Assembly: GCF_009193185.1 (NCBI RefSeq)
Contig: NZ_VUKF01000008.1
Location: 1 to 64,000, forward strand
Direction: 5' to 3'
From: Georgenia thermotolerans
GTDB taxonomy: Bacteria; Actinomycetota; Actinomycetes; Actinomycetales; Actinomycetaceae
Length of the DNA stretch: 64,000 bases
In this document: positions 1-64,000 of the stretch, one piece after another
Numbering within the stretch: the stretch's first letter is position 1
Layout: the number at the start of each line of letters is the position of its first letter
Translations under genes and position numbers: made by a program
Notes under the pieces: generated by a model
Databases searched by the model: none
Told to the model about the DNA's origin: nothing
Seen by the model: only the letters and a program-made list of their open reading frames with translations

Positions 1-1
1 G

Positions 2-643
2 GTCACGGCGGCGGCGCACACGCTGCTGCCGCCCTCCCGCCGGCCCGCCCCCGCCGGCGCCCGGGCCGCGCCCCGCGGGCGGCCGGACGGGCGGCGCCCG
101 GCGCGGGTGCGCCTGTACCTCGTCGGCGGGCTGGGCATGGCGATGTTCGTCGGGATCTTCAACGTCATCGGCTACCGCACGAGCGCCCCGCCCTACCTGC
201 TCGGCACCGGCGCCGCCTCGGCGTTCTTCCTGACCTACCTCGCCGGGACGGTCAGCTCGGCGCTGGCCGGCCGGCTCACCGCCCGGGTCGGCGTGCGCGG
301 GGCGGTGCTCGCCGGGCTCGGCTGCTGCGCGGTCGGCGTCGCCGTCACGCTCGCGGCCCCGCTGGTGCTGATCTGGCTCGGGCTGCTGCTGGTCGCCGGG
401 GGCTTCTTCGTGGCCCACGCGGTGGCGAGCTCGACGGTGCCCCGGCTGGCCCCGCGCCCCTCCGCCGCGTCCGGGCGCTACACCCTCGTGTACTACCTCG
501 GCTCCTCCGCCGGCGGCGTCCTGCTCGGGCGGGCCTGGGACGTCGCCGCCTGGCGGGGCACCGTCCTCGCCGCGCTCGTGCTCCTGGCCGCCGCGGCCGT
601 GGCCGCCGCCGGGCTGCCCCGGCGCTCCCTGCCGGCGCGGTGA
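2..643 (+). CDS. MFS transporter, C-terminal part (5' truncated by window edge)
   Basis: The frame is open from the first bases of the window, so the true start lies upstream; an internal GTG at 107 is unlikely to be the start. The visible 213 residues hold about six hydrophobic helices, the C-terminal half of a major facilitator superfamily permease. Between two of the helices is a short loop with RLTARVGVRG, which resembles the MFS loop motif after the seventh or eighth helix. The substrate cannot be told; the overall look is that of a YnfM-type drug or metabolite exporter. The stop at 641 is close to the next small gene. Confidence 0.75.
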   Translation, partial: VTAAAHTLLPPSRRPAPAGARAAPRGRPDGRRPARVRLYLVGGLGMAMFVGIFNVIGYRTSAPPYLLGTGAASAFFLTYLAGTVSSALAGRLTARVGVRGAVLAGLGCCAVGVAVTLAAPLVLIWLGLLLVAGGFFVAHAVASSTVPRLAPRPSAASGRYTLVYYLGSSAGGVLLGRAWDVAAWRGTVLAALVLLAAAAVAAAGLPRRSLPAR

Positions 644-717
644 CGCCGCCGGCGCCGGGCGGCCGACGCGCGCCCGTGGCACGCTGGTGGCCAGGCAGCA
701 GCAGCCGGGGGAGAGCC

Positions 718-1167
718 GTGGGCAAGGTCAGTTCGCTCGTGAAGATCGCCGTGACCGCCGGTCCGGCGGTCTGGGAGGCGGTGCGCCGGATGGGGCCGAT
801 GCTCACCCGCATGCGCGAGGAGAACCCCGAGATCTACAACCTCGTCTCCCAGCAGGTCACGCGCATGGCCAGCGCCCGCCAGGAGAACCGCGGCGAGGAG
901 GGGCTGCGCCGGCGCATCGGCGTGCTGCGCGACCAGGTCGCCTACCTCATCGCCTCCGCCGACGACGACGCCGAGAGCCGGCGCGCCGAGGACTGGCGCC
1001 GCCAGCTCGACAAGATCGAGGCCTCCCTGCCGCTGCTCGGCGCCATGAGCCGGCACGCGGCCGCGAAGGAGGCCAAGCACGTAGACGAGCGCATCGACGC
1101 GCTCTCCGCCCAGATCCTCTCCGCCTACGTCGACGAGCAGCGCGAGGACCACCAGCTCGAGCCCTGA
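718..1167 (+). CDS. Conserved hypothetical actinobacterial protein
   Basis: I chose the GTG at 718, preceded by a purine-rich GGGGGAG ribosome site, giving 149 residues. The longer frame back to 640 would add an Arg/Pro-rich stretch of no protein character. The protein has a short apolar N-terminal segment (SSLVKIAVTAGPAVWEAV) and then a charged, Glu/Arg-rich, probably alpha-helical or coiled-coil body ending in an acidic tail. There are no transmembrane helices and no known catalytic motif. Similar short helical proteins are common in actinobacteria, but I cannot assign a role. Confidence 0.7.
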   Translation: MGKVSSLVKIAVTAGPAVWEAVRRMGPMLTRMREENPEIYNLVSQQVTRMASARQENRGEEGLRRRIGVLRDQVAYLIASADDDAESRRAEDWRRQLDKIEASLPLLGAMSRHAAAKEAKHVDERIDALSAQILSAYVDEQREDHQLEP

Positions 1168-1226
1168 CCCGGCAAGTTCGTGCAACGGGTGGGCCTCCCG
1201 GCCCCGGCGCGGATAGCGTCCTCGGT

Positions 1227-2129
1227 ATGTCCCGCGACCTGGTCACCGTCGATCTGCCCGCCTCCGTCACCGCCGCCGACGGCGCGGGCGGGCTGCCCGT
1301 GCTGCGCGTGAGCACCCCGGTCGCCACCGGCGAGGTCTACCTCCACGGCGCTCACGTCACCGCGTACACCCCCGCGGGACAGGGCCCGGTGATCTGGATG
1401 AGCCGGGCCAGCGAGTTCGCCCCCGAGCGGCCCATCCGCGGCGGCGTGCCGATCTGCTTCCCGTGGTTCGGCCCGGGCCGGGAACCGGGCATGTCGCCCG
1501 CGCACGGCTTCGCCCGGCTCGCCGACTGGACCCTCGTGGGCGCCGAGGACGCCGACGGGGTGGTCACGCTGACCTTCCGGCTCACCGAGGCGGACGTCGC
1601 CGGGCTGCCCGGCTCGGGCGTGTGGCGCTTCCCGTTCGAGCTCACCTACGCGGTGACCTTCGGCCCGGAGCTCACCCTGTCCCTCACCGCGCGCAACACC
1701 GGCACCGAGGACTGCTCCTTCGAGGAGGCGCTGCACAGCTACCTCCACGTCCGGGACGTCACCGCGGTCAGCATCGAGGGGCTCGACGGCGCCGCGTACC
1801 TGGACAAGGCGGCCGGGGGCGAGCACGCCGTCCAGTCCGGCCCGGTGACCTTCACCGGGGAGACCGACCGGGTGTACCGCTCCACCGGCCCGGCCACCGC
1901 CGTCGACCCGGGCAGCGGGCGCGCCGTCGTCGTGGCGAAGGAGGCCTCCGCGAACACGGTCGTGTGGAACCCCTGGAGCGCCAAGGCGGCGGCCATGCCC
2001 GACTACGACGACGCCGAGTGGCCCACCATGGTCTGCGTCGAGACGGCCAACGCGCTCGAAGACGCCGTCGCACTGCCCGCCGGGCAGAGCCACACCATGA
2101 CGGCGCGCATCTCGGTCACCGCTGGCTAG
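1227..2129 (+). CDS. D-hexose-6-phosphate mutarotase (aldose 1-epimerase superfamily)
   Basis: Predicted to interconvert the alpha and beta anomers of glucose-6-phosphate in the cytosol, as in the YeaD family. The 300-residue length fits. Visible signs are the beta-sandwich pattern of the galactose mutarotase fold, the N-terminal GEVYLHGAHVTAY strand, the substrate-loop motif GGVPICFPWFG, a histidine in PAHGFAR, the LTARNTG strand, and a C-terminal CVETANA motif carrying the family glutamate. The ATG at 1227 lies 7 bases after a TAGCGT -10-like box (1214-1219), so the mRNA is probably leaderless. It stands alone between the small helical protein gene and the fur-catalase pair. Confidence 0.85.
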   Translation: MSRDLVTVDLPASVTAADGAGGLPVLRVSTPVATGEVYLHGAHVTAYTPAGQGPVIWMSRASEFAPERPIRGGVPICFPWFGPGREPGMSPAHGFARLADWTLVGAEDADGVVTLTFRLTEADVAGLPGSGVWRFPFELTYAVTFGPELTLSLTARNTGTEDCSFEEALHSYLHVRDVTAVSIEGLDGAAYLDKAAGGEHAVQSGPVTFTGETDRVYRSTGPATAVDPGSGRAVVVAKEASANTVVWNPWSAKAAAMPDYDDAEWPTMVCVETANALEDAVALPAGQSHTMTARISVTAG

Positions 2130-2253
2130 CCCTTTCACGGCGGCTGAACCCGTAGGCGCAAGGCGGCTGTCCCGGCCCGCGAGTCGCGGCCGAATTCGTC
2201 GGGCGCGTGCCGCCGCAGGTGACCGCCGGGCGACGCCCCGGTGACCAACACGC

Positions 2254-2297
2254 GAACAACTCCAATACTTGAGTCGTTCCAGAAAGCGCCCTACGAT
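2254..2297 (+). promoter_or_regulatory. fur-catalase promoter with overlapping inverted-repeat operator
   Basis: GAACAACTC (2254-2262) and GAGTCGTTC (2271-2279) form an inverted repeat with 8 of 9 paired positions around an 8-bp AT-rich centre. A promoter overlaps it: TTGAGT at 2269-2274, a 17-bp spacer and TACGAT at 2292-2297. Seven bases later is the ATG of the Fur gene, so transcription should begin on the start codon. Position and symmetry fit an autoregulatory Fur/PerR-type operator. That a Fur protein binds here is inferred. Confidence 0.7.
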
Positions 2298-2303
2298 GGC
2301 CAT

Positions 2304-2744
2304 ATGGTCGCCACTTATCCGGAACTGTTGCGGCAGGCTCGCCTGCGCGTGACGGCGCCGCGGCTGGCCGTGCTCGAGGAGGTCGCCGCGCACCCCCACG
2401 CCGACGCGGAGACGGTCCGCGCCGGCGTCCTGGCCCGCCTGGGCTCGGTGTCCACCCAGGCGATCTACGACGTCCTGGGCGCGCTGACGACCGCCGGGAT
2501 CCTCCGGCGCATCGAGCCCGAGGGGTCCCCGGGGCGCTACGAGCTGCGCCGCGGGGACAACCACCACCACCTCGTGTGCCGCGGCTGCGGCCGCGTCGAG
2601 GACGTCGCGTGCGCCGTCGGCGCGGCCCCGTGCCTGCACGCGAGCGAGGACCACGGCTTCGTCATCGACACCGCCGAGGTCATCTACTGGGGCACCTGCC
2701 CCTCCTGCCTGTCCCGTTCCACCCCAACGAAGGAGCTCTCTTGA
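2304..2744 (+). CDS. furA: Fur-family metal- or peroxide-responsive repressor
   Basis: A 146-residue Fur/CatR/FurA-type regulator. The N-terminal half holds the winged helix ([20 protein letters not shown], then [12 protein letters not shown] as recognition helix). The C-terminal half holds the metal-binding dimerisation domain with [11 protein letters not shown] and GTCPSCLS, that is the HHH motif and two CxxC pairs for the structural zinc. ATG 2304 is preferred over an upstream in-frame GTG (2241) because the latter would place the promoter and operator inside the gene. Its TGA overlaps the TTG start of the catalase, so the two are translationally coupled. As in furA-katG and catR-catA pairs of other actinobacteria, it probably represses itself and the catalase and is inactivated by peroxide. 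Confidence 0.88.
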
Positions 2745-4255
2745 CCGACGCCAGCCAGGTCCCGTCCACCACCCAGTTCGGAGCCCCCGCCGTCTCCGAC
2801 CGCAACTCGCTGAGCCTGGGTTCCAACGGGCCGCTGCTGCTGCACGACGTCCGCCTCGTCGAGACCCTCGCGAGCTTCAACCGCGAGCGCGTCCCGGAGC
2901 GCAACCCGCACGCCAAGGGCTCCGGCGCCTTCGGGGTGTTCGAGACCACCGAGGACGTCACCCGCTACACCAAGGCCGCCCTGTTCCAGCCCGGCGCCAA
3001 GACCGACATGCTGGCCCGCTTCTCCACGGTCGCCGGCGAGCAGGGCTCGCCCGACACCTGGCGCGACGTCCGCGGCTTCGCGCTGAAGTTCTACACCACC
3101 GAGGGCAACTACGACCTGGTCGGCAACAACACCCCGGTGTTCTTCGTGCGCGACCCCATGAAGTTCCCGCACTTCATCCGCTCGCAGAAGCGCACGCCCG
3201 CCTCCGGCCTGCGCAGCGCCGACATGCAGTGGGACTTCTGGACGCAGAACCCCGAGTCGGCCCACCAGGTCACCTACCTCATGGGCGTGCGCGGCCTGCC
3301 CCGCACCTGGCGGCACATGAACGGCTACGGCTCGCACACCTACATGTGGGTCAACGCCGCCGGTGAGAAGTTCTGGGTCAAGTACCACTTCCACACCGAG
3401 CAGGGCATGGAGTTCCTCTCCAACGCCGAGGCCGAGGCGCTCGCCGGCTCCGACGCCGAGTTCCACCGCCGCGACCTCTTCGACGCGATCGAGCGCGGGG
3501 AGCACCCGAGCTGGATCATGTCGGTCCAGGTCATGCCGTACGAGGACGCCAAGACCTACCGCTTCAACCCGTTCGACCTCACCAAAGTCTGGCCGCACGC
3601 GGACTACCCGCTGATCAAGGTCGGCCGGATGACGCTGAACCGGAACCCGAAGAACTTCTTCGCCGAGATCGAGCAGGCGGCCTTCGCGCCGTCGAACACC
3701 GTGCCCGGCATCGGCGTCTCCCCGGACAAGATGCTGCTCGGCCGGGTCTTCGGCTACGCCGACGCCCAGCGCGCCCGCATCGGGACCAACTACCAGCAGC
3801 TGCCCGTCAACAAGCCGATCGTCCCGGTGAACGACTGGACCTTCGACGGCAACATGACGTTCGAGCACTCCGGCGACGCCCCGGTCTACGCCCCGAACTC
3901 CTTCGGGCGTCCGTGGGCGGACCAGACCGGCCCGGTCGACGACGGCTGGGAGGCCGACGGCGAGATGGTCCGCAGCGCGTACACCCTGCACGCCGAGGAC
4001 GACGACTTCGGCCAGGCCGGCACCCTCGTGCGCGAGGTGTTCGACGACGCCCAGCGCGAGCAGTTCGTCGAGACCGTGGCGGGCGCCCTGGGGGGCATCC
4101 AGCACGACGTCGTCCTCCAGAACGCCTTCCAGTACTGGAAGAACGTCGACAAGGAGATCGGCGACCGCATCCAGGCCGCTGTCTACGCCGCCAAGGGCGA
4201 CCCGCAGGTCGGCGTCGACACCGAGGCCGCCGAGGAGGCCGTCGCGGTGCGCTGA
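2741..4255 (+). CDS. katA: Monofunctional haem catalase
   Basis: Dismutates hydrogen peroxide to water and oxygen. The 504 residues match a small-subunit catalase. Visible signs are the distal histidine in [11 protein letters not shown] (His57), the distal asparagine in [11 protein letters not shown] (about residue 130), and the proximal haem ligand tyrosine in [10 protein letters not shown]. There is no C-terminal class-I amidotransferase-like domain, so it is not a large-subunit catalase. The start is the TTG at 2741, five bases after AGGAG (2731-2735) and overlapping the fur stop by 4 bp. TTG with strong coupling suggests dosage tied to the repressor. A GC-rich hairpin follows at 4290-4327. 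Confidence 0.95.
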
Positions 4256-4289
4256 ACCAGCGTGCCGTGGAGCGTCGAGCTCTGACGAG

Positions 4290-4327
4290 GCGAGGGCCCG
4301 GGGACCGCACGGTCTCCGGGCTCTCGC
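4290..4327 (+). terminator. Hairpin terminator after catalase
   Basis: A long stem runs from 4290 to 4304 and pairs with 4313-4327 (GC-rich, with a few G-U pairs), closed by a loop that can itself pair GACC with GGTC. There is no T-run, which is usual for actinobacterial terminators. Confidence 0.7.
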
Positions 4328-4380
4328 CCGCGTTGCCGCCCGTTCTGGGGGTTTCGCTCGCTGACCGGTCCGTCAGCGTG

Positions 4381-4402
4381 GTTCAGGTTTCGTTCAGCGT
4401 CG
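4381..4402 (+). promoter_or_regulatory. Candidate 11-bp direct-repeat box for an OmpR-type regulator
   Basis: GTTCAGGTTTC is followed directly by GTTCAGCGTCG: two GTTCA cores exactly 11 bp apart, in the style of PHO boxes and other OmpR/PhoB-family direct repeats. The box is about 55 bp upstream of the His-rich protein gene, and an OmpR-type response regulator is encoded just downstream at 4992. The match of box and regulator is inferred. Confidence 0.5.
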
Positions 4403-4455
4403 ATCTCGCAGGGTAGTGATCGCCCGAAGCACCAACGCGAGAGAAGGACCTTCCC

Positions 4456-4680
4456 ATGAAGCGCAAGCTCCTTGCCGGACTCGCCTCCGCCGTGATCGGT
4501 GTGGCAGTCCTCGGTGGCACCGCCGGCACGGCGTCCGCACACGACCGCGACGACCACGGCCGCCATCACCACGACCGCGACAGGGACGACCACCACAAGC
4601 ACCACCACCACAAGCACCACCACCACCACCACGGGCACCACCACAAGCACCACCACGACTGGTGGGACAACGGCGACTGA
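4456..4680 (+). CDS. Small secreted histidine-rich protein
   Basis: 74 residues. The first 28 form a classic Sec signal peptide (MKRK, apolar stretch, then GTASA before the cleavage point). The predicted mature peptide is 46 residues with 23 histidines in clusters of two to six broken by Lys, Gly and Asp, ending DWWDNGD. A GAGAAGGACC site precedes the ATG. The composition suggests binding of Zn, Ni, Cu or Co outside the cell, but no fold or family is recognisable. A direct-repeat box lies upstream and a two-component system downstream, so it may be a regulon member. The CAC/CAT-rich DNA makes this a low-complexity tract prone to length change. Confidence 0.8.
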   Translation: MKRKLLAGLASAVIGVAVLGGTAGTASAHDRDDHGRHHHDRDRDDHHKHHHHKHHHHHHGHHHKHHHDWWDNGD

Positions 4681-4779
4681 TGCCCTGGAAGGCCACGTGC
4701 GGGGCCTGAGCGACCGGCCATCGTTGGCCGGGTGAGCAGAACCCGCATCGTCACCCGCAGAGGTGTCAGGCCATACGCG

Positions 4780-4809
4780 GAAGGGCGGCCGGTCCACCGG
4801 CCGCCCTTC
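4780..4809 (+). terminator. Perfect 13-bp hairpin terminator
   Basis: GAAGGGCGGCCGG (4780-4792), a TCCA loop and its exact complement (4797-4809). It separates the His-rich gene from the two-component system. The rest of the 311-bp gap 4681-4991 holds only an AT-richer stretch around 4896-4920 with the small inverted repeat GCGGA-AAA-TCCGC (4906-4918), likely part of the regulator's promoter. Confidence 0.85.
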
Positions 4810-4991
4810 TGCCGTGCCGTGCCGTCCGCGGCGCGTCGGTCGACCCCGCCTCGTCGTCCCCCTCGTCGATCGTCTGTCATCAACTCGCCAGCACCGTCCA
4901 AAAACGCGGAAAATCCGCCGATTCTCGCCCCCTGTTCGCGGGGTTACCGTGGAGGACAGACGCCACGCCCGCGAGTCGATGGGGAGGCACG

Positions 4992-5666
4992 GTGCGCGTG
5001 CTGCTGGTCGAGGACGAGAGGCCGTTGGCGTCCGCCGTGCGCCGAACCCTCGAGGCGGAGGGCTTCAGCGTCGTGCTGGCCGGCGACGGCGTCGACGGCG
5101 ACTGGCAGGCGCGCGAGCAGGCGTTCGACGTCATCGTCCTCGACGTCATGCTGCCGGGCATGTCCGGCTACGACGTGTGCCGGCGGGTGCGGGCCCGCGG
5201 CGACCCCACCCCGATCCTCTTCCTCACCGCCAAGGACGGGGAGTACGACGAGGCGGACGCGCTGGACATCGGCGCGGACGACTTCATGTCCAAGCCCTTC
5301 TCACCGGTCGTCCTCGCCGCGCGGCTGCGGGCGCTGACCCGGCGCCTGTCCCGCTCGGCGGACCCGGTCATCCGGGTGGGCCCGCTGCGGGTGGACCCGG
5401 CCCACCAGCGCACCTGGCTGGGGGAGGAGGAGCTGCACGTCACCGCCCGTGAGCTGTCCCTCCTGGTCTACCTCGCCCACCGCGCCGAGCACGTGGTCAG
5501 CAAGGCCGAGATCCTCGAGCACGTCTGGGACCCGGCCTTCGAGGGGGACGCCAACGTCGTCGAGGTCTACGTCGGCCGCCTGCGCCGCAAGCTGGGCACC
5601 TCTCCCGGGGTCGACATCCTCACCGTGCGCGGCCTGGGATACCGGCTCGTCGGGAGGCGCCGGTGA
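4992..5666 (+). CDS. OmpR-family response regulator
   Basis: 224 residues. The receiver domain covers residues 1-115 with the acidic pair E7/D8, phospho-acceptor D51 in VLDVMLPG, T79 and K101 in SKPF. The C-terminal winged-helix domain (about 125-224) ends VRGLGYRLV, the usual OmpR/PhoB wing. The start is GTG 4992 behind GGGGAGG (4981-4987). It overlaps the sensor kinase gene by 4 bp (GTGA). OmpR-type regulators bind tandem half-sites about 10-11 bp apart, which makes the box at 4381-4402 a candidate target. Confidence 0.93.
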   Translation: MRVLLVEDERPLASAVRRTLEAEGFSVVLAGDGVDGDWQAREQAFDVIVLDVMLPGMSGYDVCRRVRARGDPTPILFLTAKDGEYDEADALDIGADDFMSKPFSPVVLAARLRALTRRLSRSADPVIRVGPLRVDPAHQRTWLGEEELHVTARELSLLVYLAHRAEHVVSKAEILEHVWDPAFEGDANVVEVYVGRLRRKLGTSPGVDILTVRGLGYRLVGRRR

Positions 5667-7090
5667 GGAAGAAGGGCCTCGGCATCCGCGCGGTGATCAC
5701 GCTGGCGGCCACCGCCGTCGTCGCCGTCATCCTTGTCGTCGCCGGGGTGGCCCTGACGATGCTGCTGCGCCACGCCCTGATGACCGGGATCGAGGCGGCG
5801 GCGCGGGAGCGGGCGGACTACGTCGCCTCGCTCGTCGACACCCCGCTGCCCACCTCCGCCGTGGACGCCGTGTCCGAGGGACGGGCGGTGGCGCAGGTGC
5901 TGGACCAGGAGGGCCACGTGGTGGTCGCCAGCCACGACCTCGAGGGCGAGCCGGCGATGCGCTCGCCGGTGACGACGCCGCAGGTCAGCACCATTGCGGC
6001 GATGCCGTCCGAGGACGACGAGCCCTACCGGGTGGTCGCTCTGCCCGCCGGGCCGCCCGAGGCGCCGCGCACGGTGCTCGTGGCTCTGCCGCTGACGCCG
6101 GTGGTCCGCGTGGTCGGCGAGACCTCTCGGCTCATCCTGGCGATCTTTCCGGCGGTGCTCGCCCTGACGGGACTGGTGACCTGGCTGGCCGTCGGGCACG
6201 CCCTGGCACCCGTGGAACGCATCCGGCGCAAGGCCGCCACCATCGGCGCCGGCGACCTCTCGCAGCGCGTGCCGCTGCCGCCCGCCCACGACGAGCTGCG
6301 CCGCCTCGCCGAGACGATGAACTCCATGCTCAGCCGCATCGAGGCCGCCCACGAGCGCCAGCGCCACTTCGTCTCCGACGCCTCCCACGAGCTGCGCAGC
6401 CCGCTCGCCAATGAGCAGGCCCTGGTCGAGGTGGCGCTCGCCCGGCGGGACCTGGACCTGTGGCAGGAGGTCGGGCAGGACCTGCAGGCCGAGCAGGCCC
6501 GGATGCGGCGGCTCGTCGACGACCTCCTCCTGCTGGCCCGGCTCGACGGGCAGGTGCCCGTGCCCCGCCGGGAGGTGGACCTCGACGACGTCGTCCACGA
6601 GCAGGCCGCCCGGCTGCGCAAGCTCGGTCGCGTGCGGATGGAGGTCGCCCCGCTGCCGGCGCTGCGCGTGCTCGGCGACGTCGACCAGCTGGGCCGGGTG
6701 GTGCGCAACCTCCTGGACAACGCCGCCCGGCACGCGCGCACCACGGTCACCGTCGCGCTGCGCACGGCCGGGGGCGAGGCGGTGCTGCGGGTCACCGACG
6801 ACGGCGCCGGCGTGCCGCCGGACCAGCGCGAGCGGATCTTCGACCGCTTCACCCGGCTGGACGAGGCCCGGGGGCGCGACCAGGGCGGCAGCGGGCTCGG
6901 GCTGGCCATCAGCCGGGCCATCGCCGCCGCGCACGGCGGCTCCCTCGTGCTGGCCGAGCCCGCGGGTCCGGGCGCGGCGTTCGAGCTGCGGCTGCCGCTG
7001 CTGCCCGACGTGCCCGAGGGCGCGCGGGAGGTGGCGCCGCCGGAGACGACCAAGGCCCCCGGCCGTGCATCCGCACGGCGGGGGCCCTGA
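5663..7090 (+). CDS. Membrane sensor histidine kinase
   Basis: 475 residues and partner of the preceding regulator. Order of parts: first transmembrane helix about 9-35, extracytoplasmic sensor domain of about 115 residues, second helix about 151-175, HAMP linker (ALAPVERIRRKAATI), phospho-acceptor H242 in SHELRSPL, then the ATPase domain with NLLDNAARHA (N box), DDGAGVP, FDRFTRLD and GGSGLGLAI. The GTG start overlaps the regulator stop. The intrinsic terminator 7054-7086 lies inside the last codons of the gene, just before the TGA, so the C-terminal tail (APPETTKAPGRASARRGP) is dictated partly by the hairpin. The signal sensed is unknown. Confidence 0.92.
   Translation: MRKKGLGIRAVITLAATAVVAVILVVAGVALTMLLRHALMTGIEAAARERADYVASLVDTPLPTSAVDAVSEGRAVAQVLDQEGHVVVASHDLEGEPAMRSPVTTPQVSTIAAMPSEDDEPYRVVALPAGPPEAPRTVLVALPLTPVVRVVGETSRLILAIFPAVLALTGLVTWLAVGHALAPVERIRRKAATIGAGDLSQRVPLPPAHDELRRLAETMNSMLSRIEAAHERQRHFVSDASHELRSPLANEQALVEVALARRDLDLWQEVGQDLQAEQARMRRLVDDLLLLARLDGQVPVPRREVDLDDVVHEQAARLRKLGRVRMEVAPLPALRVLGDVDQLGRVVRNLLDNAARHARTTVTVALRTAGGEAVLRVTDDGAGVPPDQRERIFDRFTRLDEARGRDQGGSGLGLAISRAIAAAHGGSLVLAEPAGPGAAFELRLPLLPDVPEGAREVAPPETTKAPGRASARRGP
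7054..7086 (+). terminator. Terminator hairpin overlapping the kinase 3' end
   Basis: The GGCCCCC plus GGCCGTGC arm (7054-7068) pairs with GCACGGC plus GGGGGCC (7073-7086) with one bulge and a four-base loop. It ends two bases before the stop codon. Confidence 0.75.
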
Positions 7091-7109
7091 TCGTCGCTGT
7101 CTCAACGAG
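7091..7109 (+). repeat. 19-bp direct repeat, copy 1
   Basis: TCGTCGCTGTCTCAACGAG, identical to 9193-9211. Both copies directly follow a hairpin. The pair brackets the flavin monooxygenase gene and its upstream region. Confidence 0.7.
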
Positions 7110-7161
7110 GCCGGTTCGCCCGGCCCGGCGCGCCAGGCAGCCCAGGGACCTGCGGGACCGC

Positions 7162-8604
7162 TCAGGCCTTCGTGACGGTCCGGTCGCCGGTGGTGGCCTC
7201 CGCGGGGGCGCCACCGGCGCTGGCGCGTCCGCGCACGAGCCGCTCGACCTCGGTCGCCTCCGGGGTGGAGAGGTAGCGTTCGAGGGAGTCGTCCAGCTCG
7301 TTGAGCCACGTGGTGTGGTGCTCGGCCGCCATGGTGCCCGTCATGACGGAGCGGTGCGGCTTGTCGCGATAGGTGAGGATGTTCTTCTTCTTGTCGTGCT
7401 TCCACTCGAGGAAGATGCGGACCACCTCGTCAAGGTCGAACATCGGGTAGTCCGTGGCCGTGATGAGGTCCCTGATGTAGTCCGCCTGGAACCGCACCTC
7501 GTCGGCGTCGCCGTCGAGGGCCTGGAAGCGGTTGCGCCAGGACCTCATGTGGGCGGCCCGCTGCTCGGCGGACGGCAGCGTGGTGCGGCCCATGACGAGG
7601 TCGCGGACGTACCAGGCCTGGGCGTCGAACATGTTGAAGGTGAACCACTGGTCCTGGGCGCCCAGGTAGTACAGCTTCGGGTTCTTCTGCCACACCACGC
7701 CGCGGTACAGGCCGCCGGGGTAGATGTTGTTGCGGGAGTGCAGGGCGAGGTCCGAGGACAGGAACGGGTACTTGTGCAGGTAGCCGGTGCACAGGATGAC
7801 CGCGTCGAACTCGCGGGTCTGGCCGTCGGAGAAGTACGCGGTCTCGCCGTCGAAGCGGTCTACGATGGGCAGCTCCTCCATCCCCTCGGGCCAGTCGTAG
7901 CCCATGGGCGCGGTGCGGTAGCTCATGGTGACCGAGCGGGCGCCCATCTTGAAGGCCTGCACGCCGATGTCCTCGGCGGAGTAGGAGGCACCGATCAGCA
8001 GCACGCGCTTGTCCGCCAGCTTCTCGGCACCGCGGAAGTCGTGGGCATGGTGCAGGGTGCCCGGAAAGGTCTCGATGCCCTTGAAGTCGGGCACGTTCGG
8101 GTAGGAGAAGTGACCGGTGGCGACGATGACCCGGTCGAACTCCGTGGAAGAGGTGGTCTGTGACTTCAGGTTCTCCACGGTCACCGTGAAGTTGTCCTCT
8201 TCGCGGTTGTACTCGACCCAGCGCACGGCGGTCGAGAACTGGACCTTCTCCTTGACGTTGGACCTGCGGACGCGCCCGTCGATGTAGTCCCACAGTGCCT
8301 CACGCGGCGGGTAGGAGGAGACCGGCCTGCCGAAGTGCTCGTCGAAGGTGTAGTCCGCGAACTCCAGGGCCTCCTTCGGGGCGTTGGACCACAGGTTCCG
8401 GTACATGGAGGAGTGCACCGGCTCGCCGTACCTGTCGATGCCGCTGCGCCAGTTGTAGTTCCACTGGCCGCCCCAGTCGTCCTGCTTCTCGTAGCAGACG
8501 ATGTCGGGGATCTGCGCCCCCGCCTGCTGTGCGGACATGAACGCCCGCAGTGCCGCCATGCCGCTCGGGCCGGCTCCGACGATCGCAATACGCTGCTTGG
8601 ACAC
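7162..8604 (-). CDS. tmm: Flavin-containing monooxygenase, trimethylamine monooxygenase-like
   Basis: 480 residues from GTG 8604, which is preceded on its strand by GGAAGGG; the open frame further upstream is GC-rich and not protein-like. Seen: the FAD-binding GAGPSG (10-15), the aromatic-rich segment DDWGGQWNYNW, the FMO fingerprint region FPGTLHHAHDF, the NADPH-binding GASYSAEDIG, the ATGHFSYPNVP and LCTGYLHKYPF motifs, and QDQWFTFNMFDAQAWY near the C-terminus. This pattern is that of bacterial Tmm, which oxidises trimethylamine to its N-oxide using NADPH and oxygen. Substrate assignment rests on my memory of the family. The gene appears less GC-biased than its neighbours (many AAG, TTC, TAC) and stands alone on the minus strand, so it may have been acquired. 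Confidence 0.82.
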   Translation of the reverse strand: MSKQRIAIVGAGPSGMAALRAFMSAQQAGAQIPDIVCYEKQDDWGGQWNYNWRSGIDRYGEPVHSSMYRNLWSNAPKEALEFADYTFDEHFGRPVSSYPPREALWDYIDGRVRRSNVKEKVQFSTAVRWVEYNREEDNFTVTVENLKSQTTSSTEFDRVIVATGHFSYPNVPDFKGIETFPGTLHHAHDFRGAEKLADKRVLLIGASYSAEDIGVQAFKMGARSVTMSYRTAPMGYDWPEGMEELPIVDRFDGETAYFSDGQTREFDAVILCTGYLHKYPFLSSDLALHSRNNIYPGGLYRGVVWQKNPKLYYLGAQDQWFTFNMFDAQAWYVRDLVMGRTTLPSAEQRAAHMRSWRNRFQALDGDADEVRFQADYIRDLITATDYPMFDLDEVVRIFLEWKHDKKKNILTYRDKPHRSVMTGTMAAEHHTTWLNELDDSLERYLSTPEATEVERLVRGRASAGGAPAEATTGDRTVTKA

Positions 8605-8795
8605 AGCTTCCCTTCCGGCCGCTCCCGGCCTCTCGTCCGGTGACGGGTCGACTGGAGGCCAGGTATGCGGGCGCCCTGCGCCACGGCATCGACCTCTGGA
8701 CTCACGTCCGCCCAGAACGGACCTCCTGCGCACGATCTCCGTGGCGGGTCCCTGGGCGCGGCGCCCAGGCGGGCGCCGACCACGAACTGACATTA

Positions 8796-8811
8796 GCAAA
8801 CTTTTGCAAAC
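8796..8811 (-). promoter_or_regulatory. Direct-repeat operator candidate upstream of tmm
   Basis: GCAAAC-TTTT-GCAAAC on the plus strand (TTTGCAAAAGTTTGC on the tmm strand), embedding the palindrome TTTGCAAA. It is an AT-rich island in a GC-rich stretch about 190 bp upstream of the tmm start. A likely -10 (TAATGT on the minus strand, 8790-8795) adjoins it, so a bound repressor would cover the promoter. The 5' leader would be about 180 nt. Confidence 0.45.
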
Positions 8812-9145
8812 GCATGGTTGAGGGCTGTCGGACGGGGAAGTGGCGCTGTTCTCGGGCGCCGGGTGTGGTCGCTGTTGTGGTGCGCCGTGCCGGACGTGCG
8901 GGAACTGGCTGGGTGGGTGAGTCGGCGCGCCGCAGGGCAGGGGGCCGTCGGACGTCGGATTCGGCGGGACTTGTGCAGTCCCGTCGAGAGCTCCGGGGCA
9001 GGGGCCTGGCCAGGGGGGAGGAAGGTCTGCGCCCCGACCTTCACAGCGGCGTGGAGTGCGAGTGGTACGCGGTGACGATGTCGGAGCGTGGGGCGGACCC
9101 GCCCGTTCCGCTGCCGGAGGTCGTCACGGCCCGGGGACGTGTAGA
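8812..9145. other. Gene-poor stretch
   Basis: I see no convincing gene here. Open frames on both strands have Arg/Pro/Ala-rich translations typical of out-of-frame GC-rich DNA. It ends in the hairpin at 9146-9196. Confidence 0.5.
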
Positions 9146-9196
9146 ACGAGAAAGGCTCCACACCCCGGGTTTCCCCTGGTGCGGAGCCGTTCTCGT
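9146..9196. terminator. Long hairpin before the second 19-bp repeat
   Basis: ACGAGAAAGGCTCCACACC (9146-9164) pairs at 17 of 19 positions with 9178-9196 across a 13-base loop. It would work as a terminator in either direction; it could end whatever once lay to the left or right of the island junction. Confidence 0.6.
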
Positions 9197-9211
9197 CGCT
9201 GTCTCAACGAG
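9193..9211 (+). repeat. 19-bp direct repeat, copy 2
   Basis: Identical to 7091-7109. Its last base is the first base of the 10-bp sequence shared with the tRNA-Leu 3' end (9211-9220). Confidence 0.7.
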
Positions 9212-9570
9212 TGTCCGGAGCGAGTGCCCGCCGCTACCCGCACGAGTGTTGAATCTCGGATAGGTGGCGTGAGCAGGGGCTACACGCAGCCTGTCGGATG
9301 GACACTGAACTTCCGGCGCGAGAGCGTCGGCGGGATCCGAATGAGACAGCGGATCGAGAGAGGCTTCGCGACTTCCACAACGCGGGCCTCTCTTGCTGTC
9401 CCGGGCCAAAAATCGCCCTGGTGAAGCCCAGTCGTGCGGGCCCAGCCTGCGGGGCTCGTACGATGAGCGTTCGAGTCTGGTCTAACGGCTGCACGACGAC
9501 GCGTCGATGGTGCTCGTGGTCGTCCTGGCCGCCTTGACGTGTATCGCGTCGTATGTGCGGCCGCCTACAG

Positions 9571-10060
9571 GCCGGGTGGATCTGGGTCAACAGGCCGCGC
9601 AGGCGGTTGGAGGTGGCGGTGATCTGCCCGCGCAGGTCGTCGTCGAACCCGCAGAGCATGGTCAGCTCGTCGGCCAGCTCGATCGAGCGCAGCGGGTGGG
9701 GGCATGGTCCGGGCGGCCTCGGCGATGACGCGGGCGTCACGGGCGTCGGTCTTGGCGTTGCCGGGGTGCAGATCCGCGATCCGGCGCATCGACAGCCCGG
9801 GCAGGTATCCCACCAGGGGCGCCGGCATCGCGGGCGACCGCCACGGGCAGGGCGCCGATCGTCGCGGGCTGGTCGACGACCACCAGGACCTGGCCGCGTG
9901 TGGCGAGATCGGCGAGGATCGCCCTCAGCTTCGCCTCGTCGTCGGGCAGTGCTCGGTCGTAGAGGACCTTCCCGGCCCGGTCGAGCGCGACGGCGTGGTG
10001 GTCACATTTGCTGACGTCGAGCCCGACGAAGACGTCGACGTGCTGGTGGTCCGGGATCAT
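9571..10060 (-). pseudogene. IS110-family transposase, 5' fragment with frameshifts
   Basis: Reading leftward from ATG 10060: VFVGLDVSKCDHH opens the RuvC-like DEDD domain, followed by VLVVVDQPATIGALP, then after a frameshift near 9820 YLPGLSMRRIADLHPG and AKTDARDARVIAEAARTM, then after a second frameshift near 9706 LRSIELADELTMLCGFDDDL and ATSNRLRGLLTQIHPA. Homology stops abruptly at 9571, mid-protein, before the C-terminal transposase domain. The missing continuation (ALERVLGKHLDHPGML) is found on the opposite strand at 17192. It is non-functional. Confidence 0.85.
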
Positions 10061-10454
10061 CTGCCCTCCGTTGCCAAGCCGCTGCTGACAGGCCTGTCAG
10101 CGGCGGGCTGGATGTCGGCATCCCACGTTACGAAGGCGACTCCGCATCCGATCAGGGGTAAAGAGCCATACCGGAACCGACAGGCCAGCACCCCCGTTCG
10201 AACACGACCCGAGGGCTGCGAAGAAGGTAACCAGGGGGCGGCGGCGGAGCATTCGACTGGTACGGCCGTGACGGCTGATCTGCCTCGCGGTCCGGACAGC
10301 GCGGCGCAAAGTTCAATGATGACCGAGTCCATAGGTTGGAGGACGGAAATCTTTGCGGATCGTCCGGATGCGACAGAGGCGTTACGCCGCGCACACTGGT
10401 CGTATTGGCGATCGCGGCCCCCCGGCGGCGATGTGCTGAGGAGGGGGGCCAGCC
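10061..10454. other. Gap upstream of the IS110 fragment, with a perfect palindrome
   Basis: There is no gene in this 394-bp gap. It contains the perfect 18-bp palindrome GCTGACAGGCCTGTCAGC (10084-10101), whose arms continue imperfectly for several more bases. In IS110-group elements the untranslated DNA on this side of the transposase encodes the bridge RNA, so part of the gap may be the old IS end. The right part, up to AGGAGGGGGGCC at 10439-10450, would carry the desaturase promoter. Confidence 0.4.
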
Positions 10455-11552
10455 ATGAGCAGCACCAATGAGAGTTCGACCGCGCCGTCCGCGACGTCGG
10501 CACAGTCGGCCCGGGAGCGGCACGTCAGTGACTTTACTGTGCTGACTCAGCAGGTCCAGGCAGTCGGGTTGATGCGCCGGCGCTACGGGTACTACTGGTC
10601 CAAACTGGTTGGCCTGGTGGTGGCCGGCCTCCTGCTGACTGTGGGGTTCGTCCTGATCGGCGACACGTGGTGGCAGTTGCTGACTGCCGTTGTCCTCGCG
10701 GGGCTGTTGGTCCAGATCTCCTTCCTCGGCCACGACGCTGCCCACCGGCAGATCTTTGTCTCTGGCAGGTGGAACCACTGGGTCTCGCTCGTCGTGTCGA
10801 ACCTTTTCGCCGGCATCGGTTTGGGCTGGTGGCAGCGCAAGCACAATAAGCACCACGCGACGCCCAACAAGATCGACGGCGACCCGGACATCGCACCGGG
10901 GATCGTGGCATTCACCGCGCAGGCGGCCGAGGCCCGCAAGACTCGGCTCACCAGGTCCCTCACCGGCTGGCAGGCCTGGTTCTTCTTCCCACTCCTGCTC
11001 CTGGAGGGCCTGAACCTTCACTTCCAAGGCATGAGGCGGCTGCTCGTCCGAGGTGAGGTGAAGCACCGCGGGGTGGAACTGGTCTTCCTCACCGTCCGGC
11101 TCACGGGCTTCGTTGCTCTGGTCTTCTACGTCCTCTCCCCGGGCAAGGCGTTGGCCTTCATCGGCGTCGAGCTCGCCGTCTACGGCCTCTACCTAGGTGT
11201 CACCTTCGCTGTCAACCATGTGGGCATGCCGATCGTGCCGGCGGACGCGAAGATCGACTTCCTCCGGCGCCAGGTGCTCATGAGCCGCAACATCGCCGGC
11301 CGGCGCTGGCTCGACACCGCCATGGGCGGCCTGAACTACCAGATCGAGCACCACCTCTTCCCCTCCATGGCGCGGCCGAACCTCCGCAAGGTCGCTCCGC
11401 TCATCCGCGAGTACTGCGACCAGCTCGGCGTGCACTACACCGAGACCAGCCTCTCCCGGGCGTGCCGCGAGGTCGCCGTGTACATCAACCGGGTCGGCCG
11501 CGGAGGGATCGACGTCTGGGCCTGCCCGCTGGTGACCCAGTACCGCACATGA
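10455..11552 (+). CDS. Membrane fatty acid desaturase
   Basis: 365 residues, di-iron acyl desaturase of the DesA3 / linoleoyl-CoA-desaturase type. All three histidine boxes are present: HDAAH (93-97), HNKHH (130-134) and QIEHH (296-300). Two pairs of apolar helices (about 50-90 and 165-245) place it in the cytoplasmic membrane. It introduces a double bond into acyl chains using ferredoxin- or cytochrome-type electrons; no electron donor is encoded next to it. The ATG follows a very strong GAGGGGGG site. Lying on the putative mobile element, it looks like cargo that would change membrane fluidity. Regiospecificity cannot be read from the sequence. Confidence 0.88.
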   Translation: MSSTNESSTAPSATSAQSARERHVSDFTVLTQQVQAVGLMRRRYGYYWSKLVGLVVAGLLLTVGFVLIGDTWWQLLTAVVLAGLLVQISFLGHDAAHRQIFVSGRWNHWVSLVVSNLFAGIGLGWWQRKHNKHHATPNKIDGDPDIAPGIVAFTAQAAEARKTRLTRSLTGWQAWFFFPLLLLEGLNLHFQGMRRLLVRGEVKHRGVELVFLTVRLTGFVALVFYVLSPGKALAFIGVELAVYGLYLGVTFAVNHVGMPIVPADAKIDFLRRQVLMSRNIAGRRWLDTAMGGLNYQIEHHLFPSMARPNLRKVAPLIREYCDQLGVHYTETSLSRACREVAVYINRVGRGGIDVWACPLVTQYRT

Positions 11553-11877
11553 GCGTGGCCCTGGGCTCTTGCGACCGTCAAACGGGGACACCGTGCGGAG
11601 GAAGGCCGATCAGCCGACCGCATCTTGCTGCAGTAGCGGCGGCACCGCGGAGGCGCGGGGTGGGGACGGCACGTCCGGTGTGGTTGTGTGGTCCCACCGG
11701 CCGCTTGATGGTTGTTCGGCTACCGCCTCCCTTGCAACGACTGCGTCGTGCGCATCTGCGCGGAGGGCCCAGACAGCACAGCGTCGGTACTGACTGGGAT
11801 GCTTGCGGTGGGCAGTGGTCGCCGTGGCGCCGTAGCGTGGCCTGGGTGCCGCACATGCTGCAGGAAACGACCAGAAC
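11553..11877. other. Gap without recognisable gene
   Basis: The 325 bp between the desaturase and STAS genes hold only short frames with Arg/Cys/Pro-rich translations. No clear hairpin or repeat was seen. Confidence 0.4.
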
Positions 11878-12213
11878 ATGAGTACGGCCGCACTTGACGG
11901 TGCTCCGACAGGCTCGATTCGGCTCACGTCAGCCCCCTACATGGTGCGCCTGATCCTCTCCGGCGACCTGGACGACAGCTTCACCCGCGACCTGATGGAC
12001 CTGGTGAGGACCGCTGAGCGCCACACCGGCCCCATTGAGGTGGACACCCAGGCGGTCGGTTTTGTGGACTCCGCTGTGATCGCAGTCTTCGCGGCCCTGG
12101 ACTACCGCCAGCCCGGCCGCCTTCGGTTCGTCAATACTTCCGAGTCGGTTCGATTTCTCCTGGAGCTGATTCAACTAGGGAAGCTCATCGAGGTCGTCGA
12201 CGACGCTTCGTGA
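11878..12213 (+). CDS. STAS-domain (anti-anti-sigma factor-like) protein
   Basis: 111 residues, a single STAS domain: VRLILSGDLDDSF strand-turn-helix, then IEVDTQAVGFVDSAVIAVF with D64-S65 at the place of the phosphorylatable serine of SpoIIAA/RsbV, then LRFVNTSESVRFLLEL. In that family the serine is phosphorylated by an anti-sigma kinase and the unphosphorylated form releases a sigma factor. No partner kinase or sigma gene is nearby, so the partner must be elsewhere or the gene is a stranded cargo gene. The start at ATG 11878 has only a weak ribosome site (AGGAAACG about 10 bases upstream). Confidence 0.75.
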   Translation: MSTAALDGAPTGSIRLTSAPYMVRLILSGDLDDSFTRDLMDLVRTAERHTGPIEVDTQAVGFVDSAVIAVFAALDYRQPGRLRFVNTSESVRFLLELIQLGKLIEVVDDAS

Positions 12214-12459
12214 GCACATGGCCCGGTCCGCATCGCGCGGGCGTGATCGTTAGCGGGTTACCTAACCTGTACAGATGTCTTCGAGCCGACTCGACGGCCT
12301 GCACAAGGCAGGTCGCGAGCGGGATAGCGCCAAGATGCTGAATCGAGCCCGGCGCAGGGGTTGGCGCTGCAGTGAGCAGGTTGCACGAGGTCTGGCGGGG
12401 CGGTGGTCGGCGGCCCCCGCAACGAGAGCGGACGGGGCGCGGCGGGTTTCTATCTCCCC

Positions 12460-12810
12460 AGTCAAGCCGCGAGGGCTGCGGCGGCTCGTAGACCGAGCGT
12501 CGCGGAGCATGGCGAACAGGACGTCGTAGCGTCGGCGGGCGAAGGGCGACAAGTGCCTGGTTGTGCCGCTTGCCCTTGACTCGTTTGCGGTAGTAGTAGT
12601 GCTGGGAGATGGGATCGCTCAGGGCGGCGAAGGCGGCGAGGAACAGGGCGCGTTTGAGGACGTTGTTACCGGCCCGGTTCGGGGGCTCGCCGGTGGAGGT
12701 GCTCGAACGGCGGGTGACGGGCGCGAGGCCGGGCGTAGGAGGCCAGGTGGCCGGCGGAGGTGAAGTCGTCGCCGGCGAGCTCGGTCGGGAGCCGAGCGGT
12801 GGTCACGGGT
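12460..12810 (-). pseudogene. Second IS110-family transposase remnant (3' part)
   Basis: On the minus strand, in three frames, I read AGHLASYA, then VTRRSSTSTGEPPNRAG, NNVLKRALFLAAFAALSD, GKRHNQALVAL and RRRYDVLFAMLRD, which is the conserved C-terminal half of IS110 transposases up to their usual end. At least two frameshifts interrupt it and the N-terminal part is absent. It is a different remnant from the two matched halves at 9571 and 17192. Between 12214 and 12460 I see nothing coding. Confidence 0.75.
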
Positions 12811-12871
12811 TGTGTAATACGTTCCCGTACGCCAACCAAACGGCTCTGGCGCGTGCGTGCGAGGACAGCGC

Positions 12872-13048
12872 TCAGTCCCCGGATGTGGCCACATCTTCCG
12901 CGCCGCCGCTTGCGTCGACCATCACGGCGCCGCACCGGCGGCACACGTAGTTCATCTGCGAGCCCTTAGAGGAGACGCTGGCTCCCTCGAGCACCCACTT
13001 GTGCTCCCAGCATTCGCCGGAGTCCGGGCCTTCGTTGGCGTCGTCCAT
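12872..13048 (-). CDS. Zinc-ribbon-like miniprotein
   Basis: About 58 residues from ATG 13048 (a GTG two codons upstream is possible). The layout CWEHKW-n-MNYVCRRCGAVMVD resembles a common actinobacterial small protein with a Cys/His pair and a CxxC, a likely single zinc site. GAGG lies upstream of the ATG. It is kept because the composition and motif differ clearly from the shadow translations around it. Role unknown; such miniproteins often accompany plasmid or phage modules. Confidence 0.55.
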   Translation of the reverse strand: MDDANEGPDSGECWEHKWVLEGASVSSKGSQMNYVCRRCGAVMVDASGGAEDVATSGD

Positions 13049-13385
13049 ACCCACGCCTCAAGGCTCCCACGTCCTCGGCGCCTGCACCCCTCCAGCTGTC
13101 GCCAGCTCACTCGAGAGCGTCTACGCCACTCGGGCTCAGGGATTGAGACTGACGGAGTGTGTGCCGTCGCCGGTGCCGACGATACGGGGCCGTCCCGCTC
13201 ACCACCCGTGATCTCAAAGAACCGGGGGACGGGGACGGTTATACGCGGGCGGCGGCGCTGGCTCCCGCTGCTCGGCCGGCGCGCTCGCAACCGGCACCGG
13301 CTGTCGGGGATCTTCTCCGTCGCTCTACGCCCCGTCCCGCCGTTCGTCCCATGGCCCACAAGAACCATGGCAGTCGCTGTGTTAA
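13049..13385. other. Gap without recognisable gene
   Basis: Degraded-looking DNA of the element. A stop in the frame of the following relaxase remnant lies at 13383. No repeats or hairpins stand out. Confidence 0.35.
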
Positions 13386-13665
13386 GGAAAGCACGCTCAC
13401 CGACCGACAACGGGTTGGGGTCCATCACACGACTCCATCGTTGGGTTCGACGACAAGACCAGCCACCAGGCCCCGTCCCGGTGGGTCGCCGTATGCCACG
13501 GAGTGTCCGAGGTCGGCAGCGACCACATCAGTCTCGCGGTGATCCTGGTGACCGATGACGGCGCTCGTGCACGGTCCATTCTTCCTCGCCTCGTACCGGG
13601 GACCCCGCCCGCGCTGCCGCACCATGCCATCCGCCTGCCGCGGTCCCGCCTCGTCTCTCGCCGAT
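13386..13665 (+). pseudogene. Relaxase gene remnant
   Basis: One frame reads SRWVAVCHGVSEVGSDHI then SLAVILVTDDGARA. In actinobacterial mobilisation relaxases the corresponding stretch is WVAVRHGLS...NDHIHIAV..LVREDG, carrying the metal-binding HIH. Here the second histidine is serine and the flanks are unrelated, so this is a short decayed piece. The call depends on recalled family patterns. Confidence 0.4.
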
Positions 13666-13712
13666 GAATGCCGTCAAGCCTCCGGTGTCCCTGTCTGCTG
13701 AATGGACGTATG

Positions 13713-13725
13713 CTACCTTCGGTAG
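13713..13725 (+). promoter_or_regulatory. Small inverted repeat upstream of the relaxase gene
   Basis: CTACC-TTC-GGTAG just after a TATGCT -10-like box (13709-13714) and 18 bp before the relaxase ATG. It could be an autoregulatory operator or a start-site hairpin. Confidence 0.35.
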
Positions 13726-13742
13726 TTGCAAGTACACGCGAC

Positions 13743-16700
13743 ATGGGGGTCGGTGTGCGCGGCGGAGTGATCCTGTTCCGGGGGACGGGGACTGCCGCGC
13801 GTCGTTACCTCGAGGCGGACCGCTCGCGAGCGGACGAGTACTACCTGGAGGCCGGTACCGCCCGGGCGGCGTTCTCCGTGGTCGACGGCGCCGGGATGGC
13901 GGTGGACGATCGAGCGCTGACTCCGACCGAGTACGCGGGCTGGGTCGACTGGCTCGACCCGATCAGCGGGGAGGCGATGGGCAGGGCCCGCCAGGCCGGC
14001 GGTGGCCGGCAAGGGTCCCCGCGGTTCGCGGAGATGGTCGTGAACACGCCGAAGTCCCTGTCGATCGCCGCGGCGCTGCATCCGGACGTGTCCGCGGCGC
14101 TGGATGCTGCCCAGCGCGACGCCGCGCAGGCGATCCGCTCCTGGCTCGGGCAGCACTCGGTCACCCGCGTCGGCCCGCGCGGGAACCAGGAGGTCGTGCC
14201 GGTCGAGCGGCTGCAGACGGTAGCCATCTCGCACCGGACCTCTCGCGCCGGCGACCCGCACCGGCACATCCACCTGCAGATCGGCACCCGGGTGTGGGCC
14301 CGTGGTGCCTGGCGCGGGCTGGACACCGCGGCGCTGTTCCGCCAGCAAGGGGCGATCCGGGCGCTGGGCGCCGCGGTGCTGGCGGCCCACCCACAACTGG
14401 CCGCGGTGCTCGGCGCCCACGGCCTGACCCTCGATCCAGTCTCCGGCGAGGTGGCGGAGCTGGAACCGTTCAACGCGGTGATGAGCAAGCGCGCCGGCCA
14501 GGTCGCTCGCAACCTCGCGGCGTTCACGGCGCAGTGGGAGGCCGCCCACCCTGGCCGGGAGCCCGGCCCGGGGGTCAGCGCCCGGTTACAGGCGATGGCC
14601 TGGGATCACCACCGCCCGAGCAAGAAGCCCTCCCGGCTCGGCAGCGAGGCCGGCTGGCGGCGGGAGCTGGACGAGGCCGGCTACACCCCGGATCTCCGGC
14701 GCGTGCCCTGCCGCCCACCGCGGGAGCTGGATGAGCTGCGGGTGCAGCAGGTCGCGAACCGCGCGCTGGACCGGTGCGCGGCGGCGGCGTCGACGTGGAC
14801 CCGGCACACGGTCCAGGAGCACGTCACCCGGATCATCACCGAATCCGGGGTGCGCGCGACCCCGGCGGCCTTGGTCGAGCTCATCACGATCACCACCCGG
14901 CTCGCCGTGGAGGACTGCCTGTCGGTGCTGCCGCCCGGGGCCGCGGCGCCGGACCACGTCGCCCACCTGACGAGCCTGCGGGTGGTCGCCGTCGAGACGC
15001 GCCTGCGCGACCTGCTCGCCGCCCGCGCCGGCGGCGACGCACCCCCGACGCCCGACATGATCCCGGGGGCGCAGGGGCACGTCCTGGACGCCGAGCAGGC
15101 CCGCGCGGCCGCCGCTATCGCCTCGGACGCTGCACTCGTGGTCGTGGAGGGCGCGGCCGGGGCGGGCAAGACCACCATGCTCGGCGCCGCCATCCGCGCC
15201 GCCACCGAGCAGGGCCGCGCCACCCGCATCGTGACGCCAACGAAGAAGGCCGCACAGGTCGCCGCGCAGGAGCTCGGCGTCCCGGCCGACAGCGTGGCCA
15301 AACTCGTGCACGCCAACGGGTGGCGGTGGAACGCGGACGCCGTGTGGACCCGGCTGAAAGTCGGCGACGCCGACCCGGACACCGGCACCGCCTATGGCGG
15401 CCCACCACCGGCGGCGCGGCTGCGGCGGAGCGAGCGGATCATGGTCGACGAGGCCGGAATGCTCGACCAGGACACCGCCCTGGCCCTGCTGACCATCGCC
15501 GACGAGGCCGGCGCCACCCTCGCCCTGGTCGGCGATCGCGCCCAGCTGCCCGCCGTCGGCCGCGGCGGCGTCCTCGACATCGCCGCCCAGCTCGCTGGCA
15601 CGACCTACGACATGGCGAACGTGCACCGCTTCACCGACCCCGCATACGCCGACCTCACGGTGCGGATGCGCGCCGGGGAGCACCCCGCGGAGCTGTTCGA
15701 CCAGCTGCATGCGCTCGGCCTGGTGCGTGTGCACGAGAGCACCGAGGCGATGCGGGAGGCGATCGCCAGGACGGCGAGCGGCGGCGACGCGATCACGACC
15801 GCGACGAACGAGGAGGCGCGCGAGCTGAATGCGCGCATCCGCGAGGTGCGGGTGCGCCAGGGCCTGGTCGATGACGCCCGCACCGTGTCCGGGGCGGACG
15901 GGCTGCCGATCGGCACCGGAGACGTGATTCAGACCCGCCACAACGACAGCGTCCTGAAGGTCGCCAACCGACAGACCTGGACCGTCACCCGCGTCGAGCG
16001 TAACGGCGCGGCCTGGGTGACCGAGCACGGGAGCGGGAGCGGGCGCCGGCACCCGGCCGCCGTGCGGCTCCCGGCCCAGTATGTGGCCGAGCACGCGCAC
16101 CTGGCCTACGCCGCCACCGCCTACGGCGTCCAGGGCGCAACGGTGGACCAGTCGCACACGGTCTTGTCCGACGCCCTCGACGCGGCCGGGGTCTACGTCG
16201 GCATGACCCGCGGCCGCACCCAGAACCTCCTCCACGTCGTGGCGGCGGACCTGGACGACGCCCGGCAGCAGTTCGTCGCCGCGCTCGAGCGCGACCGCGC
16301 CGACCGCGGCCTCACCGAAGCGACCCGGGCCGCGCAGGACGCCGTCAGCGGCCTGGTGCCCGACGGCCGCCTCGCGTGGGTGAACGCCGAACGGACCCGC
16401 CTGCGCGAGTGGATCGCGACCGCCGACCGTCAGGCGGCCCGGTGGGAGCGCGCCAAGGACGCCCTGGCCCGCCAGGCCGCCGCCCACCACACCGAGTACG
16501 CCCGGCAAAGCCAGTTCGTCGTCGCCGCCGACGCCCACGCATCCGAGGTTCGGAACCAGGTCGCCGTACCACTGATCGTCAAGGCCATCGCCGACGCCGC
16601 CAACTATCAGACCGCCCAACAGCGCATGTGGCAGGCGAACCGCGCCCTGCCAGGCTACGGGCGGTTCGGCCGGCGGTCCGCCGCCCGCACCGCGCGGGAG

Positions 16701-17246
16701 ACCACCCAGGCACACCAGGACGCCGAGGACGCGATGCGGCGACGCTGGGGGGCGGTGCCGCCCGCGATGGTGAACACCCGCTCCTGGGCCGAGGCCATCG
16801 CCGGGCGGCGAGCCGACGCCCACTCCCGCGTCGTCGAAGCGCGAGAGGACGCCGCCCACGCTCACCGGCAGCTACGAGGCCTTACCGCCCGCCACGCGGA
16901 CGCACGGGCGGCGCTGTGGCGCAGCATCGGCGACGGCCAGCCGCCGAGCACCATCGACGCCCGCGCCGTCGAGTTGCGCCGCCGCGCGGACCAAGCACGC
17001 CGCCTACTCGCCGCGATCGAGGCCCTCCCCATCACCGAGGCCGCGCAACTCCTCCGCCAGAACGCCATCCCCTCCGCTCCCGAGCGGATGCCCGACGCCA
17101 CGCTGAAGGCACAGGCGCTCGAAGCCCACGGCCAGACATCGCCGCCTCCCGCGCGTCGGCTGGGGCCGCGCCGCGACCTCGGGCCGTGGCCGCCCTCGAG
17201 CGGGTCCTCGGCAAGCACCTGGACCACCCGGGCATGCTCGACCTGA
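13743..17246 (+). CDS. MobF-family conjugative relaxase with helicase domain, C-terminus fused to IS DNA
   Basis: About 1167 residues. The N-terminal TrwC-type relaxase domain has the catalytic tyrosine pair in ADEYYLEAG (33-34) and the three-histidine metal motif DPHRHIHLQ (about 171). A superfamily-1 helicase follows, with Walker A VVEGAAGAGKTTM near residue 470, IMVDEAGMLD (motif II), LVGDRAQLPAVGRGG (motif III) and AATAYGVQGATVDQ / VGMTRGR (motifs V and VI). The rest is charged and helical. It nicks and unwinds DNA for conjugal transfer. ATG 13743 is chosen because the relaxase fold begins directly after it. From about 17192 the frame runs through IS110 DNA out of phase, so the last 18 or so residues are not native. 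No coupling protein or type IV secretion genes are in the window. Confidence 0.82.
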   Translation: MGVGVRGGVILFRGTGTAARRYLEADRSRADEYYLEAGTARAAFSVVDGAGMAVDDRALTPTEYAGWVDWLDPISGEAMGRARQAGGGRQGSPRFAEMVVNTPKSLSIAAALHPDVSAALDAAQRDAAQAIRSWLGQHSVTRVGPRGNQEVVPVERLQTVAISHRTSRAGDPHRHIHLQIGTRVWARGAWRGLDTAALFRQQGAIRALGAAVLAAHPQLAAVLGAHGLTLDPVSGEVAELEPFNAVMSKRAGQVARNLAAFTAQWEAAHPGREPGPGVSARLQAMAWDHHRPSKKPSRLGSEAGWRRELDEAGYTPDLRRVPCRPPRELDELRVQQVANRALDRCAAAASTWTRHTVQEHVTRIITESGVRATPAALVELITITTRLAVEDCLSVLPPGAAAPDHVAHLTSLRVVAVETRLRDLLAARAGGDAPPTPDMIPGAQGHVLDAEQARAAAAIASDAALVVVEGAAGAGKTTMLGAAIRAATEQGRATRIVTPTKKAAQVAAQELGVPADSVAKLVHANGWRWNADAVWTRLKVGDADPDTGTAYGGPPPAARLRRSERIMVDEAGMLDQDTALALLTIADEAGATLALVGDRAQLPAVGRGGVLDIAAQLAGTTYDMANVHRFTDPAYADLTVRMRAGEHPAELFDQLHALGLVRVHESTEAMREAIARTASGGDAITTATNEEARELNARIREVRVRQGLVDDARTVSGADGLPIGTGDVIQTRHNDSVLKVANRQTWTVTRVERNGAAWVTEHGSGSGRRHPAAVRLPAQYVAEHAHLAYAATAYGVQGATVDQSHTVLSDALDAAGVYVGMTRGRTQNLLHVVAADLDDARQQFVAALERDRADRGLTEATRAAQDAVSGLVPDGRLAWVNAERTRLREWIATADRQAARWERAKDALARQAAAHHTEYARQSQFVVAADAHASEVRNQVAVPLIVKAIADAANYQTAQQRMWQANRALPGYGRFGRRSAARTARETTQAHQDAEDAMRRRWGAVPPAMVNTRSWAEAIAGRRADAHSRVVEAREDAAHAHRQLRGLTARHADARAALWRSIGDGQPPSTIDARAVELRRRADQARRLLAAIEALPITEAAQLLRQNAIPSAPERMPDATLKAQALEAHGQTSPPPARRLGPRRDLGPWPPSSGSSASTWTTRACST

Positions 17247-17490
17247 TGCAGACCTTGCCACGCCGGCCGACCTGAAGACCGCGGGAACGAAGCGGATCGC
17301 CACCCGTCTGACCAAACGGGCCCCGCGCCTGGGGCAGGCGCCTGGCCGAGGAGATCACCGCCGCGCTGGCCGAGCAGACCGTGGTCGTCGCCGGCACCTC
17401 CGCCGCCGGGATCGTGCGGTCACGGCTGGCCGCCCAGCTCGCCGAGCTAGGCGCCCAACGCGCCGACGTCGCCGCCAAGGTCGGACCAGA
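17192..17490 (+). pseudogene. IS110-family transposase, 3' fragment joined to the relaxase gene
   Basis: Reads ALERVLGKHLDHPGMLDL, then (after a frame change) LKTAGTKRIATRLTKRAPRL, RLAEEITAALAEQT, VAGTSAAGIV and RLAAQLAEL. This picks up exactly where the fragment at 9571-10060 ends (QIHPA / ALERVLG), but on the other strand. The end of the element is lost near 17490. Confidence 0.8.
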
Positions 17491-17627
17491 TCGACCGCTT
17501 CACTGGACCTTCGCGATTCAGCGCCGCGCAGACGAGTTCGGCCGTCCGTGCACCGTCTCAAGCATTGACACCAACGCCGTTCGGCCAGAGCCCGAATGTC
17601 GTGGCTTCGGCGGAGGGGCCATGGCGT

Positions 17628-17684
17628 CGACTTCTGGGACCCCTGAATGTGGAAGTCGGCTCCGCCCGCCGCCCCACCTAAGGT
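17628..17684 (+). promoter_or_regulatory. lsr2 promoter region with inverted repeat
   Basis: CGACTTC (17628-17634) and GAAGTCG (17652-17658) form a 7-bp inverted repeat with 17 bp between. TAAGGT at 17679-17684 lies 8 bp before the ATG, fitting a near-leaderless start. Confidence 0.4.
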
Positions 17685-17692
17685 TGTCTGGC

Positions 17693-18034
17693 ATGGCGAC
17701 CAAAACGATCACTGAGCTGGTCTCAGACATCTCCGGCAAGCCCATCGAGCAGGGCAAGGGCCGCTCCGTGGACTTCTCCTATGAGGGAGTCCTGTACCGT
17801 GTCGATCTGACCAACGAGGAGCTGGCCGACTTCGAGAACAGCCTCAGGCCGTACCTCGAGGCAGGTCGCAGGATCGAAGGCCAACGCCGACGCACCTCCG
17901 CCTCGAGCACGAAGAAGCGCGCCTTTGACCCGGCCGCGGTGCGCGCCTGGGCGGCTGGCCAGGGCATCGAGGTCAGCCCGCGCGGCCGGATCACGGCAGA
18001 AGTCGTCGAGAAGTACCGGGCCGCCGGCAACTGA
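17693..18034 (+). CDS. lsr2: Lsr2-family nucleoid-associated protein
   Basis: 113 residues. The N-terminal dimerisation and oligomerisation domain (MATKTITELVSDISG, then VDFSYEGVLYRVDLT) and the C-terminal DNA-binding domain (AVRAWAAGQGIEVSPRGRI, with the AT-hook-like RGR) are complete. Lsr2 coats AT-rich, foreign DNA and silences it, the actinobacterial counterpart of H-NS. Element-borne copies can silence the element's own genes or protect it from host silencing. The gene sits between the IS110 fragment and a long empty stretch. Confidence 0.92.
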   Translation: MATKTITELVSDISGKPIEQGKGRSVDFSYEGVLYRVDLTNEELADFENSLRPYLEAGRRIEGQRRRTSASSTKKRAFDPAAVRAWAAGQGIEVSPRGRITAEVVEKYRAAGN

Positions 18035-18612
18035 GCGCGCGGAAGCTGCGTTGACCAGTTGGGCACTGAGGGCGGCCCCTGACGATCCCATTCGGGCTCT
18101 TGCCCCTACGCGCCAGCGTCTGGCCGATGATCACCGACCGGCGTGCAACTAGAGCTCGACCGGCTCGAGTAGTTGCGGGCGATTGTTCCGCACGTTACCC
18201 ACCGCCTTCCCACACGGCCGCCGGACATGACGCGGCCGGGGCATCGCGGCGACCATCTCAGGCAGGTCGGCCAGATTGAGTGATGTGCGGACTGAACCAG
18301 TCGTCGGGCATGTCCCCGCCAGGACGGTGGGCTGCATCGTGCACGTGTCCCAAGGGCGTCGGACGCCATGGTCGTGAGGACGGTGGCGGTCCACCGCCCT
18401 CTCCGAGTGATCGTCCGGCAGCTCGGGGGCCCCCTCCACCAGCGGACTTCATGCGGTAACTCACGTGCTACCGGCGCTCTAGATCCGTGAATTTCAAGGC
18501 AGTCATCCGCAGATCGACTCGCCGAAACCTCGGTGTACGTGCGCTAGAGCGACGATCCGTGATCCGGCCCGCGAGGGGCTGGCGAGCAGTTCGAACCTCA
18601 CCTCCGCCAACG
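18035..18612. other. 578-bp gap without recognisable gene
   Basis: No frame here gives a protein-like translation. Around 18588-18608 the DNA resembles a tRNA T-arm and 3' end, but no cloverleaf can be drawn. Confidence 0.4.
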
Positions 18613-19323
18613 CTAGCCGGCGCGTCCCCGGCGCCCGGGCGGCAGTAGTCCGCGGGCGCGAGCTTTCGCGACCCAGCCTTGGGCGGTGCTGAGTGCGACG
18701 CCGCTGAGCTCGGCCATGGTCGCCGAGGGGTTGGTGTCGCCGTTCGCTGTGAGGCGGCCGTGCTGGAGTGCGACGAGTTCGTAGAAGTCGGGGGTTTGTT
18801 TGGGGTCGCCGAGTGGTTTGAGCAGGTCCCGTTCAGCGATCTTGCGACCGCTTGGGAGCTCGATCTTGCCGCCGGTGAGGGTGTGAGTCCGCTTCATGGC
18901 GAACAGCCGCTGGTTGATCGCTGCTTCGATGCGCGCGGTCGGTAGCTCTCGCAGCAGCTGGCTGGTGATCGGGTCTCCGGGCCGCCAGGGCAGGTAGACG
19001 ACGCCGGTGATGCGGACCTCCTCGGGGACGTTGAGCAGCTGGCGCTGGAGCCTGATGTAGACCCGCGTCGCCGTGGCGGTGTGTTCGATGTAGCGCCAGC
19101 GGCCGTCGACGGTCTCGTTCTGCTCGGAGCCCATGCGTGCCTGGCGCTGCTCGTCATCGACGGTTTGGTCGTCGTAGCCGAGCAGTGCGTCGATCTCGGC
19201 GCTGGCGTCGTCGGGTCGCTCGCCGGGGAAGCGGTTCGGGAGGTGCCAGCCGGCTGGCAGGTCGTCCTGGACGAGCAGGCCGTCGTAGGTCTGATCGCCG
19301 GGCACGCGCGGAACTGTCGGCAT
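18613..19323 (-). CDS. Hypothetical protein with C-terminal helix-turn-helix-like segment
   Basis: 236 residues from ATG 19323; a TTG at 19353 is possible. The body has no motif I know. The last 40 residues (ATMAELSGVALSTAQGWVAK, then ARARGLLPPG) look like a helix-turn-helix followed by a basic tail. Proteins with this tail are common beside actinophage and mobile-element integrases. It is divergent from the recombinase operon across a 110-bp AT-richer intergenic region, a good position for a regulator of the element. Confidence 0.6.
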   Translation of the reverse strand: MPTVPRVPGDQTYDGLLVQDDLPAGWHLPNRFPGERPDDASAEIDALLGYDDQTVDDEQRQARMGSEQNETVDGRWRYIEHTATATRVYIRLQRQLLNVPEEVRITGVVYLPWRPGDPITSQLLRELPTARIEAAINQRLFAMKRTHTLTGGKIELPSGRKIAERDLLKPLGDPKQTPDFYELVALQHGRLTANGDTNPSATMAELSGVALSTAQGWVAKARARGLLPPGRRGRAG

Positions 19324-19459
19324 GCCAGCAGCGTATATGGGACAAGCCCGCAACTCATGTACTTGCCGCTACGTGAGCCCTTGTGATCTAATGTCGCGTA
19401 CCTGCCAGAACGTGAAGTACAGGCGATGAGCGATGCGCACCGGGGAAGGTGACGGCTCC

Positions 19460-19672
19460 ATGGCGGACAACAACGGAACGCCCCGGCCGGGCGGCGCACC
19501 GGGCGTAAGTGCTCGTACACGCGGCCCGGTGTCACACTGGAGAGCACCGGACGGTCAGATCGAGGTGGTTCGGAACATCCCGAACGACTACCGCCCGCCG
19601 CACGATGCGCTGGTCATCTTCGCCGGCATCCTTCTGCGAGTCGCCGGGGAACAGCGGGTCGGGCGGGCGTGA
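19460..19672 (+). CDS. Small protein preceding the recombinase
   Basis: 70 residues from ATG 19460 with AAGGTGAC upstream. Gly/Pro-rich N-terminus, then HWRAPDGQIEVVRNIPNDYR and a final hydrophobic stretch (DALVIFAGILLRVAG). It ends 15 bp before the recombinase gene and is probably cotranscribed. No family recognised. Its place makes an accessory role in excision or recombinase control conceivable; nothing in the sequence proves it. Confidence 0.5.
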   Translation: MADNNGTPRPGGAPGVSARTRGPVSHWRAPDGQIEVVRNIPNDYRPPHDALVIFAGILLRVAGEQRVGRA

Positions 19673-19687
19673 AAGGCAGCGTGAGCC

Positions 19688-21382
19688 ATGGACCTCGCCT
19701 TTCTCGGGCGCGTCTCCACCGAGGACGCGCAGGACCCCGAGGCATCCCGAATGTGGCAGCTCGCGCGCGCCCGCGACCTCGTAGGGCCGCTCGGGCACCG
19801 CATCGTGGTCGAGTTCTTCGACGTCGGGCAGTCCCGGTCGCTGCCGTGGAAGCGGCGCCCGGAGGCGAGTGCGCTGCTGGAGGAGATCAAGCGGCCTGAC
19901 CGCCGGTTCGACGGCATCGTGATCGGGGAGCCGCAGCGAGCCTTCTACGGTCACCAGTTCGCGATGACCTTCCCCGTGCTCACGTACTACGGCTGTGCGC
20001 TGTTCGTGCCGGAGGTCGGCGGTCGGGTGGATCCCGATTCCGAGGCGCACGAGATCATGATGGGCCTGTTTGGCGGCATGTCGAAGGGGGAGCGGTCGCG
20101 GATCCAGAAGCGCACTCGCACCGCGATGCACGAGCTGGCGGCCCGCACCGACCGTCGGCTTGGCGGGCGGCCGCCGTACGGCTACATGCTCGCCGACGCC
20201 GGGCCGCACCCCAACCCCTCGCGGGCTGCCACTGGTCAACGGCGCCACAAGCTCGTCCCGGATCCCGTCACCGCGCCGGTCGTCGTGAAGATCTTCGAGT
20301 GGGGCGCCGCTGGCGATGGCCTGCGCGCGATCGCACAACGGCTCACGGACCAGGGAGCGCCCTCGCCGTCGGCGCACGACCGGCGGCGCAACCCGCACCG
20401 TGATCCGCGTGGCTGGTCCCATGCGACCGTCCGCACGATCCTGACCAATCCCGTCTACACGGGGTACAGGTACTGGGGGAAGCAGGAGAAGTTCGAGCAG
20501 CTCCTCGATGTCGAGGACGTCGCGGCCGGGAACGTCACCCGCATGCGCTGGCGCGACCGGTCCGAGTGGATCCGGCCCGCCGGGCCGACCCACGAAGCGA
20601 TCATCGACCCCGTCCTGTGGGAGACCGTCGCCGGTCGCTTCCAGGCCGCGGCCCGCCAGGGCGCGAGTCCCGGAAGCGGCCGCTACGTCCCCCGGCGACC
20701 GCGCAACGCCCAGCGCATCTACCCGCTGGCAGGCCGCGTCGTTTGCGCGTACTGCGACCATCGGCTGTCAGGAAACTTCAACAGGTCGACGGCGAAGGAC
20801 CGGACCGACGGCCGCGTGCTGTACCGCTGCGAGTTCGACAAACGATTCGCGGTGCCAGCCGACCTCGCGGACCACCCGCCGGTCACGCTGCGGCAGGATG
20901 CGATCTTCGCGGCACTGGACGCGGACCTCGCCGAGGTGTTCTCGGACCCGCGCGCGCTGGCAGCGGCCCTCCTCGCCGAGGACCGCACGTCCGCCGAGCA
21001 GCGATCGCTGCACGAGCGCCGTCGTCGCCTGCAGGAGGAGATCGAGAACCTCGTTGGTTTCATCGCCAAGGGAACAGCCTCCGACGCCATCGCCGCCGCC
21101 CTGGCCGCCAAGGAGGCCGAGCTCGCGCAGACCAAGCAGCGCCTCACCGAGATCGCCAGACCCCGCAAGAAGGTCGACCCTGGCGAGATCGTCGCCGCGC
21201 TCGAGCTGATCGGCGGCGCCGTCGGGGCCCTGGCCCAGGCCACGGACGCGGAGCGCCGCGACCTCTACAACGCTCTCGACCTGCGCATCCGCTACGACGC
21301 AACGAAAAAGCGGGCTCACTACACAGTGAGCCCGCTCCTATCCGCCACGCGTGTGGATAGTCGTGTCCGGAGGGGGACTTGA
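19688..21382 (+). CDS. Large serine recombinase (site-specific integrase)
   Basis: 564 residues. The N-terminal resolvase domain has catalytic Ser10 in FLGRVSTED and conserved GEPQRAFYGHQF and GGMSKGERSRI. The recombinase domain (about 160-300) has GGRPPYGYMLADAG and VRTILTNPVYTGY. A zinc-ribbon segment follows (VCAYCDHRLSG ... YRCEFD) and a coiled-coil (about 410-500). It joins attP and attB by concerted double-strand breaks through a serine intermediate. The last codons lie inside the tRNA-Leu gene on the opposite strand (19 bp overlap), as expected for an integrase whose attachment site is the tRNA 3' end. Confidence 0.93.
   Translation: MDLAFLGRVSTEDAQDPEASRMWQLARARDLVGPLGHRIVVEFFDVGQSRSLPWKRRPEASALLEEIKRPDRRFDGIVIGEPQRAFYGHQFAMTFPVLTYYGCALFVPEVGGRVDPDSEAHEIMMGLFGGMSKGERSRIQKRTRTAMHELAARTDRRLGGRPPYGYMLADAGPHPNPSRAATGQRRHKLVPDPVTAPVVVKIFEWGAAGDGLRAIAQRLTDQGAPSPSAHDRRRNPHRDPRGWSHATVRTILTNPVYTGYRYWGKQEKFEQLLDVEDVAAGNVTRMRWRDRSEWIRPAGPTHEAIIDPVLWETVAGRFQAAARQGASPGSGRYVPRRPRNAQRIYPLAGRVVCAYCDHRLSGNFNRSTAKDRTDGRVLYRCEFDKRFAVPADLADHPPVTLRQDAIFAALDADLAEVFSDPRALAAALLAEDRTSAEQRSLHERRRRLQEEIENLVGFIAKGTASDAIAAALAAKEAELAQTKQRLTEIARPRKKVDPGEIVAALELIGGAVGALAQATDAERRDLYNALDLRIRYDATKKRAHYTVSPLLSATRVDSRVRRGT
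21363..21372. other. Putative attachment core at the tRNA end
   Basis: GTGTCCGGAG, shared with 9211-9220. It covers the acceptor-stem 3' strand of tRNA-Leu, so integration restores the gene. Confidence 0.4.
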
Positions 21383-21449
21383 ACCCCCACGCCCGATAAA
21401 GGGCACTAGCACCTCAAGCTAGCGCGTCTGCCTATTCCGCCACCCGGAC
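21364..21449 (-). tRNA. tRNA-Leu (anticodon GAG)
   Basis: 86 nt with discriminator A and no encoded CCA. The acceptor stem GTCCGGG/TCCGGAC closes, the anticodon arm CTAGC-TTGAGGT-GCTAG has GAG in the loop, a long class II variable arm (TGCCC...GGGCG) is present, and the T-arm is GGGGG-TTCAAGT-CCCCC. The serine recombinase gene overlaps its 3' end. Confidence 0.95.
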
Positions 21450-21795
21450 AGGTGGTGCTGCCGGCCGGTCTGACGTGGCCTTTCGGCCCCGTCACCCTCC
21501 CGGGCAACGTCGTAAAAGATAGCACGGTCCCAGGGGCGCCTTCGAACCCGTCAGGCCCGGAACGGCCCCGAAGTGACCGACCCCACAGCCGTAGCCGCCC
21601 TCCGGTCCGCGGGCCCGGGACGGGCCCGCGCGCCGTCCCGTCCCGGGCCGGCCCGCCTGCCCGCGACGGGTGCCCGAGACGCCGTCGGCGAGCCCGGCCG
21701 GCACGTTGTGAGGGGCTCCCACGCTGCGCGCCGCGCCCCGCACGCCGGGGAGCCGACGCCCGGACCGGGCCGTCCGCCCCGGTACCGTCGGGGTC
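21450..21795. other. Intergenic region between tRNA-Leu and the fusion gene
   Basis: No gene seen in 346 bp. An AT-rich spot at 21512-21526 (TATCTTTTACG on the minus strand) may belong to the tRNA promoter. TACCGT at 21783-21788 lies 7 bp before the next start codon and serves the plus-strand gene. Confidence 0.45.
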
Positions 21796-22917
21796 ATGGA
21801 ACCCTTCGCGCTGCGCTCGTCCGACGGCACGCTCCTGCTGTCCGTCCCGACCGCCGAGGACGTCGACCGCATCGCCGCGGTCTGCGCCGAGGCCGACATC
21901 CAGCGGTGGACGACCGTGCCCAGCCCGTACACCCGGGCCGACGCCGAGGGCTTCGTCACCACGGTGGTCCCCGACGGCTGGCGGGCCGGCTCGCCGACCT
22001 GGGCGGTGCGCACCGTGGCGGACGGCGTCGCCCGGCTCGTGGGCATGGTGGGCCTGCACGCGGTGGCCCACGGCAAGGGGGAGCTCGGGTACTGGCTCGC
22101 CGCCGACGCCCGCGGCCGCGGGATCATGACCCGCGCGGTCGGCGTCGTCCTCGACGCGGCCTTCGACCGGCTCGGGCTGCACACCGTGGCCTGGCGCGCC
22201 GACGTCGACAACTGGCCCTCCTGGAAGGTCGCCTGGCGCAACGGCGTGCGCAAGGAGGGCACCGTGCGCGCCCTCAACCCGCGCCGGGGCGCGTGGACGG
22301 ACGGCTGGATCGGCACCATCCAGCGCGACGACCCGCGCGAACCCGTCGATGCCTGGGACGGGCCCGCCGGGGAGCGCGCCGTCGCGACGGCGCAGCCCAC
22401 GCCCGGCACGGCCGGCGCGGCGACGGCGCAGGCCGTACCCGCGGCGAACCCGCGCGACCCCGAGGCGCTCGTGCGCCAGTTCCACGACACCTACCACCTG
22501 CCGGTGGTCACCGACCCGCCGAGCGTGGACCGCGACCGCGTCCACATGCGCATGGCGCTGGTGGCCGAGGAGCTCGCCGAGCTCGTCGAGGCGGTCTACG
22601 GCGAGGCGGCCGGCGCCGAGATGTCGGCGGCCTTCACCCGGGCGGTCGCGGCCGACGACGGCACCCGCGACACCGTCGAGGCCGCCGACGCCCTGGGCGA
22701 CCTGACCTACGTCGTCTACGGCATGGCGCTGGAGTGCGGCATCCCGCTCGACGAGGTGCTCGCCGAGATCCAGGCGTCCAACCTCTCCAAGCTCGGCGCG
22801 GACGGCCGGCCGATCTACCGCGAGGACGGCAAGGTGCTCAAGGGCCCGGGGTTCTTCCCCCCGGACATCGCCGGCGTGCTCGCCCGGCGCGGGTACCAGC
22901 CCGGAGCCCGTCGCTGA
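21796..22917 (+). CDS. GNAT acetyltransferase fused to MazG-like pyrophosphohydrolase
   Basis: 373 residues in two parts. Residues 1 to about 175 form a RimJ/RimL-type GNAT domain (LGYWLAADARGRGIMTRAV is the acetyl-CoA pyrophosphate loop, then WRADVDNWPSW). An Ala/Thr/Pro-rich linker spans about 176-220. Residues about 221-373 form an all-alpha NTP pyrophosphohydrolase (AEELAELVEAVYG and EAADALGDLTYVVYG carry the ExxE and ExxD magnesium ligands). The first half likely acetylates an amine or N-terminus; the second likely hydrolyses a nucleoside triphosphate. It has a near-leaderless start behind TACCGT. A house-cleaning or detoxification role is a guess. Confidence 0.85.
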   Translation: MEPFALRSSDGTLLLSVPTAEDVDRIAAVCAEADIQRWTTVPSPYTRADAEGFVTTVVPDGWRAGSPTWAVRTVADGVARLVGMVGLHAVAHGKGELGYWLAADARGRGIMTRAVGVVLDAAFDRLGLHTVAWRADVDNWPSWKVAWRNGVRKEGTVRALNPRRGAWTDGWIGTIQRDDPREPVDAWDGPAGERAVATAQPTPGTAGAATAQAVPAANPRDPEALVRQFHDTYHLPVVTDPPSVDRDRVHMRMALVAEELAELVEAVYGEAAGAEMSAAFTRAVAADDGTRDTVEAADALGDLTYVVYGMALECGIPLDEVLAEIQASNLSKLGADGRPIYREDGKVLKGPGFFPPDIAGVLARRGYQPGARR

Positions 22918-22955
22918 GCAGGTGACGGTTCGGCGGGGCGCGCGCCTCGGCGTGG

Positions 22956-22980
22956 GGGGCCGCGCGCGAGGCGCGGCCCC
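22956..22980 (+). terminator. Hairpin terminator after the fusion gene
   Basis: GGGGCCGCG (22956-22964) and CGCGGCCCC (22972-22980) pair perfectly around a seven-base loop. Confidence 0.75.
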
Positions 22981-23033
22981 ATTCGAGACCGAGGCAGTGT
23001 CGAAAGGGAGCGGCTCGGCGCCCGAGGGGCACA

Positions 23034-25175
23034 ATGAGCGCCATGCCTGAGACCTCCGCGCACGTCGGGGACGCCCTGCTCGACGCCGCCAACCCCTTCG
23101 CCGCGCCGTCCCCGCTGCCCTACGGCCTGCCGGACTTCCGCGCGGTGCGCATCGAGCACCTGCGCCCGGCCATCGCCGCCGGCATGGCGGGCCAGCGCGC
23201 CGAGTGGGAGGCGGTGGCCACCGACGCCGCCGTGCCGGACGTGGCCAACACCCTCGAGCGCATCGAACGGTCCGGGCGGCTGCTGCGCCGGGCGATGACG
23301 GTCTTCCACACCCTGGTCAGCGCCGTGGGCGGGGAGGAGATCCACGCCCTGGAGTCCGAGGTCGCCCCGCTGCTCGCCGCGCACGGGGACGCCTTCTGGC
23401 TCGACCGGCGCATCTACGACCGGCTGGAGTCCCTCGCGAACGCCGGTCCGCTGCTCGACCTCGACGCCGAGACGTCCTGGCTGCTGCACACCTACCGCAA
23501 GAACTTCGTCCGCGCCGGCATCCGCCTCGACGACGACGAGCAGCAGCGGCTGCGCGCGCTCAACGCCCGCATCGTGACCCTGGAGACGGAGTTCTCCCAG
23601 CGGGTGGTCAAGGCGATGGAGGCGGGCGCCGTCCGCGTCGACGACCCGGCCGAGCTGGCCGGGCTCGACGAGGGCACCATCGCCGCCCTCGCCCGCGCCG
23701 CCGCCGACCGGGCCGGCTCCACCCTGACCATGCCCGGCGGCGGGTACCTCATCCCGCTCATGCTGCCCACCCAGCAGCCCCTGCTCGCCCGCGCCGCCCA
23801 CCCGGGGCTGCGCGCCCGCCTGCTGGAGGCCTCCCGCACCCGCGGCACCGGGGTCGACCCCGCCTCGGACACGCGGGCAGCCCTGCTCGAGATCGCCCGG
23901 CTGCGCGCCGAGCGGGCCGCGCTGCTCGGCTACCCCCATCACGCCGCCTACGTCGTCGAGGACAACACCGCGGGCAGCGCCACGGCGGTCAACGAGATGC
24001 TCGCCCGCCTCGCCCCGCCCGCCGTGCGCAACGCCCGCCGCGAGGCCGCCGAGCTGCAGGCCGTGCGCGCGGCCGACCCCACCGCCCCGGCCGGCGAGCT
24101 GGCGGCGTCGGACTGGGTCTACGAGGCCGAGCGGCTGCGCAAGGAGCGCTTCTCCGTCGACGACGACGTGCTGCGCCCCTACCTCGAGCTCGGCCGGGTG
24201 GTCGAGCAGGGCGTGTTCTACGCGGCGCACCGGCTCTACGGGCTCACGTTCCACCCCCGGCCGGACCTGCCCGGCTACGCCGACGGGGTGCACGTGTGGG
24301 AGGTGCGCGAGGAGGACGGCCGCGGGCTGGGCCTGTTCGTCGGCGACTACTACGCCCGGCCGGGCAAGCGGGGCGGGGCCTGGATGCACAGCCTCGTCGA
24401 CCAGTCCCACCTGCTCACCGAGCGCCCGGTGGTGGTCAACAACCTCAACGTCACCCCGCCGCCGCCCGGGCAGCCCACGCTGCTGACATGGGACGAGGTG
24501 CGCACCTGCTTCCACGAGTTCGGCCACGCCCTGCACGCCCTGTTCTCCGACGTGCGCTACCCCTCGCTGTCCGGCACCGCCGTCCCGCGCGACTTCGTGG
24601 AGTACCCCTCCCAGGTCAACGAGATGTGGATGACGCACCCCGAGGTGGTCGCCCGCTTCGCCCGCCACCACGCGACCGACGAGCCGCTGCCGGGCGAGCT
24701 GCTCGAGAAGCTGCTGTCGCTGGGCAGCTACGGCGAGGGGTTCGCGACCACCGAGTACCTCGGCGCGGCCCTGCTCGACCAGGCCTGGCACCAGGTCGCC
24801 CCGGGCCAGGTGCCCGCCGAGCCGGGCGAGGTCGAGGCCTTCGAGCGCGAGGCCCTGGAGCGGGCCGGCGTCCACCTCGACCTCGTCCCGCCGCGGTACC
24901 GCTCGACCTACTTCAACCACACCTTCGGCGGCGGCTACGACGCCGGCTACTACTCCTACATCTGGTCCGAGGTGCTCGACGCCGACACGGTGGAGTGGTT
25001 CAAGGAGCAGGCCCGCGACGACGACGGCGGCCTCAACCGCGCCGCCGGGCAGCGCTTCCGCGAGGCGTTGCTCTCCCGGGGGTACTCCGAGGACCCGCTC
25101 GACTCCTTCCGGGAGCTGCGCGGCCGCGACGCGCGCATCGACCCGCTGCTGGTGCGCCGGGGGCTGACCGATTGA
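23034..25175 (+). CDS. dcp: M3-family zinc metallopeptidase (peptidyl-dipeptidase Dcp type)
   Basis: 713 residues, the usual length for Dcp/oligopeptidase A. The zinc motif CFHEFGHALHALFS has its first histidine near residue 494; the third ligand is the glutamate in the following helix region (FVEYPSQVNEMW). NHTFGGGYDAGYYSYIWSE near the C-terminus holds the substrate-binding tyrosines of the family. It is cytosolic with no signal peptide and removes dipeptides from the C-terminus of oligopeptides. ATG 23034 follows GAGGGG; an ATG three codons later is an alternative. It stands alone. Confidence 0.92.
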   Translation: MSAMPETSAHVGDALLDAANPFAAPSPLPYGLPDFRAVRIEHLRPAIAAGMAGQRAEWEAVATDAAVPDVANTLERIERSGRLLRRAMTVFHTLVSAVGGEEIHALESEVAPLLAAHGDAFWLDRRIYDRLESLANAGPLLDLDAETSWLLHTYRKNFVRAGIRLDDDEQQRLRALNARIVTLETEFSQRVVKAMEAGAVRVDDPAELAGLDEGTIAALARAAADRAGSTLTMPGGGYLIPLMLPTQQPLLARAAHPGLRARLLEASRTRGTGVDPASDTRAALLEIARLRAERAALLGYPHHAAYVVEDNTAGSATAVNEMLARLAPPAVRNARREAAELQAVRAADPTAPAGELAASDWVYEAERLRKERFSVDDDVLRPYLELGRVVEQGVFYAAHRLYGLTFHPRPDLPGYADGVHVWEVREEDGRGLGLFVGDYYARPGKRGGAWMHSLVDQSHLLTERPVVVNNLNVTPPPPGQPTLLTWDEVRTCFHEFGHALHALFSDVRYPSLSGTAVPRDFVEYPSQVNEMWMTHPEVVARFARHHATDEPLPGELLEKLLSLGSYGEGFATTEYLGAALLDQAWHQVAPGQVPAEPGEVEAFEREALERAGVHLDLVPPRYRSTYFNHTFGGGYDAGYYSYIWSEVLDADTVEWFKEQARDDDGGLNRAAGQRFREALLSRGYSEDPLDSFRELRGRDARIDPLLVRRGLTD

Positions 25176-25284
25176 CGGAGCCGAGCCACCTCACCGCGCC
25201 CGCCGGGCGGAGCCGGTGCCCGTGACCTAGTGTTCAGCGGGTCGAACGACCGGTCTCCGGGCATCCGCGAGTGGGGAGCCGCGC

Positions 25285-26346
25285 GTGTCGAGCCTGTCCC
25301 TGCCCGTCCTGCTGCTGATCTTCGCCGCGGCCGCCGCGGCGGTGTGGGTCGCCGGCATCCAGCTGCCGAACCAGACCGACGTGCTGGCCACCCGCCTGCA
25401 CCTGGGCGCGGCGCTGGGCGGGCTGATCCTGCTGGCCGTCGCCACCAACCTGCCCGAGATCGCCATCGTCACCAGCGCCGCCCTGTCCGGCAACGTCGGG
25501 GTGGCGGTGGGCAACATCCTCGGCGGCATCGCCATCCAGACCGTCGTGCTGGTGGCGCTGGACGCCTTCGGCGTACGCGGGAGGCAGCCGTTGACCTACC
25601 GCGCCGCGTCGCTGGTCCTGGTGCTCGAGGCGCTGCTCGTGGTGGCCGTCCTCGCGGTGGTCGTCGCCGGCTCCCAGCTCCCGTCGGGCCTGATCGCCTT
25701 CCGCCTCGCTCCCGCGCCGGTCCTCATCCTGATCCTGTGGGTGACGGGCCTGGTGCTGCTGCGGCGGGCCGGAACGGGCCTGCCCTGGCACGAGTCCGGG
25801 CAGGCGCCCGGCGGACAGGAGCGCCCCCGCGGGCACTCTCAGCAGCAGACCGAGCAGGAGGCCCGGGAGAAGGGCACCAGCACCGCCAGGTCGGCGACGA
25901 TCTTCGCCGTCGCGGCCCTGGTGACCCTCGGCGCCGGCGTCGTCCTGGAACGCAGCGGCGACGCGATCGCGAGCGACATCGGCCTGTCCGGGGTGCTCTT
26001 CGGTGCCACCGTCCTGGCCGCCGCCACCTCCCTGCCGGAGCTGTCGACGGGGCTGACGTCCGTGCGCCACGAGGACCAGCTCGCCGTCAGCGACATCTTC
26101 GGCGGCAACGCGTTCCTGCCGGTGCTCTTCCTGCTGGCCACCGTCCTGTCGGGCCAGGTGGTGCTCCCGCAGGCGCAGGCCCCCGACATCTATCTCACCG
26201 CCCTGGCGATCCTCCTGACCCTGGTCTACGCCACCGGGCTGATCTTCCGGCCCACGCGGCAGGTGGCGCGCATGGGCGTCGACTCGCTGGTGGTGCTGGT
26301 CCTCTACGCCGTGGGCGTGGCCGGGCTGTTCGTCGTCGCCGGCTGA
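25285..26346 (+). CDS. Sodium/calcium exchanger (CaCA) family membrane protein
   Basis: 353 residues with about ten transmembrane helices in two halves of five. Each half carries an alpha repeat: ATNLPEIAIVTSAALSGN with VGNILGGIA in the first, AATSLPELSTGLTSVRHED with SDIFGGNAF in the second, including the acidic residues that bind the cation. A basic, Gln-rich cytosolic loop of about 40 residues separates the halves. It likely exchanges Ca2+ (or K+) for Na+ or H+. The start is GTG 25285. It is not closely linked to neighbours. Confidence 0.88.
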   Translation: MSSLSLPVLLLIFAAAAAAVWVAGIQLPNQTDVLATRLHLGAALGGLILLAVATNLPEIAIVTSAALSGNVGVAVGNILGGIAIQTVVLVALDAFGVRGRQPLTYRAASLVLVLEALLVVAVLAVVVAGSQLPSGLIAFRLAPAPVLILILWVTGLVLLRRAGTGLPWHESGQAPGGQERPRGHSQQQTEQEAREKGTSTARSATIFAVAALVTLGAGVVLERSGDAIASDIGLSGVLFGATVLAAATSLPELSTGLTSVRHEDQLAVSDIFGGNAFLPVLFLLATVLSGQVVLPQAQAPDIYLTALAILLTLVYATGLIFRPTRQVARMGVDSLVVLVLYAVGVAGLFVVAG

Positions 26347-26347
26347 C

Positions 26348-26446
26348 GTCGCCCACGGCCGCGTGACGGAGCTGCGCCGTCGCCCGCCCCGTCGCCCACG
26401 GCCGCGCCGTCGGCCGGCGTGCGGGCCCGGGCTGCGCCGTCGGCCC
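26348..26446 (+). repeat. Local GC-rich imperfect repeats
   Basis: GTCGCCCACGGCCGCG occurs at 26348-26363 and 26391-26406, and GCTGCGCCGTCG occurs twice in the same 100 bp. They lie between the exchanger and the NRAMP-like gene. They have no relation to the 19-bp family. Confidence 0.5.
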
Positions 26447-26563
26447 GCGTGCCGACCTCAACGGGCCGTCCCATGATGGAGACGGGTCGGCGACGGCGTG
26501 CCGACCCCCCGGTGCCCGTCCGGGCGCCGCGCCCACGGCGCACCACGTGCCCAGGGGGTTCCC

Positions 26564-27781
26564 ATGGCCCAGCCCGCCGACGCACCCGCCCGCCTCTCCC
26601 GCTCGCACCGCACCGGCCTGCTCGGGGCCATGTTCCTCATGGCCACCAGCGCCATCGGGCCCGGGTTCATCACCCAGACCACCAACTTCACCGTCCAGCT
26701 CGGGGCGGCGTTCGCGTTCGCCATCCTCGCCTCGGTGGTGGTGGACATCTGCGTCCAGCTCAACGTCTGGCGGGTCATCGGGATCACCGGCCTGCGCGCG
26801 AACGAGCTCGGCAACCGGGTGCTGCCCGGGGTGGGGGTGGTCCTCGCCGTCCTCGTCTTCGCCGGCGGGCTGGTCTTCAACATCGGCAACACCGCCGGTG
26901 GCGGCCTCGGCATCAACGCCATGACGGGGCTGAACACCACCGCCGGCGGGGTGATCACGGCCGCGATCGCGATCGCGGTGTTCCTCAGCCGCCGCGCCGG
27001 CATCGCCATGGACCGGATCGTCGTGGTCCTCGGGGCGCTGATGATCCTGCTGACGCTCTATGTCGCCATCGAGTCCGGGCCCCCGGTCGGGCAGGCGCTG
27101 AAGAACATGGTCGCCCCGGACCAGGTGAACTTCTTCGTCATCACCACCCTCATCGGCGGCACCGTGGGCGGGTACATCACCTACGCGGGCGCCCACCGGA
27201 TGATCGACACCGGCGTCCACGGCCCGGACAGCGTCAGGTACATCAGCCGCGGCTCGATCGCGGGCGTGATCGTCACCGGCGTCATGCGCTTCCTGCTCTT
27301 CCTGGCGATCTTCGGCGTCGTGGCCGGCGGGGCCAAGCTGGTGGGGGAGAACCTCGCGGCGCAGGCGTTCGGCGTCGCGGCCGGCGAGCTCGGCATGCGC
27401 CTGTTCGGGGTGATCCTGTGGGCCGCCTCGATCACCTCGGTCATCGGCGCGGCGTACACCTCCATCACCTTCGTCACGAAGCCCACCGCCAGCCACCGCA
27501 CCCGCAGCCTGCTCACGTGCCTGTTCATCGCCGTCAGCGCCATCGTGTTCGTCCTCGTGGGGCAGGCCCCCTCGGCGCTGCTCATCTTCGCCGGCGCCTT
27601 CAACGGGCTGATCCTGCCCATCGGCTTCGCCGTCATCCTGTGGGTGGCGTGGCGACGCCGGGACCTGCTGCACGGGTACCGCTACCCGCGCTGGCTGCTG
27701 GTCCTCGGGGTGCTCGCCTGGCTGCTCACCCTGTACTTCGGCTACAACTCCTTCGCCGGCATCTCGGCCCTGTGGACGTGA
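26564..27781 (+). CDS. NRAMP-like metal/solute transporter (YcsG type)
   Basis: 405 residues with about eleven transmembrane helices. NRAMP-fold signs are [12 protein letters not shown] in the first helix, in place of the canonical DPGN motif, so the substrate may differ from Mn2+ and Fe2+. ATG 26564 follows AGGGGG. The reading frame overlaps the next gene (GTGA at 27778-27781). In Bacillus the same pair ycsG-ycsI sits beside the kipI-kipA (pxpB-pxpC) and ycsF (pxpA) genes, and the same set recurs here on the other strand from 31392. Uptake of 5-oxoproline or a related acid is therefore plausible but unproven. Confidence 0.82.
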
Positions 27782-27786
27782 TCGCG

Positions 27787-28599
27787 ATGACCTCCTCGAC
27801 CCTCGCCCCCGGCCTGGCCGACGCCGCCCGCCTCACCCCGGCCGAGGCCCGGTCCCGCTTCCGCGCCGGCCTCGTGACCCCCACCGCCGGGTGGTCGCGC
27901 GGCTACGCCCAGGCCAACCTCATCGCCGTGCCACGGGAGTACGCCTTCGACATGCTGCTCTTCGCCCAGCGCAACCCCAAGCCCTGCCCGGTGCTCGGGG
28001 TCCTCGACGCCGGCGAGGTCGCCGGGCCGCTGCTCGCCGGCGGCGACGTCCGCACCGACCTGCCCCTGTACACCGTCTACGCCGACGGCGAGAAGGTCAC
28101 CGACACCCCGGACGTGCGCGAGCACTGGCGCGACGACCTGGTGGCCTTCCTCGTCGGGTGCAGCTTCACGTTCGAGACCGCGCTGCAGGACGCCGGCATC
28201 CGCATCGCCCACATCGCGCAGGGCACCAACGTGCCGATGTACCGCACCACCCGCCGCTGCGCGAGCGCCGGGGCGCTGTCCGGACCGCTGGTGGTCTCCA
28301 TGCGTCCCATCCCCGCCGGCCAGGTGGCCGACGCCGTGCGCATCACCTCCCGCTACCCGGCCGTGCACGGCGCCCCGGTGCACGTGGGCGACCCGGGGGC
28401 GCTGGGCATCCGCGACCTCGACGCGCCCGACTTCGGCGACCCGGTGGCGATCGGCCCGGGAGAGCTGCCGGTGTTCTGGGCGTGCGGGGTCACCCCGCAG
28501 GCCGCGGTCATGGAGTCCCGGCCGCCGCTGGCGATCGGGCACGCGCCGGGCCACATGCTCGTCACCGACGTCAAGGACGCGGCCTACCAGGTGCCGTGA
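27787..28599 (+). CDS. Putative hydro-lyase, YcsI / DUF1445 family
   Basis: 270 residues. Typical family stretches are [53 protein letters not shown] and the C-terminal [12 protein letters not shown] / ITHAPGHM-like segment (here [12 protein letters not shown]). Relatives are called D-glutamate cyclase or hydro-lyase; D-glutamate cyclase yields 5-oxo-D-proline, which fits the 5-oxoprolinase genes nearby. A GTG at 27778 overlapping the transporter stop is an alternative start. It overlaps the next gene by 4 bp. Confidence 0.83.
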
Positions 28600-29588
28600 T
28601 CGCCGTCGACATCCGGGTGCCGGTGGGCCGGCCGGTGCCCGAGGTGGTGGACTTCGTCGCCGGGTGCGAGCGGGCGGGGTTCCACGGCGTGGGGATCCAC
28701 GACCACCACCACTCCGGCCGCGACGTCTACGTCACCCTGGCGCTCGCGGCCGCGGCCACCGCCCGCCTCGTGCTGTACCCGGCGACGACCAACCCCGTCA
28801 CCCGCCACCCGCTGGTGCTCGCCGCCACCGCGAACGCGCTGACCGAGGTCGCCCCCGGGCGGGTGCTGCTCACGCTCGCCCCCGGCTTCCTGTCCGTGGA
28901 GCGGGCGGGGGAGCCGCGTGCGCGCCGGGCCTACCTCGGGGAGGTCGTCACCGCCGTGCGGCGCCTGCTCGCCGGCCAGGTGGCCGCCTTCGAGGGCCAC
29001 GAGCTGCGCATGAACAACACCACCACGCCGCCCGCCCGGGTGCTCGTCCTCGCCTCCGGGCCCCGCATGCTCGAGCTCGCCGGTGAGGTCGCCGACGGCG
29101 TGCTCATGCTCGCCGGGCTCGACCCCCAGGCTGTCGCGGTCGCCCGCTCGCACGTGGCCGCCGGCGCCCGCCGGGCGGGCCGCGACCCGGCGGCGCTGGA
29201 GGAGATCCTCATCGTCCCCACCGCCGTCGCCCCCTTCGAGGAGGCCCAGGCGTGGCCGCGGCGCTGGTTCCGGCCCGGCCGGCCCTTCCTCGCCTACCCC
29301 AGCCCCGCCAACCTCCACTGGCTGCGCGTCGCGGGCCTGGACGTCCCCGAGGACCACCGGCCCGAGGACCTCACGCCCGCGCTCGCGGCCCGCGTGTGCG
29401 ACGCGCTGGGCCTGTTCGGCCCGGCCGAGCACTGCGCCGAGCGGCTGCTGCGGGCGCGGGCGGAGACCGGGGCGGAGCACGTCTTCCTCTTCCCGGCCCA
29501 CACCGAGGCCACCGGGTACGACCTGCCCGTTGCGGAGGTGGCGGCGTTCCGGGACGTCATCGGGCCGCGTCTGGCGGCCGCGGGGTGA
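28596..29588 (+). CDS. Luciferase-like (LLM class) oxidoreductase
   Basis: 330 residues, TIM-barrel FMN- or F420-dependent family. Seen: [10 protein letters not shown]-terminal strand, the [18 protein letters not shown] segment, [16 protein letters not shown], and [20 protein letters not shown], the region that usually contacts the flavin phosphate. The GTG overlaps the ycsI stop, so it ends a three-gene operon. Substrate unknown; the pairing with 5-oxoproline genes is unusual. Only 47 bp separate it from the convergent carboxylase gene. Confidence 0.82.
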
Positions 29589-29635
29589 GGAGCGGGGCGG
29601 CGCCGTGCGGCCACCGGGCGTCGGGCCGCCCGCGC

Positions 29636-31372
29636 TCAGCCCTCGATGACCGCGAGGGCGGCCCCGGTGTCCACGTGCTCCCCGGCCGCCACCCGCGGCT
29701 CGACGACGCCGTCGCGGTGCGCCACCAACCGGGTCTCCGTCTTCATCGCCTCGAGCAGGACGACGGCGTCGCCCCGGGCGACCTGCTCACCGGGCTCGAC
29801 GAGCCACCGCACGACCGTGCCGCCCATCGGCGCCGTCAGGACGGCCGCGTCCGCCGGGGCAGCCGCCGCGCCGTCGTGGGAGCCGGCCCCGTCGGCGCCG
29901 CCGGAGGCCAGGCCCGCGAGCAGGTCCGCGGGCAGCCCGAGGACCACCCGGCGGCCGTCGACGTCGAGGACCACACGCCGCCGCCCGGCGGGGGAGCTGT
30001 CGTGGAAGTCCGGATCTGCCGCGACCCGCTCGCGGAACTCCTGCTCGATCCACGTCGTGTAGACGCCGAGGTGGTCCGGGGCGGTGAAGTCCGGGTCGCG
30101 CAGGACGGCCCGGTGGAAGGGCAGTACCGTCGCCACACCGGCGATCTCCATCTCTGCCGCGGCCCGGCGCGCCCGGCGCAGCGCCTCCTGCCGGTCCCGG
30201 CCGTGCACGACGACCTTGGCGAGCAGGGAGTCGAAGTGCGGGGAGACCACCGAGCCCTGCCGCACCCCGGTGTCCAGGCGGACCCCGGGCCCGCTCGGCG
30301 CGACGAACGCGGTGATCGTGCCGGTCGAGGGCAGGAACCCGCGGCCCACGTCCTCGGCGTTGATGCGCAGCTCGATGGCGTGCCCCGACGGCTCGGGGTC
30401 CGCCCGCACGGGCACCTCCTGCCCGTCGGCGACGGCGAGCTGGGCGCGGACCAGGTCGATGCCGGTGGTGGCCTCGGTGACCGGGTGCTCGACCTGCAGG
30501 CGGGTGTTGACCTCGAGGAACGTCAGGTCGCCGCCGGCACCGAGGAGGAACTCGACCGTCCCGGCGCCGACGTACCCGACCTCGGCGCAGATGGCGCGCG
30601 CGCTGTCGTGGACCCGGCGGCGCTGCTCCGCGGTGAGGAAAGGGGCAGGTGCCTCCTCGACGAGCTTCTGGTGGCGGCGCTGCAGCGAGCAGTCGCGGGT
30701 GCCCATGACCACGACGTTTCCGTGGGTGTCGGCAAGGACCTGGGCCTCGACGTGCCGGGGCCGGTCGAGGAACCGCTCGACGTAGCACTCGTCACGGCCG
30801 AAAGCTGCCCGGGACTCTCGCTGGGCGGAGGCGAAGGCGTCCTCGACGTCGTCGAGGTGGTGGACCACCCGCATGCCGCGCCCACCGCCGCCGAAGGCGG
30901 CCTTGATGACGACAGGGACGCCGTGCGTCTCGGCGAACCGGCGCGCCTCGATTGCGGAGGGGACGGGCCCGTCGCTGCCCGCCACGAGCGGGGCGCCGAC
31001 CCGCCGGGCGAGCTCACGGGCCTCCACCTTGTCGCCGAGCACGCGGATCGCCTCGGGCGGCGGGCCGATCCAGGTCAGCCCGGCGTCCAGCACGGCCTGG
31101 GCGAACCCGGCGTTCTCGGAGAGGAACCCGTAGCCGGGGTGGACGGCGTCGGCGCCGCTGCGGCGAGCCACCTCCAGCAGGCGGGCGATGTCGAGATAGG
31201 TCTCGGTCGCCGAGGAGCCGGGCAGGTTGTAGGCCTCGTCGGCCAGCAGCGCGTGCGGGGCGGCGGCGTCGGGGTCGGCGTAGACGGCCACCGAGGCGAG
31301 CCCGGCGTCGGCGCAGGCGTGCACGACGCGGAGGGCGATCTCGCCGCGGTTGGCGATGAGGACCTTGCGCAC
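29636..31372 (-). CDS. Biotin carboxylase with fused biotin carboxyl carrier domain
   Basis: 578 residues. Biotin carboxylase domain 1 to about 450: [14 protein letters not shown] start, ATP-grasp loop FGGGGRGM, catalytic stretch [34 protein letters not shown] linker follows and then a BCCP domain (about 505-578) with the biotinylated lysine in LLEAMKTET. The usual EAMKM has Thr in place of the second Met. The start is GTG 31372 behind AAGGAGAG, 19 bp after the pxpB-pxpC gene. No carboxyltransferase gene accompanies it. In this context it resembles urea amidolyase-type clusters in which a carboxylase works with KipI/KipA-like proteins, so it may carboxylate a small amide or acid. Confidence 0.9.
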
Positions 31373-31391
31373 GGCTCTCCTTCTCGAGGGT

Positions 31392-33017
31392 TCAGGACGA
31401 CGGGGCGAGGACGAACCGCAGGGAGTCGCCGGGCCGCACCTGGGCGAGCCGGTCGAGGTCGGCGGTGCGGACGACGGCGATGACGGGGTAGCCGCCGGAG
31501 GTGGGGTGGTCGGCGAGGAACACCACCGGCAGGCCCGAGGCCGGCACCTGCACGGCGCCGGCGACGGTGCCCTCGCTGGGCAGCTCCTCGGTGCGGGTGC
31601 GCGCCAGCGGCTCGCCGTCCAGGCGCAGCCCGACCCGGTTGGACCGGTCGGTCACCGCCCAGTCCTGCCGGCACAGCGACGCCAGCGCGTCGGCGGCGAA
31701 CCAGCCTTCGCGGGGGCCGGGGACGACGGCGACCGTGACCGGCCCGTCGGCCCACGCCGGGGCGGGGTCCGGCGCCGCGACGACGGCGCCCGGTCGCGGC
31801 GGCCGGACCGGCAGGACGGCACCGGCCTCGAGCGGGGCGGGGCCCAGCCCGGACATCGTGTCGGTCGCGCGGCTGCCCAGGACCGGCGCGAGGTCCAGCC
31901 CGCCGCGCACCGCGACGTAGGAGCGCAGCCCGGCGCGGGGTGGGCCGAGGGCGAGGACCTCCCCGTCGCGCAGCGCGAACGGGGCGTCGGTGGGCGGGCG
32001 GCGCACGCCGCCGTCACCCTCGACGGTCAGCGCCGCGGGGGCCCCGGTCACGGCGAGCACCTGGTCGCCGTCGGCGCGCAGCCGCAGCCCGCTCGGCACC
32101 GTCTCGACCACCGCCGCGTCGCGCGGGTTGCCGACGAGGCGGTTGGCCCGCACGGCGGCGCCGCGGTCCACCGCCCCGGACGGGCACACGCCCAGGTCGA
32201 GGTAGCCCGGGCGGCCCAGGTCCTCCACCAGGCTCTGCAGCCCCGGCGCCTCGACGACGAGGGCCCCACCCCGCCCCGGTGGCGAGACGTCAACTCCGTC
32301 ACGAGACGTCATCTCCGGCGTGAGCGACGGGCGCGCCTGCCCGGTGGCGCTGCCGGACGCGGGCTCGGCGGGGTCAACCGCCTCGACCACCTCCCGCACG
32401 GCCCGGTAGCGCACCCGGGCGCCGGGCCGCACGAGCGCGGGCTGAGGGCGCGCGAGGTCCCACATCCGTGCGCCGGTGCGGCCGATGAGCTGCCAGCCGC
32501 CGGGGGACTCGCGCGGGTAGACGGCGGAGAACCCGCCGGCGAGGGCGACGGACCCGGCCGGCACGGCCGTGCGCGGGGTGTCTCGGCGGGGCACGTCCAG
32601 GTCGTGGTTCTCCCCGACGAGGTAGGCGAAGCCCGGCGCGAAGCCACCGAAGGCGGCCGTCCACACCTGCCCGGTGTGGGCGCGCACCACCCCCTCCGGG
32701 CTCAGCCCGGTCAGCTCGGCCACGACGGCGAGGTCCTCGCCGTCGTACACCGTGTCGATCTCGACCAGCGGGCCTTCCCGGGCGTCGCCGGGCTCCGCGG
32801 TCAGCGCGGCGACCTCCCGGGCCAGCGACGCGACCGCGGAGGGCGCCTCGGCCACGACCATGACCGTCCTCGCGGCGGCCAGGACGTCACGCTGGCCGGG
32901 CAGCGGGCGGCGCTGGAGGGTGGCGTGCAGGTCGATGACCTCCTGGAGGTCGTCGCACTCGGCGAGGACCGCCCGGTCCCCGACCGGCCGGACCTGGCGC
33001 CGGGGCGGGCCGGTCAC
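31392..33017 (-). CDS. 5-oxoprolinase subunits PxpB-PxpC fusion (KipI-KipA)
   Basis: 541 residues. Residues 1 to about 235 are PxpB/KipI ([51 protein letters not shown]). Residues about 256-541 are PxpC/KipA ([64 protein letters not shown]). With PxpA they cleave 5-oxoproline to glutamate using ATP. The GTG start overlaps the pxpA stop by 4 bp. The linker (about 236-255) is encoded by two units of the dispersed 19-bp repeat family and contains [14 protein letters not shown]. Confidence 0.9.
32284..32321 (+). repeat. 19-bp repeat family, array A (inside a coding linker)
   Basis: GAGACGTCA begins at 32284 and again at 32303, exactly 19 bp apart. On the coding (minus) strand it reads CGTGACGGAGTTGACGTCTC, almost the same as units of array D. 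It is in frame and has no stop codon. Confidence 0.8.
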
Positions 33018-33763
33018 AGGAAGCTCGTCACCGGCACGCCCGCCTCCTCCAGGGCGGCGCGCACGGCGGTGGCGATGGCGACGGCGCCGGGGGTGTCGCC
33101 GTGCACGCAGACGCTCTCGGCGTCGACGGTGATCGTCTGGCCGTCCACGGTCTCCACCGTCGAGTCGGTGGCCATCTGCACCACCCGGGCGGCGATCGCC
33201 TCGGGGTCGTGGATGACCGAGCCCTCCATCCGGCGGGAGACCAGCGAGCCGTCGGCGTTGTACGCCCGGTCGGCGAAGGCCTCGACGACCGCGCGCAGCC
33301 CCGCCGCCTCGGCCTCGCGCTGGATGACGCTGCCCGGCAGCACGAGGATCGGCAGGGACTCGTCCACGGTGCGGATGGCCTCGACCACCGCACGGGCCTG
33401 CTGCTCGTGCTTGGCGATGGTGTTGTACAGGGCGCCGTGGGGCTTGACGTAGCGCACGGTGGTCCCGGCGGCGGCGGCCATCGCCTGCAGGGCGCCGATC
33501 TGGTAGATGACGTCGTTGGTCAGCTCGGCGGGGGAGACGTCCATGAACCGCCGGCCGAAGCCGGCCAGGTCGCGGTAGGCCACGTGCGCCCCCACGGTGA
33601 CGCCCTCCCGGGCGGCCGCCGCGCAGGTCGCGCGCGCGACGACCGGGTCGCCGGCGTGGAAGCCGCAGGCCACGTTGGCGCTCGAGACGACGCGCATGAT
33701 CGACTCGTCGTCGCCCATCGTCCAGGAGCCGAAGGACTCGCCGACATCGCTGTTGAGGTCCAT
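33014..33763 (-). CDS. pxpA: 5-oxoprolinase subunit A (LamB/YcsF family)
   Basis: 249 residues. Characteristic [12 protein letters not shown] start, [42 protein letters not shown] and the final [13 protein letters not shown]; the Asp and His residues in these stretches form the active site of the TIM-like barrel. It is the first gene of the minus-strand operon pxpA-pxpBC-carboxylase, divergent from an M20 peptidase gene with a 93-bp shared control region that contains a 20-bp direct repeat. Confidence 0.93.
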
Positions 33764-33782
33764 GCCACGATTCTCCGCCACC

Positions 33783-33830
33783 GGGCGGCGGTCCGTCCTG
33801 CGGGGCCACAGGGCGGCGGTCCGTCCTGCG
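33783..33830. promoter_or_regulatory. 20-bp direct repeat in a divergent promoter region
   Basis: GGGCGGCGGTCCGTCCTGCG occurs at 33783-33802 and again at 33811-33830, with starts 28 bp apart. It sits between pxpA and the M20 peptidase gene. The second copy is 14 bp upstream of the TAGCCT box (33845-33850) of the peptidase. A pair of operator sites is the simplest reading. Confidence 0.45.
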
Positions 33831-33856
33831 AGCGGCCCGGTCGGTAGCCTGGCGGC

Positions 33857-35224
33857 ATGAGTGCCGAGCCCGCCCCCACCGCCTCGTCCGCCACGACCCG
33901 TGCCGAGGGCCCCGGGACCCCGCGCCCGGAGGACGAGGTCGTCGGCATCTGCCAGGACCTCATCCGCATCGACACCTCCAACTACGGCGACGGGTCCGGG
34001 CCGGGGGAGCGGGCGGCGGCCGAGCACGTCATGGGGCTGCTCACCGAGGTGGGCTGGGACCCCGAGCTGGTCGAGTCGGCGCCGGGCCGGGCCAGCGTGC
34101 TGCTGCGCATCCCCGGCACGGACCCGGACCGCGGCGCCCTGGTGGTGCACGGGCACACCGACGTCGTCCCCGCCGAGGCGGCCGACTGGTCGGTCGACCC
34201 CTTCGCCGGGGAGATCCGCGACGGCATGGTGTGGGGCCGCGGCGCCGTGGACATGAAGGACATGGACGCGATGATCCTCGCGCTCGTGCGCGACATGGGG
34301 CGCACGGGGTGGCGTCCGGCGCGCGACCTGGTCGTGGCGTTCCTCGCCGACGAGGAGGCCGGCGGCCACTTCGGCGCCCACTGGCTGGTCGACCACCGCC
34401 CGGAGGTGTTCGACGGCGCCACCGAGGCGATCAGCGAGGTCGGCGGGTACTCGGTGGAGGTCGACGGGCGGCGGGTGTACCTGCTGCAGACGGCGGAGAA
34501 GGGCCTGGCGTGGCTGCGGCTGCTGGCCGAGGGCACGGCGGGGCACGGCTCGCAGGTCAACGAGGACAACGCGGTGACCCGCCTCGCCGGCGCGATCCAC
34601 CGCATCGGCGCCCACTCCTGGCCGATGCACCTGACCGGGACGGTGCGCCAGCTCCTGACCGGGGTGGCGGAGCTGACCGGCACCACCTTCGACCCCGAGG
34701 ACCCCGAGGGCATCGCGCGGCTGGTCGACGCGCTCGGCCCGGCGAAGAAGTTCGTCGGCGCCACCCTGCGCACCGGCGCCAACCCCACCCAGCTCAACGC
34801 CGGGTACAAGGCGAACGTCATCCCCGGCGCCGCGACGGGCGCCGTCGACCTGCGGCCGGTGCCGGGGGAGGAGGACCAGGCCCGGGCGATGATCGCGGAG
34901 CTGGCCGGGCCGGGCGTGCGGATCGAGGCCCTGCACGAGGACGCCGGGATCGAGGCACCGTTCGAGGGGCACCTCGTCGACGCGATGGTCGCCGCCATCG
35001 ACGCGTTCGACCCCGGGGCGCAGGTGCTGCCCTACATGCTCTCGGCGGGAACGGACAACAAGGCGCTGGGCCGGCTGGGCATCACCGGCTACGGCTTCGT
35101 CCCGCTGCGCCTCCCGGCGGACATGGACTTCCCGGGGATGTTCCACGGCGTCGACGAGCGGGTGCCGGTCGACGCGCTGCAGTTCGGCACGCGGGTGCTC
35201 GAGCGGCTGCTGCGTACCTGCTGA
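33857..35224 (+). CDS. M20-family zinc peptidase/deacylase
   Basis: 455 residues. Metal-site motifs of the DapE/ArgE/CPG2 group: [36 protein letters not shown] with the catalytic Glu pair, and a late [11 protein letters not shown] histidine. The lid domain in the middle has [13 protein letters not shown]. It hydrolyses an amide bond of a small peptide or N-acyl amino acid; the substrate is unknown. A leaderless start is likely, with TAGCCT 6 bp before the ATG. A tandem repeat array begins 12 bp after its stop. Confidence 0.9.
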
Positions 35225-35235
35225 CCCCGTTTGGA

Positions 35236-35349
35236 GCGCGAGACGTCAAGTGGTGCGCGAGGTGTCAAGTGGTGCGCGAGACGTCAAGTGGTGCGCGAGG
35301 TGTCAAGTGGTGCGCGAGAAGTCAAGTTCTGCGCGAGGTGTCGCGCGCG
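35236..35349 (+). repeat. 19-bp repeat family, array B1 (six units)
   Basis: Six contiguous 19-bp units, starting at 35236, 35255, 35274, 35293, 35312 and 35331. Odd units read GCGCGAGACGTCAAGTGGT or close to it; even units have GAGGTGTC in place of GAGACGTC. The last unit is decayed. There are no spacers between units. Confidence 0.9.
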
Positions 35350-35424
35350 GATGGAGCCGGACCGGCGCGGAGACCGCCGCGGGCGTGGCCCCGTCCTGCT
35401 CGCGGACGGGGGCACGCCGGTGCT

Positions 35425-35481
35425 CAAGTTGACGCCTCGTGCTCAAGTTGACGTCTCACGCACAACTTGACGTCTCGCCGC
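35425..35481 (-). repeat. 19-bp repeat family, array B2 (three units, opposite orientation)
   Basis: CAAGTTGACGCCTCGTGCT, CAAGTTGACGTCTCACGCA and CAACTTGACGTCTCGCCGC follow each other without gaps. They are inverted with respect to B1, 75 bp away, so the two arrays can pair into a large cruciform or hairpin. They end just past the stop of the convergent DUF5703 gene's 3' side. Confidence 0.9.
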
Positions 35482-35493
35482 ACGAGGAAGGGG

Positions 35494-35733
35494 TCAGAGG
35501 GTGCTGGCCACCTGCATCGCCTTGCGCCGCAGCCAGACCTTCCGGGCCCCGCCCACGTAGACGCGCGTGCGCGCCAGCTCCCACCGGCCGTACTCGGCCT
35601 CGTCGGTGAGCAGCCGGCGCACGTCGCCGCGGTCCACCGACGCCGGGAGGGTGACGGTGCGGTACTCGTAGTACGTCGCGTTGCGGTCTCCCCGACGCGA
35701 CGCGAACGCGTGGTTCATGCTCGGCATCCCCAT
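35494..35733 (-). CDS. DUF5703-family small protein
   Basis: 79 residues. TYYEYRTVTLPASVDRGDVR, LLTDEAEYGRWELARTRVY and RKVWLRRKAMQV follow the pattern of a short actinobacterial family of unknown function. ATG 35733 is behind GGAGGGAGC. Its 3' end faces the repeat arrays B1/B2, so those lie between two convergent genes. Confidence 0.78.
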   Translation of the reverse strand: MGMPSMNHAFASRRGDRNATYYEYRTVTLPASVDRGDVRRLLTDEAEYGRWELARTRVYVGGARKVWLRRKAMQVASTL

Positions 35734-35853
35734 ATGCTCCCTCCGGTCGTCCTCGGATGGTAGTCAGCAACACGTGTGCGGGAGGGGCTGTTCGCCGTCC
35801 GCGCAGGTCAGTGACGGGCTGTGCCACCCCTGCACGGGCGCTAGGCTCACGGC

Positions 35854-36132
35854 ATGGCTATCGACCCCCGTGCTGCGCTCGACCGACTCATCGCCGCGTT
35901 CGAGGCACACTACGACGCCGTCGCCGCGGCGCAGGACAGCGACGCCCCGGCCGTCGTGGCGGCGGCGAACACCCTGATGGACGCCTTCGACACCTACGAC
36001 GACGCTCTGTTCACCGGCTTCGGGGTCGACACGCCGTTCGACATCTACTCCGACGAGGACGACGAGGAGTACGACGACGAGGACGGCGAGCTCGACGAGG
36101 ACGACCTCGACGGGCTCACCGAAGAGGAGTAG
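35854..36132 (+). CDS. Acidic conserved hypothetical protein
   Basis: 92 residues. A helical N-terminal part (PRAALDRLIAAFEAHYDAVA) is followed by an extremely acidic C-terminal tail, mostly Asp and Glu, from about residue 66. It is leaderless by appearance (TAGGCT 6 bp before the ATG). The family is recognisable among Micrococcales; its function is unknown. The acidic tail could bind cations or basic proteins. A modest hairpin (CGCCGG/CCGGCG, 36171-36190) separates it from the convergent reductase gene. Confidence 0.7.
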   Translation: MAIDPRAALDRLIAAFEAHYDAVAAAQDSDAPAVVAAANTLMDAFDTYDDALFTGFGVDTPFDIYSDEDDEEYDDEDGELDEDDLDGLTEEE

Positions 36133-36201
36133 CGCGGACGGCCACCCGACGCGGAGCCGCGCGGCCCGCTCGCCGGCACGGGGGCCGGCGGGGCTCCCCG
36201 G

Positions 36202-37194
36202 TCAGAACCGCTCGGGGTAGCCCAGGTCCGGGCTGGTCACCTCGTCCAGCACCGCCCGGATGGGGGCGGGCAGCGTGAGGTCGCTCGCCGCGAGCACCCC
36301 GCGCAGCTGCCCCGCCGTGCGGGCGCCGGCGATCGCCGAGCACACCCCGGGCGCGTCGCGCACCCACGCGAGCGCCACCTCCAGCGGGGTGCGGCTCAGC
36401 CCGGACGCCGCGGTGGTCACCGCCTCGACCACGCCGTGCGCCCGCTCGTTGAGGTAGGGCTCGACGAAGCCGCGCAGGTGCGGGGAGGCCGCCCGCGAGC
36501 TCGCCGGGATCGAGTGGCGGTACTTGCCGGTCAGCACCCCGCGCCCGAGGGGCGACCAGGCCAGCACGCCGGCGCCCAGCGCCCGGGCGGCGGGCGTCAG
36601 CTCGCGCTCGATGCCGCGCTGCAGCAGGGAGTACTCCACCTCGACGGCGGCCAGTCCCGGCGCGCCCGGGCCCAGCGGGCCGGCGGGGGACAGGAGCGTG
36701 GCGGCCTGCGCCGTCGTCCACGCCGGGAAGTTCGACAGCCCCACGTACCGGCAGCGGCCCGTGCGGACCGCGTGCTCCAGGGCGCCGACCGTCTCCTCGA
36801 TCGGCGTTGCCGGGTCGGGCGACTGCACCAGCCACAGGTCCAGGTGGTCGGTGCCGAGGCGGGCCAGCGAGGCGTCGAGGGTGTCGAGCAGGCTGCCGCG
36901 CGAGGCGTCGACGACGCCGCTGCCGTCGCCGGTGCGGCGGGTGCGCACCCCGGCCTTGGACACCAGCACGACGTCCTCGCGGTCGACGGCGCTGGCCAGG
37001 AGCGCGCCGATGACCTCCTCGGCGGCGCCGTCGCCGTAGGTGGCGGCGGTGTCGACGAGGGTGCCGCCGGCGTCGAGGAAGACCTCGAGCTGCTCGGCGG
37101 CCTCGTGCTCGTCGGTGTCCCGGCCCCACGTCATGGTGCCCAGCCCGACGTCGGAGACCGTCAGCCCCGTGCGACCGACCCTGCGCTGCTGCAT
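36202..37194 (-). CDS. Aldo/keto reductase
   Basis: 330 residues, (beta/alpha)8 NADPH-dependent oxidoreductase. Seen: DVGLGTMTWG start, DTAATYGDGAAEEVIG with the catalytic tyrosine, VLVSKAGVR with the lysine, CRYVGLSNFPAWTTAQA, LAWSPLGRGVLTGKY, and GARTAGQLRGVLAA for NADPH binding. The usual active-site histidine position reads LVQSPDP, with no His, as in several actinobacterial members. Substrate unknown. ATG 37194 starts at the conserved MQQRRVGRTGL. Confidence 0.88.
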   Translation of the reverse strand: MQQRRVGRTGLTVSDVGLGTMTWGRDTDEHEAAEQLEVFLDAGGTLVDTAATYGDGAAEEVIGALLASAVDREDVVLVSKAGVRTRRTGDGSGVVDASRGSLLDTLDASLARLGTDHLDLWLVQSPDPATPIEETVGALEHAVRTGRCRYVGLSNFPAWTTAQAATLLSPAGPLGPGAPGLAAVEVEYSLLQRGIERELTPAARALGAGVLAWSPLGRGVLTGKYRHSIPASSRAASPHLRGFVEPYLNERAHGVVEAVTTAASGLSRTPLEVALAWVRDAPGVCSAIAGARTAGQLRGVLAASDLTLPAPIRAVLDEVTSPDLGYPERF

Positions 37195-37322
37195 GGGCTC
37201 ACGGTATCGGCCGGGACCGGCACCTTGGTGCGCACGCCCGGCGCCGGGGCGCCGTGACGTGACCTTCGGCACGGGCCGGAGGGGGGCCTGACCGCCAGAG
37301 TGGTGTCGTAAGGTGACCGACC

Positions 37323-38177
37323 GTGACATGGCTGGAAGCAGTGATCCTCGGGCTCGTGCAGGGCCTTACCGAGTTCCTCCCCATCTCCTCGAGCGCGCAC
37401 CTGCGCATCGTCGGCGACCTCATGGGCGCCGATCCCGGCGCGGCGTTCACGGCCATCACCCAGATCGGCACCGAGGCGGCGGTGGTCCTGTTCTTCCGCC
37501 GGGACATCGCCCGGATCATCAAGGCGTGGTTCGGCGCGCTGCCCGTGGGCCCGTGGAAGAACACCGTGCCACGGACGAACCCCGACGCCCGGATGGGCTG
37601 GTTCGTCATCGTCGGCTCCGTGCCGATCGTGGTCCTCGGGGTGCTCTTCCAGAACGCCATCGACACCACCTTCCGCAACCTCTGGATCACCGTGGTCACC
37701 CTGTCGGTCTTCGCCGTCCTGCTCGGGATCGCCGACGCCACCTCCCGGCGCACCAAGCTGCTCGACCACATGACGTGGCGCGACGCGGTGCTCTTCGGCT
37801 TCGCGCAGGCGCTGGCGCTGATCCCGGGGGTCTCGCGCTCCGGCGGCACCATCACCGCCGGCCTGCTCATGGGCTACACCCGTGAGGCCGCGGCCCGGTA
37901 CTCGTTCCTGCTGGCCATCCCGGCCGTGCTCGGGTCGGGCTTCTACAAGCTGTTCACCGACGGGCTCGAGGGCGGGGTGGACCCCGGGCCGACGCTGCTC
38001 GCCACCCTCGTGGCCTTCGTCGTCGGCTACGTCGTCATCGTCTGGTTCCTCAAGCTGGTCTCTACCCACAGCTACCTGCCGTTCGTGATCTACCGGCTCG
38101 CGCTGGCCGCGGTGGTGGTCGTCCTCCTGCTCACCGGCGCCGTCGAGGCGACGTCGGCGGCGACGTCGCTCGGCTGA
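37323..38177 (+). CDS. uppP: Undecaprenyl-diphosphatase
   Basis: 284 residues with eight or so transmembrane helices (BacA/UppP family). Catalytic motifs are [13 protein letters not shown] (residues 15-27, with Glu17) and [13 protein letters not shown]. It dephosphorylates undecaprenyl diphosphate outside the membrane to recycle the peptidoglycan lipid carrier, and overexpression is known to give bacitracin tolerance. GTG 37323 lies 8 bp after TAAGGT (37309-37314). It converges on the corA gene with only 15 bp between. Confidence 0.95.
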
Positions 38178-38192
38178 GCCGACGGGCGGGCG

Positions 38193-39206
38193 CTACATCC
38201 ACCCCGAGCGCTTGAACAGCCGGCGCAGCACGAGGACGGCGACGACGAGCACCGCGAGGACCGCCGGGTAGCCGTAGGGCCAGCTCAGCTCGGGCATGTG
38301 CCGGAAGTTCATGCCGTACACGCCCGCCACCATCGTCGGCACCGCGATGAGTGCGGCCCAGGCCGCCATGCGGCGCATGTCGGCGTTCTGACGGACCTGT
38401 ACCAGGGTGAGCAGGACCGTGAGCAGGTCGCTGAGCAGCCGGTCCTGCCCGTCCACCTGGTCGGCGGTGCGGCGCAGGGCGGCGGCCAGGCGGTGCAGGG
38501 TGCGTCGCGAGACCTTCCCCAGGGTCGGCGGCAGGTCCTCGTCGTCGAAGGCGCCGAGCCGGGTCACCATGGGCGTCAGCGCCCGGCGGGCCTCGGCGAG
38601 CTCGCGCTTGAGGCGGTAGATGACCTGCGCCGGGTCCGCCGAGCCGGCCCCGAAGACAGCCTGCTCGACGCTGGCGACGGCGTCCGCCAGCCCGATCTCG
38701 GCGTCGACGGCGCGGCGGCCCGCCACCGTGGCGGCCGCCGTCAGCACGCCGAGCGAGCCCTGGGCGGCCTCTCCGGGCAGCGCCTGCAGGACCTCGTGCA
38801 CGACCTCGCCGTCGCGGCCGACGGTGATGGCGAGCCCGGGCACGCACAGGCACGCCAGGCGGTCGACCTCGACGCCGGCGGTAGCCGGCTCGAAGCGGAG
38901 CAGGCCCAGCGGGACGAGGACGCCGTCGGCCAGGACCCCGCCCCCGCCGTGGTGGCGGTCCCGGAGCAGGTGCGCGGTGAGGCCGGCCGGCAGCCCGCAG
39001 ATCTCGAGCAGCGGGGTCAGCTCCTCGGGGGTGTCGGGCGTGACGTGCACCCAGGTGAGGCCGCCGGTGCCCTCGCCGGCGTCAACGTGCGTGGCGGTCC
39101 CGGCCCCGGTGCCGAGCGCCCGGCGTAGCGCCTCCTGCCCCTCGTCGGTCGCGACCGTGATCGGGGTGAGATGCCGGCCGGCGGCCGAGGACCAGAGGAG
39201 CGCCAT
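38193..39206 (-). CDS. corA: CorA-like magnesium/metal channel
   Basis: 337 residues. A long soluble N-terminal domain is followed by two C-terminal transmembrane helices, the first ending with the signature YGMNF in place of the usual GMN loop context (VAGVYGMNFRHMP), and a short basic tail. It forms a pentameric Mg2+ (or Co2+/Zn2+) channel in the membrane. ATG 39206 is chosen over a longer frame because TCTTCC-like ribosome signals precede it on its strand (GAGGAGCGCC on plus reads as weak context). The 65-bp gap to mshC is a divergent promoter. Confidence 0.87.
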   Translation of the reverse strand: MALLWSSAAGRHLTPITVATDEGQEALRRALGTGAGTATHVDAGEGTGGLTWVHVTPDTPEELTPLLEICGLPAGLTAHLLRDRHHGGGGVLADGVLVPLGLLRFEPATAGVEVDRLACLCVPGLAITVGRDGEVVHEVLQALPGEAAQGSLGVLTAAATVAGRRAVDAEIGLADAVASVEQAVFGAGSADPAQVIYRLKRELAEARRALTPMVTRLGAFDDEDLPPTLGKVSRRTLHRLAAALRRTADQVDGQDRLLSDLLTVLLTLVQVRQNADMRRMAAWAALIAVPTMVAGVYGMNFRHMPELSWPYGYPAVLAVLVVAVLVLRRLFKRSGWM

Positions 39207-39259
39207 GGCGGCATTGTGCCGCCAGGTGGCCGCGTCCGAGGGGACCCCCACGCGGCGGT

Positions 39260-39271
39260 TAAGGTCGGGGG
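39260..39271 (+). promoter_or_regulatory. -10 box for a leaderless mshC transcript
   Basis: TAAGGT at 39260-39265 followed by six bases and the GTG start. It is one of about a dozen such arrangements in the window. Confidence 0.5.
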
Positions 39272-40540
39272 GTGCATGCCTGGACCTCGCCCGACATCCC
39301 TGCCCTTCCCGGACACGGTGCCCAGGTGCACCTGTACGACACCCTTGCCGGCGCCCCGGCGCCCACCCGTCCCGAGGGGCCGGCGACGCTGTACGTGTGC
39401 GGCATCACGCCCTACGACGCGACGCACCTCGGCCACGCCAACACCTATGTCGGCTTCGACCTGCTGGTGCGGGCCTGGCGCGACGCGGGCCGGGAGGTGC
39501 AGTACGTGCAGAACGTCACCGACGTCGACGACCCGCTGCTCGAGCGCGCCACCGAGAACGGGCAGGACTGGCGCGAGCTCGCCGACAGCCAGACGGAGCT
39601 CTTCCGCTCGGACATGACGGCGCTGCGCGTCGTGGCGCCCGACCACTACGTCGGCGCCGTCGAGGCGATCCCCCTGGTCGTGGAGGCGGTCGAGCGGATG
39701 GTCGCCGAGGGCAGCGCCTACCGGGTCTTCCTGCCCGAGGGGGCCGGGGGGACCGATCCGGAGCTCGGCGACGTCTACGCCGACCTCCACGCCGACCCGC
39801 TCTTCGGCACCGGGGCGGGCCTCGACCAGGAGGCGATGCGCCGGGTGTTCGCCGACAACGGCGGCGACCCGGACCGGCCCGGCAAGCACCACCCGCTGGA
39901 CCCGCTGCTGTGGCGGCGCACCCGCCCCGGGGAGCCGGACTGGGACGGCGGGTCCCTCGGGCGGGGTCGGCCCGGCTGGCACATCGAGTGCGCGTGCATC
40001 GCGAGGCGCTATCTCGGCCCGGCCGTGGAGGTCCAGGGCGGGGGCCGCGACCTCGTCTTCCCGCACCACGAGATGAGCGAGTCGCACCTGCGGGTCCTGG
40101 GGCACACCCCCGCGCCGGTGCTGCTGCACGCCCACGGCGGGCTGGTCGGCTACCAGGGCGAGAAGATGAGCAAGTCCCGAGGCAACCTCGTGCTCGTCTC
40201 CGAGCTCGTGGCCGGCGGCGCCGACCCCATGGCGGTCCGGCTCGTGCTGCTGGCCCACCACTTCCGCGACGACTGGGAGTACACCGACGCCGACCTGGTC
40301 GCCGCCACCGAGCGGCTGGCCCGCTGGCGCGAGGCCATGGCGTCCGACGACGGTCCCGCCGCCGAGCAGATGCTCGCCGAGGTCCGGACGGCCCTGGCCG
40401 ACGACCTCGACGCCCCGACGGCGCTGGCGGCGGTGGACCGGTGGGCCGAGTGCGCCCTGGCGCCCGGCGCGGCGCCCGTCCCGGGTGGGGCGGAGCTCGC
40501 CCGCCGCACCGTCGACGCGTTGCTCGGCGTGGCCGTTTAG
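39272..40540 (+). CDS. mshC: Cysteine:GlcN-Ins ligase of mycothiol synthesis
   Basis: 422 residues. A paralogue of cysteinyl-tRNA synthetase that joins cysteine to 1-myo-inosityl-2-amino-2-deoxyglucopyranoside using ATP. Class I synthetase signs are ATLYVCGITPYDATHLGHAN (zinc Cys and the HxGH motif), PGWHIECACIA, FPHHEMSESH and GEKMSKSRGN (KMSKS loop). It lacks the anticodon-binding C-terminal domain of true CysS, as MshC does. It marks an organism using mycothiol. The start at GTG 39272 has no leader. Confidence 0.95.
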   Translation: MHAWTSPDIPALPGHGAQVHLYDTLAGAPAPTRPEGPATLYVCGITPYDATHLGHANTYVGFDLLVRAWRDAGREVQYVQNVTDVDDPLLERATENGQDWRELADSQTELFRSDMTALRVVAPDHYVGAVEAIPLVVEAVERMVAEGSAYRVFLPEGAGGTDPELGDVYADLHADPLFGTGAGLDQEAMRRVFADNGGDPDRPGKHHPLDPLLWRRTRPGEPDWDGGSLGRGRPGWHIECACIARRYLGPAVEVQGGGRDLVFPHHEMSESHLRVLGHTPAPVLLHAHGGLVGYQGEKMSKSRGNLVLVSELVAGGADPMAVRLVLLAHHFRDDWEYTDADLVAATERLARWREAMASDDGPAAEQMLAEVRTALADDLDAPTALAAVDRWAECALAPGAAPVPGGAELARRTVDALLGVAV

Positions 40541-40590
40541 GACGCCGAGCCGGCCGGCCGGAGCGCAGAGACCGCACGCCGGCGACGACG

Positions 40591-40616
40591 CGCCCCGGGG
40601 CACCCGCCCCGGGGCG
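40591..40616. terminator. Bidirectional terminator between mshC and the PAC2 gene
   Basis: CGCCCCGGGGC (40591-40601), loop ACCC, GCCCCGGGGCG (40606-40616): a perfect 11-bp stem between two convergent genes. Confidence 0.85.
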
Positions 40617-40622
40617 TGCGCG

Positions 40623-41546
40623 CTACAGGCCCGCCGGGCCGGGGTCGCCCTTCTCGCCCTTGTCGCGGCGGATGTCGCGTCGGCGCAGGTACCGCTCGAA
40701 CTCCCGGGCGATGGCTTCGCCGCTGGCCTCGGGCAGGTCGGCGGTGTCCTTGGCCTCCTCGAGCTGGTGGATGTACTCGGCGACCTCCGGGTCCTGCCCG
40801 GCGAGCTCGTCGACGCCGGCCTGCCAGGCGCGGGCGTCGTCGGGCAGCTCCCCGACGGGCAGCGGCTCGCCGACGAGCTCCTCGAGGCGCAGGAGCAGGG
40901 CGAGGGTCGCCTTGGGGGAGGGCGGCTGGGCCACGTAGTGCGGCACCGCCGCCCACACGCTCAGCGTGTGCAGGTCCCGCTCGGCGGCCTGGTGCACGAG
41001 GACCCCGACGATGCCCGAGGGCCCCTCGTAGTCCGAGCCCTCCACCCCGAGCAGCGCCTGGACCTGCGGGTCGTTGGAGGTCGTCTGCACGGGGATGGGC
41101 CGGGAGTGGGGCACGTCCGCGAGGAGGGCGCCGATGCCGACGACGGTGCCCACGCCCAGCCCCTGGGCGACGTCGAGGATCTCCTCGCAGTAGGCGCGCC
41201 ACCGGAACGAGGGCTCCACGCCCTGGACGAGGATGATCGTGCGGCCGGTGACGGGGGTGCGGGCCACCGAGACGGTCGTGCTCGGCCAGGTCAGGGTCCG
41301 CCGGCCCTCGTCGTCGAGGCCCACCTGGGGCCGGTTGACCTGGAAGTCGTGGTAGTCCTCGGGGTCCAGCTCGTGGACGACCTCGGCGTCCCAGGCCTCG
41401 GCGACGACCTCGAGCGCCTGCGTCGCGGCGCCGCCGGCGTCGTTCCAGCCCTCGAACGCGGCGAGCAGCAGGGCGGGCGGGACCTCCCGCTCGGCCGCCT
41501 CGGGGGCCGTCTCCGGGGCGGGGGTGCCGTCGTCGTGAGAGCTCAT
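40623..41546 (-). CDS. PAC2-family protein (proteasome-assembly-chaperone-like fold)
   Basis: 307 residues. PAC2 family pattern: LLAAFEGWNDAGGAATQALE near the N-terminus, LVQGVEPSFRWRAYCEEIL, VVGIGALLADVPHSRP and GIVGVLVHQAAER in the core, and a charged C-terminal helix with RYLRRRDIRRDKGEKGD. The name comes from a eukaryotic proteasome chaperone; bacterial members are of unknown function and occur in species with and without a 20S proteasome, so this gene is no evidence of a proteasome here. Confidence 0.85.
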   Translation of the reverse strand: MSSHDDGTPAPETAPEAAEREVPPALLLAAFEGWNDAGGAATQALEVVAEAWDAEVVHELDPEDYHDFQVNRPQVGLDDEGRRTLTWPSTTVSVARTPVTGRTIILVQGVEPSFRWRAYCEEILDVAQGLGVGTVVGIGALLADVPHSRPIPVQTTSNDPQVQALLGVEGSDYEGPSGIVGVLVHQAAERDLHTLSVWAAVPHYVAQPPSPKATLALLLRLEELVGEPLPVGELPDDARAWQAGVDELAGQDPEVAEYIHQLEEAKDTADLPEASGEAIAREFERYLRRRDIRRDKGEKGDPGPAGL

Positions 41547-41640
41547 GATCCCACCCTAGGCGCGCGCGGCGCCGGGGCGCGCGAGGCCGCGCGGCGGCCG
41601 AGCGGCGGGCTGCCCCGCGGCGGGCCGGTACCCTCGGGGG

Positions 41641-42342
41641 GTGCTGACCCCGCCCCTTCCCGCCGCCGTCCTGTGGGACATGGACGGCACCCTCGTCGAC
41701 ACCGAGCCGTACTGGATGGCCACGGAGACCGAGCTGGTCGCCCGCCACGGCGGCAGCTGGACGCACGAGCAGGCGCTGCAGCTCGTCGGCAACGACCTGC
41801 TCACCTCGGCGGCGATCATGAAGGCCCAGACGGGACTGCCCGGCACGGAGGAGGAGATCGTCGGTGAGCTGCTCGACGGCGTGATCGCGCGGGTGCGCGC
41901 GCACGGCGCGCCGTGGCGGCCCGGGGCCCGCGAGCTCCTCGCCGCGCTCGGCGAGGCCGGGGTGCCGTGCGCGCTGGTGACGATGTCGTGGACCTCGTTC
42001 GCCGACGCCGTCGTCTCCGCCGCGCCGGCGGGCACGTTCGCCGCCGTCGTCACCGGGGACGAGGTGGCACGGGGCAAGCCGCACCCCGAGGCCTACCTGA
42101 CCGCGGCCGAGCGCCTGGGCGTGGACCCGGCGGCGTGCGTGGCCCTGGAGGACTCGCCCACCGGCGTGACCGCGGCGCTGGCGTCCGGCGCCCGGACGAT
42201 CGCCGTGCCGCTCCTGCTGCCGGTGGAGCCGCGGCCCGCGCTCAGCCGGCTCGCCAGTCTCGCCGACGCCGACCTCGAGCTGCTCGCGCGCGTGGCCGCC
42301 GGCGAGGTGATCGACGCCCTCGAGGCCGCCCCGCTGCGGTAG
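41641..42342 (+). CDS. HAD-superfamily hydrolase (phosphoglucomutase/phosphatase-like)
   Basis: 233 residues. HAD motifs: DMDGTLVDTEP (I, nucleophile and acid/base Asp), VTMSWTS (II), GKPHPEAY (III, Lys) and ALEDSPTGVTAALASG (IV). A helical cap lies between I and II. Subfamily IA; it dephosphorylates a small sugar phosphate or nucleotide, substrate unknown. GTG 41641 is directly preceded by TACCCT plus six bases, a leaderless arrangement. It converges on the nuclease gene; a CGGGCCGG/CCGGCCCG stem (42363-42397) lies between. Confidence 0.9.
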   Translation: MLTPPLPAAVLWDMDGTLVDTEPYWMATETELVARHGGSWTHEQALQLVGNDLLTSAAIMKAQTGLPGTEEEIVGELLDGVIARVRAHGAPWRPGARELLAALGEAGVPCALVTMSWTSFADAVVSAAPAGTFAAVVTGDEVARGKPHPEAYLTAAERLGVDPAACVALEDSPTGVTAALASGARTIAVPLLLPVEPRPALSRLASLADADLELLARVAAGEVIDALEAAPLR

Positions 42343-42424
42343 GGGCCGGTCGCCGGCACCGACGGGCCGGCCTGCCTGGACCGTCTCGTCCGGCCCGCCA
42401 GCAACGACCGGTCAGCCCGCCCGG

Positions 42425-43396
42425 TCAGCCCGCCTGCACGGAGAGCAGGTGCGCGACGCCGTCGGCCGGCAGCTCCGGGGTCACCCCGCCGAAGGCCGGG
42501 CAGTGGGCCTGGAAGCTGCACCAGTCGCACAGCCGGGAGGTCTTCGGCGCGAAGTCCCCGGTGCGGGCGGAGGCGGCGATGGTGCGCCACAGGTCGTCGA
42601 GCTCGCGCTCGAGGGCCACCAGCTCGGCCTCCTGCGGGTCGTGCGACAGGGTGCGCCCGTCGCCCAGGTAGACGAGCTGGAGCCGGGCCGGCACCACGCC
42701 GTGCAGCCGCCACAGCATGAGCCCGTAGAACCGCATCTGGAACAGGGCGCTGTCCGCGAAGCGCGGGCGCGGGGACTTGCCGGTCTTGTAGTCGACGACG
42801 CGCACCGCGCCGTTGGGGGCGACGTCGATCCGGTCGACGAAGCCGCGCAGCAGCACGCCCGAACGCAGCTCGGTCTCCACCAGCATCTCGCGCTCCGCCG
42901 GCTCGAGCCGCTGCGGGTTCTCCATCTGGAAGTACTGGGTGAGCAGGCTGCGGGCCTGCGCGAGCCAGGCGCCGAGGTCCTCGGGGCCGGTGAACATCGA
43001 GAGCACCTCGGGGCGCCGGCCCTGCAGCTCGGCCCACTGCGGGTCCAGCAGCCGCTGCGCCGACTCCTCGGTGCGCTGGGCCGCCGGCAGGTCGAAGAGG
43101 TGCTCGAGGACGGCGTGCACCAGGGACCCCTTGACGGCGGCCGGGCTGGGCGGCTCCGGCAGCCGGTCGATGGTGCGGAAGCGGAACAGCAGCGGGCACT
43201 GCATGTAGTCCTTCGCCCGCGAGGGGGACAGGGCAGCTCGCCGCCGCGCCGGCGCCGCCGCGTCCGGGGTCGCCGCCTCCGGCGTCGCCTCGGTGGCGGG
43301 CGCCGCGGGCGCGGCGTCCGCGGCGGGCGCCGGAGCGGCGGCCGGGGCGAGCGTCTGCGGGTCGGCGGTGAGGGTGGCGGTGGACTGATCGGGCAT
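42425..43396 (-). CDS. RecB-family PD-(D/E)XK exonuclease
   Basis: 323 residues. Ala/Pro-rich low-complexity N-terminus (about 10-50), then SPSRAKDYMQCPLLFRFRTI (first cluster Cys), VKGSLVHAVLEHLFD (His of the nuclease fold), LLRGFVDRIDVAP and VRVVDYKTGKSPRP (D and xK of the active site), and a final CDWCSFQAHCPAFGG, which together with the first Cys makes a four-Cys 4Fe-4S cluster as in Cas4/AddB nucleases. It probably resects DNA ends in repair. ATG 43396 is 6 bp from TACCGT (43403-43408 on the opposite strand), leaderless. Confidence 0.9.
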   Translation of the reverse strand: MPDQSTATLTADPQTLAPAAAPAPAADAAPAAPATEATPEAATPDAAAPARRRAALSPSRAKDYMQCPLLFRFRTIDRLPEPPSPAAVKGSLVHAVLEHLFDLPAAQRTEESAQRLLDPQWAELQGRRPEVLSMFTGPEDLGAWLAQARSLLTQYFQMENPQRLEPAEREMLVETELRSGVLLRGFVDRIDVAPNGAVRVVDYKTGKSPRPRFADSALFQMRFYGLMLWRLHGVVPARLQLVYLGDGRTLSHDPQEAELVALERELDDLWRTIAASARTGDFAPKTSRLCDWCSFQAHCPAFGGVTPELPADGVAHLLSVQAG

Positions 43397-43402
43397 GCGT
43401 GC

Positions 43403-43475
43403 ACGGTAACCGCCGCCGCCGACATCCCCGCGCACCGGCTGTGGACCACGGCGGGGCGGGCGCGGCCCGTAGGCT
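43403..43475. promoter_or_regulatory. Divergent pair of -10 boxes, both leaderless
   Basis: TACCGT (minus strand, 43403-43408) is six bases from the nuclease ATG, and TAGGCT (plus strand, 43470-43475) is six bases from the site-2 protease GTG. Both genes start from an 85-bp shared region. Confidence 0.6.
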
Positions 43476-43481
43476 GGCGGG

Positions 43482-44642
43482 GTGACCAGCCCCACCGGAC
43501 CGGCCCCCGCCCCGCGCCCGGGCACACGCACCCGCTCCGGATGGGTGCTCGGCACCGTCGGCGGCACGCCCGTGGTGCTCGCGCCGTCCTGGCTGCTCAT
43601 CGCCGCCGTGCTGGTGGCCCTGTACTTCCCGCTGGTGCGCCGCCTCGTGCCGCTGGCCTCGTGGGGCACTGTGGTGCTCACCACGCTCTCCTTCGTCGTC
43701 ATGCTGTTCGTCTCGGTGCTGCTGCACGAGCTGTCCCACGGCCTGACCGCGCGGCGCTTCGGCGCCCCGCCGCGCGAGTACGTGCTGACGTTCTGGGGCG
43801 GGCACACCGCCTTCGACCGCGAGCTGCCCACCGCCGGCAGCTCGGCCCTCGTCTCGGCGGCGGGCCCGGCGGCCAACGCCGCGCTGGCCGGGCTGGCCTG
43901 GCTCGCCGTCCACACGGTCTCCGGCGGGCCCACGGTCATGCTCGTGCTGCTCGCGGCGCTGATCTCCAACGCGTTCGTGGCCGCGTTCAACCTCCTGCCC
44001 GGGCTGCCGCTCGACGGCGGGAAGGTCCTCGAGGCGCTCGTGTGGGCCCTGACCGGGGACCGCTCCCGCGGCACGGTGGTCGCCGCGTGGGGCGGGCGGC
44101 TCGTCGTCGTGGGCGTCGCGGTCTACTTCGTACTCGTGCCCTTCCTCCAGGGCCGGCAGCCGTCGCTGACCACCGTGGTGTGGGTGGCGCTGCTCGGCTC
44201 CTTCCTGTGGACCGCCGCCGGCCAGTCGCTGCGCGCCGCCGGCGTCCAGCGTTCCGCCCGCGACCTGGACCTGCGGGCGCTGGCCACCCCGGCGCTGGGG
44301 CTGCCCGCGTCCGCCGGCCTGCCCGACCTGCACGCCGCGCTCGCCGGCCGGGGGGAGAGCGCCGTCGTCCTCCTCGACGGCGGCCGCCCGGTGGCCCTGC
44401 TCGACCCCGAGGCGCTGCGGCAGGTGCCGCCCGAGCTGCGGGCGACCACGCCGCTGACCGCGGTCTCCCGCGCCCTGGCGCCCGAGCAGCTCGTGCACGA
44501 CCTGCACGGCGCCGACGCCCTCGCCGCCGTCGCCCGCGCCCAGCACCACGGCCCGGTGGTGGTCCTGCTCGACGGCGACCAGGTGGCCGGGGTGGTCGAG
44601 GTCGCCCGGGTGGCGGGCTACCTCCAGCGCGCCGCCCGCTGA
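43482..44642 (+). CDS. Site-2 protease-type membrane metallopeptidase (M50) with CBS-like tail
   Basis: 386 residues. Zinc motif HELSHG (from residue 82) in a transmembrane helix, and the second motif NLLPGLPLDGGKVLEAL with the third ligand Asp, both typical of group III S2P proteases (SpoIVFB/Rip3-like). Six or so helices to about residue 245, then a soluble C-terminal region with two weak CBS-domain-like repeats (AVVLLDGGRPVALLDPEAL; VVVLLDGDQVAGVVEV) that may bind a nucleotide. It cleaves membrane-embedded substrates such as anti-sigma factors. It is leaderless from GTG 43482. Confidence 0.9.
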   Translation: MTSPTGPAPAPRPGTRTRSGWVLGTVGGTPVVLAPSWLLIAAVLVALYFPLVRRLVPLASWGTVVLTTLSFVVMLFVSVLLHELSHGLTARRFGAPPREYVLTFWGGHTAFDRELPTAGSSALVSAAGPAANAALAGLAWLAVHTVSGGPTVMLVLLAALISNAFVAAFNLLPGLPLDGGKVLEALVWALTGDRSRGTVVAAWGGRLVVVGVAVYFVLVPFLQGRQPSLTTVVWVALLGSFLWTAAGQSLRAAGVQRSARDLDLRALATPALGLPASAGLPDLHAALAGRGESAVVLLDGGRPVALLDPEALRQVPPELRATTPLTAVSRALAPEQLVHDLHGADALAAVARAQHHGPVVVLLDGDQVAGVVEVARVAGYLQRAAR

Positions 44643-44771
44643 GCGCCCGGCCCCAGGCCACCCGCCGCGCCCGCCCGTCGGGCAGGGCACCCACCCGCCG
44701 ACCGCCGCGCACCCGCCGCGCCCGCCGCGCCCGCCGGCCGCCCGACCCCCGGCCCCGGGCGGGACGGACCG
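44643..44771. other. Low-complexity CCGCCGCGC-rich gap
   Basis: Short repeats of CCGCCGCGCCCGCC. No gene; the trmI promoter box TAGACT follows at 44772-44777. Confidence 0.5.
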
Positions 44772-44785
44772 TAGACTCGGCCCAC

Positions 44786-45862
44786 GTGACCGACGCGCGC
44801 ACCACCACCTCGACCGATGACCTGCCCCACGGCCCGGCCCGGCGCCGCGGGCCCCTGCGCGCCGGGGAGCGGGTGCAGCTGACGGACTCCAAGGGCCGGC
44901 TCTACACCGTCCTGCTCACCCACGACGGCTACTTCCAGAGCCAGCGCGGCTCCTTCCGGCACAGCGAGCTCATCGGCCGGCCCGAGGGCACCGTCCTGAC
45001 CACCGCCACCGGCCACCAGCTGCTCGCGCTGCGCCCGCTGCTCAGCGACTACGTGCTCTCCATGCCGCGCGGCGCCACCGTGGTCTACCCCAAGGACGCC
45101 GGGCAGATAGTGCAGATGGGCGACATCTTCCCCGGCGCCCGGGTGGTCGAGGCCGGGGTGGGCTCGGGCGGGCTGACCATGAGCCTGCTCTCCGCCGTCG
45201 GCGAGCGCGGCCACCTGCTCTCGGTCGAGCGGCGCGACGACTTCGCCGACATCGCCCGCGGCAACGTCGACTCCTGGTTCGGCGGCGCCCACCCCGCCTG
45301 GGACCTGCGGGTGGGCGACCTCGCCGACGTGCTCCCGGACGCCGCCGAGCCGGGCAGCGTCGACCGGGTGGTCCTGGACATGCTCGCCCCCTGGGAGAAC
45401 CTCGACGTCGTCGCCGACGCCCTCGCGCCCGGCGGGCTGCTCATCGCGTACGTGGCCACCACCACCCAGCTGAGCCGGTTCGTCGAGGACGCCCGCGCCA
45501 CCGAGCGGTTCACCGAGCCGCAGGCCTGGGAGTCGATGGTGCGCACCTGGCACCTCGAGGGTCTCTCGGTGCGGCCGGACCACCGGATGATCGGGCACAC
45601 GGGGTTCCTCGTCACCACCCGCCGCCTCGCCCCCGGCACCACCCCGCCCCAGCGGACCCGCCGGCCGGCCAAGGGCGCCTACTCCGCCGACGGCGAGTGG
45701 GCGCCGGAGGACATCGGCGAGCGGACCATCTCCGACAAGAAGATCCGGCGGGTGCGCCGCGACATCCACCGCCGCGCCGAGATTGAGCAGAGCGGGATGG
45801 CCTCCCAGCCCGGCGCGCGCCCGGAGGCCGGCGAGGACCTGCTGAGTCACCCCGAGGAGTGA
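44786..45862 (+). CDS. trmI: tRNA (adenine-58-N1)-methyltransferase
   Basis: 358 residues. A small N-terminal beta domain ([31 protein letters not shown]) precedes a Rossmann methyltransferase with [16 protein letters not shown] (SAM motif I), [15 protein letters not shown] and [12 protein letters not shown]. It makes m1A58 in the T-loop of tRNAs. The C-terminal 75 residues are basic and probably RNA-binding or disordered. GTG 44786 follows TAGACT by 8 bp. In actinobacteria trmI stands directly upstream of the ARC/Mpa ATPase gene, as here. Confidence 0.92.
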
Positions 45863-45998
45863 CGGTGCCCGTCGCGCCCGGCATGCCCGGAACGCCCCGG
45901 TTCGCCCGGCGGCGCGCCGGGGCCGCTGCGCGGACGGCGGATCGCGGCGTCGGCGTCGGCCTTTAGGCTGGAGTGGCTCGAAACAGGAAGGGACCGTC

Positions 45999-47762
45999 AT
46001 GGCAGATGCGGACCGCTACAGCGAGGCCCGCGCCCGCGAGCTGGAGCAGCAGGCGATCTCCCTCGCCGGCAAGAACGAGCGCCTGGCCCAGGCGCTGGAC
46101 GCCGCGCGCCAGCGCCTGGTGCAGCTGCAGGACCAGCTCGACTCCATCTCCAAGCCGCCGGGCTCGTACGGCACGTTCCTCGCCGCGCACCTGGACGAGC
46201 GCGAGGCGGACGTCTTCGTCGGCGGGCGCAAGATGCGCCTGGCCGTCTCCGCCGCCGTCCCGCTCGGCGCGCTGCGCCCGGGCCAGGAGGTGCGCCTCAA
46301 CGAGCAGCTCCTGATCATCGGCGCCGGGACCTTCGAGGCCACCGGCGAGATCGTCACGGTCAAGGAGGTGCTCGACGGCGACCGCGTGCTGGTCCTGGCC
46401 CGCACCGACGACGAGCGCGTCATGCGCCTGGCCGGCCCGCTGCTGGCCACCCACGTGCGGGTGGGTGACGCGCTGACGGCGGACATGCGCACCGGGTTCG
46501 TCACCGAGCGGGTCGTGCGCTCGGAGGTCGAGGAGCTGCTCCTCGAGGAGGTCCCCGACACCGACTACTCCGACATCGGTGGCCTGGGCCCGCAGATCGA
46601 GCAGATCCGCGACACCGTCGAGCTGCCGTTCCTCCACCCCGAGCTCTACCGCGAGCACGGCCTCAAGCCGCCCAAGGGCGTGCTGCTCTACGGCCCGCCC
46701 GGCTGCGGCAAGACCCTCATCGCCAAGGCGGTGGCCACCTCCCTGGCCACCACCGCCACCCGGCGGCGCGCCGAGCGCGGCGCGGAGGCCGAGACCGGTT
46801 CCCCGCGCAGCTACTTCCTCAACATCAAGGGCCCGGAGCTGCTCAACAAGTACGTGGGCGAGACCGAGCGGCAGATCCGGGTGATCTTCGCCCGCGCCCG
46901 GGAGAAGGCGGCCAAGGGCATCCCGGTGGTGATCTTCTTCGACGAGATGGAGTCCCTCTTCCGCACCCGCGGCACCGGGGTCTCCTCCGACGTCGAGACG
47001 ACGATCGTGCCGCAGCTGCTCAGCGAGATCGACGGCGTGGAGAAGCTCGAGAACGTCATCGTCATCGGCGCCTCCAACCGCGAGGACATGATCGACCCGG
47101 CGATCCTGCGCCCCGGGCGCCTGGACGTGAAGATCAAGATCGAGCGGCCCGACGCCGACGGCGCCCGGGAGATCTTCGCGAAGTACCTCACCGCGGACCT
47201 GCCCCTGCACGCCGACGAGCTCGCCGCCCACCGCGACGACCCCGCCGCCACCGTCACGGCCATGATCGAGACCGTGGTGGAGGCGCTGTACGCCACCGAG
47301 CCGCAGAACGAGTTCCTCGAGGTCACGTACGCCTCCGGGGACCGGGAGGTGCTGTACTTCAAGGACTTCGCCTCCGGCGCGATGATCGCCAACATCGTCG
47401 ACCGCGCGAAGAAGCGGGCCATCAAGGACCTGCTCGCCACCGGCGGGCGCGGCCTGCGCACCGAGCACCTGCTCGCCGCCCTGGCGGCGGAGATGCGCGA
47501 GAACGAGGACCTGCCCAACACCACCAACCCCGACGACTGGGCGCGGGTCAGCGGCAAGAAGGGCGAGCGGATCACCTACATCCGCACCCTCGCCGGCCGC
47601 GAGCCGGGCGCGGGCCTCGAGGACGCCGGGATCGCCCTGCCCGTCGTCGGCCCCGCCGCCGGGGAGGCGCCGGCGACGACGGTGGCCGGCGCCGACGCGG
47701 CCGGGGTGCGCGTGGACGGGCGGGACGTCGACACCGTCACCCCCGCCGGCGGGTACCTGTGA
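45999..47762 (+). CDS. arc: Proteasomal/pupylation AAA ATPase ARC (Mpa)
   Basis: 587 residues. N-terminal coiled coil (about 5-50) that captures Pup, two OB folds (about 55-180), then the AAA module with Walker A GPPGCGKT (232-239), Walker [11 protein letters not shown], arginine finger region [19 protein letters not shown]. The last residues are AGGYL. In Mycobacterium the penultimate tyrosine of the same tail is needed to open the 20S gate, so keeping it here is notable given that prcBA are absent from the locus. An AGGAAGGGACC ribosome site follows a TAGGCT box with a real leader, unlike most neighbours. First gene of arc-dop-pup-pafA. Confidence 0.96.
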
Positions 47763-47772
47763 GGGCCCGGGC

Positions 47773-49440
47773 ATGAGCGTCCACCGCCCCATGGGCATCG
47801 AGACCGAGTACGGCATCATCGAGCCGGGCAACCCCAGCTCCAACCCGATGGTGCTGTCGGCCCACGTCGTCGCCGCCTACGCCGGCGCCCCCGGCAGCGC
47901 CGGGCGCGGCGGTCACGTGCGCTGGGACTACGCCGGCGAGGACCCCCTGGCCGACGCCCGCGGCTTCCGGCTCGACCGCGCCAGCGCCCACCCCTCCCAG
48001 CTCACCGACGACCCCGAGCACCCGGCCCCGCCCGAGGAGGACATCCCGGCGGGGGAGGCCGCCCCGCCCGGCGGGGCCGGCCCGGGCGTGCGCACCACCA
48101 CGCTGCGCCGGCCCACCCCGGCCGAGCTGGCCCTGCCCACCGCCACCAACGCGGTGCTGACCAACGGCGCGCGGCTGTACGTCGACCACGCCCACCCGGA
48201 GTACTCCAGCCCCGAGGTCACCAACCCGCTGGACGCGGTGCGCTGGGACCGCGCCGGCGAGCTGGTCATGCGCGGCGCCATGGACGCCCTGCGCCACTCG
48301 CCGGGCATGCCCGAGGTCGTGGTGTACAAGAACAACGTCGACGGCAAGGGCGCCGCCTACGGCACCCACGAGAACTACCTCGTCAGCCGCGAGGTGAACT
48401 TCGGCGACATCATCCGCTACCTCACCCCCTTCTTCGTCACCCGGCCGATCTTCTGCGGCGCCGGCCGGGTGGGGCTGGGCCAGCGCAGCGAGCGGGCCGG
48501 CTACCAGATCTCCCAGCGGGCCGACTACGTCGAGAACGACGTCGGCCTGGAGACCACGTTCAACCGGCCCATCATCAACACCCGCGACGAGCCGCACGCC
48601 GACGCCGCCCGGTTCCGCCGCCTGCACGTCATCGGCGGGGACGCCAACCTCATGGACGTCTCCACCTACCTCAAGATGGGCACCACCTCCCTGGTGCTGT
48701 GGCTGCTCGAGCAGGGCGAGGTGCCCCTCGAGCTCGACGCGCTCATGCTCGCCAACCCGGTGGGGGAGACCTGGGAGGTCAGCCACGACGTCACGCTGAC
48801 CCACCGGCTCACCCTCGCCGACGGGCGGGAGATGACCGCGCTGGAGATCCAGCGGGTCTACCTGCGCGTGGTCGCCGACGCCCTCACCCAGGCCGGCCGC
48901 ACCGACCAGGCCACCCGCGACGTCGTCGAGCGGTGGGCCGGCGTGCTCGACCGGCTCGCCACCGACCCCGCCGACGCGGCCGCCGAGGTGGAGTGGGTGG
49001 CCAAGCTCGAGCTCCTCGACGGCATGCGCCGGCGCGGCGGGCTGCCCTGGGACCACCCCAAGCTCGCCGCCCTGGACCTGCAGTGGTCCGACCTGCGCCC
49101 GGAGCGGTCGATCTTCAACCGGCTCGTCGCGGCCGGGCGGGTCGAGCGGCTGGTGCCCGACCCCGAGGTGGCCGCGGCCGAGCACACCCCGCCGGCCGAC
49201 ACCCGGGCGTGGTTCCGGGGCCAGGTGGTGGCCCGCTACCCCGGCCAGGTGGCCGGGGCGAGCTGGGAGTCGGTCGTGCTCGACCTGCCCGGCCACGAGC
49301 ACCTGGTGAGGGTGCCGATGACCGACCCGCTGCGCGGCACCCGCCAGCACGTCGGCGCGCTGCTCGAGCGTTCGGGCACCGCCGCCGAGCTGCTCGAGGC
49401 ACTCACCGCCGGACGCCCCGGTCACCCCGGGCGCGCCTGA
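47773..49440 (+). CDS. dop: Pup deamidase/depupylase
   Basis: 555 residues, glutamine-synthetase-like fold shared with Paf[11 protein letters not shown] start with metal-binding Glu, [51 protein letters not shown]. It carries the Dop-specific loop after the first strand (about 40-110, Pro/Gly-rich and longer than usual here). It converts the C-terminal Gln of Pup to Glu and removes Pup from substrates. It starts 10 bp after arc. Confidence 0.96.
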
Positions 49441-49475
49441 CCGTAGGATCGGAGCAAGGAGGAGGGAGCACCGCC

Positions 49476-49664
49476 ATGGCACAGCAGGAGCAGCGCCACA
49501 CCACCCGACGCGACGACCCGGGGATCGAGCCGGACCCGCCGATCGCCGTCGCCGCGCAGGCCCGGACCCAGCAGGTCGACGACCTGCTCGACGAGATCGA
49601 CTCCGTGCTCGAGGCCAACGCCGAGACCTTCGTCCAGGGCTTCGTGCAGAAGGGCGGCCAGTGA
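49476..49664 (+). CDS. pup: Prokaryotic ubiquitin-like protein Pup
   Basis: 62 residues, disordered N-terminal half and helical middle ([19 protein letters not shown]), ending FVQKGGQ. The final glutamine must be deamidated by Dop before PafA can attach it to lysines. AAGGAGGAGGG gives a very strong ribosome site behind a TAGGAT box. The stop overlaps the pafA start by 4 bp. The usual prcB and prcA genes are missing at this point. Confidence 0.97.
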
Positions 49665-51064
49665 CCGTCAGGCGCATCTTCGGCGTCGAGACGGAGTACG
49701 GCATCACCTGCGCCGCGCCGCCACCGGCGGCCGGCGCAGCGCCGCACGCCCCGATCAGCGCCGACGACGCCGCCCGGTACCTGTTCCGCAAAGTGGTCCA
49801 GTGGGGCCGGTCCTCGAACGTCTTCCTGCGCAACGGGGCCCGGCTCTACCTCGACGTCGGCTCGCACCCGGAGTACGCCACCGCCGAGTGCGACGACGTA
49901 CGCCAGCTCGTCGCCAACGACCGCGCCGGGGAGGTGATCCTCGACCGCATGGTCGAGGAGGCCAACGTGCTGCTCGAGCAGGAGGGCGTGGCCGGCACCA
50001 TCCACCTGTTCAAGAACAACCTGGACTCCGCCGGGAACTCCTTCGGCTGCCACGAGAACTACCTCGTGCGCCGGCGCCGCGACTTCCAGGCCATGGGCGA
50101 CGCCCTCGTGCCGTTCTTCATCACCCGGCAGATCCTCACCGGCGCCGGGCACATCCGCCCCCGCGCCGGCGGCGGGGCGACCTACGCCTTCTCCCAGCGG
50201 GCGGACCAGATGTGGGACGCGATGAGCTCGGCGACCACCCGCTCGCGGCCCATCATCAACACCCGCGACGAGCCGCACGGCGACGCCGACCTCTACCGCC
50301 GCATGCACGTCATCGTGGGCGACTCGTCGGTGGCCGAGACGACGACGATGCTCAAGGTCGGCATGACCGACCTGCTCCTGGGCATGCTTGAGGACGGCGT
50401 GCGGGTGCGCGACCTCGCCCTCGCCGAGCCCATGCGCGCCATCCGTGAGATCTCTCACGACACCACCGCCACCCTGCCCGTCGAGCTGACCAGCGGCCGG
50501 CGGATGAGCGCCCTGGCCATCCAGGAGGAGTTCCTGACTCGAGTGACCGGCTACCTCGACGCCGAGGGGCTGACCGCCGACCTCACCGACGTCCAGCGCC
50601 GGGTGCTGGAGCTGTGGGAGCGGGGGCTGCGGGCGCTGCGCGAGCAGGACCCCACCCTGGTGGACACCGAGCTGGACTGGGCCATCAAGGCCCGGCTCAT
50701 CGAGCGCTATCGCGCCCGGCACACCCTGGCCCTGGACGACCCGCGCGTGGCGCGTCTCTCCCTGGCCTACCACGACATCTCGCCCACCCGGGGGCTGGCC
50801 ACCAGCCTCGCCCGGCGCGGGCTCATGGCGCGTCTCACCACCGACGAGGAGGTCGCGGCCGCCGTCGACACCCCGCCGGCCACCACCCGGGCCCGGCTGC
50901 GCGGGGCGTTCGTGGCCCGCGCCCAGGAGCGCCGCCGCGACGTCACCGTGGACTGGGTGCACCTGAAGATCAACGACGCCGCCCAGCGCACCGTGGTGCT
51001 CAAGGACCCGTTCGCCCCGGTCGACGAGCGGGTCGACGCGCTCATGGCGGCCCTGCAGCGCTGA
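49661..51064 (+). CDS. pafA: Pup-protein ligase
   Basis: 467 residues. [14 protein letters not shown] start, [75 protein letters not shown]. It uses ATP to form an isopeptide bond between the gamma-carboxylate of Pup's terminal Glu and substrate lysines. The C-terminal domain ([15 protein letters not shown]) binds the Pup helix. GTG 49661 overlaps pup, forming one coupled unit, so ligase and modifier are made together. Confidence 0.96.
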
Positions 51065-51159
51065 GTCCGGACGCCGGGCCTGCGGAGCGACGTGCCGACG
51101 CGCCCGAGGCGCCGGGCGCCGTCGCCGGAGGCCCCCGCGGGCGACGTAGGCTGCCCTGC

Positions 51160-52089
51160 GTGAAGCGTTCAACGACCCGGGCCGTGCGGGCCCCGCGCGT
51201 CCTCGCGGCGTGGCTCGCCGTGGTGCTGGCCCTGGTCCTGCTCGGCGCGTGCACGCCGGGGAAGAAGGCCCAGGACGACCAGACCCCGCAGGTGAGCGTC
51301 ACCGGGACGTTCGGCTCCATCCCGGTGGTGACCTTCCGCCCGCCGCTGCCGCTGACCGAGTCCTCGGTCGAGACGCTCATCGAGGGCGACGGGCGCGAGC
51401 TCGCCGAGGGCGAGCCGGTGGTGCTCACCCTGACCGCCTACGACGGCGAGGACGGCGAGCTGGTCGACAACCGGCAGGTCGGCGAGGTGCGCACCCTCAT
51501 GCTGACCAAGGAGGACGTGGGGGAGGACCTCTACCCCGTGCTCGTCGGCGCCCGGGAGGGCAGCCGGCTCCTGGTGCGCCAGCCGGTGCACGAGAAGGGC
51601 ATGGACCGCATGCTCGTGCTCGTCCTCGACGTGCGCTACACCCGGGCCCGCGGCGAGCCGGTGACCCCGCCCGAGGGGCTGCCCACCGTCGAGGTCGCCG
51701 AGGACGGCACGCCGTCGATCAGCCTGCCCGACACCGACCCGCCGGGTGAGCTCGTCGTCCAGCCGCTTGTCCGCGGCGACGGCGCCCAGGTGCGTCCCGG
51801 GCAGGACGTCACCGTCCAGTACACCGGTGTGGCGTGGGAGTCCGGCGAGCCGTACGACTCCACCTGGGCGGCGGGCAAGGTGCCGCGCACCCTCAAGCTC
51901 GACGAGACGATCCCGGGGCTGCGCGACGGGCTGCTCGACCAGACCGTCGGCTCCCAGGTGCTGCTCGTCATCCCGCCCGCGCAGGCCCGCGGCACCGACA
52001 CCCTCGTGCTCGTCGTCGACATCCTCGCCGTCTCCGGCGGCCAGGACGCCTCGGTCGTGCCGGCGCCGACCACCTCCGCCCCCGACTGA
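51160..52089 (+). CDS. FKBP-type peptidyl-prolyl isomerase lipoprotein
   Basis: 309 residues. Signal peptide with lipobox LLGAC (lipidated Cys31), so it is anchored on the outer face of the membrane. Two FKBP-like parts: the first (about 45-165) is degenerate; the second has QDVTVQYTGVAWESGEPYDSTW and ETIPGLRDGLLDQTVGSQVL with most of the pocket residues. It folds proline-containing exported proteins. FKBP genes downstream of pafA are common in actinobacteria. TAGGCT 7 bp before GTG suggests a separate leaderless message. A repeat array starts right after the stop. Confidence 0.88.
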   Translation: MKRSTTRAVRAPRVLAAWLAVVLALVLLGACTPGKKAQDDQTPQVSVTGTFGSIPVVTFRPPLPLTESSVETLIEGDGRELAEGEPVVLTLTAYDGEDGELVDNRQVGEVRTLMLTKEDVGEDLYPVLVGAREGSRLLVRQPVHEKGMDRMLVLVLDVRYTRARGEPVTPPEGLPTVEVAEDGTPSISLPDTDPPGELVVQPLVRGDGAQVRPGQDVTVQYTGVAWESGEPYDSTWAAGKVPRTLKLDETIPGLRDGLLDQTVGSQVLLVIPPAQARGTDTLVLVVDILAVSGGQDASVVPAPTTSAPD

Positions 52090-52091
52090 CC

Positions 52092-52148
52092 GTGAGACGT
52101 CAAGTTGGGCGTGAGGCGTCAAGTTGGGCATGAGGCCTCACGGCCGGC
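52092..52148 (+). repeat. 19-bp repeat family, array C (three units)
   Basis: GTGAGACGTCAAGTTGGGC (52092), GTGAGGCGTCAAGTTGGGC (52111) and a decayed third unit (52130). It begins two bases after the FKBP stop codon. Confidence 0.88.
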
Positions 52149-52182
52149 GTGACGCCGGGGGATCGCCGGACGCCCGAGACCG

Positions 52183-52812
52183 CTACCGGCCGGTGCGAAT
52201 GACGAGGTCGGCCGCCGCCCGCGCGTCGCGCGCCTCGAGCAGCTCCTGCTCCTGGGCCTCCCACGCCGCCCACAGGTGCGCCCAGCTGCTCGTGTCCCGG
52301 GCCATCGCCCGCTGACGCCGCACCGCCTCGGGCGCCTCGAGCCACACCAGCCGGTGGACGAACGGCGCGCACGCCGCGGCGCCGGCGCCGCACCCCTCGA
52401 CCACGAGCACCCGCGGCAGCGGTGCACCGGGGGCGGGGACGACGACGTCGCCGTCGAGCACGCCGGCCACCCAGTCGTAGCGGCGCACGGCGCCCGGGCG
52501 GCCCTGCGCCAGCGGCGCAAGCACGCCCTCGGCGACGGCCTCGACCCCCGCGGCCAGCCCGTGCCAGCCGCGGTAGGCCTCCTCCAGGGCCAGCCCGGCG
52601 ACGGCGTCGTCGCCGAGGCGCGCACGCAGCAGCGGCAGGACCGCGGCGGCGAGGTCGGACTTGCCCGCGCCGGACCGCCCGTCGATGCCGAGCACGAACG
52701 GCCCAGGGCCGCGGTGGGCGGGCAGCGCGTCCAACACCAGGCGGGCCACCGCCGTCGCGGCCTCGGCGGGCGCCGCCGGACCGCCGTCGGGGTCCGGTGT
52801 GGGGACGGTCAT
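52183..52812 (-). CDS. P-loop kinase-like protein (uridine kinase-like)
   Basis: 209 residues. Walker [15 protein letters not shown], a lid-like Arg-rich region (RRQRAMARD), and [11 protein letters not shown] as the Walker B-like strand. The fold suggests a nucleoside or small-molecule kinase; the substrate is unknown. ATG 52812 chosen; the frame further upstream overlaps the hisF promoter region and is unlikely. Divergent from hisF with 73 bp between. Confidence 0.75.
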
Positions 52813-52885
52813 GACGCCCGACGCTACCGGGCGGCTAACCTCGTCCCTGGCGGCTATCCCCGCCGGGGACGAAGGAGCAGCAAGG

Positions 52886-53656
52886 ATGAGTGTGGCGATC
52901 CGGGTCATCCCGTGCCTCGACGTCGCCGGTGGCCGGGTGGTCAAGGGCGTGAACTTCCAGGGTCTGCGCGACGCCGGTGACCCGGTGGAGCTGGCCTACC
53001 GGTACGACCAGGACGGCGCCGACGAGGTGACCTTCCTTGACGTCTCCGCCTCGGCCGAGGACCGCGAGACGACGATGGACGTCGTCTCGCGCACGGCCGA
53101 GCAGATCTTCGTGCCGCTGACCGTCGGCGGCGGGGTGCGCTCGGTCGCGGACGTCAACCGCCTCCTCAAGGCCGGCGCGGACAAGGTCGGGGTGAACACC
53201 GCCGCCATCGCCCGCCCGGAGCTCATCAGCGAGGTCGCCGACCGCTTCGGCAGCCAGGTCCTCGTCCTGTCCGTCGACGCCCGCCGGGTCACGGGGGAGA
53301 CCCGCACGCCCTCGGGCTACGAGGTCACCACGCACGGCGGGCGGCGCGGCACCGGCATCGACGCCGTGGAGTGGGCGGCGCGCGGCGCCGAGCTCGGCGC
53401 GGGGGAGATCCTGCTCAACTCCATGGACGCCGACGGCACCAAGGACGGCTACGACCTGACGATGCTGCGCGACGTGCGCCGGGAGGTGCGGGTGCCGCTC
53501 ATCGCCTCCGGCGGGGCGGGCAAGGTCGTGGACTTCACCCAGGCGGCGCAGGCCGGCGCGGACGCCGTGCTCGCGGCGTCGGTGTTCCACTTCGGCACGA
53601 TGACCATCGGCGAGGTCAAGGCGGACATGCGCGCGCACGGCATCGCCGTGCGCTGA
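52886..53656 (+). CDS. hisF: Imidazole glycerol phosphate synthase cyclase subunit
   Basis: 256 residues. (beta/alpha)8 barrel with catalytic Asp12 in IPCLDVAGG and the second Asp in VLSVDARRV (about 131), phosphate sites [10 protein letters not shown] and LIASGGAG. With HisH it closes the imidazole ring in histidine synthesis. AAGGAG sits 12 bases before the ATG. hisI lies at 59309, separated by the ABC exporter and others, so the usual hisF-hisI pair is split by inserted genes. Confidence 0.96.
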
Positions 53657-53657
53657 C

Positions 53658-54533
53658 TCAGTCCAGGCGGAACCCCCAGGACGCGACGTCAAAGGACTGG
53701 CCAGGACTCCCGGGGCCGAACGTCAGCGTGACGACGACGGCGCGGGCGGAACCAGGCGGCGGCACTCCGACGCGCCACGATGCTCGCGCCCGATCGACCT
53801 GGTGGGTCAGCTCACGGCTGTCCCACAGGACGTCGCGACGCTCACCCGTCGGGATGCCGGAGGGCCCCAGCTCGGCGAAGTAAGCGATCTCCGCCATGAC
53901 CGGCACCTCGCCTCCGGCCACCGTCACCGCGACCGGCCGGCTCCGGTCGAGCACGAGACGCGGCAGCGAAGCGGCGAGCGCGGCCTCCTCGTCGGGCGAC
54001 GACGGCCCGGTGGTGACCCGCGCGCCGCCCCACGTCGAGCTCAGCAGCGGGAGCGCGACGCCGCCGACCGCGACGGCCGGCGGCGTGTGCCCGCGCGGTG
54101 CGGGCTGCTCCTCGACCGCGCGCAGGCGGGCGTGGGCAGGCGTCTCCTCGAAGGGCTCGACGCGGAGCGGCGCCGACGCGGGAACGCCGCGACGCTCAAG
54201 CACGGTGGCCTCACCGATGATTCGCGGGTGTCGGGTCCTCGCCACGAGCGCCAGCCGGGCGCCGGCGTCGATCCCCTGCCACGCCTCCGGCCACATGGGG
54301 TGGATCAGCACCGTCCCCGCGGTGCCCGGGGCCAGGCTGCGGACGCCGACGAGATCGACGGGCCCTTCATGGATCGCCGGGTCGGCGCCGGCCTCCGGCA
54401 GTGACCACCCGGCGCGGTAGCCGGACTGCAGGTGCCGCGACCGCCCGGTGCGCTCGGCCGGCCAGAGCTCCAGGGAGGCCAGGAAGGTGCCCTCGTGCCC
54501 GATGAGTCGCCGCCAGCTCGTCCGCTCCTGCAT
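53658..54533 (-). CDS. Hypothetical protein with EF-Tu-like beta-barrel segment
   Basis: 291 residues. The first third (GVRSLAPGTAGTVLIHP, then GARLALVARTRHPRIIGEAT) resembles the C-terminal beta-barrel of elongation factor Tu as found in small actinobacterial proteins. The rest has no motif I know and ends in a beta-rich stretch (VVVTLTFGPGSPGQ, FDVASWGFRLD). The stop is one base from the hisF stop. Unknown function. Confidence 0.65.
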   Translation of the reverse strand: MQERTSWRRLIGHEGTFLASLELWPAERTGRSRHLQSGYRAGWSLPEAGADPAIHEGPVDLVGVRSLAPGTAGTVLIHPMWPEAWQGIDAGARLALVARTRHPRIIGEATVLERRGVPASAPLRVEPFEETPAHARLRAVEEQPAPRGHTPPAVAVGGVALPLLSSTWGGARVTTGPSSPDEEAALAASLPRLVLDRSRPVAVTVAGGEVPVMAEIAYFAELGPSGIPTGERRDVLWDSRELTHQVDRARASWRVGVPPPGSARAVVVTLTFGPGSPGQSFDVASWGFRLD

Positions 54534-54644
54534 CGCGCCATTCTGGCGTGGGGCGGCGCCGGCGTCCGGGTATCTGCCTGCGCCCGACCGGACCAGCCAC
54601 CGGGTCCGTGCCACCATGGCTGTCGACGCAGATCGGGAGGGCCC

Positions 54645-55313
54645 GTGACCTGGATGGAGACCGAGCGCGCCGCGCTCGTGGAGACGTTCCGCCGCGCCGA
54701 CCCGGACGCGCCCACGCTCTGCGAGGGCTGGACCGTGCGGCACCTGCTCGCCCACCTCGTGCAGCGCGAGCACCATCCGCTGCGCCAGGCCGCCGACGTC
54801 CTCGCCCGGCCACGGCCCGGGCGGGAGCGGTTCCTTGGCCGGCTCGTCGAGCGGGCCCGCACCCCGGCCGGCTACGCGGCGCTGTTGGAGACCTTCGCCG
54901 CGGGCATGTCGGCGTGGAACCCGGTGGGCTGGGCCGGTGACCGCGCGCACCACGTCGAGTACGTCATCCACCACGAGGACGTGCGCCGCGGCCGCGGGCT
55001 GGTCGAGCCCCGCGTGCTGCCCCCGGACCAGGTGCGCGCCGTCTGGGCCGAGCTGGCCCCGTTGGCGCGGCTGGGCTACCTGCGCAGCCCGGTCGGCGTC
55101 GTGCAGGCCGTTCCCGGCGGGCCGCGGCGGGTGGTCAAGCGCGCGGCCGACGCCGTCGTGGTCGTCGGCGACCCGGTCGAGCTGGCCCTGCACGCCGCGG
55201 GGCGCGTCGATGCGGCCGACGTCGACGTCGTCGGGCGCCCGCAGACCGTCGAGCGGTTCCTGCGCTGGAGCGGGCCGGCGGAAGTCGCGCGTGATGGCGT
55301 CGACGTCTCGTGA
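54645..55313 (+). CDS. DinB/MDMPI-like metal-binding protein (TIGR03085 family)
   Basis: 222 residues. TLCEGWTVRHLLAHLVQREHHP and HHVEYVIHHEDVRRGRG carry the three histidines of the maleylpyruvate-isomerase/DinB four-helix bundle. Such proteins are thiol- (here presumably mycothiol-) dependent transferases or have unknown roles. GTG 54645 behind GGGAGGG. The last codons (ARDGVDVS and the TGA) lie in repeat array D, so its native C-terminus has probably been replaced or extended by repeat DNA. Confidence 0.78.
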   Translation: MTWMETERAALVETFRRADPDAPTLCEGWTVRHLLAHLVQREHHPLRQAADVLARPRPGRERFLGRLVERARTPAGYAALLETFAAGMSAWNPVGWAGDRAHHVEYVIHHEDVRRGRGLVEPRVLPPDQVRAVWAELAPLARLGYLRSPVGVVQAVPGGPRRVVKRAADAVVVVGDPVELALHAAGRVDAADVDVVGRPQTVERFLRWSGPAEVARDGVDVS

Positions 55314-55438
55314 CGGGACCGCACGCGGCAGATGTGACGTCCCGCGCGGGGAGTGACGCCTCGTGACCGAGTTGACGTCTCGCGCCGGGAGTGACGCCTC
55401 GTGACCGAGTTGACGTCTCGCGACGAAGTTGACGTCTC
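55291..55438 (-). repeat. 19-bp repeat family, array D (seven units, overlapping two genes)
   Basis: One unit at 55291-55309 (GTGATGGCGTCGACGTCTC), a 15-bp irregular stretch, then six contiguous units at 55325, 55344, 55363, 55382, 55401 and 55420. GTGACCGAGTTGACGTCTC occurs identically at 55363 and 55401. It covers the end of the upstream gene and the start of the ABC transporter gene. Confidence 0.9.
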
Positions 55439-57416
55439 GCCGGCGGGGCGGGGGTACGCCCTGCCCGGCGGTGCGCTGCGGCGCGGGGCGGCGCTGATCT
55501 GGCGCGGCGTCCTCGACTCGCGGCGCACCTCCGCCCTCGCCGCGCTCGGCGCCGGCCTGTACGGGGTCAGCACCGTCGCCTCCGGGTGGCTGCTCGGCCG
55601 GATCACCGACACGGTTGTCGTCCCGGCCCTGACCACGGGCCACGCCGACACCGGCCGGCTGTGGGCGGCCGGCGGGCTGCTGCTGCTCGTCGGGGTGCTC
55701 ACCGCCGTCGGCGTCGCGCTGCGCCGGATCTACGCCGGCTGGGCGGCCTTCGAGGTCCAGGCGGCCCACCGGCTGCGCGTGACCCGCCAGTACCTGCGCC
55801 TGCCGATGAGCTGGCACCGCCGGCACCCCACCGGGCAGCTGCTCTCCAACGCCAACGCCGACGCCGAGGCCGCCGCCGGGGTCTTCTTCGTTTTCCCGTG
55901 GGCGCTCGGGGTGGCGGTCATGCTCGTCGTCGCGGCGGTGGCGATGATCGCCGTCGACCCCCTCCTCGGCCTGGCCGGGGTGGCCGTGCTGCCGCTGGTC
56001 GTCCTCGCCAACGGCATTTACCGGCGCCGCATGGCCCCGGCGGCCGCGCAGGCCCAGCGCCTGCGCGCCGAGGTCGCCGACGTCGCCCACGAGAGCTTCG
56101 AGGCGGCGCTGCTGGTGAAGTCCCTGGGCACGGCGGACGTCGAGGAGGCCCGCTTCGCCGACCGCACCGCGGCGCTGCGCGACGCCAACATCGCCATGGG
56201 CCGCATCCGGTCGGTGTTCGACCCGGTGGTCGAGCTGCTGCCCTCCGCGGCCACCTTGGGCGTCGTCGCGCTGGGCGCCTGGCGGGTGCGCGCCGGCCTG
56301 GCCGTCACCGGCGACGTCGTCACCATCGCCTACCTGCTCACCGTCATGACGATGCCCGTGCGGGCCATCGGCTTCCTGCTCGGCGAGATCCCCCGCTCGC
56401 TGGTCGGCTACGACCGCATCGCCCGCGTCATCGACGCCACCGGGGCCCAGGCGTCCGGCCGCGCCGCGCTCCCCGGCGACGGCGCCCTGGACCTGCGGCT
56501 CGAGGACGTCACCGTCACCGTCCCCGCCCGGCTGCGCGGCGCCCGGCCCGAGGACCTCGACGGGCCCGGGCACCGGCCGGGCCACCGCGCCGGGGCGTCG
56601 CCCGGCGCCGCGCCCGACCGCGCCGCGCCCGACGGCGCCCCGGTCGCCGACCTCCTGCACCGGGTCTCGCTGCACGCCCCCGCCGGCCGCACCGTCGCCC
56701 TCGTCGGCCCCACCGGCGCCGGCAAGTCCACCCTCGCCGCGGTGGTCGCCCGCCTGCTCGACCCCACCGGCGGCCGGGTCCTGCTCGACGGCGCCGACGC
56801 CCGCGCCCTCCACCCGGCCGCCCGGACGGCGGCGGTGGCCCTCGTTAGCCAGTCGACCTTCGTCTTCGACGACACCGTGCGCGGCAACGTCACCCTCGAC
56901 GACGCCGGCCGCTTCGACGACGCCGCGGTGTGGGCGGCGCTGCGCACCGCGCGCGCCGAGGGGTTCGTCCGGGCGCTGCCCGCCGGCCTCGACACCGTGG
57001 TGGGCGAGCGCGGCGCCACCCTCTCGGGCGGGCAGCGCCAGCGCCTGGCCCTCGCCCGGGCGCTGGTGCGCCGGCCCCGCCTGCTCGTCCTGGACGACGC
57101 CACCTCCGCCGTCGACCCGGTGGTGGAGCAAGAGATCCTCGCCGGGCTGCGCGGGGTGGGCGGGTGCACGGTGCTGCTCGTCGCCTACCGGCCGGCCACC
57201 ATCGCGCTGGCCGACGAGGTCGTCCATCTCGACGCCGGCCGCGTGGTCGACGCCGGCCCGCACGCGGACCTGGTCGCCCGCGACCCCGGCTACCGCGACC
57301 TGGTCACCGCCTACGCCCGGCGGGCCGCCGAGGCCGCCCTGGAGGCCGAGGCCCGCGCGGCCGACCCCGACGCCGCCGCGGACGCTGGGGCCGCGGCCCG
57401 GGAGGGGGCCCGGTGA
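55401..57416 (+). CDS. ABC exporter half-transporter with degenerate ATP site
   Basis: 671 residues. Six transmembrane helices to about 330, then a nucleotide-binding domain: Walker A GPTGAGKST (near 436), signature LSGGQRQRLALARAL, Walker B LLVLDDATSAVD and LLVAYRPATIA where the switch histidine should be. The catalytic Glu after Walker B is Asp and the switch His is Tyr, so this subunit's own site should be nearly inactive. A Pro/Gly/Ala-rich insert of about 40 residues separates the two domains. The GTG start lies inside repeat array D, and the first residues (TELTSRDEVDVSPAGRG) are repeat-encoded; the original start may have been downstream. It overlaps the partner gene by 4 bp. Confidence 0.9.
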   Translation: MTELTSRDEVDVSPAGRGYALPGGALRRGAALIWRGVLDSRRTSALAALGAGLYGVSTVASGWLLGRITDTVVVPALTTGHADTGRLWAAGGLLLLVGVLTAVGVALRRIYAGWAAFEVQAAHRLRVTRQYLRLPMSWHRRHPTGQLLSNANADAEAAAGVFFVFPWALGVAVMLVVAAVAMIAVDPLLGLAGVAVLPLVVLANGIYRRRMAPAAAQAQRLRAEVADVAHESFEAALLVKSLGTADVEEARFADRTAALRDANIAMGRIRSVFDPVVELLPSAATLGVVALGAWRVRAGLAVTGDVVTIAYLLTVMTMPVRAIGFLLGEIPRSLVGYDRIARVIDATGAQASGRAALPGDGALDLRLEDVTVTVPARLRGARPEDLDGPGHRPGHRAGASPGAAPDRAAPDGAPVADLLHRVSLHAPAGRTVALVGPTGAGKSTLAAVVARLLDPTGGRVLLDGADARALHPAARTAAVALVSQSTFVFDDTVRGNVTLDDAGRFDDAAVWAALRTARAEGFVRALPAGLDTVVGERGATLSGGQRQRLALARALVRRPRLLVLDDATSAVDPVVEQEILAGLRGVGGCTVLLVAYRPATIALADEVVHLDAGRVVDAGPHADLVARDPGYRDLVTAYARRAAEAALEAEARAADPDAAADAGAAAREGAR

Positions 57417-59188
57417 GCGCCCGGATCTCCGCCGCCAGCGACCTCGGCGTCCTCGGCACCGTCCGCCGCGGCGTCCAGCTCTCCCCGGCCCTGACCGACG
57501 GCCTGGTCGTCACGGTGCTGCTCGCCCTGGTCGCCACCGCCGGGCGGATCGTCGTGCCGGTGACCATCCAGCAGGCCACCGACCACGGCGTCCTCGCCCC
57601 CGGCGGCCCGGACGTGGGCCGGGTGCTGGCCGTGTGCGCCGTCGGCCTCGCCGTCCTGGTCCTCACCGGGCAGGCCAGCGCCCTGGTCAACGTGCGGCTG
57701 TACCGCACCTCCGAGCGGGGCCTGGCCCAGCTGCGGGTGCGCACCTTCCGGCACGTCCACGACCTGTCCGCCCTGACCCAGTCCGCCGAGCGGCGCGGCG
57801 CCCTGGTCTCGCGGGTCACCTCCGACGTGGACACCATCTCCATGTTCGTCCAGCGCGGCGGCCTCACGCTGCTGCTCAACGCCGCCCAGCTGCTGCTCGC
57901 CACCGTCGCGATGGCCCTCTACGACTGGCGGCTGGCCCTGCTCGTCTGGTTGTGCTTCGCCCCGATGGCCGTGCTCGCCCCGCGCGCCCAGCGGGCCATC
58001 TCCGGCGCCTACGCCGCGGTGCGCGTGCGGGTGGCCGCGCTGCTCGCCGCGGTCGGCGAGTCCGTCGTCGGGGCCGAGACGATCCGCGCCTACGGCGCCG
58101 CCCGGCGCACCCAGCGGCGCATCGACGACGCCGTGCGGGCCCACCGCGCCGCGGCGGTGCGCGCGCAGACCCGGGTGTCGCTGGCGTTCTCCTCCGGGGT
58201 GGTGCTCTCGGGGGTGGCGCTGGCCGCCGTCGTCGTCGCGGGCACGCTGCTCGGCGCGGCCGGGCAGCTGAGCGTCGGCGCGCTGCTCGCCGTCCTCTTC
58301 CTCGTGCAGATGTTCACCGGGCCGGTGCAGAACGCCACCGAGATGCTCAACGAGCTGCAGAACGCCGTCGCCGGCTGGCGCCGGGTCATCGCGGTGCTCG
58401 AGACCCCCGCCGAGGTCACCGACCCGGCCCGCCCCGTCCCGGCGCCGCGCGGGCCGGGCCGCCTGGAGCTGCGCGCGGTCCGCTTCGCCTACCCCGGCGG
58501 GCCCGAGGTGCTCCACGGCGTCGACCTCGTCATCCCGGCCGGCGCCCGCGTGGCGGTCGTCGGGCGCACCGGGTCGGGCAAGACCACCCTGGTCAAGCTC
58601 CTCGCCCGGCTCATGGACCCCGCGGCCGGGCGGGTGCTCCTCGACGGCGTCGACCTGCGCGACCTGGCCCTGCGCGACCTGCGCACCCGGGTGGTGCTGG
58701 TGCCCCAGGAGGGCTTCCTCTTCGACGGCACCCTGGCGGAGAACATCGCCTACGGCCCCGTCCCCGCGCTGCCCGACCGGGTGCGTCACGCCGTCGCCGC
58801 GCTGGGCCTGGACGCGTGGATCGACGCCCTGCCCGCCGGCCTCGACACGCCGGTGGGCCAGCGCGGGGAGTCGCTGTCGGCGGGGGAGCGGCAGCTCGTC
58901 GCGCTCGCCCGCGCCTACCTCGCCGGCGCCGGCGTCCTCCTGCTCGACGAGGCCACCTCCGCCGTCGACCCGGCCACCGAGACCCGGGTCAGCCGCGCCC
59001 TCGACCGGCTCACCGCCGGCCGCACGTCGGTGACGGTCGCGCACCGCCTCGCCACCGCCGAGAGCGCCGACCTCGTCGTCGTGGTCGACGACGGGCGCGT
59101 GGTCGAGGTCGGCGCCCACCCCGACCTCGCCGCCGCCGGGGGCACGTACGCGCGGATGCACCGCTCCTGGGTCACCCAGACGGCGTAG
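57413..59188 (+). CDS. ABC exporter half-transporter with canonical ATP site
   Basis: 591 residues. Six helices, then Walker A GRTGSGKTT, signature LSAGERQLVALARAY, Walker B VLLLDEATSAVD with the catalytic Glu, and VTVAHRLATAE with the switch His. It pairs with the preceding gene product as a heterodimeric multidrug-type exporter (TM287/288 or BmrCD style) having one active and one degenerate site. Signature here is LSAGE, in place of LSGGQ. Substrate unknown. The hairpin 59218-59250 ends the unit. Confidence 0.92.
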   Translation: MSARISAASDLGVLGTVRRGVQLSPALTDGLVVTVLLALVATAGRIVVPVTIQQATDHGVLAPGGPDVGRVLAVCAVGLAVLVLTGQASALVNVRLYRTSERGLAQLRVRTFRHVHDLSALTQSAERRGALVSRVTSDVDTISMFVQRGGLTLLLNAAQLLLATVAMALYDWRLALLVWLCFAPMAVLAPRAQRAISGAYAAVRVRVAALLAAVGESVVGAETIRAYGAARRTQRRIDDAVRAHRAAAVRAQTRVSLAFSSGVVLSGVALAAVVVAGTLLGAAGQLSVGALLAVLFLVQMFTGPVQNATEMLNELQNAVAGWRRVIAVLETPAEVTDPARPVPAPRGPGRLELRAVRFAYPGGPEVLHGVDLVIPAGARVAVVGRTGSGKTTLVKLLARLMDPAAGRVLLDGVDLRDLALRDLRTRVVLVPQEGFLFDGTLAENIAYGPVPALPDRVRHAVAALGLDAWIDALPAGLDTPVGQRGESLSAGERQLVALARAYLAGAGVLLLDEATSAVDPATETRVSRALDRLTAGRTSVTVAHRLATAESADLVVVVDDGRVVEVGAHPDLAAAGGTYARMHRSWVTQTA

Positions 59189-59217
59189 AGCGGACGGAGG
59201 GGGGGGCGGCGTCACCG

Positions 59218-59250
59218 CGGACGGTCCCGGTGCGGCCGCCGGACCGTCCG
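59218..59250 (+). terminator. Terminator after the ABC exporter
   Basis: CGGACGGTCC (59218-59227) and GGACCGTCCG (59241-59250) form a perfect 10-bp stem. Confidence 0.7.
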
Positions 59251-59308
59251 GGGCGCCGCCGCCGGACGGCTCCGGCACCACCTCGCGCCCGCGTGGCAAG
59301 ATCGAGCG

Positions 59309-59680
59309 GTGCAGAAGACCTCCCTCGATCCCGCCATCGCCGCCCGCCTCAAGCGCGACGAGCACGGCCTCGTCGCCGCCGTCGTCCAGCAGCACGACAC
59401 CGGCGAGGTGCTCATGGTCGGCTGGATGGACGACGAGGCGCTCGCCCGCACCCTGACCACCGGGCGCGCCTGGTACTGGTCGCGCTCGCGGCAGGAGTAC
59501 TGGCGCAAGGGGGACACCTCCGGGCACACCCAGCACGTGAAGTCCGTGGCGCTGGACTGCGACGGCGACACCCTGCTGGTCCGCGTCGACCAGGTCGGGC
59601 CCGCCTGCCACACCGGCACCCGCACCTGCTTCGAGGCCGGCGGCGACCTCGGCGCCGTCGTGGGGGAGGCGGACGCATGA
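59309..59680 (+). CDS. hisI: Phosphoribosyl-AMP cyclohydrolase
   Basis: 123 residues. [49 protein letters not shown] and [12 protein letters not shown], with the Asp-rich Mg2+ site and the three zinc cysteines. It opens the purine ring of PR-AMP in histidine synthesis. There is no PRA-PH domain. GTG 59309 lies 6 bp after CAAGAT, leaderless-like. The TGA overlaps the trpE ATG (ATGA), so histidine and tryptophan steps are coupled in one operon. Confidence 0.95.
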
Positions 59681-61311
59681 GCACCGAGACCACGTATCTG
59701 AGCAGCGCGCGGGTGGAGTGGGGCGAGACCTGGCCCGCCCTGCCCGAGTTCCGGCGGATGGCCGCCGACCGGCGGGTCATCCCCGTGGTCCGCCGCCTGC
59801 TCGCCGACGACGTCACCCCCGTGGGGCTGTACCGCCAGCTGGCCGGCGGGCGCCCGGGCACGTTTATCCTCGAGTCCGCCGAGCACGACGGCGCGTGGGC
59901 GCGCTGGTCCTTCGTCGGCGCCGCCTCCCGGGCCACCCTCACCAGCCGGGACGGGCACGCGACCTGGCACGGCGACGTCCCCGTCGGCATCCCGGCCGCC
60001 GGGCCGGTGCTGGAGGTCCTCGGGGCCGCGCTCGCCGAGCTGGCCACCCCCGCCATCCCGGGCCTGCCGCCGCTGACCGGCGGGCTGGTCGGCTCGCTGG
60101 GCTGGGAGGTCCTGCGCCAGTGGGAGCCGACCCTGCGGGCCCAGGCCCCGGTCGAGCACGACACCCCCGACGTGGCGCTGTGCCTGGCCACCGACATGGC
60201 CGCGGTGGACCACCACGACGGGTCGGTGTGGCTCATCGCCAACGCGGTGAACTTCGACAACACCGACGAGCGGGTCGACGCCGCGCATGCCGACGCCGTG
60301 GCCCGGCTGGACGCGATGGAGGCGGCGCTGCTGCGCCCCGCCACCACGGCCGCGGCCGTGACGGTGCCCGCCGAGCAGCCGGAGCTGCGCTTCCGCACCC
60401 CGCGCGAGGACTTCGAGACCGCCGTGCTCGCCGCCAAGCAGGCGATCTACGACGGGGAGGTCTTCCAGGTGGTGCTCTCCCAGCGCCTGGACATCGACTG
60501 CGCCGCCGACCCGCTCGACGTCTACCGGGTGCTGCGCACGATCAACCCCTCGCCCTACATGTACTACCTCCAGCTCGCGGACCCGGACGGGCCGGCGGGC
60601 GACGGGGGCGCCGGGGACGGCCCGGCGGGCGGCGCCGGCGCGGGCGGGACCTTCGCCGTCGTCGGCTCCAGCCCGGAGACCCTCGTGCACGTCCAGGACG
60701 GCACGGTGACCACCTTCCCCATCGCCGGCTCGCGCCCGCGCGGGGCGACGCAGGCGGAGGACCGGGCCCTGGCCGAGGAGCTGCTGGCGGACCCCAAGGA
60801 GATCGCCGAGCACGTCATGCTGGTCGACCTGGCCCGCAACGACCTGACGAAGGTGTGCCGGCCGGAGACGGTCGACGTGGTCGAGCTCATGGAGATCAAG
60901 CGGTTCAGCCACATCATGCACATCTCCTCGACCGTCCAGGGCCGGCAGCGGGACGGCACGAGCGCGCTGGACTGCCTCACCGCCACCTTCCCGGCCGGCA
61001 CCCTCTCCGGGGCGCCCAAGCCCCGGGCGATCGAGCTCATCGACGCCCTCGAGCCGGCCCGCCGCGGCGTGTACGGCGGGGTGGTGGGGTACTTCGACTT
61101 CGCCGGGAACCTCGACATGGCCATCGCCATCCGCACCGCCGTGATCCGCGGCCGCCAGGCGTCGGTGCAGGCCGGCGCCGGGATCGTGGCCGACTCGGTG
61201 CCCGCCACCGAGTACGAGGAGACCCGGAACAAGGCCGCCGCCGCCGTCCGCGCGATCCAGGTCGCCGCCGGGCTGCGCCCGCTGGCCGACCGCGCCGGGG
61301 CGCGGCCGTGA
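59677..61311 (+). CDS. trpE: Anthranilate synthase component I
   Basis: 544 residues. Feedback-site region [17 protein letters not shown] near the N-terminus, then the chorismate-binding domain with [62 protein letters not shown] and [13 protein letters not shown]. It makes anthranilate from chorismate with TrpG. A Gly/Ala/Asp-rich insertion of about 20 residues sits after [10 protein letters not shown] (about 305-325), in a surface loop. No trpG, trpD or leader peptide is next to it. The start overlaps hisI. Confidence 0.96.
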
Positions 61312-62060
61312 CCTCGGCCGACGCCGGGGCGGGGCGCGCGACCGGGACGCCGGGGCGGGGCACCCGCCGTGCGGTGGTGCTGGCCGCCCTGGTGCTCGCG
61401 GTGCTGCTCCTGGCGCTGGGCGGTCTGCCCTGGGTGCGCGGGGAGGTGGCCACGGTCATCGACGTGCGCCCGGTGAGCGTGACCGGGGCGGGCGCCACCC
61501 CGGCGCTCACCGCCGCCGCGCTGGTGGTGGGGGCAGCCGCGCTGACCGTGGCGATCGGGCGCCGGGTGGCGGTCGCCGTCGGCGGGGTGGTGCTGATCGG
61601 CGCCGCGGCGCTGGTCGCGGCCGCGGTGGCCGGCTTCCTCCAGGACCCGACGGCGCCCGCCCTCGCCGAGGCGGCGCAGGTCAGCGGCGTGCCGCAGCTG
61701 TCCGGCGCGGCCCACGTCACCCCCTGGCCCTGGGTGGCGCTCGTGGTGGCCGCCGCCCTGGCGGTGCTGGGCGTGCTCACGCTCGTGCGCGGGCGGGCCT
61801 GGCAGAGCGGGGGACGCCGCTTCGAGCGGACGACGGCGCCCGGGACCGTTGCCCCGAGCGCCGCCCCGAACGCCGCCCGGGACGCGCGCACCCGGGCCAT
61901 GGACGACTGGGACGCCCTGGGCCGCGGTGAGGACCCCTCCGGGCAAGACGACGTCTCCTCCGGCCCCGATGCCGCCTCCTCCGGCGACGGAGACGGGCCC
62001 TCCGGCCCCGAGGCCGCTCCCTCCGGCGAGGGCGACGCCGAGCCGCCGGCGCCTCGCTGA
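61308..62060 (+). CDS. Trp-region conserved membrane protein (TIGR02234-like)
   Basis: 250 residues, four transmembrane helices (about 20-45, 65-85, 90-115, 140-165) and a long acidic Ser/Gly/Asp-rich cytosolic tail. Between helices 1 and 2 is LPWVRGEVATVIDVRPVSVTG, the family hallmark. It is found beside trp genes in many actinobacteria, function unknown. The GTG overlaps the trpE stop. Confidence 0.85.
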   Translation: MTSADAGAGRATGTPGRGTRRAVVLAALVLAVLLLALGGLPWVRGEVATVIDVRPVSVTGAGATPALTAAALVVGAAALTVAIGRRVAVAVGGVVLIGAAALVAAAVAGFLQDPTAPALAEAAQVSGVPQLSGAAHVTPWPWVALVVAAALAVLGVLTLVRGRAWQSGGRRFERTTAPGTVAPSAAPNAARDARTRAMDDWDALGRGEDPSGQDDVSSGPDAASSGDGDGPSGPEAAPSGEGDAEPPAPR

Positions 62061-62351
62061 AGCCCCCGGGCGTGCGGCCGGCCACGGCGCGCGCGACGCC
62101 GTCGGCGAGGTCGAGCCGCCGCGGCGAGGTCGCGCTTCGTCGGCGAGATCGAACCGGTCCGGCGAGGTCGCTGCCGATCGGCCGCTGACTGGCCGAGCTC
62201 CTGTTTCGCCGCTCTGGTGCCGGCTCGTCACGCCGCGACGCACGAGGTCCCGTGAGGCGGGCGCGCGCATGGTCCGGCGCGGCGAGCAGCCGCGCTTTCC
62301 CGCTAGGGTGAGCCTCATACCGCCGACAGCCCGCGAAAGGGAAGAGAAGAG
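62061..62351. other. Intergenic region with 19-bp periodic repeats and a promoter
   Basis: Holds array E (62103-62178) and, further on, TAGGGT (about 62304-62309) followed by a leader with GAAAGGGAAGAGAAG before the next ATG. No gene. Confidence 0.5.
62103..62178 (+). repeat. 19-bp periodic repeat, array E (possible distant member)
   Basis: CGGCGAGGTCG-type sequences start at 62103, 62122, 62141 and 62160, exactly 19 bp apart. The core GCGAGGTCGA differs from GCGAGACGTCAA, but it is close to the even units of B1 (GCGAGGTGTCAAG) and the period and place (downstream of a gene) agree. Confidence 0.6.
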
Positions 62352-62633
62352 ATGCCGCAGACACCCGAACCGCAGACCTACACGTTGCCCCCGGCCTCGC
62401 CGTTCGCCAACCACGGCCGGACGAAGGCCGCGTGGGTCCTCATGTGGGGCGTGTGCCTGGGCTTCCTGCTCGCCGGCCTCGGCCTGATGATGAGCAACCA
62501 GGTCGTGGTGATCGTGGGGGTCGTCGTCACCGTCGGCTCGGTCGTCCTCAGCGTGATCATGCGCGGCATGGGCATGGGCCAGCCGGCGCCCGCCGCCGTC
62601 CAGGGCGACGAGCGCGACTGGTACTCCGCCTGA
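62352..62633 (+). CDS. HGxxPAAW-family small membrane protein
   Basis: 93 residues. The motif [10 protein letters not shown] near residue 20 precedes two transmembrane helices (about 28-48 and 50-70). Usual member of the actinobacterial trp region, unknown function. A full leader with AAGGGAAGAG ribosome site. Its stop TGA shares one base with the next ATG (TGATG). Confidence 0.82.
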
Positions 62634-62995
62634 TGGCGGGGGAGCACCAGCCCTACCCCGCCCAGCAGTACGGCCAGCCGTACGGCACCCCCGCCTACGG
62701 GCCGACGGCCGAGAAGAACAACCTCGGCAACATCGGGCTGATCGCCTCGATCGTCGGCATCGTGGGCTCCTTCATCCCCGTGCTCAACATCGTCGCCGGC
62801 TTCGGCGGCATCGTCGGACTCGTGCTCGGCATCCTCGGCCTGCGCGCCGCGAACGCCGGCCGGGCGACCAACCGGGGCATGTCGATCGCCGCGATCGTCG
62901 TCGGCGCGGTCCAGATCGTGCTCGGCATCCTGGTCATCATCGGGCTCGCCGCCTTCCTCAGCACGTACGAGACGTCGGGCTTCGAGTCCCTCTGA
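62633..62995 (+). CDS. Small DUF4190-like membrane protein
   Basis: 120 residues. Gln/Tyr/Pro-rich N-terminus ([18 protein letters not shown]), then two apolar helices around a Gly-rich [18 protein letters not shown], the DUF4190 signature, and [19 protein letters not shown]. Coupled to the previous gene by TGATG. Role unknown; perhaps a scaffold at the membrane. Confidence 0.75.
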
Positions 62996-63004
62996 CGCCC
63001 ACCG

Positions 63005-63038
63005 CGACGCCCCGCCCGGACGTCCGGGCGGGGCGTCG
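63005..63038. terminator. 34-bp perfect palindrome between the membrane-protein genes and trpC
   Basis: Two 17-bp arms (centre GGACGTCC at 63018-63025) pair without mismatch. It is the strongest hairpin in the window, lies 10 bp after a stop codon and about 100 bp before trpC. No leader peptide with tryptophan codons was found, so it is read as a plain terminator; trpC then needs the TACGAT promoter at 63109-63114. Confidence 0.8.
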
Positions 63039-63144
63039 TCGTACCCGAGGGAGGCGGCCCGGCGTCCCCCACTGCGGACGCCGTCCGGGGGTGTCGGCGG
63101 CCCGGCCTACGATGGGCGCGACGACAACGAGGGGAGACGGCACC

Positions 63145-63960
63145 GTGACTGTGCTGGAAGACATCGTCGCCGGGGTCCGTGAGGACCTCGCCGAGCGCGA
63201 GGCACAGCGCCCGCTGGACGTCCTCAAGGAGATGGCGCAGCGCCAGGTGGGCGCGAAGGACGGCGTGGCTGCGCTGCGCGGCGAGCACGGCGAGGTGACG
63301 ATCATCTCGGAGGTCAAGCGCTCGAGCCCGTCCAAGGGCGCGCTGGCCGAGATCGCCGACCCGGCGGGCCTCGCCGCGGAGTACGAGGCCGGCGGGGCGA
63401 GCGTGATCTCCTGCCTGACCGAGCGGCGCCGCTTCGGCGGCTCCCTGGAGGACCTCGCCGCCGTGCGCGCGGCGGTGGACGTCCCCGTGCTGCGCAAGGA
63501 CTTCGTCGTCACCCCCTACCAGGTGTGGGAGGCGCGGGCCTTCGGCGCGGACCTCGTGCTCCTCATCGTCGCCGCCCTCGAGCAGGAGGTCCTCGTCTCG
63601 CTGATCGAGCGGGTCCACTCCCTGGGCATGACGGCGCTGGTCGAGGCCCACAACCGCGAGGAGGCGCAGCGCGGGCTCGATGCCGGCGCCCGCGTCCTGG
63701 GCATCAACGCGCGCAACCTGCACACCCTCACCGTCGACCGCGCCGTGTTCAGCCAGGTCGTCGACGTCGTGCCCAGCGGGGTCATCAAGGTCGCCGAGTC
63801 CGGCGTCCGCGGCCCGCACGACGTGCTCGACTACGCCCGCGCCGGGGCCGACGCCGTCCTGGTGGGCGAGGCGCTGGTGACCACCGGCAACCCCCGCCAG
63901 GCGGTGGCCGACATGGTCGCCGCCGGCTCCCACCCCTCCCTGCGGGCGGTGCGCAAGTGA
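63145..63960 (+). CDS. trpC: Indole-3-glycerol phosphate synthase
   Basis: 271 residues. [14 protein letters not shown] (catalytic Lys, Ser-Pro-Ser), [74 protein letters not shown] barrel that closes the indole ring. A stand-alone TrpC without TrpF fusion. AACGAGGGGAGACGG gives a strong ribosome site before GTG 63145. The stop overlaps the start of trpB by 4 bp. Confidence 0.96.
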
Positions 63961-64000
63961 GCGAGCAGCACACCGACAGCGCGGCGCCGGTCACGCCCCC
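63957..64000 (+). CDS. trpB: Probable tryptophan synthase beta chain, first codons only
   Basis: GTG 63957 overlaps the trpC stop (GTGA), and the frame is open to the window end, reading [15 protein letters not shown]. No catalytic region is visible; the name rests on the usual actinobacterial order trpC-trpB-trpA. Confidence 0.5.

Follow-up and report, generated by a model that had tools for sequence, protein, structure and literature searches.

A gap between two convergent genes in Georgenia thermotolerans holds two arrays of a 19-bp tandem repeat that point towards each other, which raises the question of whether such arrays are a peculiarity of this one locus or belong to a wider family and, in the latter case, what they do at the ends of genes. 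The locus was analyzed within its surrounding 64,000-nt stretch (hereafter, the window), within the genome to which the window belongs (G000), and in comparison with eight other Georgenia genomes (G001 to G008). Among the latter is that of Georgenia ruanii (G003), the nearest named relative of the window genome, whose M20 protein is 97% identical. The reading we favor, tentatively and with somewhat less than even confidence, is that of a genus-restricted, oriented 3'-end element that probably acts as a hairpin-poor termination or insulation array bound by a putative factor.

The opposed arrays and related arrays in the window

The intergenic gap (35225-35493) extends from the stop of the M20 peptidase gene (35224, + strand) to the stop of the DUF5703 gene (35494, - strand). 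Direct reading and Tandem Repeats Finder both confirmed what an earlier note on this DNA had described, namely six units on the + strand and three on the - strand with a strict 19-bp period, and the convergent arrangement of the flanking genes was likewise upheld (Table 1). The + cores start at 35240, 35259, 35278, 35297, 35316 and 35335 and read, in order, GAGACGTC, GAGGTGTC, GAGACGTC, GAGGTGTC, GAGAAGTC and GAGGTGTC; the reported alternation of AC and GT units is true of the first four. With Tandem Repeats Finder, the first array (35232-35342) had a period of 19, with 38 fitting as well, and the second (35420-35477) was likewise a 19-bp array; the proposed duplication of a 38-bp dimer stands. 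The two arrays are ~70-90 bp apart, the figure being set by where the degenerate sixth unit is ended. Their arms are able to pair as RNA, as had been suggested (-159.4 kcal/mol versus a shuffle mean of -123.9, z -6.7), and the hairpin predicted between them may be usable as a bidirectional terminator stem. The G000 unit (35240-35342) presumably has the 10-mer GACGTCAAGT in common with a conserved stretch of 16S rRNA, possibly by chance, the G007 dialect being without it.

Table 1. Coordinates of the opposed arrays, their flanking genes and the other arrays of the window.
Feature	Position	Strand	Basis and remarks
Two-unit array in linker of fused carboxyltransferase gene (CT_C_D + CT_A_B)	32284..32310	+	Antisense to gene
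M20 peptidase gene	33857..35224	+	Pfam M20, ORF; stop TGA 35222-35224, 5' of + array
Leader, stop codon to first core	35225..35239	+	Sequence CCCCG...; weak C-tract here
Sense array, six 19-bp units	35238..35351 (cores 35240-35342)	+	Sequence, Tandem Repeats Finder; last two units degenerate
Hairpin between arrays	35382..35418		RNA fold; minimum ~-37.6 kcal/mol in 50-nt window
Opposed array, three 19-bp units	35420..35478 (cores 35431-35476)	-	Sequence, Tandem Repeats Finder; sense for - strand gene
Leader, - gene stop to its array	35479..35493	-	Sequence CCCCTTCC... on - strand
Convergent gene, DUF5703 protein	35494..35733	-	Pfam DUF5703
Three-unit array	52094..52139	+	Sense, 4 nt past stop of FKBP-type gene
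Six-unit array between two + genes	55336..55438	-	Antisense; C-rich tract on own 5' side

The expectation that related arrays occur elsewhere in the window was borne out at three further loci, giving a total of five arrays at four loci, and 16 of the 18 core matches of the window fall in tandem arrays. Across 448 kb, consisting of the window and three contigs picked for holding matches, there were 20 arrays versus a total of 2 in 20 Markov-1 resamplings of the same length. The array at 32284-32310 leaves the reading frame of its host gene unbroken; this fused gene we take to encode 5-oxoprolinase-type subunits. Further arrays lie within called genes at L230:3038 and L246:2976-3448. Separately, Tandem Repeats Finder identified a 42-bp tandem repeat of ~2 copies at 61934-62037, which is perhaps coding low-complexity sequence.

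Unit structure and species dialects

Arrays consist of two to seven head-to-tail 19-bp units. Across 250 units of G000, (C/T)GAG-R-Y-GTCA is conserved and is followed by a looser A-S-T, the consensus of 40 units of G007 is GAGATGTCATCTTCTCC, and that of 29 units of G002 is GAG-A-N-GTCA...CTCC; these are species dialects built round a common GAG..GTCA core. Successive cores lying within 80 bp of each other are spaced at exactly 19 bp in 144 of 156 cases in the stretches of G000 that were read, in 20 of 21 in G007 and in 9 of 10 in G002. The view that a two-fold symmetric GACGTC forms the core, and could serve as the site of a dimeric protein, did not survive this comparison: GACGTC is present in only two of the six + units at the M20 locus, another species mostly has GATGTC, the R and Y positions vary within GAG-R-Y-GTCA, and the dyad that the G007 dialect approaches is a different one, of 13 bp (GAGATG-T-CATCTC), and is largely lost in G000.

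Arrays have a sharp start and a more degenerate end. In G000, the match to the consensus is 0.86 for the first unit, 0.81 for middle units and 0.73 for the last, and core scores drop from first to last unit in this genome and likewise, less evenly and over fewer arrays, in G007 and G002. Adjacent units are also more alike (0.81) than units from different arrays (0.74), and this likeness of neighbors, together with the 38-bp periods, points to local duplication.

Distribution in Georgenia and beyond

An exact two-unit pattern (two cores 19 bp apart) had 170 matches in G000, with 0 for a reversed-pattern control, and the counts in its relatives were 100 in G007, 22 in G002, 5 in G001, 3 in G. 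ruanii and 0 in G004, G005, G006 and G008. The earlier note had proposed a dispersed family, to be given up if the genome held only a few loci; with relatives searched and 170 exact matches in G000, that proposal holds. When two mismatches were allowed, there were 248 matches in G000, 237 in G007, 148 in G002, 20 in G001, 16 in G. ruanii, 7 in G004, 1 each in G008 and G006 and 0 in G005, with 0 or 1 in the controls; on inspection by eye, chance or an unrelated repeat seems to account for those in G004, G006 and G008. G004 also has a cluster of GTCGAGACGGCA-like repeats (G004:C6:161183-161325) that is probably unrelated to the 19-bp family. Very roughly, we estimate the total number of arrays in G000 at ~80-110, by extrapolation from ~47 array loci counted by eye among 100 junctions listed.

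Outside Georgenia, the exact pattern was found in 0 of 50 genomes of the same family and order and in 0 of 395 genomes from an even draw of the phylum, a set that overlaps the 50 and in which the reversed control had 1 match, in one genome. Among the sampled genomes, the 19-bp family was thus seen only in Georgenia, and within the genus it is patchy and fast-evolving among close species, a point missed previously. As four of the nine species are without exact-pattern arrays, its function cannot be essential to the genus.

This patchiness (170 exact matches in G000 versus 3 in G. ruanii, or 248 versus 16 with two mismatches) favors what we consider the main rival to a termination array: a selfish or neutral dispersed repeat that spreads by an unspecified mechanism, is lengthened by slippage or unequal recombination, and survives where it is least harmful. 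The 38-bp duplications and the likeness of adjacent units described above fit such a repeat as well. To account for the placement of the arrays, its insertion or survival would have to favor the sense side of stop codons, so that it persists chiefly after stop codons and between convergent genes, and we regard this as possible, at appreciable but clearly minor probability.

The claim that the unit matches no described family was also sustained. Rfam 15 yielded no repeat match above the gathering score (the window returned only a tRNA, at 21364-21449), no description of the repeat was found among the papers listed in a literature search judged mainly from titles, and there was no match among 72,556 plasmids in a search with a low-complexity filter, on which basis a plasmid origin was rejected. 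In IMG/VR, five stretches (GC 0.30-0.58) had one exact two-unit match each; because these matches are single, have neighbors unlike the 19-bp family and in three cases lie in near-copies of one phage sequence, they were taken as chance and a phage origin was rejected.

Position and orientation relative to genes

To relate arrays to genes, 141 arrays were assembled from three species: 69 from G000, 45 from G007 and 27 from G002. For G000, the sources were four longer stretches (the window, C39, C11 and C20, the latter three picked for holding matches) and 40 regions centered on exact matches listed, so that only some of the 170 matches were visited, and those of G007 and G002 were likewise taken from stretches chosen around matches. 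Genes were called by our own codon-usage script, in which starts are rough and stops are sounder. Arrays with a negative stop distance (the gene call overlapping the array) were excluded from the folding, ortholog gene-end and placement tests, those >60 nt from the stop from the folding-profile and length-matched hairpin tests, and those >90 nt from the hairpin count.

There were 75 arrays in codirectional gaps, 55 in convergent gaps, 4 in divergent gaps, 5 inside genes and 2 at the ends of stretches. In codirectional gaps, 51 arrays are sense and 24 antisense (p 0.002); the ratio is 29:10 in G000 and 18:7 in G007, and the bias is absent in G002 (4:7). In convergent gaps, 46 of 55 arrays face the nearer stop (p 4e-7). 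All 15 cases of opposed neighboring arrays within 350 bp of each other are convergent, and three further neighboring pairs point in the same direction.

The distance from the stop codon was distinctive. For codirectional sense arrays with usable distances (27, 18 and 3 in G000, G007 and G002, respectively), the medians were 17, 24 and 23 nt versus 63, 110 and 162 nt when arrays were placed at random in the same gaps, but for antisense arrays (9, 6 and 7) the distance to the stop was indistinguishable from random placement in all three species. Anchoring extends to arrays in convergent gaps (medians of 15.5, 21.5 and 22 nt versus 48, 47 and 79 nt at random), and of the 48 G000 arrays that are sense or face the nearer stop, 40 begin 4-37 nt past it. 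Sense arrays are thus anchored to stop codons, which the earlier note had missed, and the contrast between pinned sense and unpinned antisense arrays is the strongest sign that something at the stop codon is important, be it for function or for the arrival of the repeat. A selfish repeat is in keeping with the toleration of some arrays inside genes; neutral tolerance, however, predicts neither sense arrays pinned 17-24 nt from the stop with antisense arrays at random nor a sense bias in two of three species.

Position also bears on the idea that the arrays are operators of a dimeric protein that serve regulation or chromosome organization and are not tied to transcript ends. Strict spacing and the near-dyad of the G007 dialect would suit such operators, but the dyad is largely lost in G000, and divergent gaps, where promoters lie, are avoided, with 2 of 63 intergenic arrays of G000 in gaps that make up 28% of intergenic bases. 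We consider operators improbable.

A C-rich tract 5' of the arrays

A further feature that had been missed is a C-rich, G-poor tract of ~15-20 nt that often lies directly 5' of the first unit, as read along the array, and often runs from the stop codon onwards. Base composition over the 15 nt that precede the first unit is C 0.61 and G 0.21 for the sense arrays of G000 (n=48) and C 0.58 and G 0.20 for its other arrays, the ones in genes included (n=19). The tract was also present in both array classes of G002 (C 0.62 and 0.60) and less evident before the other arrays of G007 (C 0.45, G 0.21, n=10). Based on a fixed criterion, it precedes 40 of 69 arrays in G000, 24 of 45 in G007 and 20 of 27 in G002; for comparison, in G000 it was present in 538 of 13580 intergenic 18-mers drawn at random and at 15 of 169 gene ends without arrays. 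CCC directly follows the stop at 25 of 46 array ends versus 23 of 169 array-free ends, and at 11 orthologous gene ends the criterion held for 1 in G. ruanii versus 6 before G000 arrays. As the tract follows the direction of the array and not that of the gene, it is part of the element or of its target.

Folding of arrays and of array-free gene ends

Just past the stop, array-free gene ends fold strongly, with a mean of -20 to -22 kcal/mol per 45 nt. The arrays fold weakly, with a median best 45-nt window of -15.5 versus -14.7 for their own shuffles (40 arrays), and the stretch 3' of them stays near shuffle, both along the profile (-18.3 falling to -15, shuffles -16 to -17) and in its median minimum fold (-22.2 versus -22.0). 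Hairpins of ≤-30 follow 12 of 46 arrays (6 of 27 in codirectional and 6 of 19 in convergent gaps, the M20 locus among them) versus 100 of 169 array-free ends. This raw contrast has to be qualified, because array gaps leave less room: with gap length stratified, hairpins follow 18 of 41 arrays versus 23.5 expected in G000 (z -2.3) and 8 of 27 versus 12.3 in G007 (z -2.1), and when the array and facing arrays are counted as possible stems, the figure is 20 of 46 versus 100 of 169 (p 0.07), a weak deficit. The strong claim that arrays replace hairpins was therefore rejected, and the contrast counts only as modest support. At 11 orthologous gene ends, folds of ~-33 or lower were present at 8 in G. 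ruanii versus 3 after the G000 array; at one of the other G000 ends, the hairpin precedes the array. Hairpins thus tend to be scarcer where arrays stand, with no strict replacement of one by the other.

The facing arms at the M20 locus suggest a different arrangement, in which facing units form RNA or DNA hairpins, acting in the manner of a REPIN or BIME as bidirectional terminators or recombination sites, and solo arrays are half-elements. A facing reverse unit does occur within 130 nt downstream of 43 of the 141 arrays (both members of a pair being counted) and in the 60 nt upstream of 0 of 141, several short-loop pairs have nearly identical arms (19/19, 18/19 and 17/19), and pairing at the M20 locus is well above shuffle, as given above. 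Yet 98 of 141 arrays are without a facing unit in this range, and arm likeness over all pairs, of 19 positions, is hardly above random in G000 (13.8 versus 13.0) and G002 (12.6 versus 11.9) and below it in G007 (11.6 versus 12.3), so that co-variation of the arms is not general. Given also that no RAYT was found (see below), an inverted doublet as the unit of this family is unlikely.

Turnover between G000 and G. ruanii

Fourteen array regions were aligned to their orthologs in G. ruanii, and in 5 of them G. ruanii has exact cores at the array site on the array strand: two units 19 bp apart where G000 has six (C39:147356), and one core each at C11:47668, C11:77593, C11:92207 and window position 55336. 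A sixth match, near window position 52094, is in coding sequence and was not counted. All of the G. ruanii intergenic DNA read (38,174 bp) held only 5 exact cores, which indicates that such cores are otherwise rare there. In a gene-end mapping of 11 sense arrays, two of these G. ruanii cores lie 16 and 17 nt past the stop; the core at C11:47668 is of a G007-like dialect and is followed, 19 nt on, by a second unit that has decayed, and at two loci the G. ruanii intergenic spacing is only 17 and 19 nt. The retained cores imply that elements of the 19-bp kind predate the split of G000 and G. ruanii. Copy number, array length and dialect nevertheless differ greatly between the two, which may reflect gain in G000 or decay in G. 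ruanii, alternatives that a single outgroup dialect does not appear to separate. Retention in only 5 of 14 regions is consistent with a selfish repeat; against one, the 14 alignments, inspected by eye, showed no evident target-site duplication.

At the M20 gene itself, none of the eight other Georgenia genomes has an array 3' of the gene, G007 having one before it, and a conserved regulatory site of this gene was accordingly rejected. A single GAGATGTCA after the M20 gene of G005 appears, from its reading frame and by eye, to lie where a transposase-like gene begins. At C11:90783-92271, a transposon with inverted ends and cargo was also rejected, as the enclosed gene is present in G. ruanii too, which lacks the first array and has a single core in place of the second. 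Two other differences were noted in G. ruanii: ~2.6 kb of additional DNA, which contains tandem repeats of its own (L190; G003:C14, ~25363-28034), lies 3' of the FKBP-type gene, in the place of the 52094 array of G000, and a local variant array of GACACGTCA cores has the same 19-bp spacing (L220; G003:C15:23888-23953).

Comparison with known systems

REP, BIME and REPIN elements are described as short dispersed extragenic repeats, with inverted pairs in REPINs (PMC1525189, PMC3116915), and as frequent between convergent genes (PMC1525189). The 19-bp family is also dispersed and frequent between convergent genes, a likeness that adds to the case for a selfish repeat, but its arrays are head-to-tail, mostly lack a facing partner, and are stop-anchored in the sense direction. 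Our search for mobility genes covered Y1 transposase and reverse transcriptase domains. The RAYT domain (Y1_Tnp, PF01797) was found in 0 of 9 Georgenia genomes (search control positive in 5 of 14 named genomes), on which ground RAYT mobilization was rejected, and RVT_1 (PF00078) likewise in 0 of 9 (control positive in 3 of 14), which led us to reject spread by a reverse transcriptase and a retroelement or group II intron origin; both results count against a selfish repeat.

DNA uptake sequences (DUS/USS) are often at gene ends. They share with the 19-bp family a restricted motif with species dialects, but are mostly single or paired, and instead of many single copies in coding and non-coding DNA we found units in tandem arrays (16 of 18 window cores), and 5 of the 141 arrays lie within genes. 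CRISPR arrays and plasmid iterons are direct repeats with strict spacing, and the Georgenia arrays resemble them in this and in their sharp start and more degenerate end; they differ in having no unique spacers and in occupying many small dispersed loci. Intrinsic terminators also lie directly past the stop, and some convergent array pairs can form hairpins, but the array itself hardly folds better than shuffle and has no stable hairpin of its own.

Rho-dependent terminators (rut sites) are C-rich, G-poor and unstructured as RNA. Many arrays resemble them in the C-rich, G-poor, weakly folded RNA just past the stop, the C-tract being present at 40 of 69 G000 arrays and not at the other 29, but the element is a specific 19-nt repeat of exact period. 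Since the array strand is not rich in C in G000, the element is not a classic rut site.

Implications

The analysis establishes the position, orientation and period of the arrays, the C-tract at more than half of them, the lack of a hairpin in the array, the restriction to Georgenia in our sample and the turnover between species; a binding factor, a termination role and a mode of spread are inferred. Supporting termination are stop anchoring, sense orientation, avoidance of divergent gaps, the C-tract, the smaller number of hairpins and the strict 19-bp spacing. We propose that, when transcription reads through past the stop codon, the element would be read as RNA, being the first stretch beyond the gene that is free of ribosomes, or as the underlying DNA. 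The C-tract and weakly structured array could then serve as a Rho-type loading region for Rho or a factor like it, and the strictly spaced units would bind a putative sequence-specific DNA- or RNA-binding factor that may stall polymerase or mark and fix the transcript 3' end. Facing arrays would give each convergent gene its own stop. Against termination, arrays are not kept at the same genes, the codirectional arrays of G002 are 4 sense to 7 antisense, some arrays have a strong hairpin after them, 29 of 69 fail the C-tract criterion, and 5 of 141 are inside genes. It is more doubtful that the arrays constitute a new hairpin-independent, orientation-locked class of terminator, in which a C-tract and 19-nt-spaced units are served by a Georgenia-specific factor, the element spreads and its dialect drifts from species to species, and arrays swap with hairpins at the same genes.

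Among dispersed repeats of bacteria, the best known (REP/REPIN) are palindromes linked to a known transposase. The Georgenia repeat is tandem, directional and stop-anchored only in the sense orientation, with no RAYT or reverse transcriptase in nine genomes. If the arrays end transcripts, they would represent, in a high-GC actinobacterium, a type of terminator that escapes hairpin-based annotation; if they do not, they would be a dispersed repeat with an unexplained preference for stop codons. The existence of array-rich (G000, G007) and array-poor (G. ruanii) relatives makes both readings directly testable.
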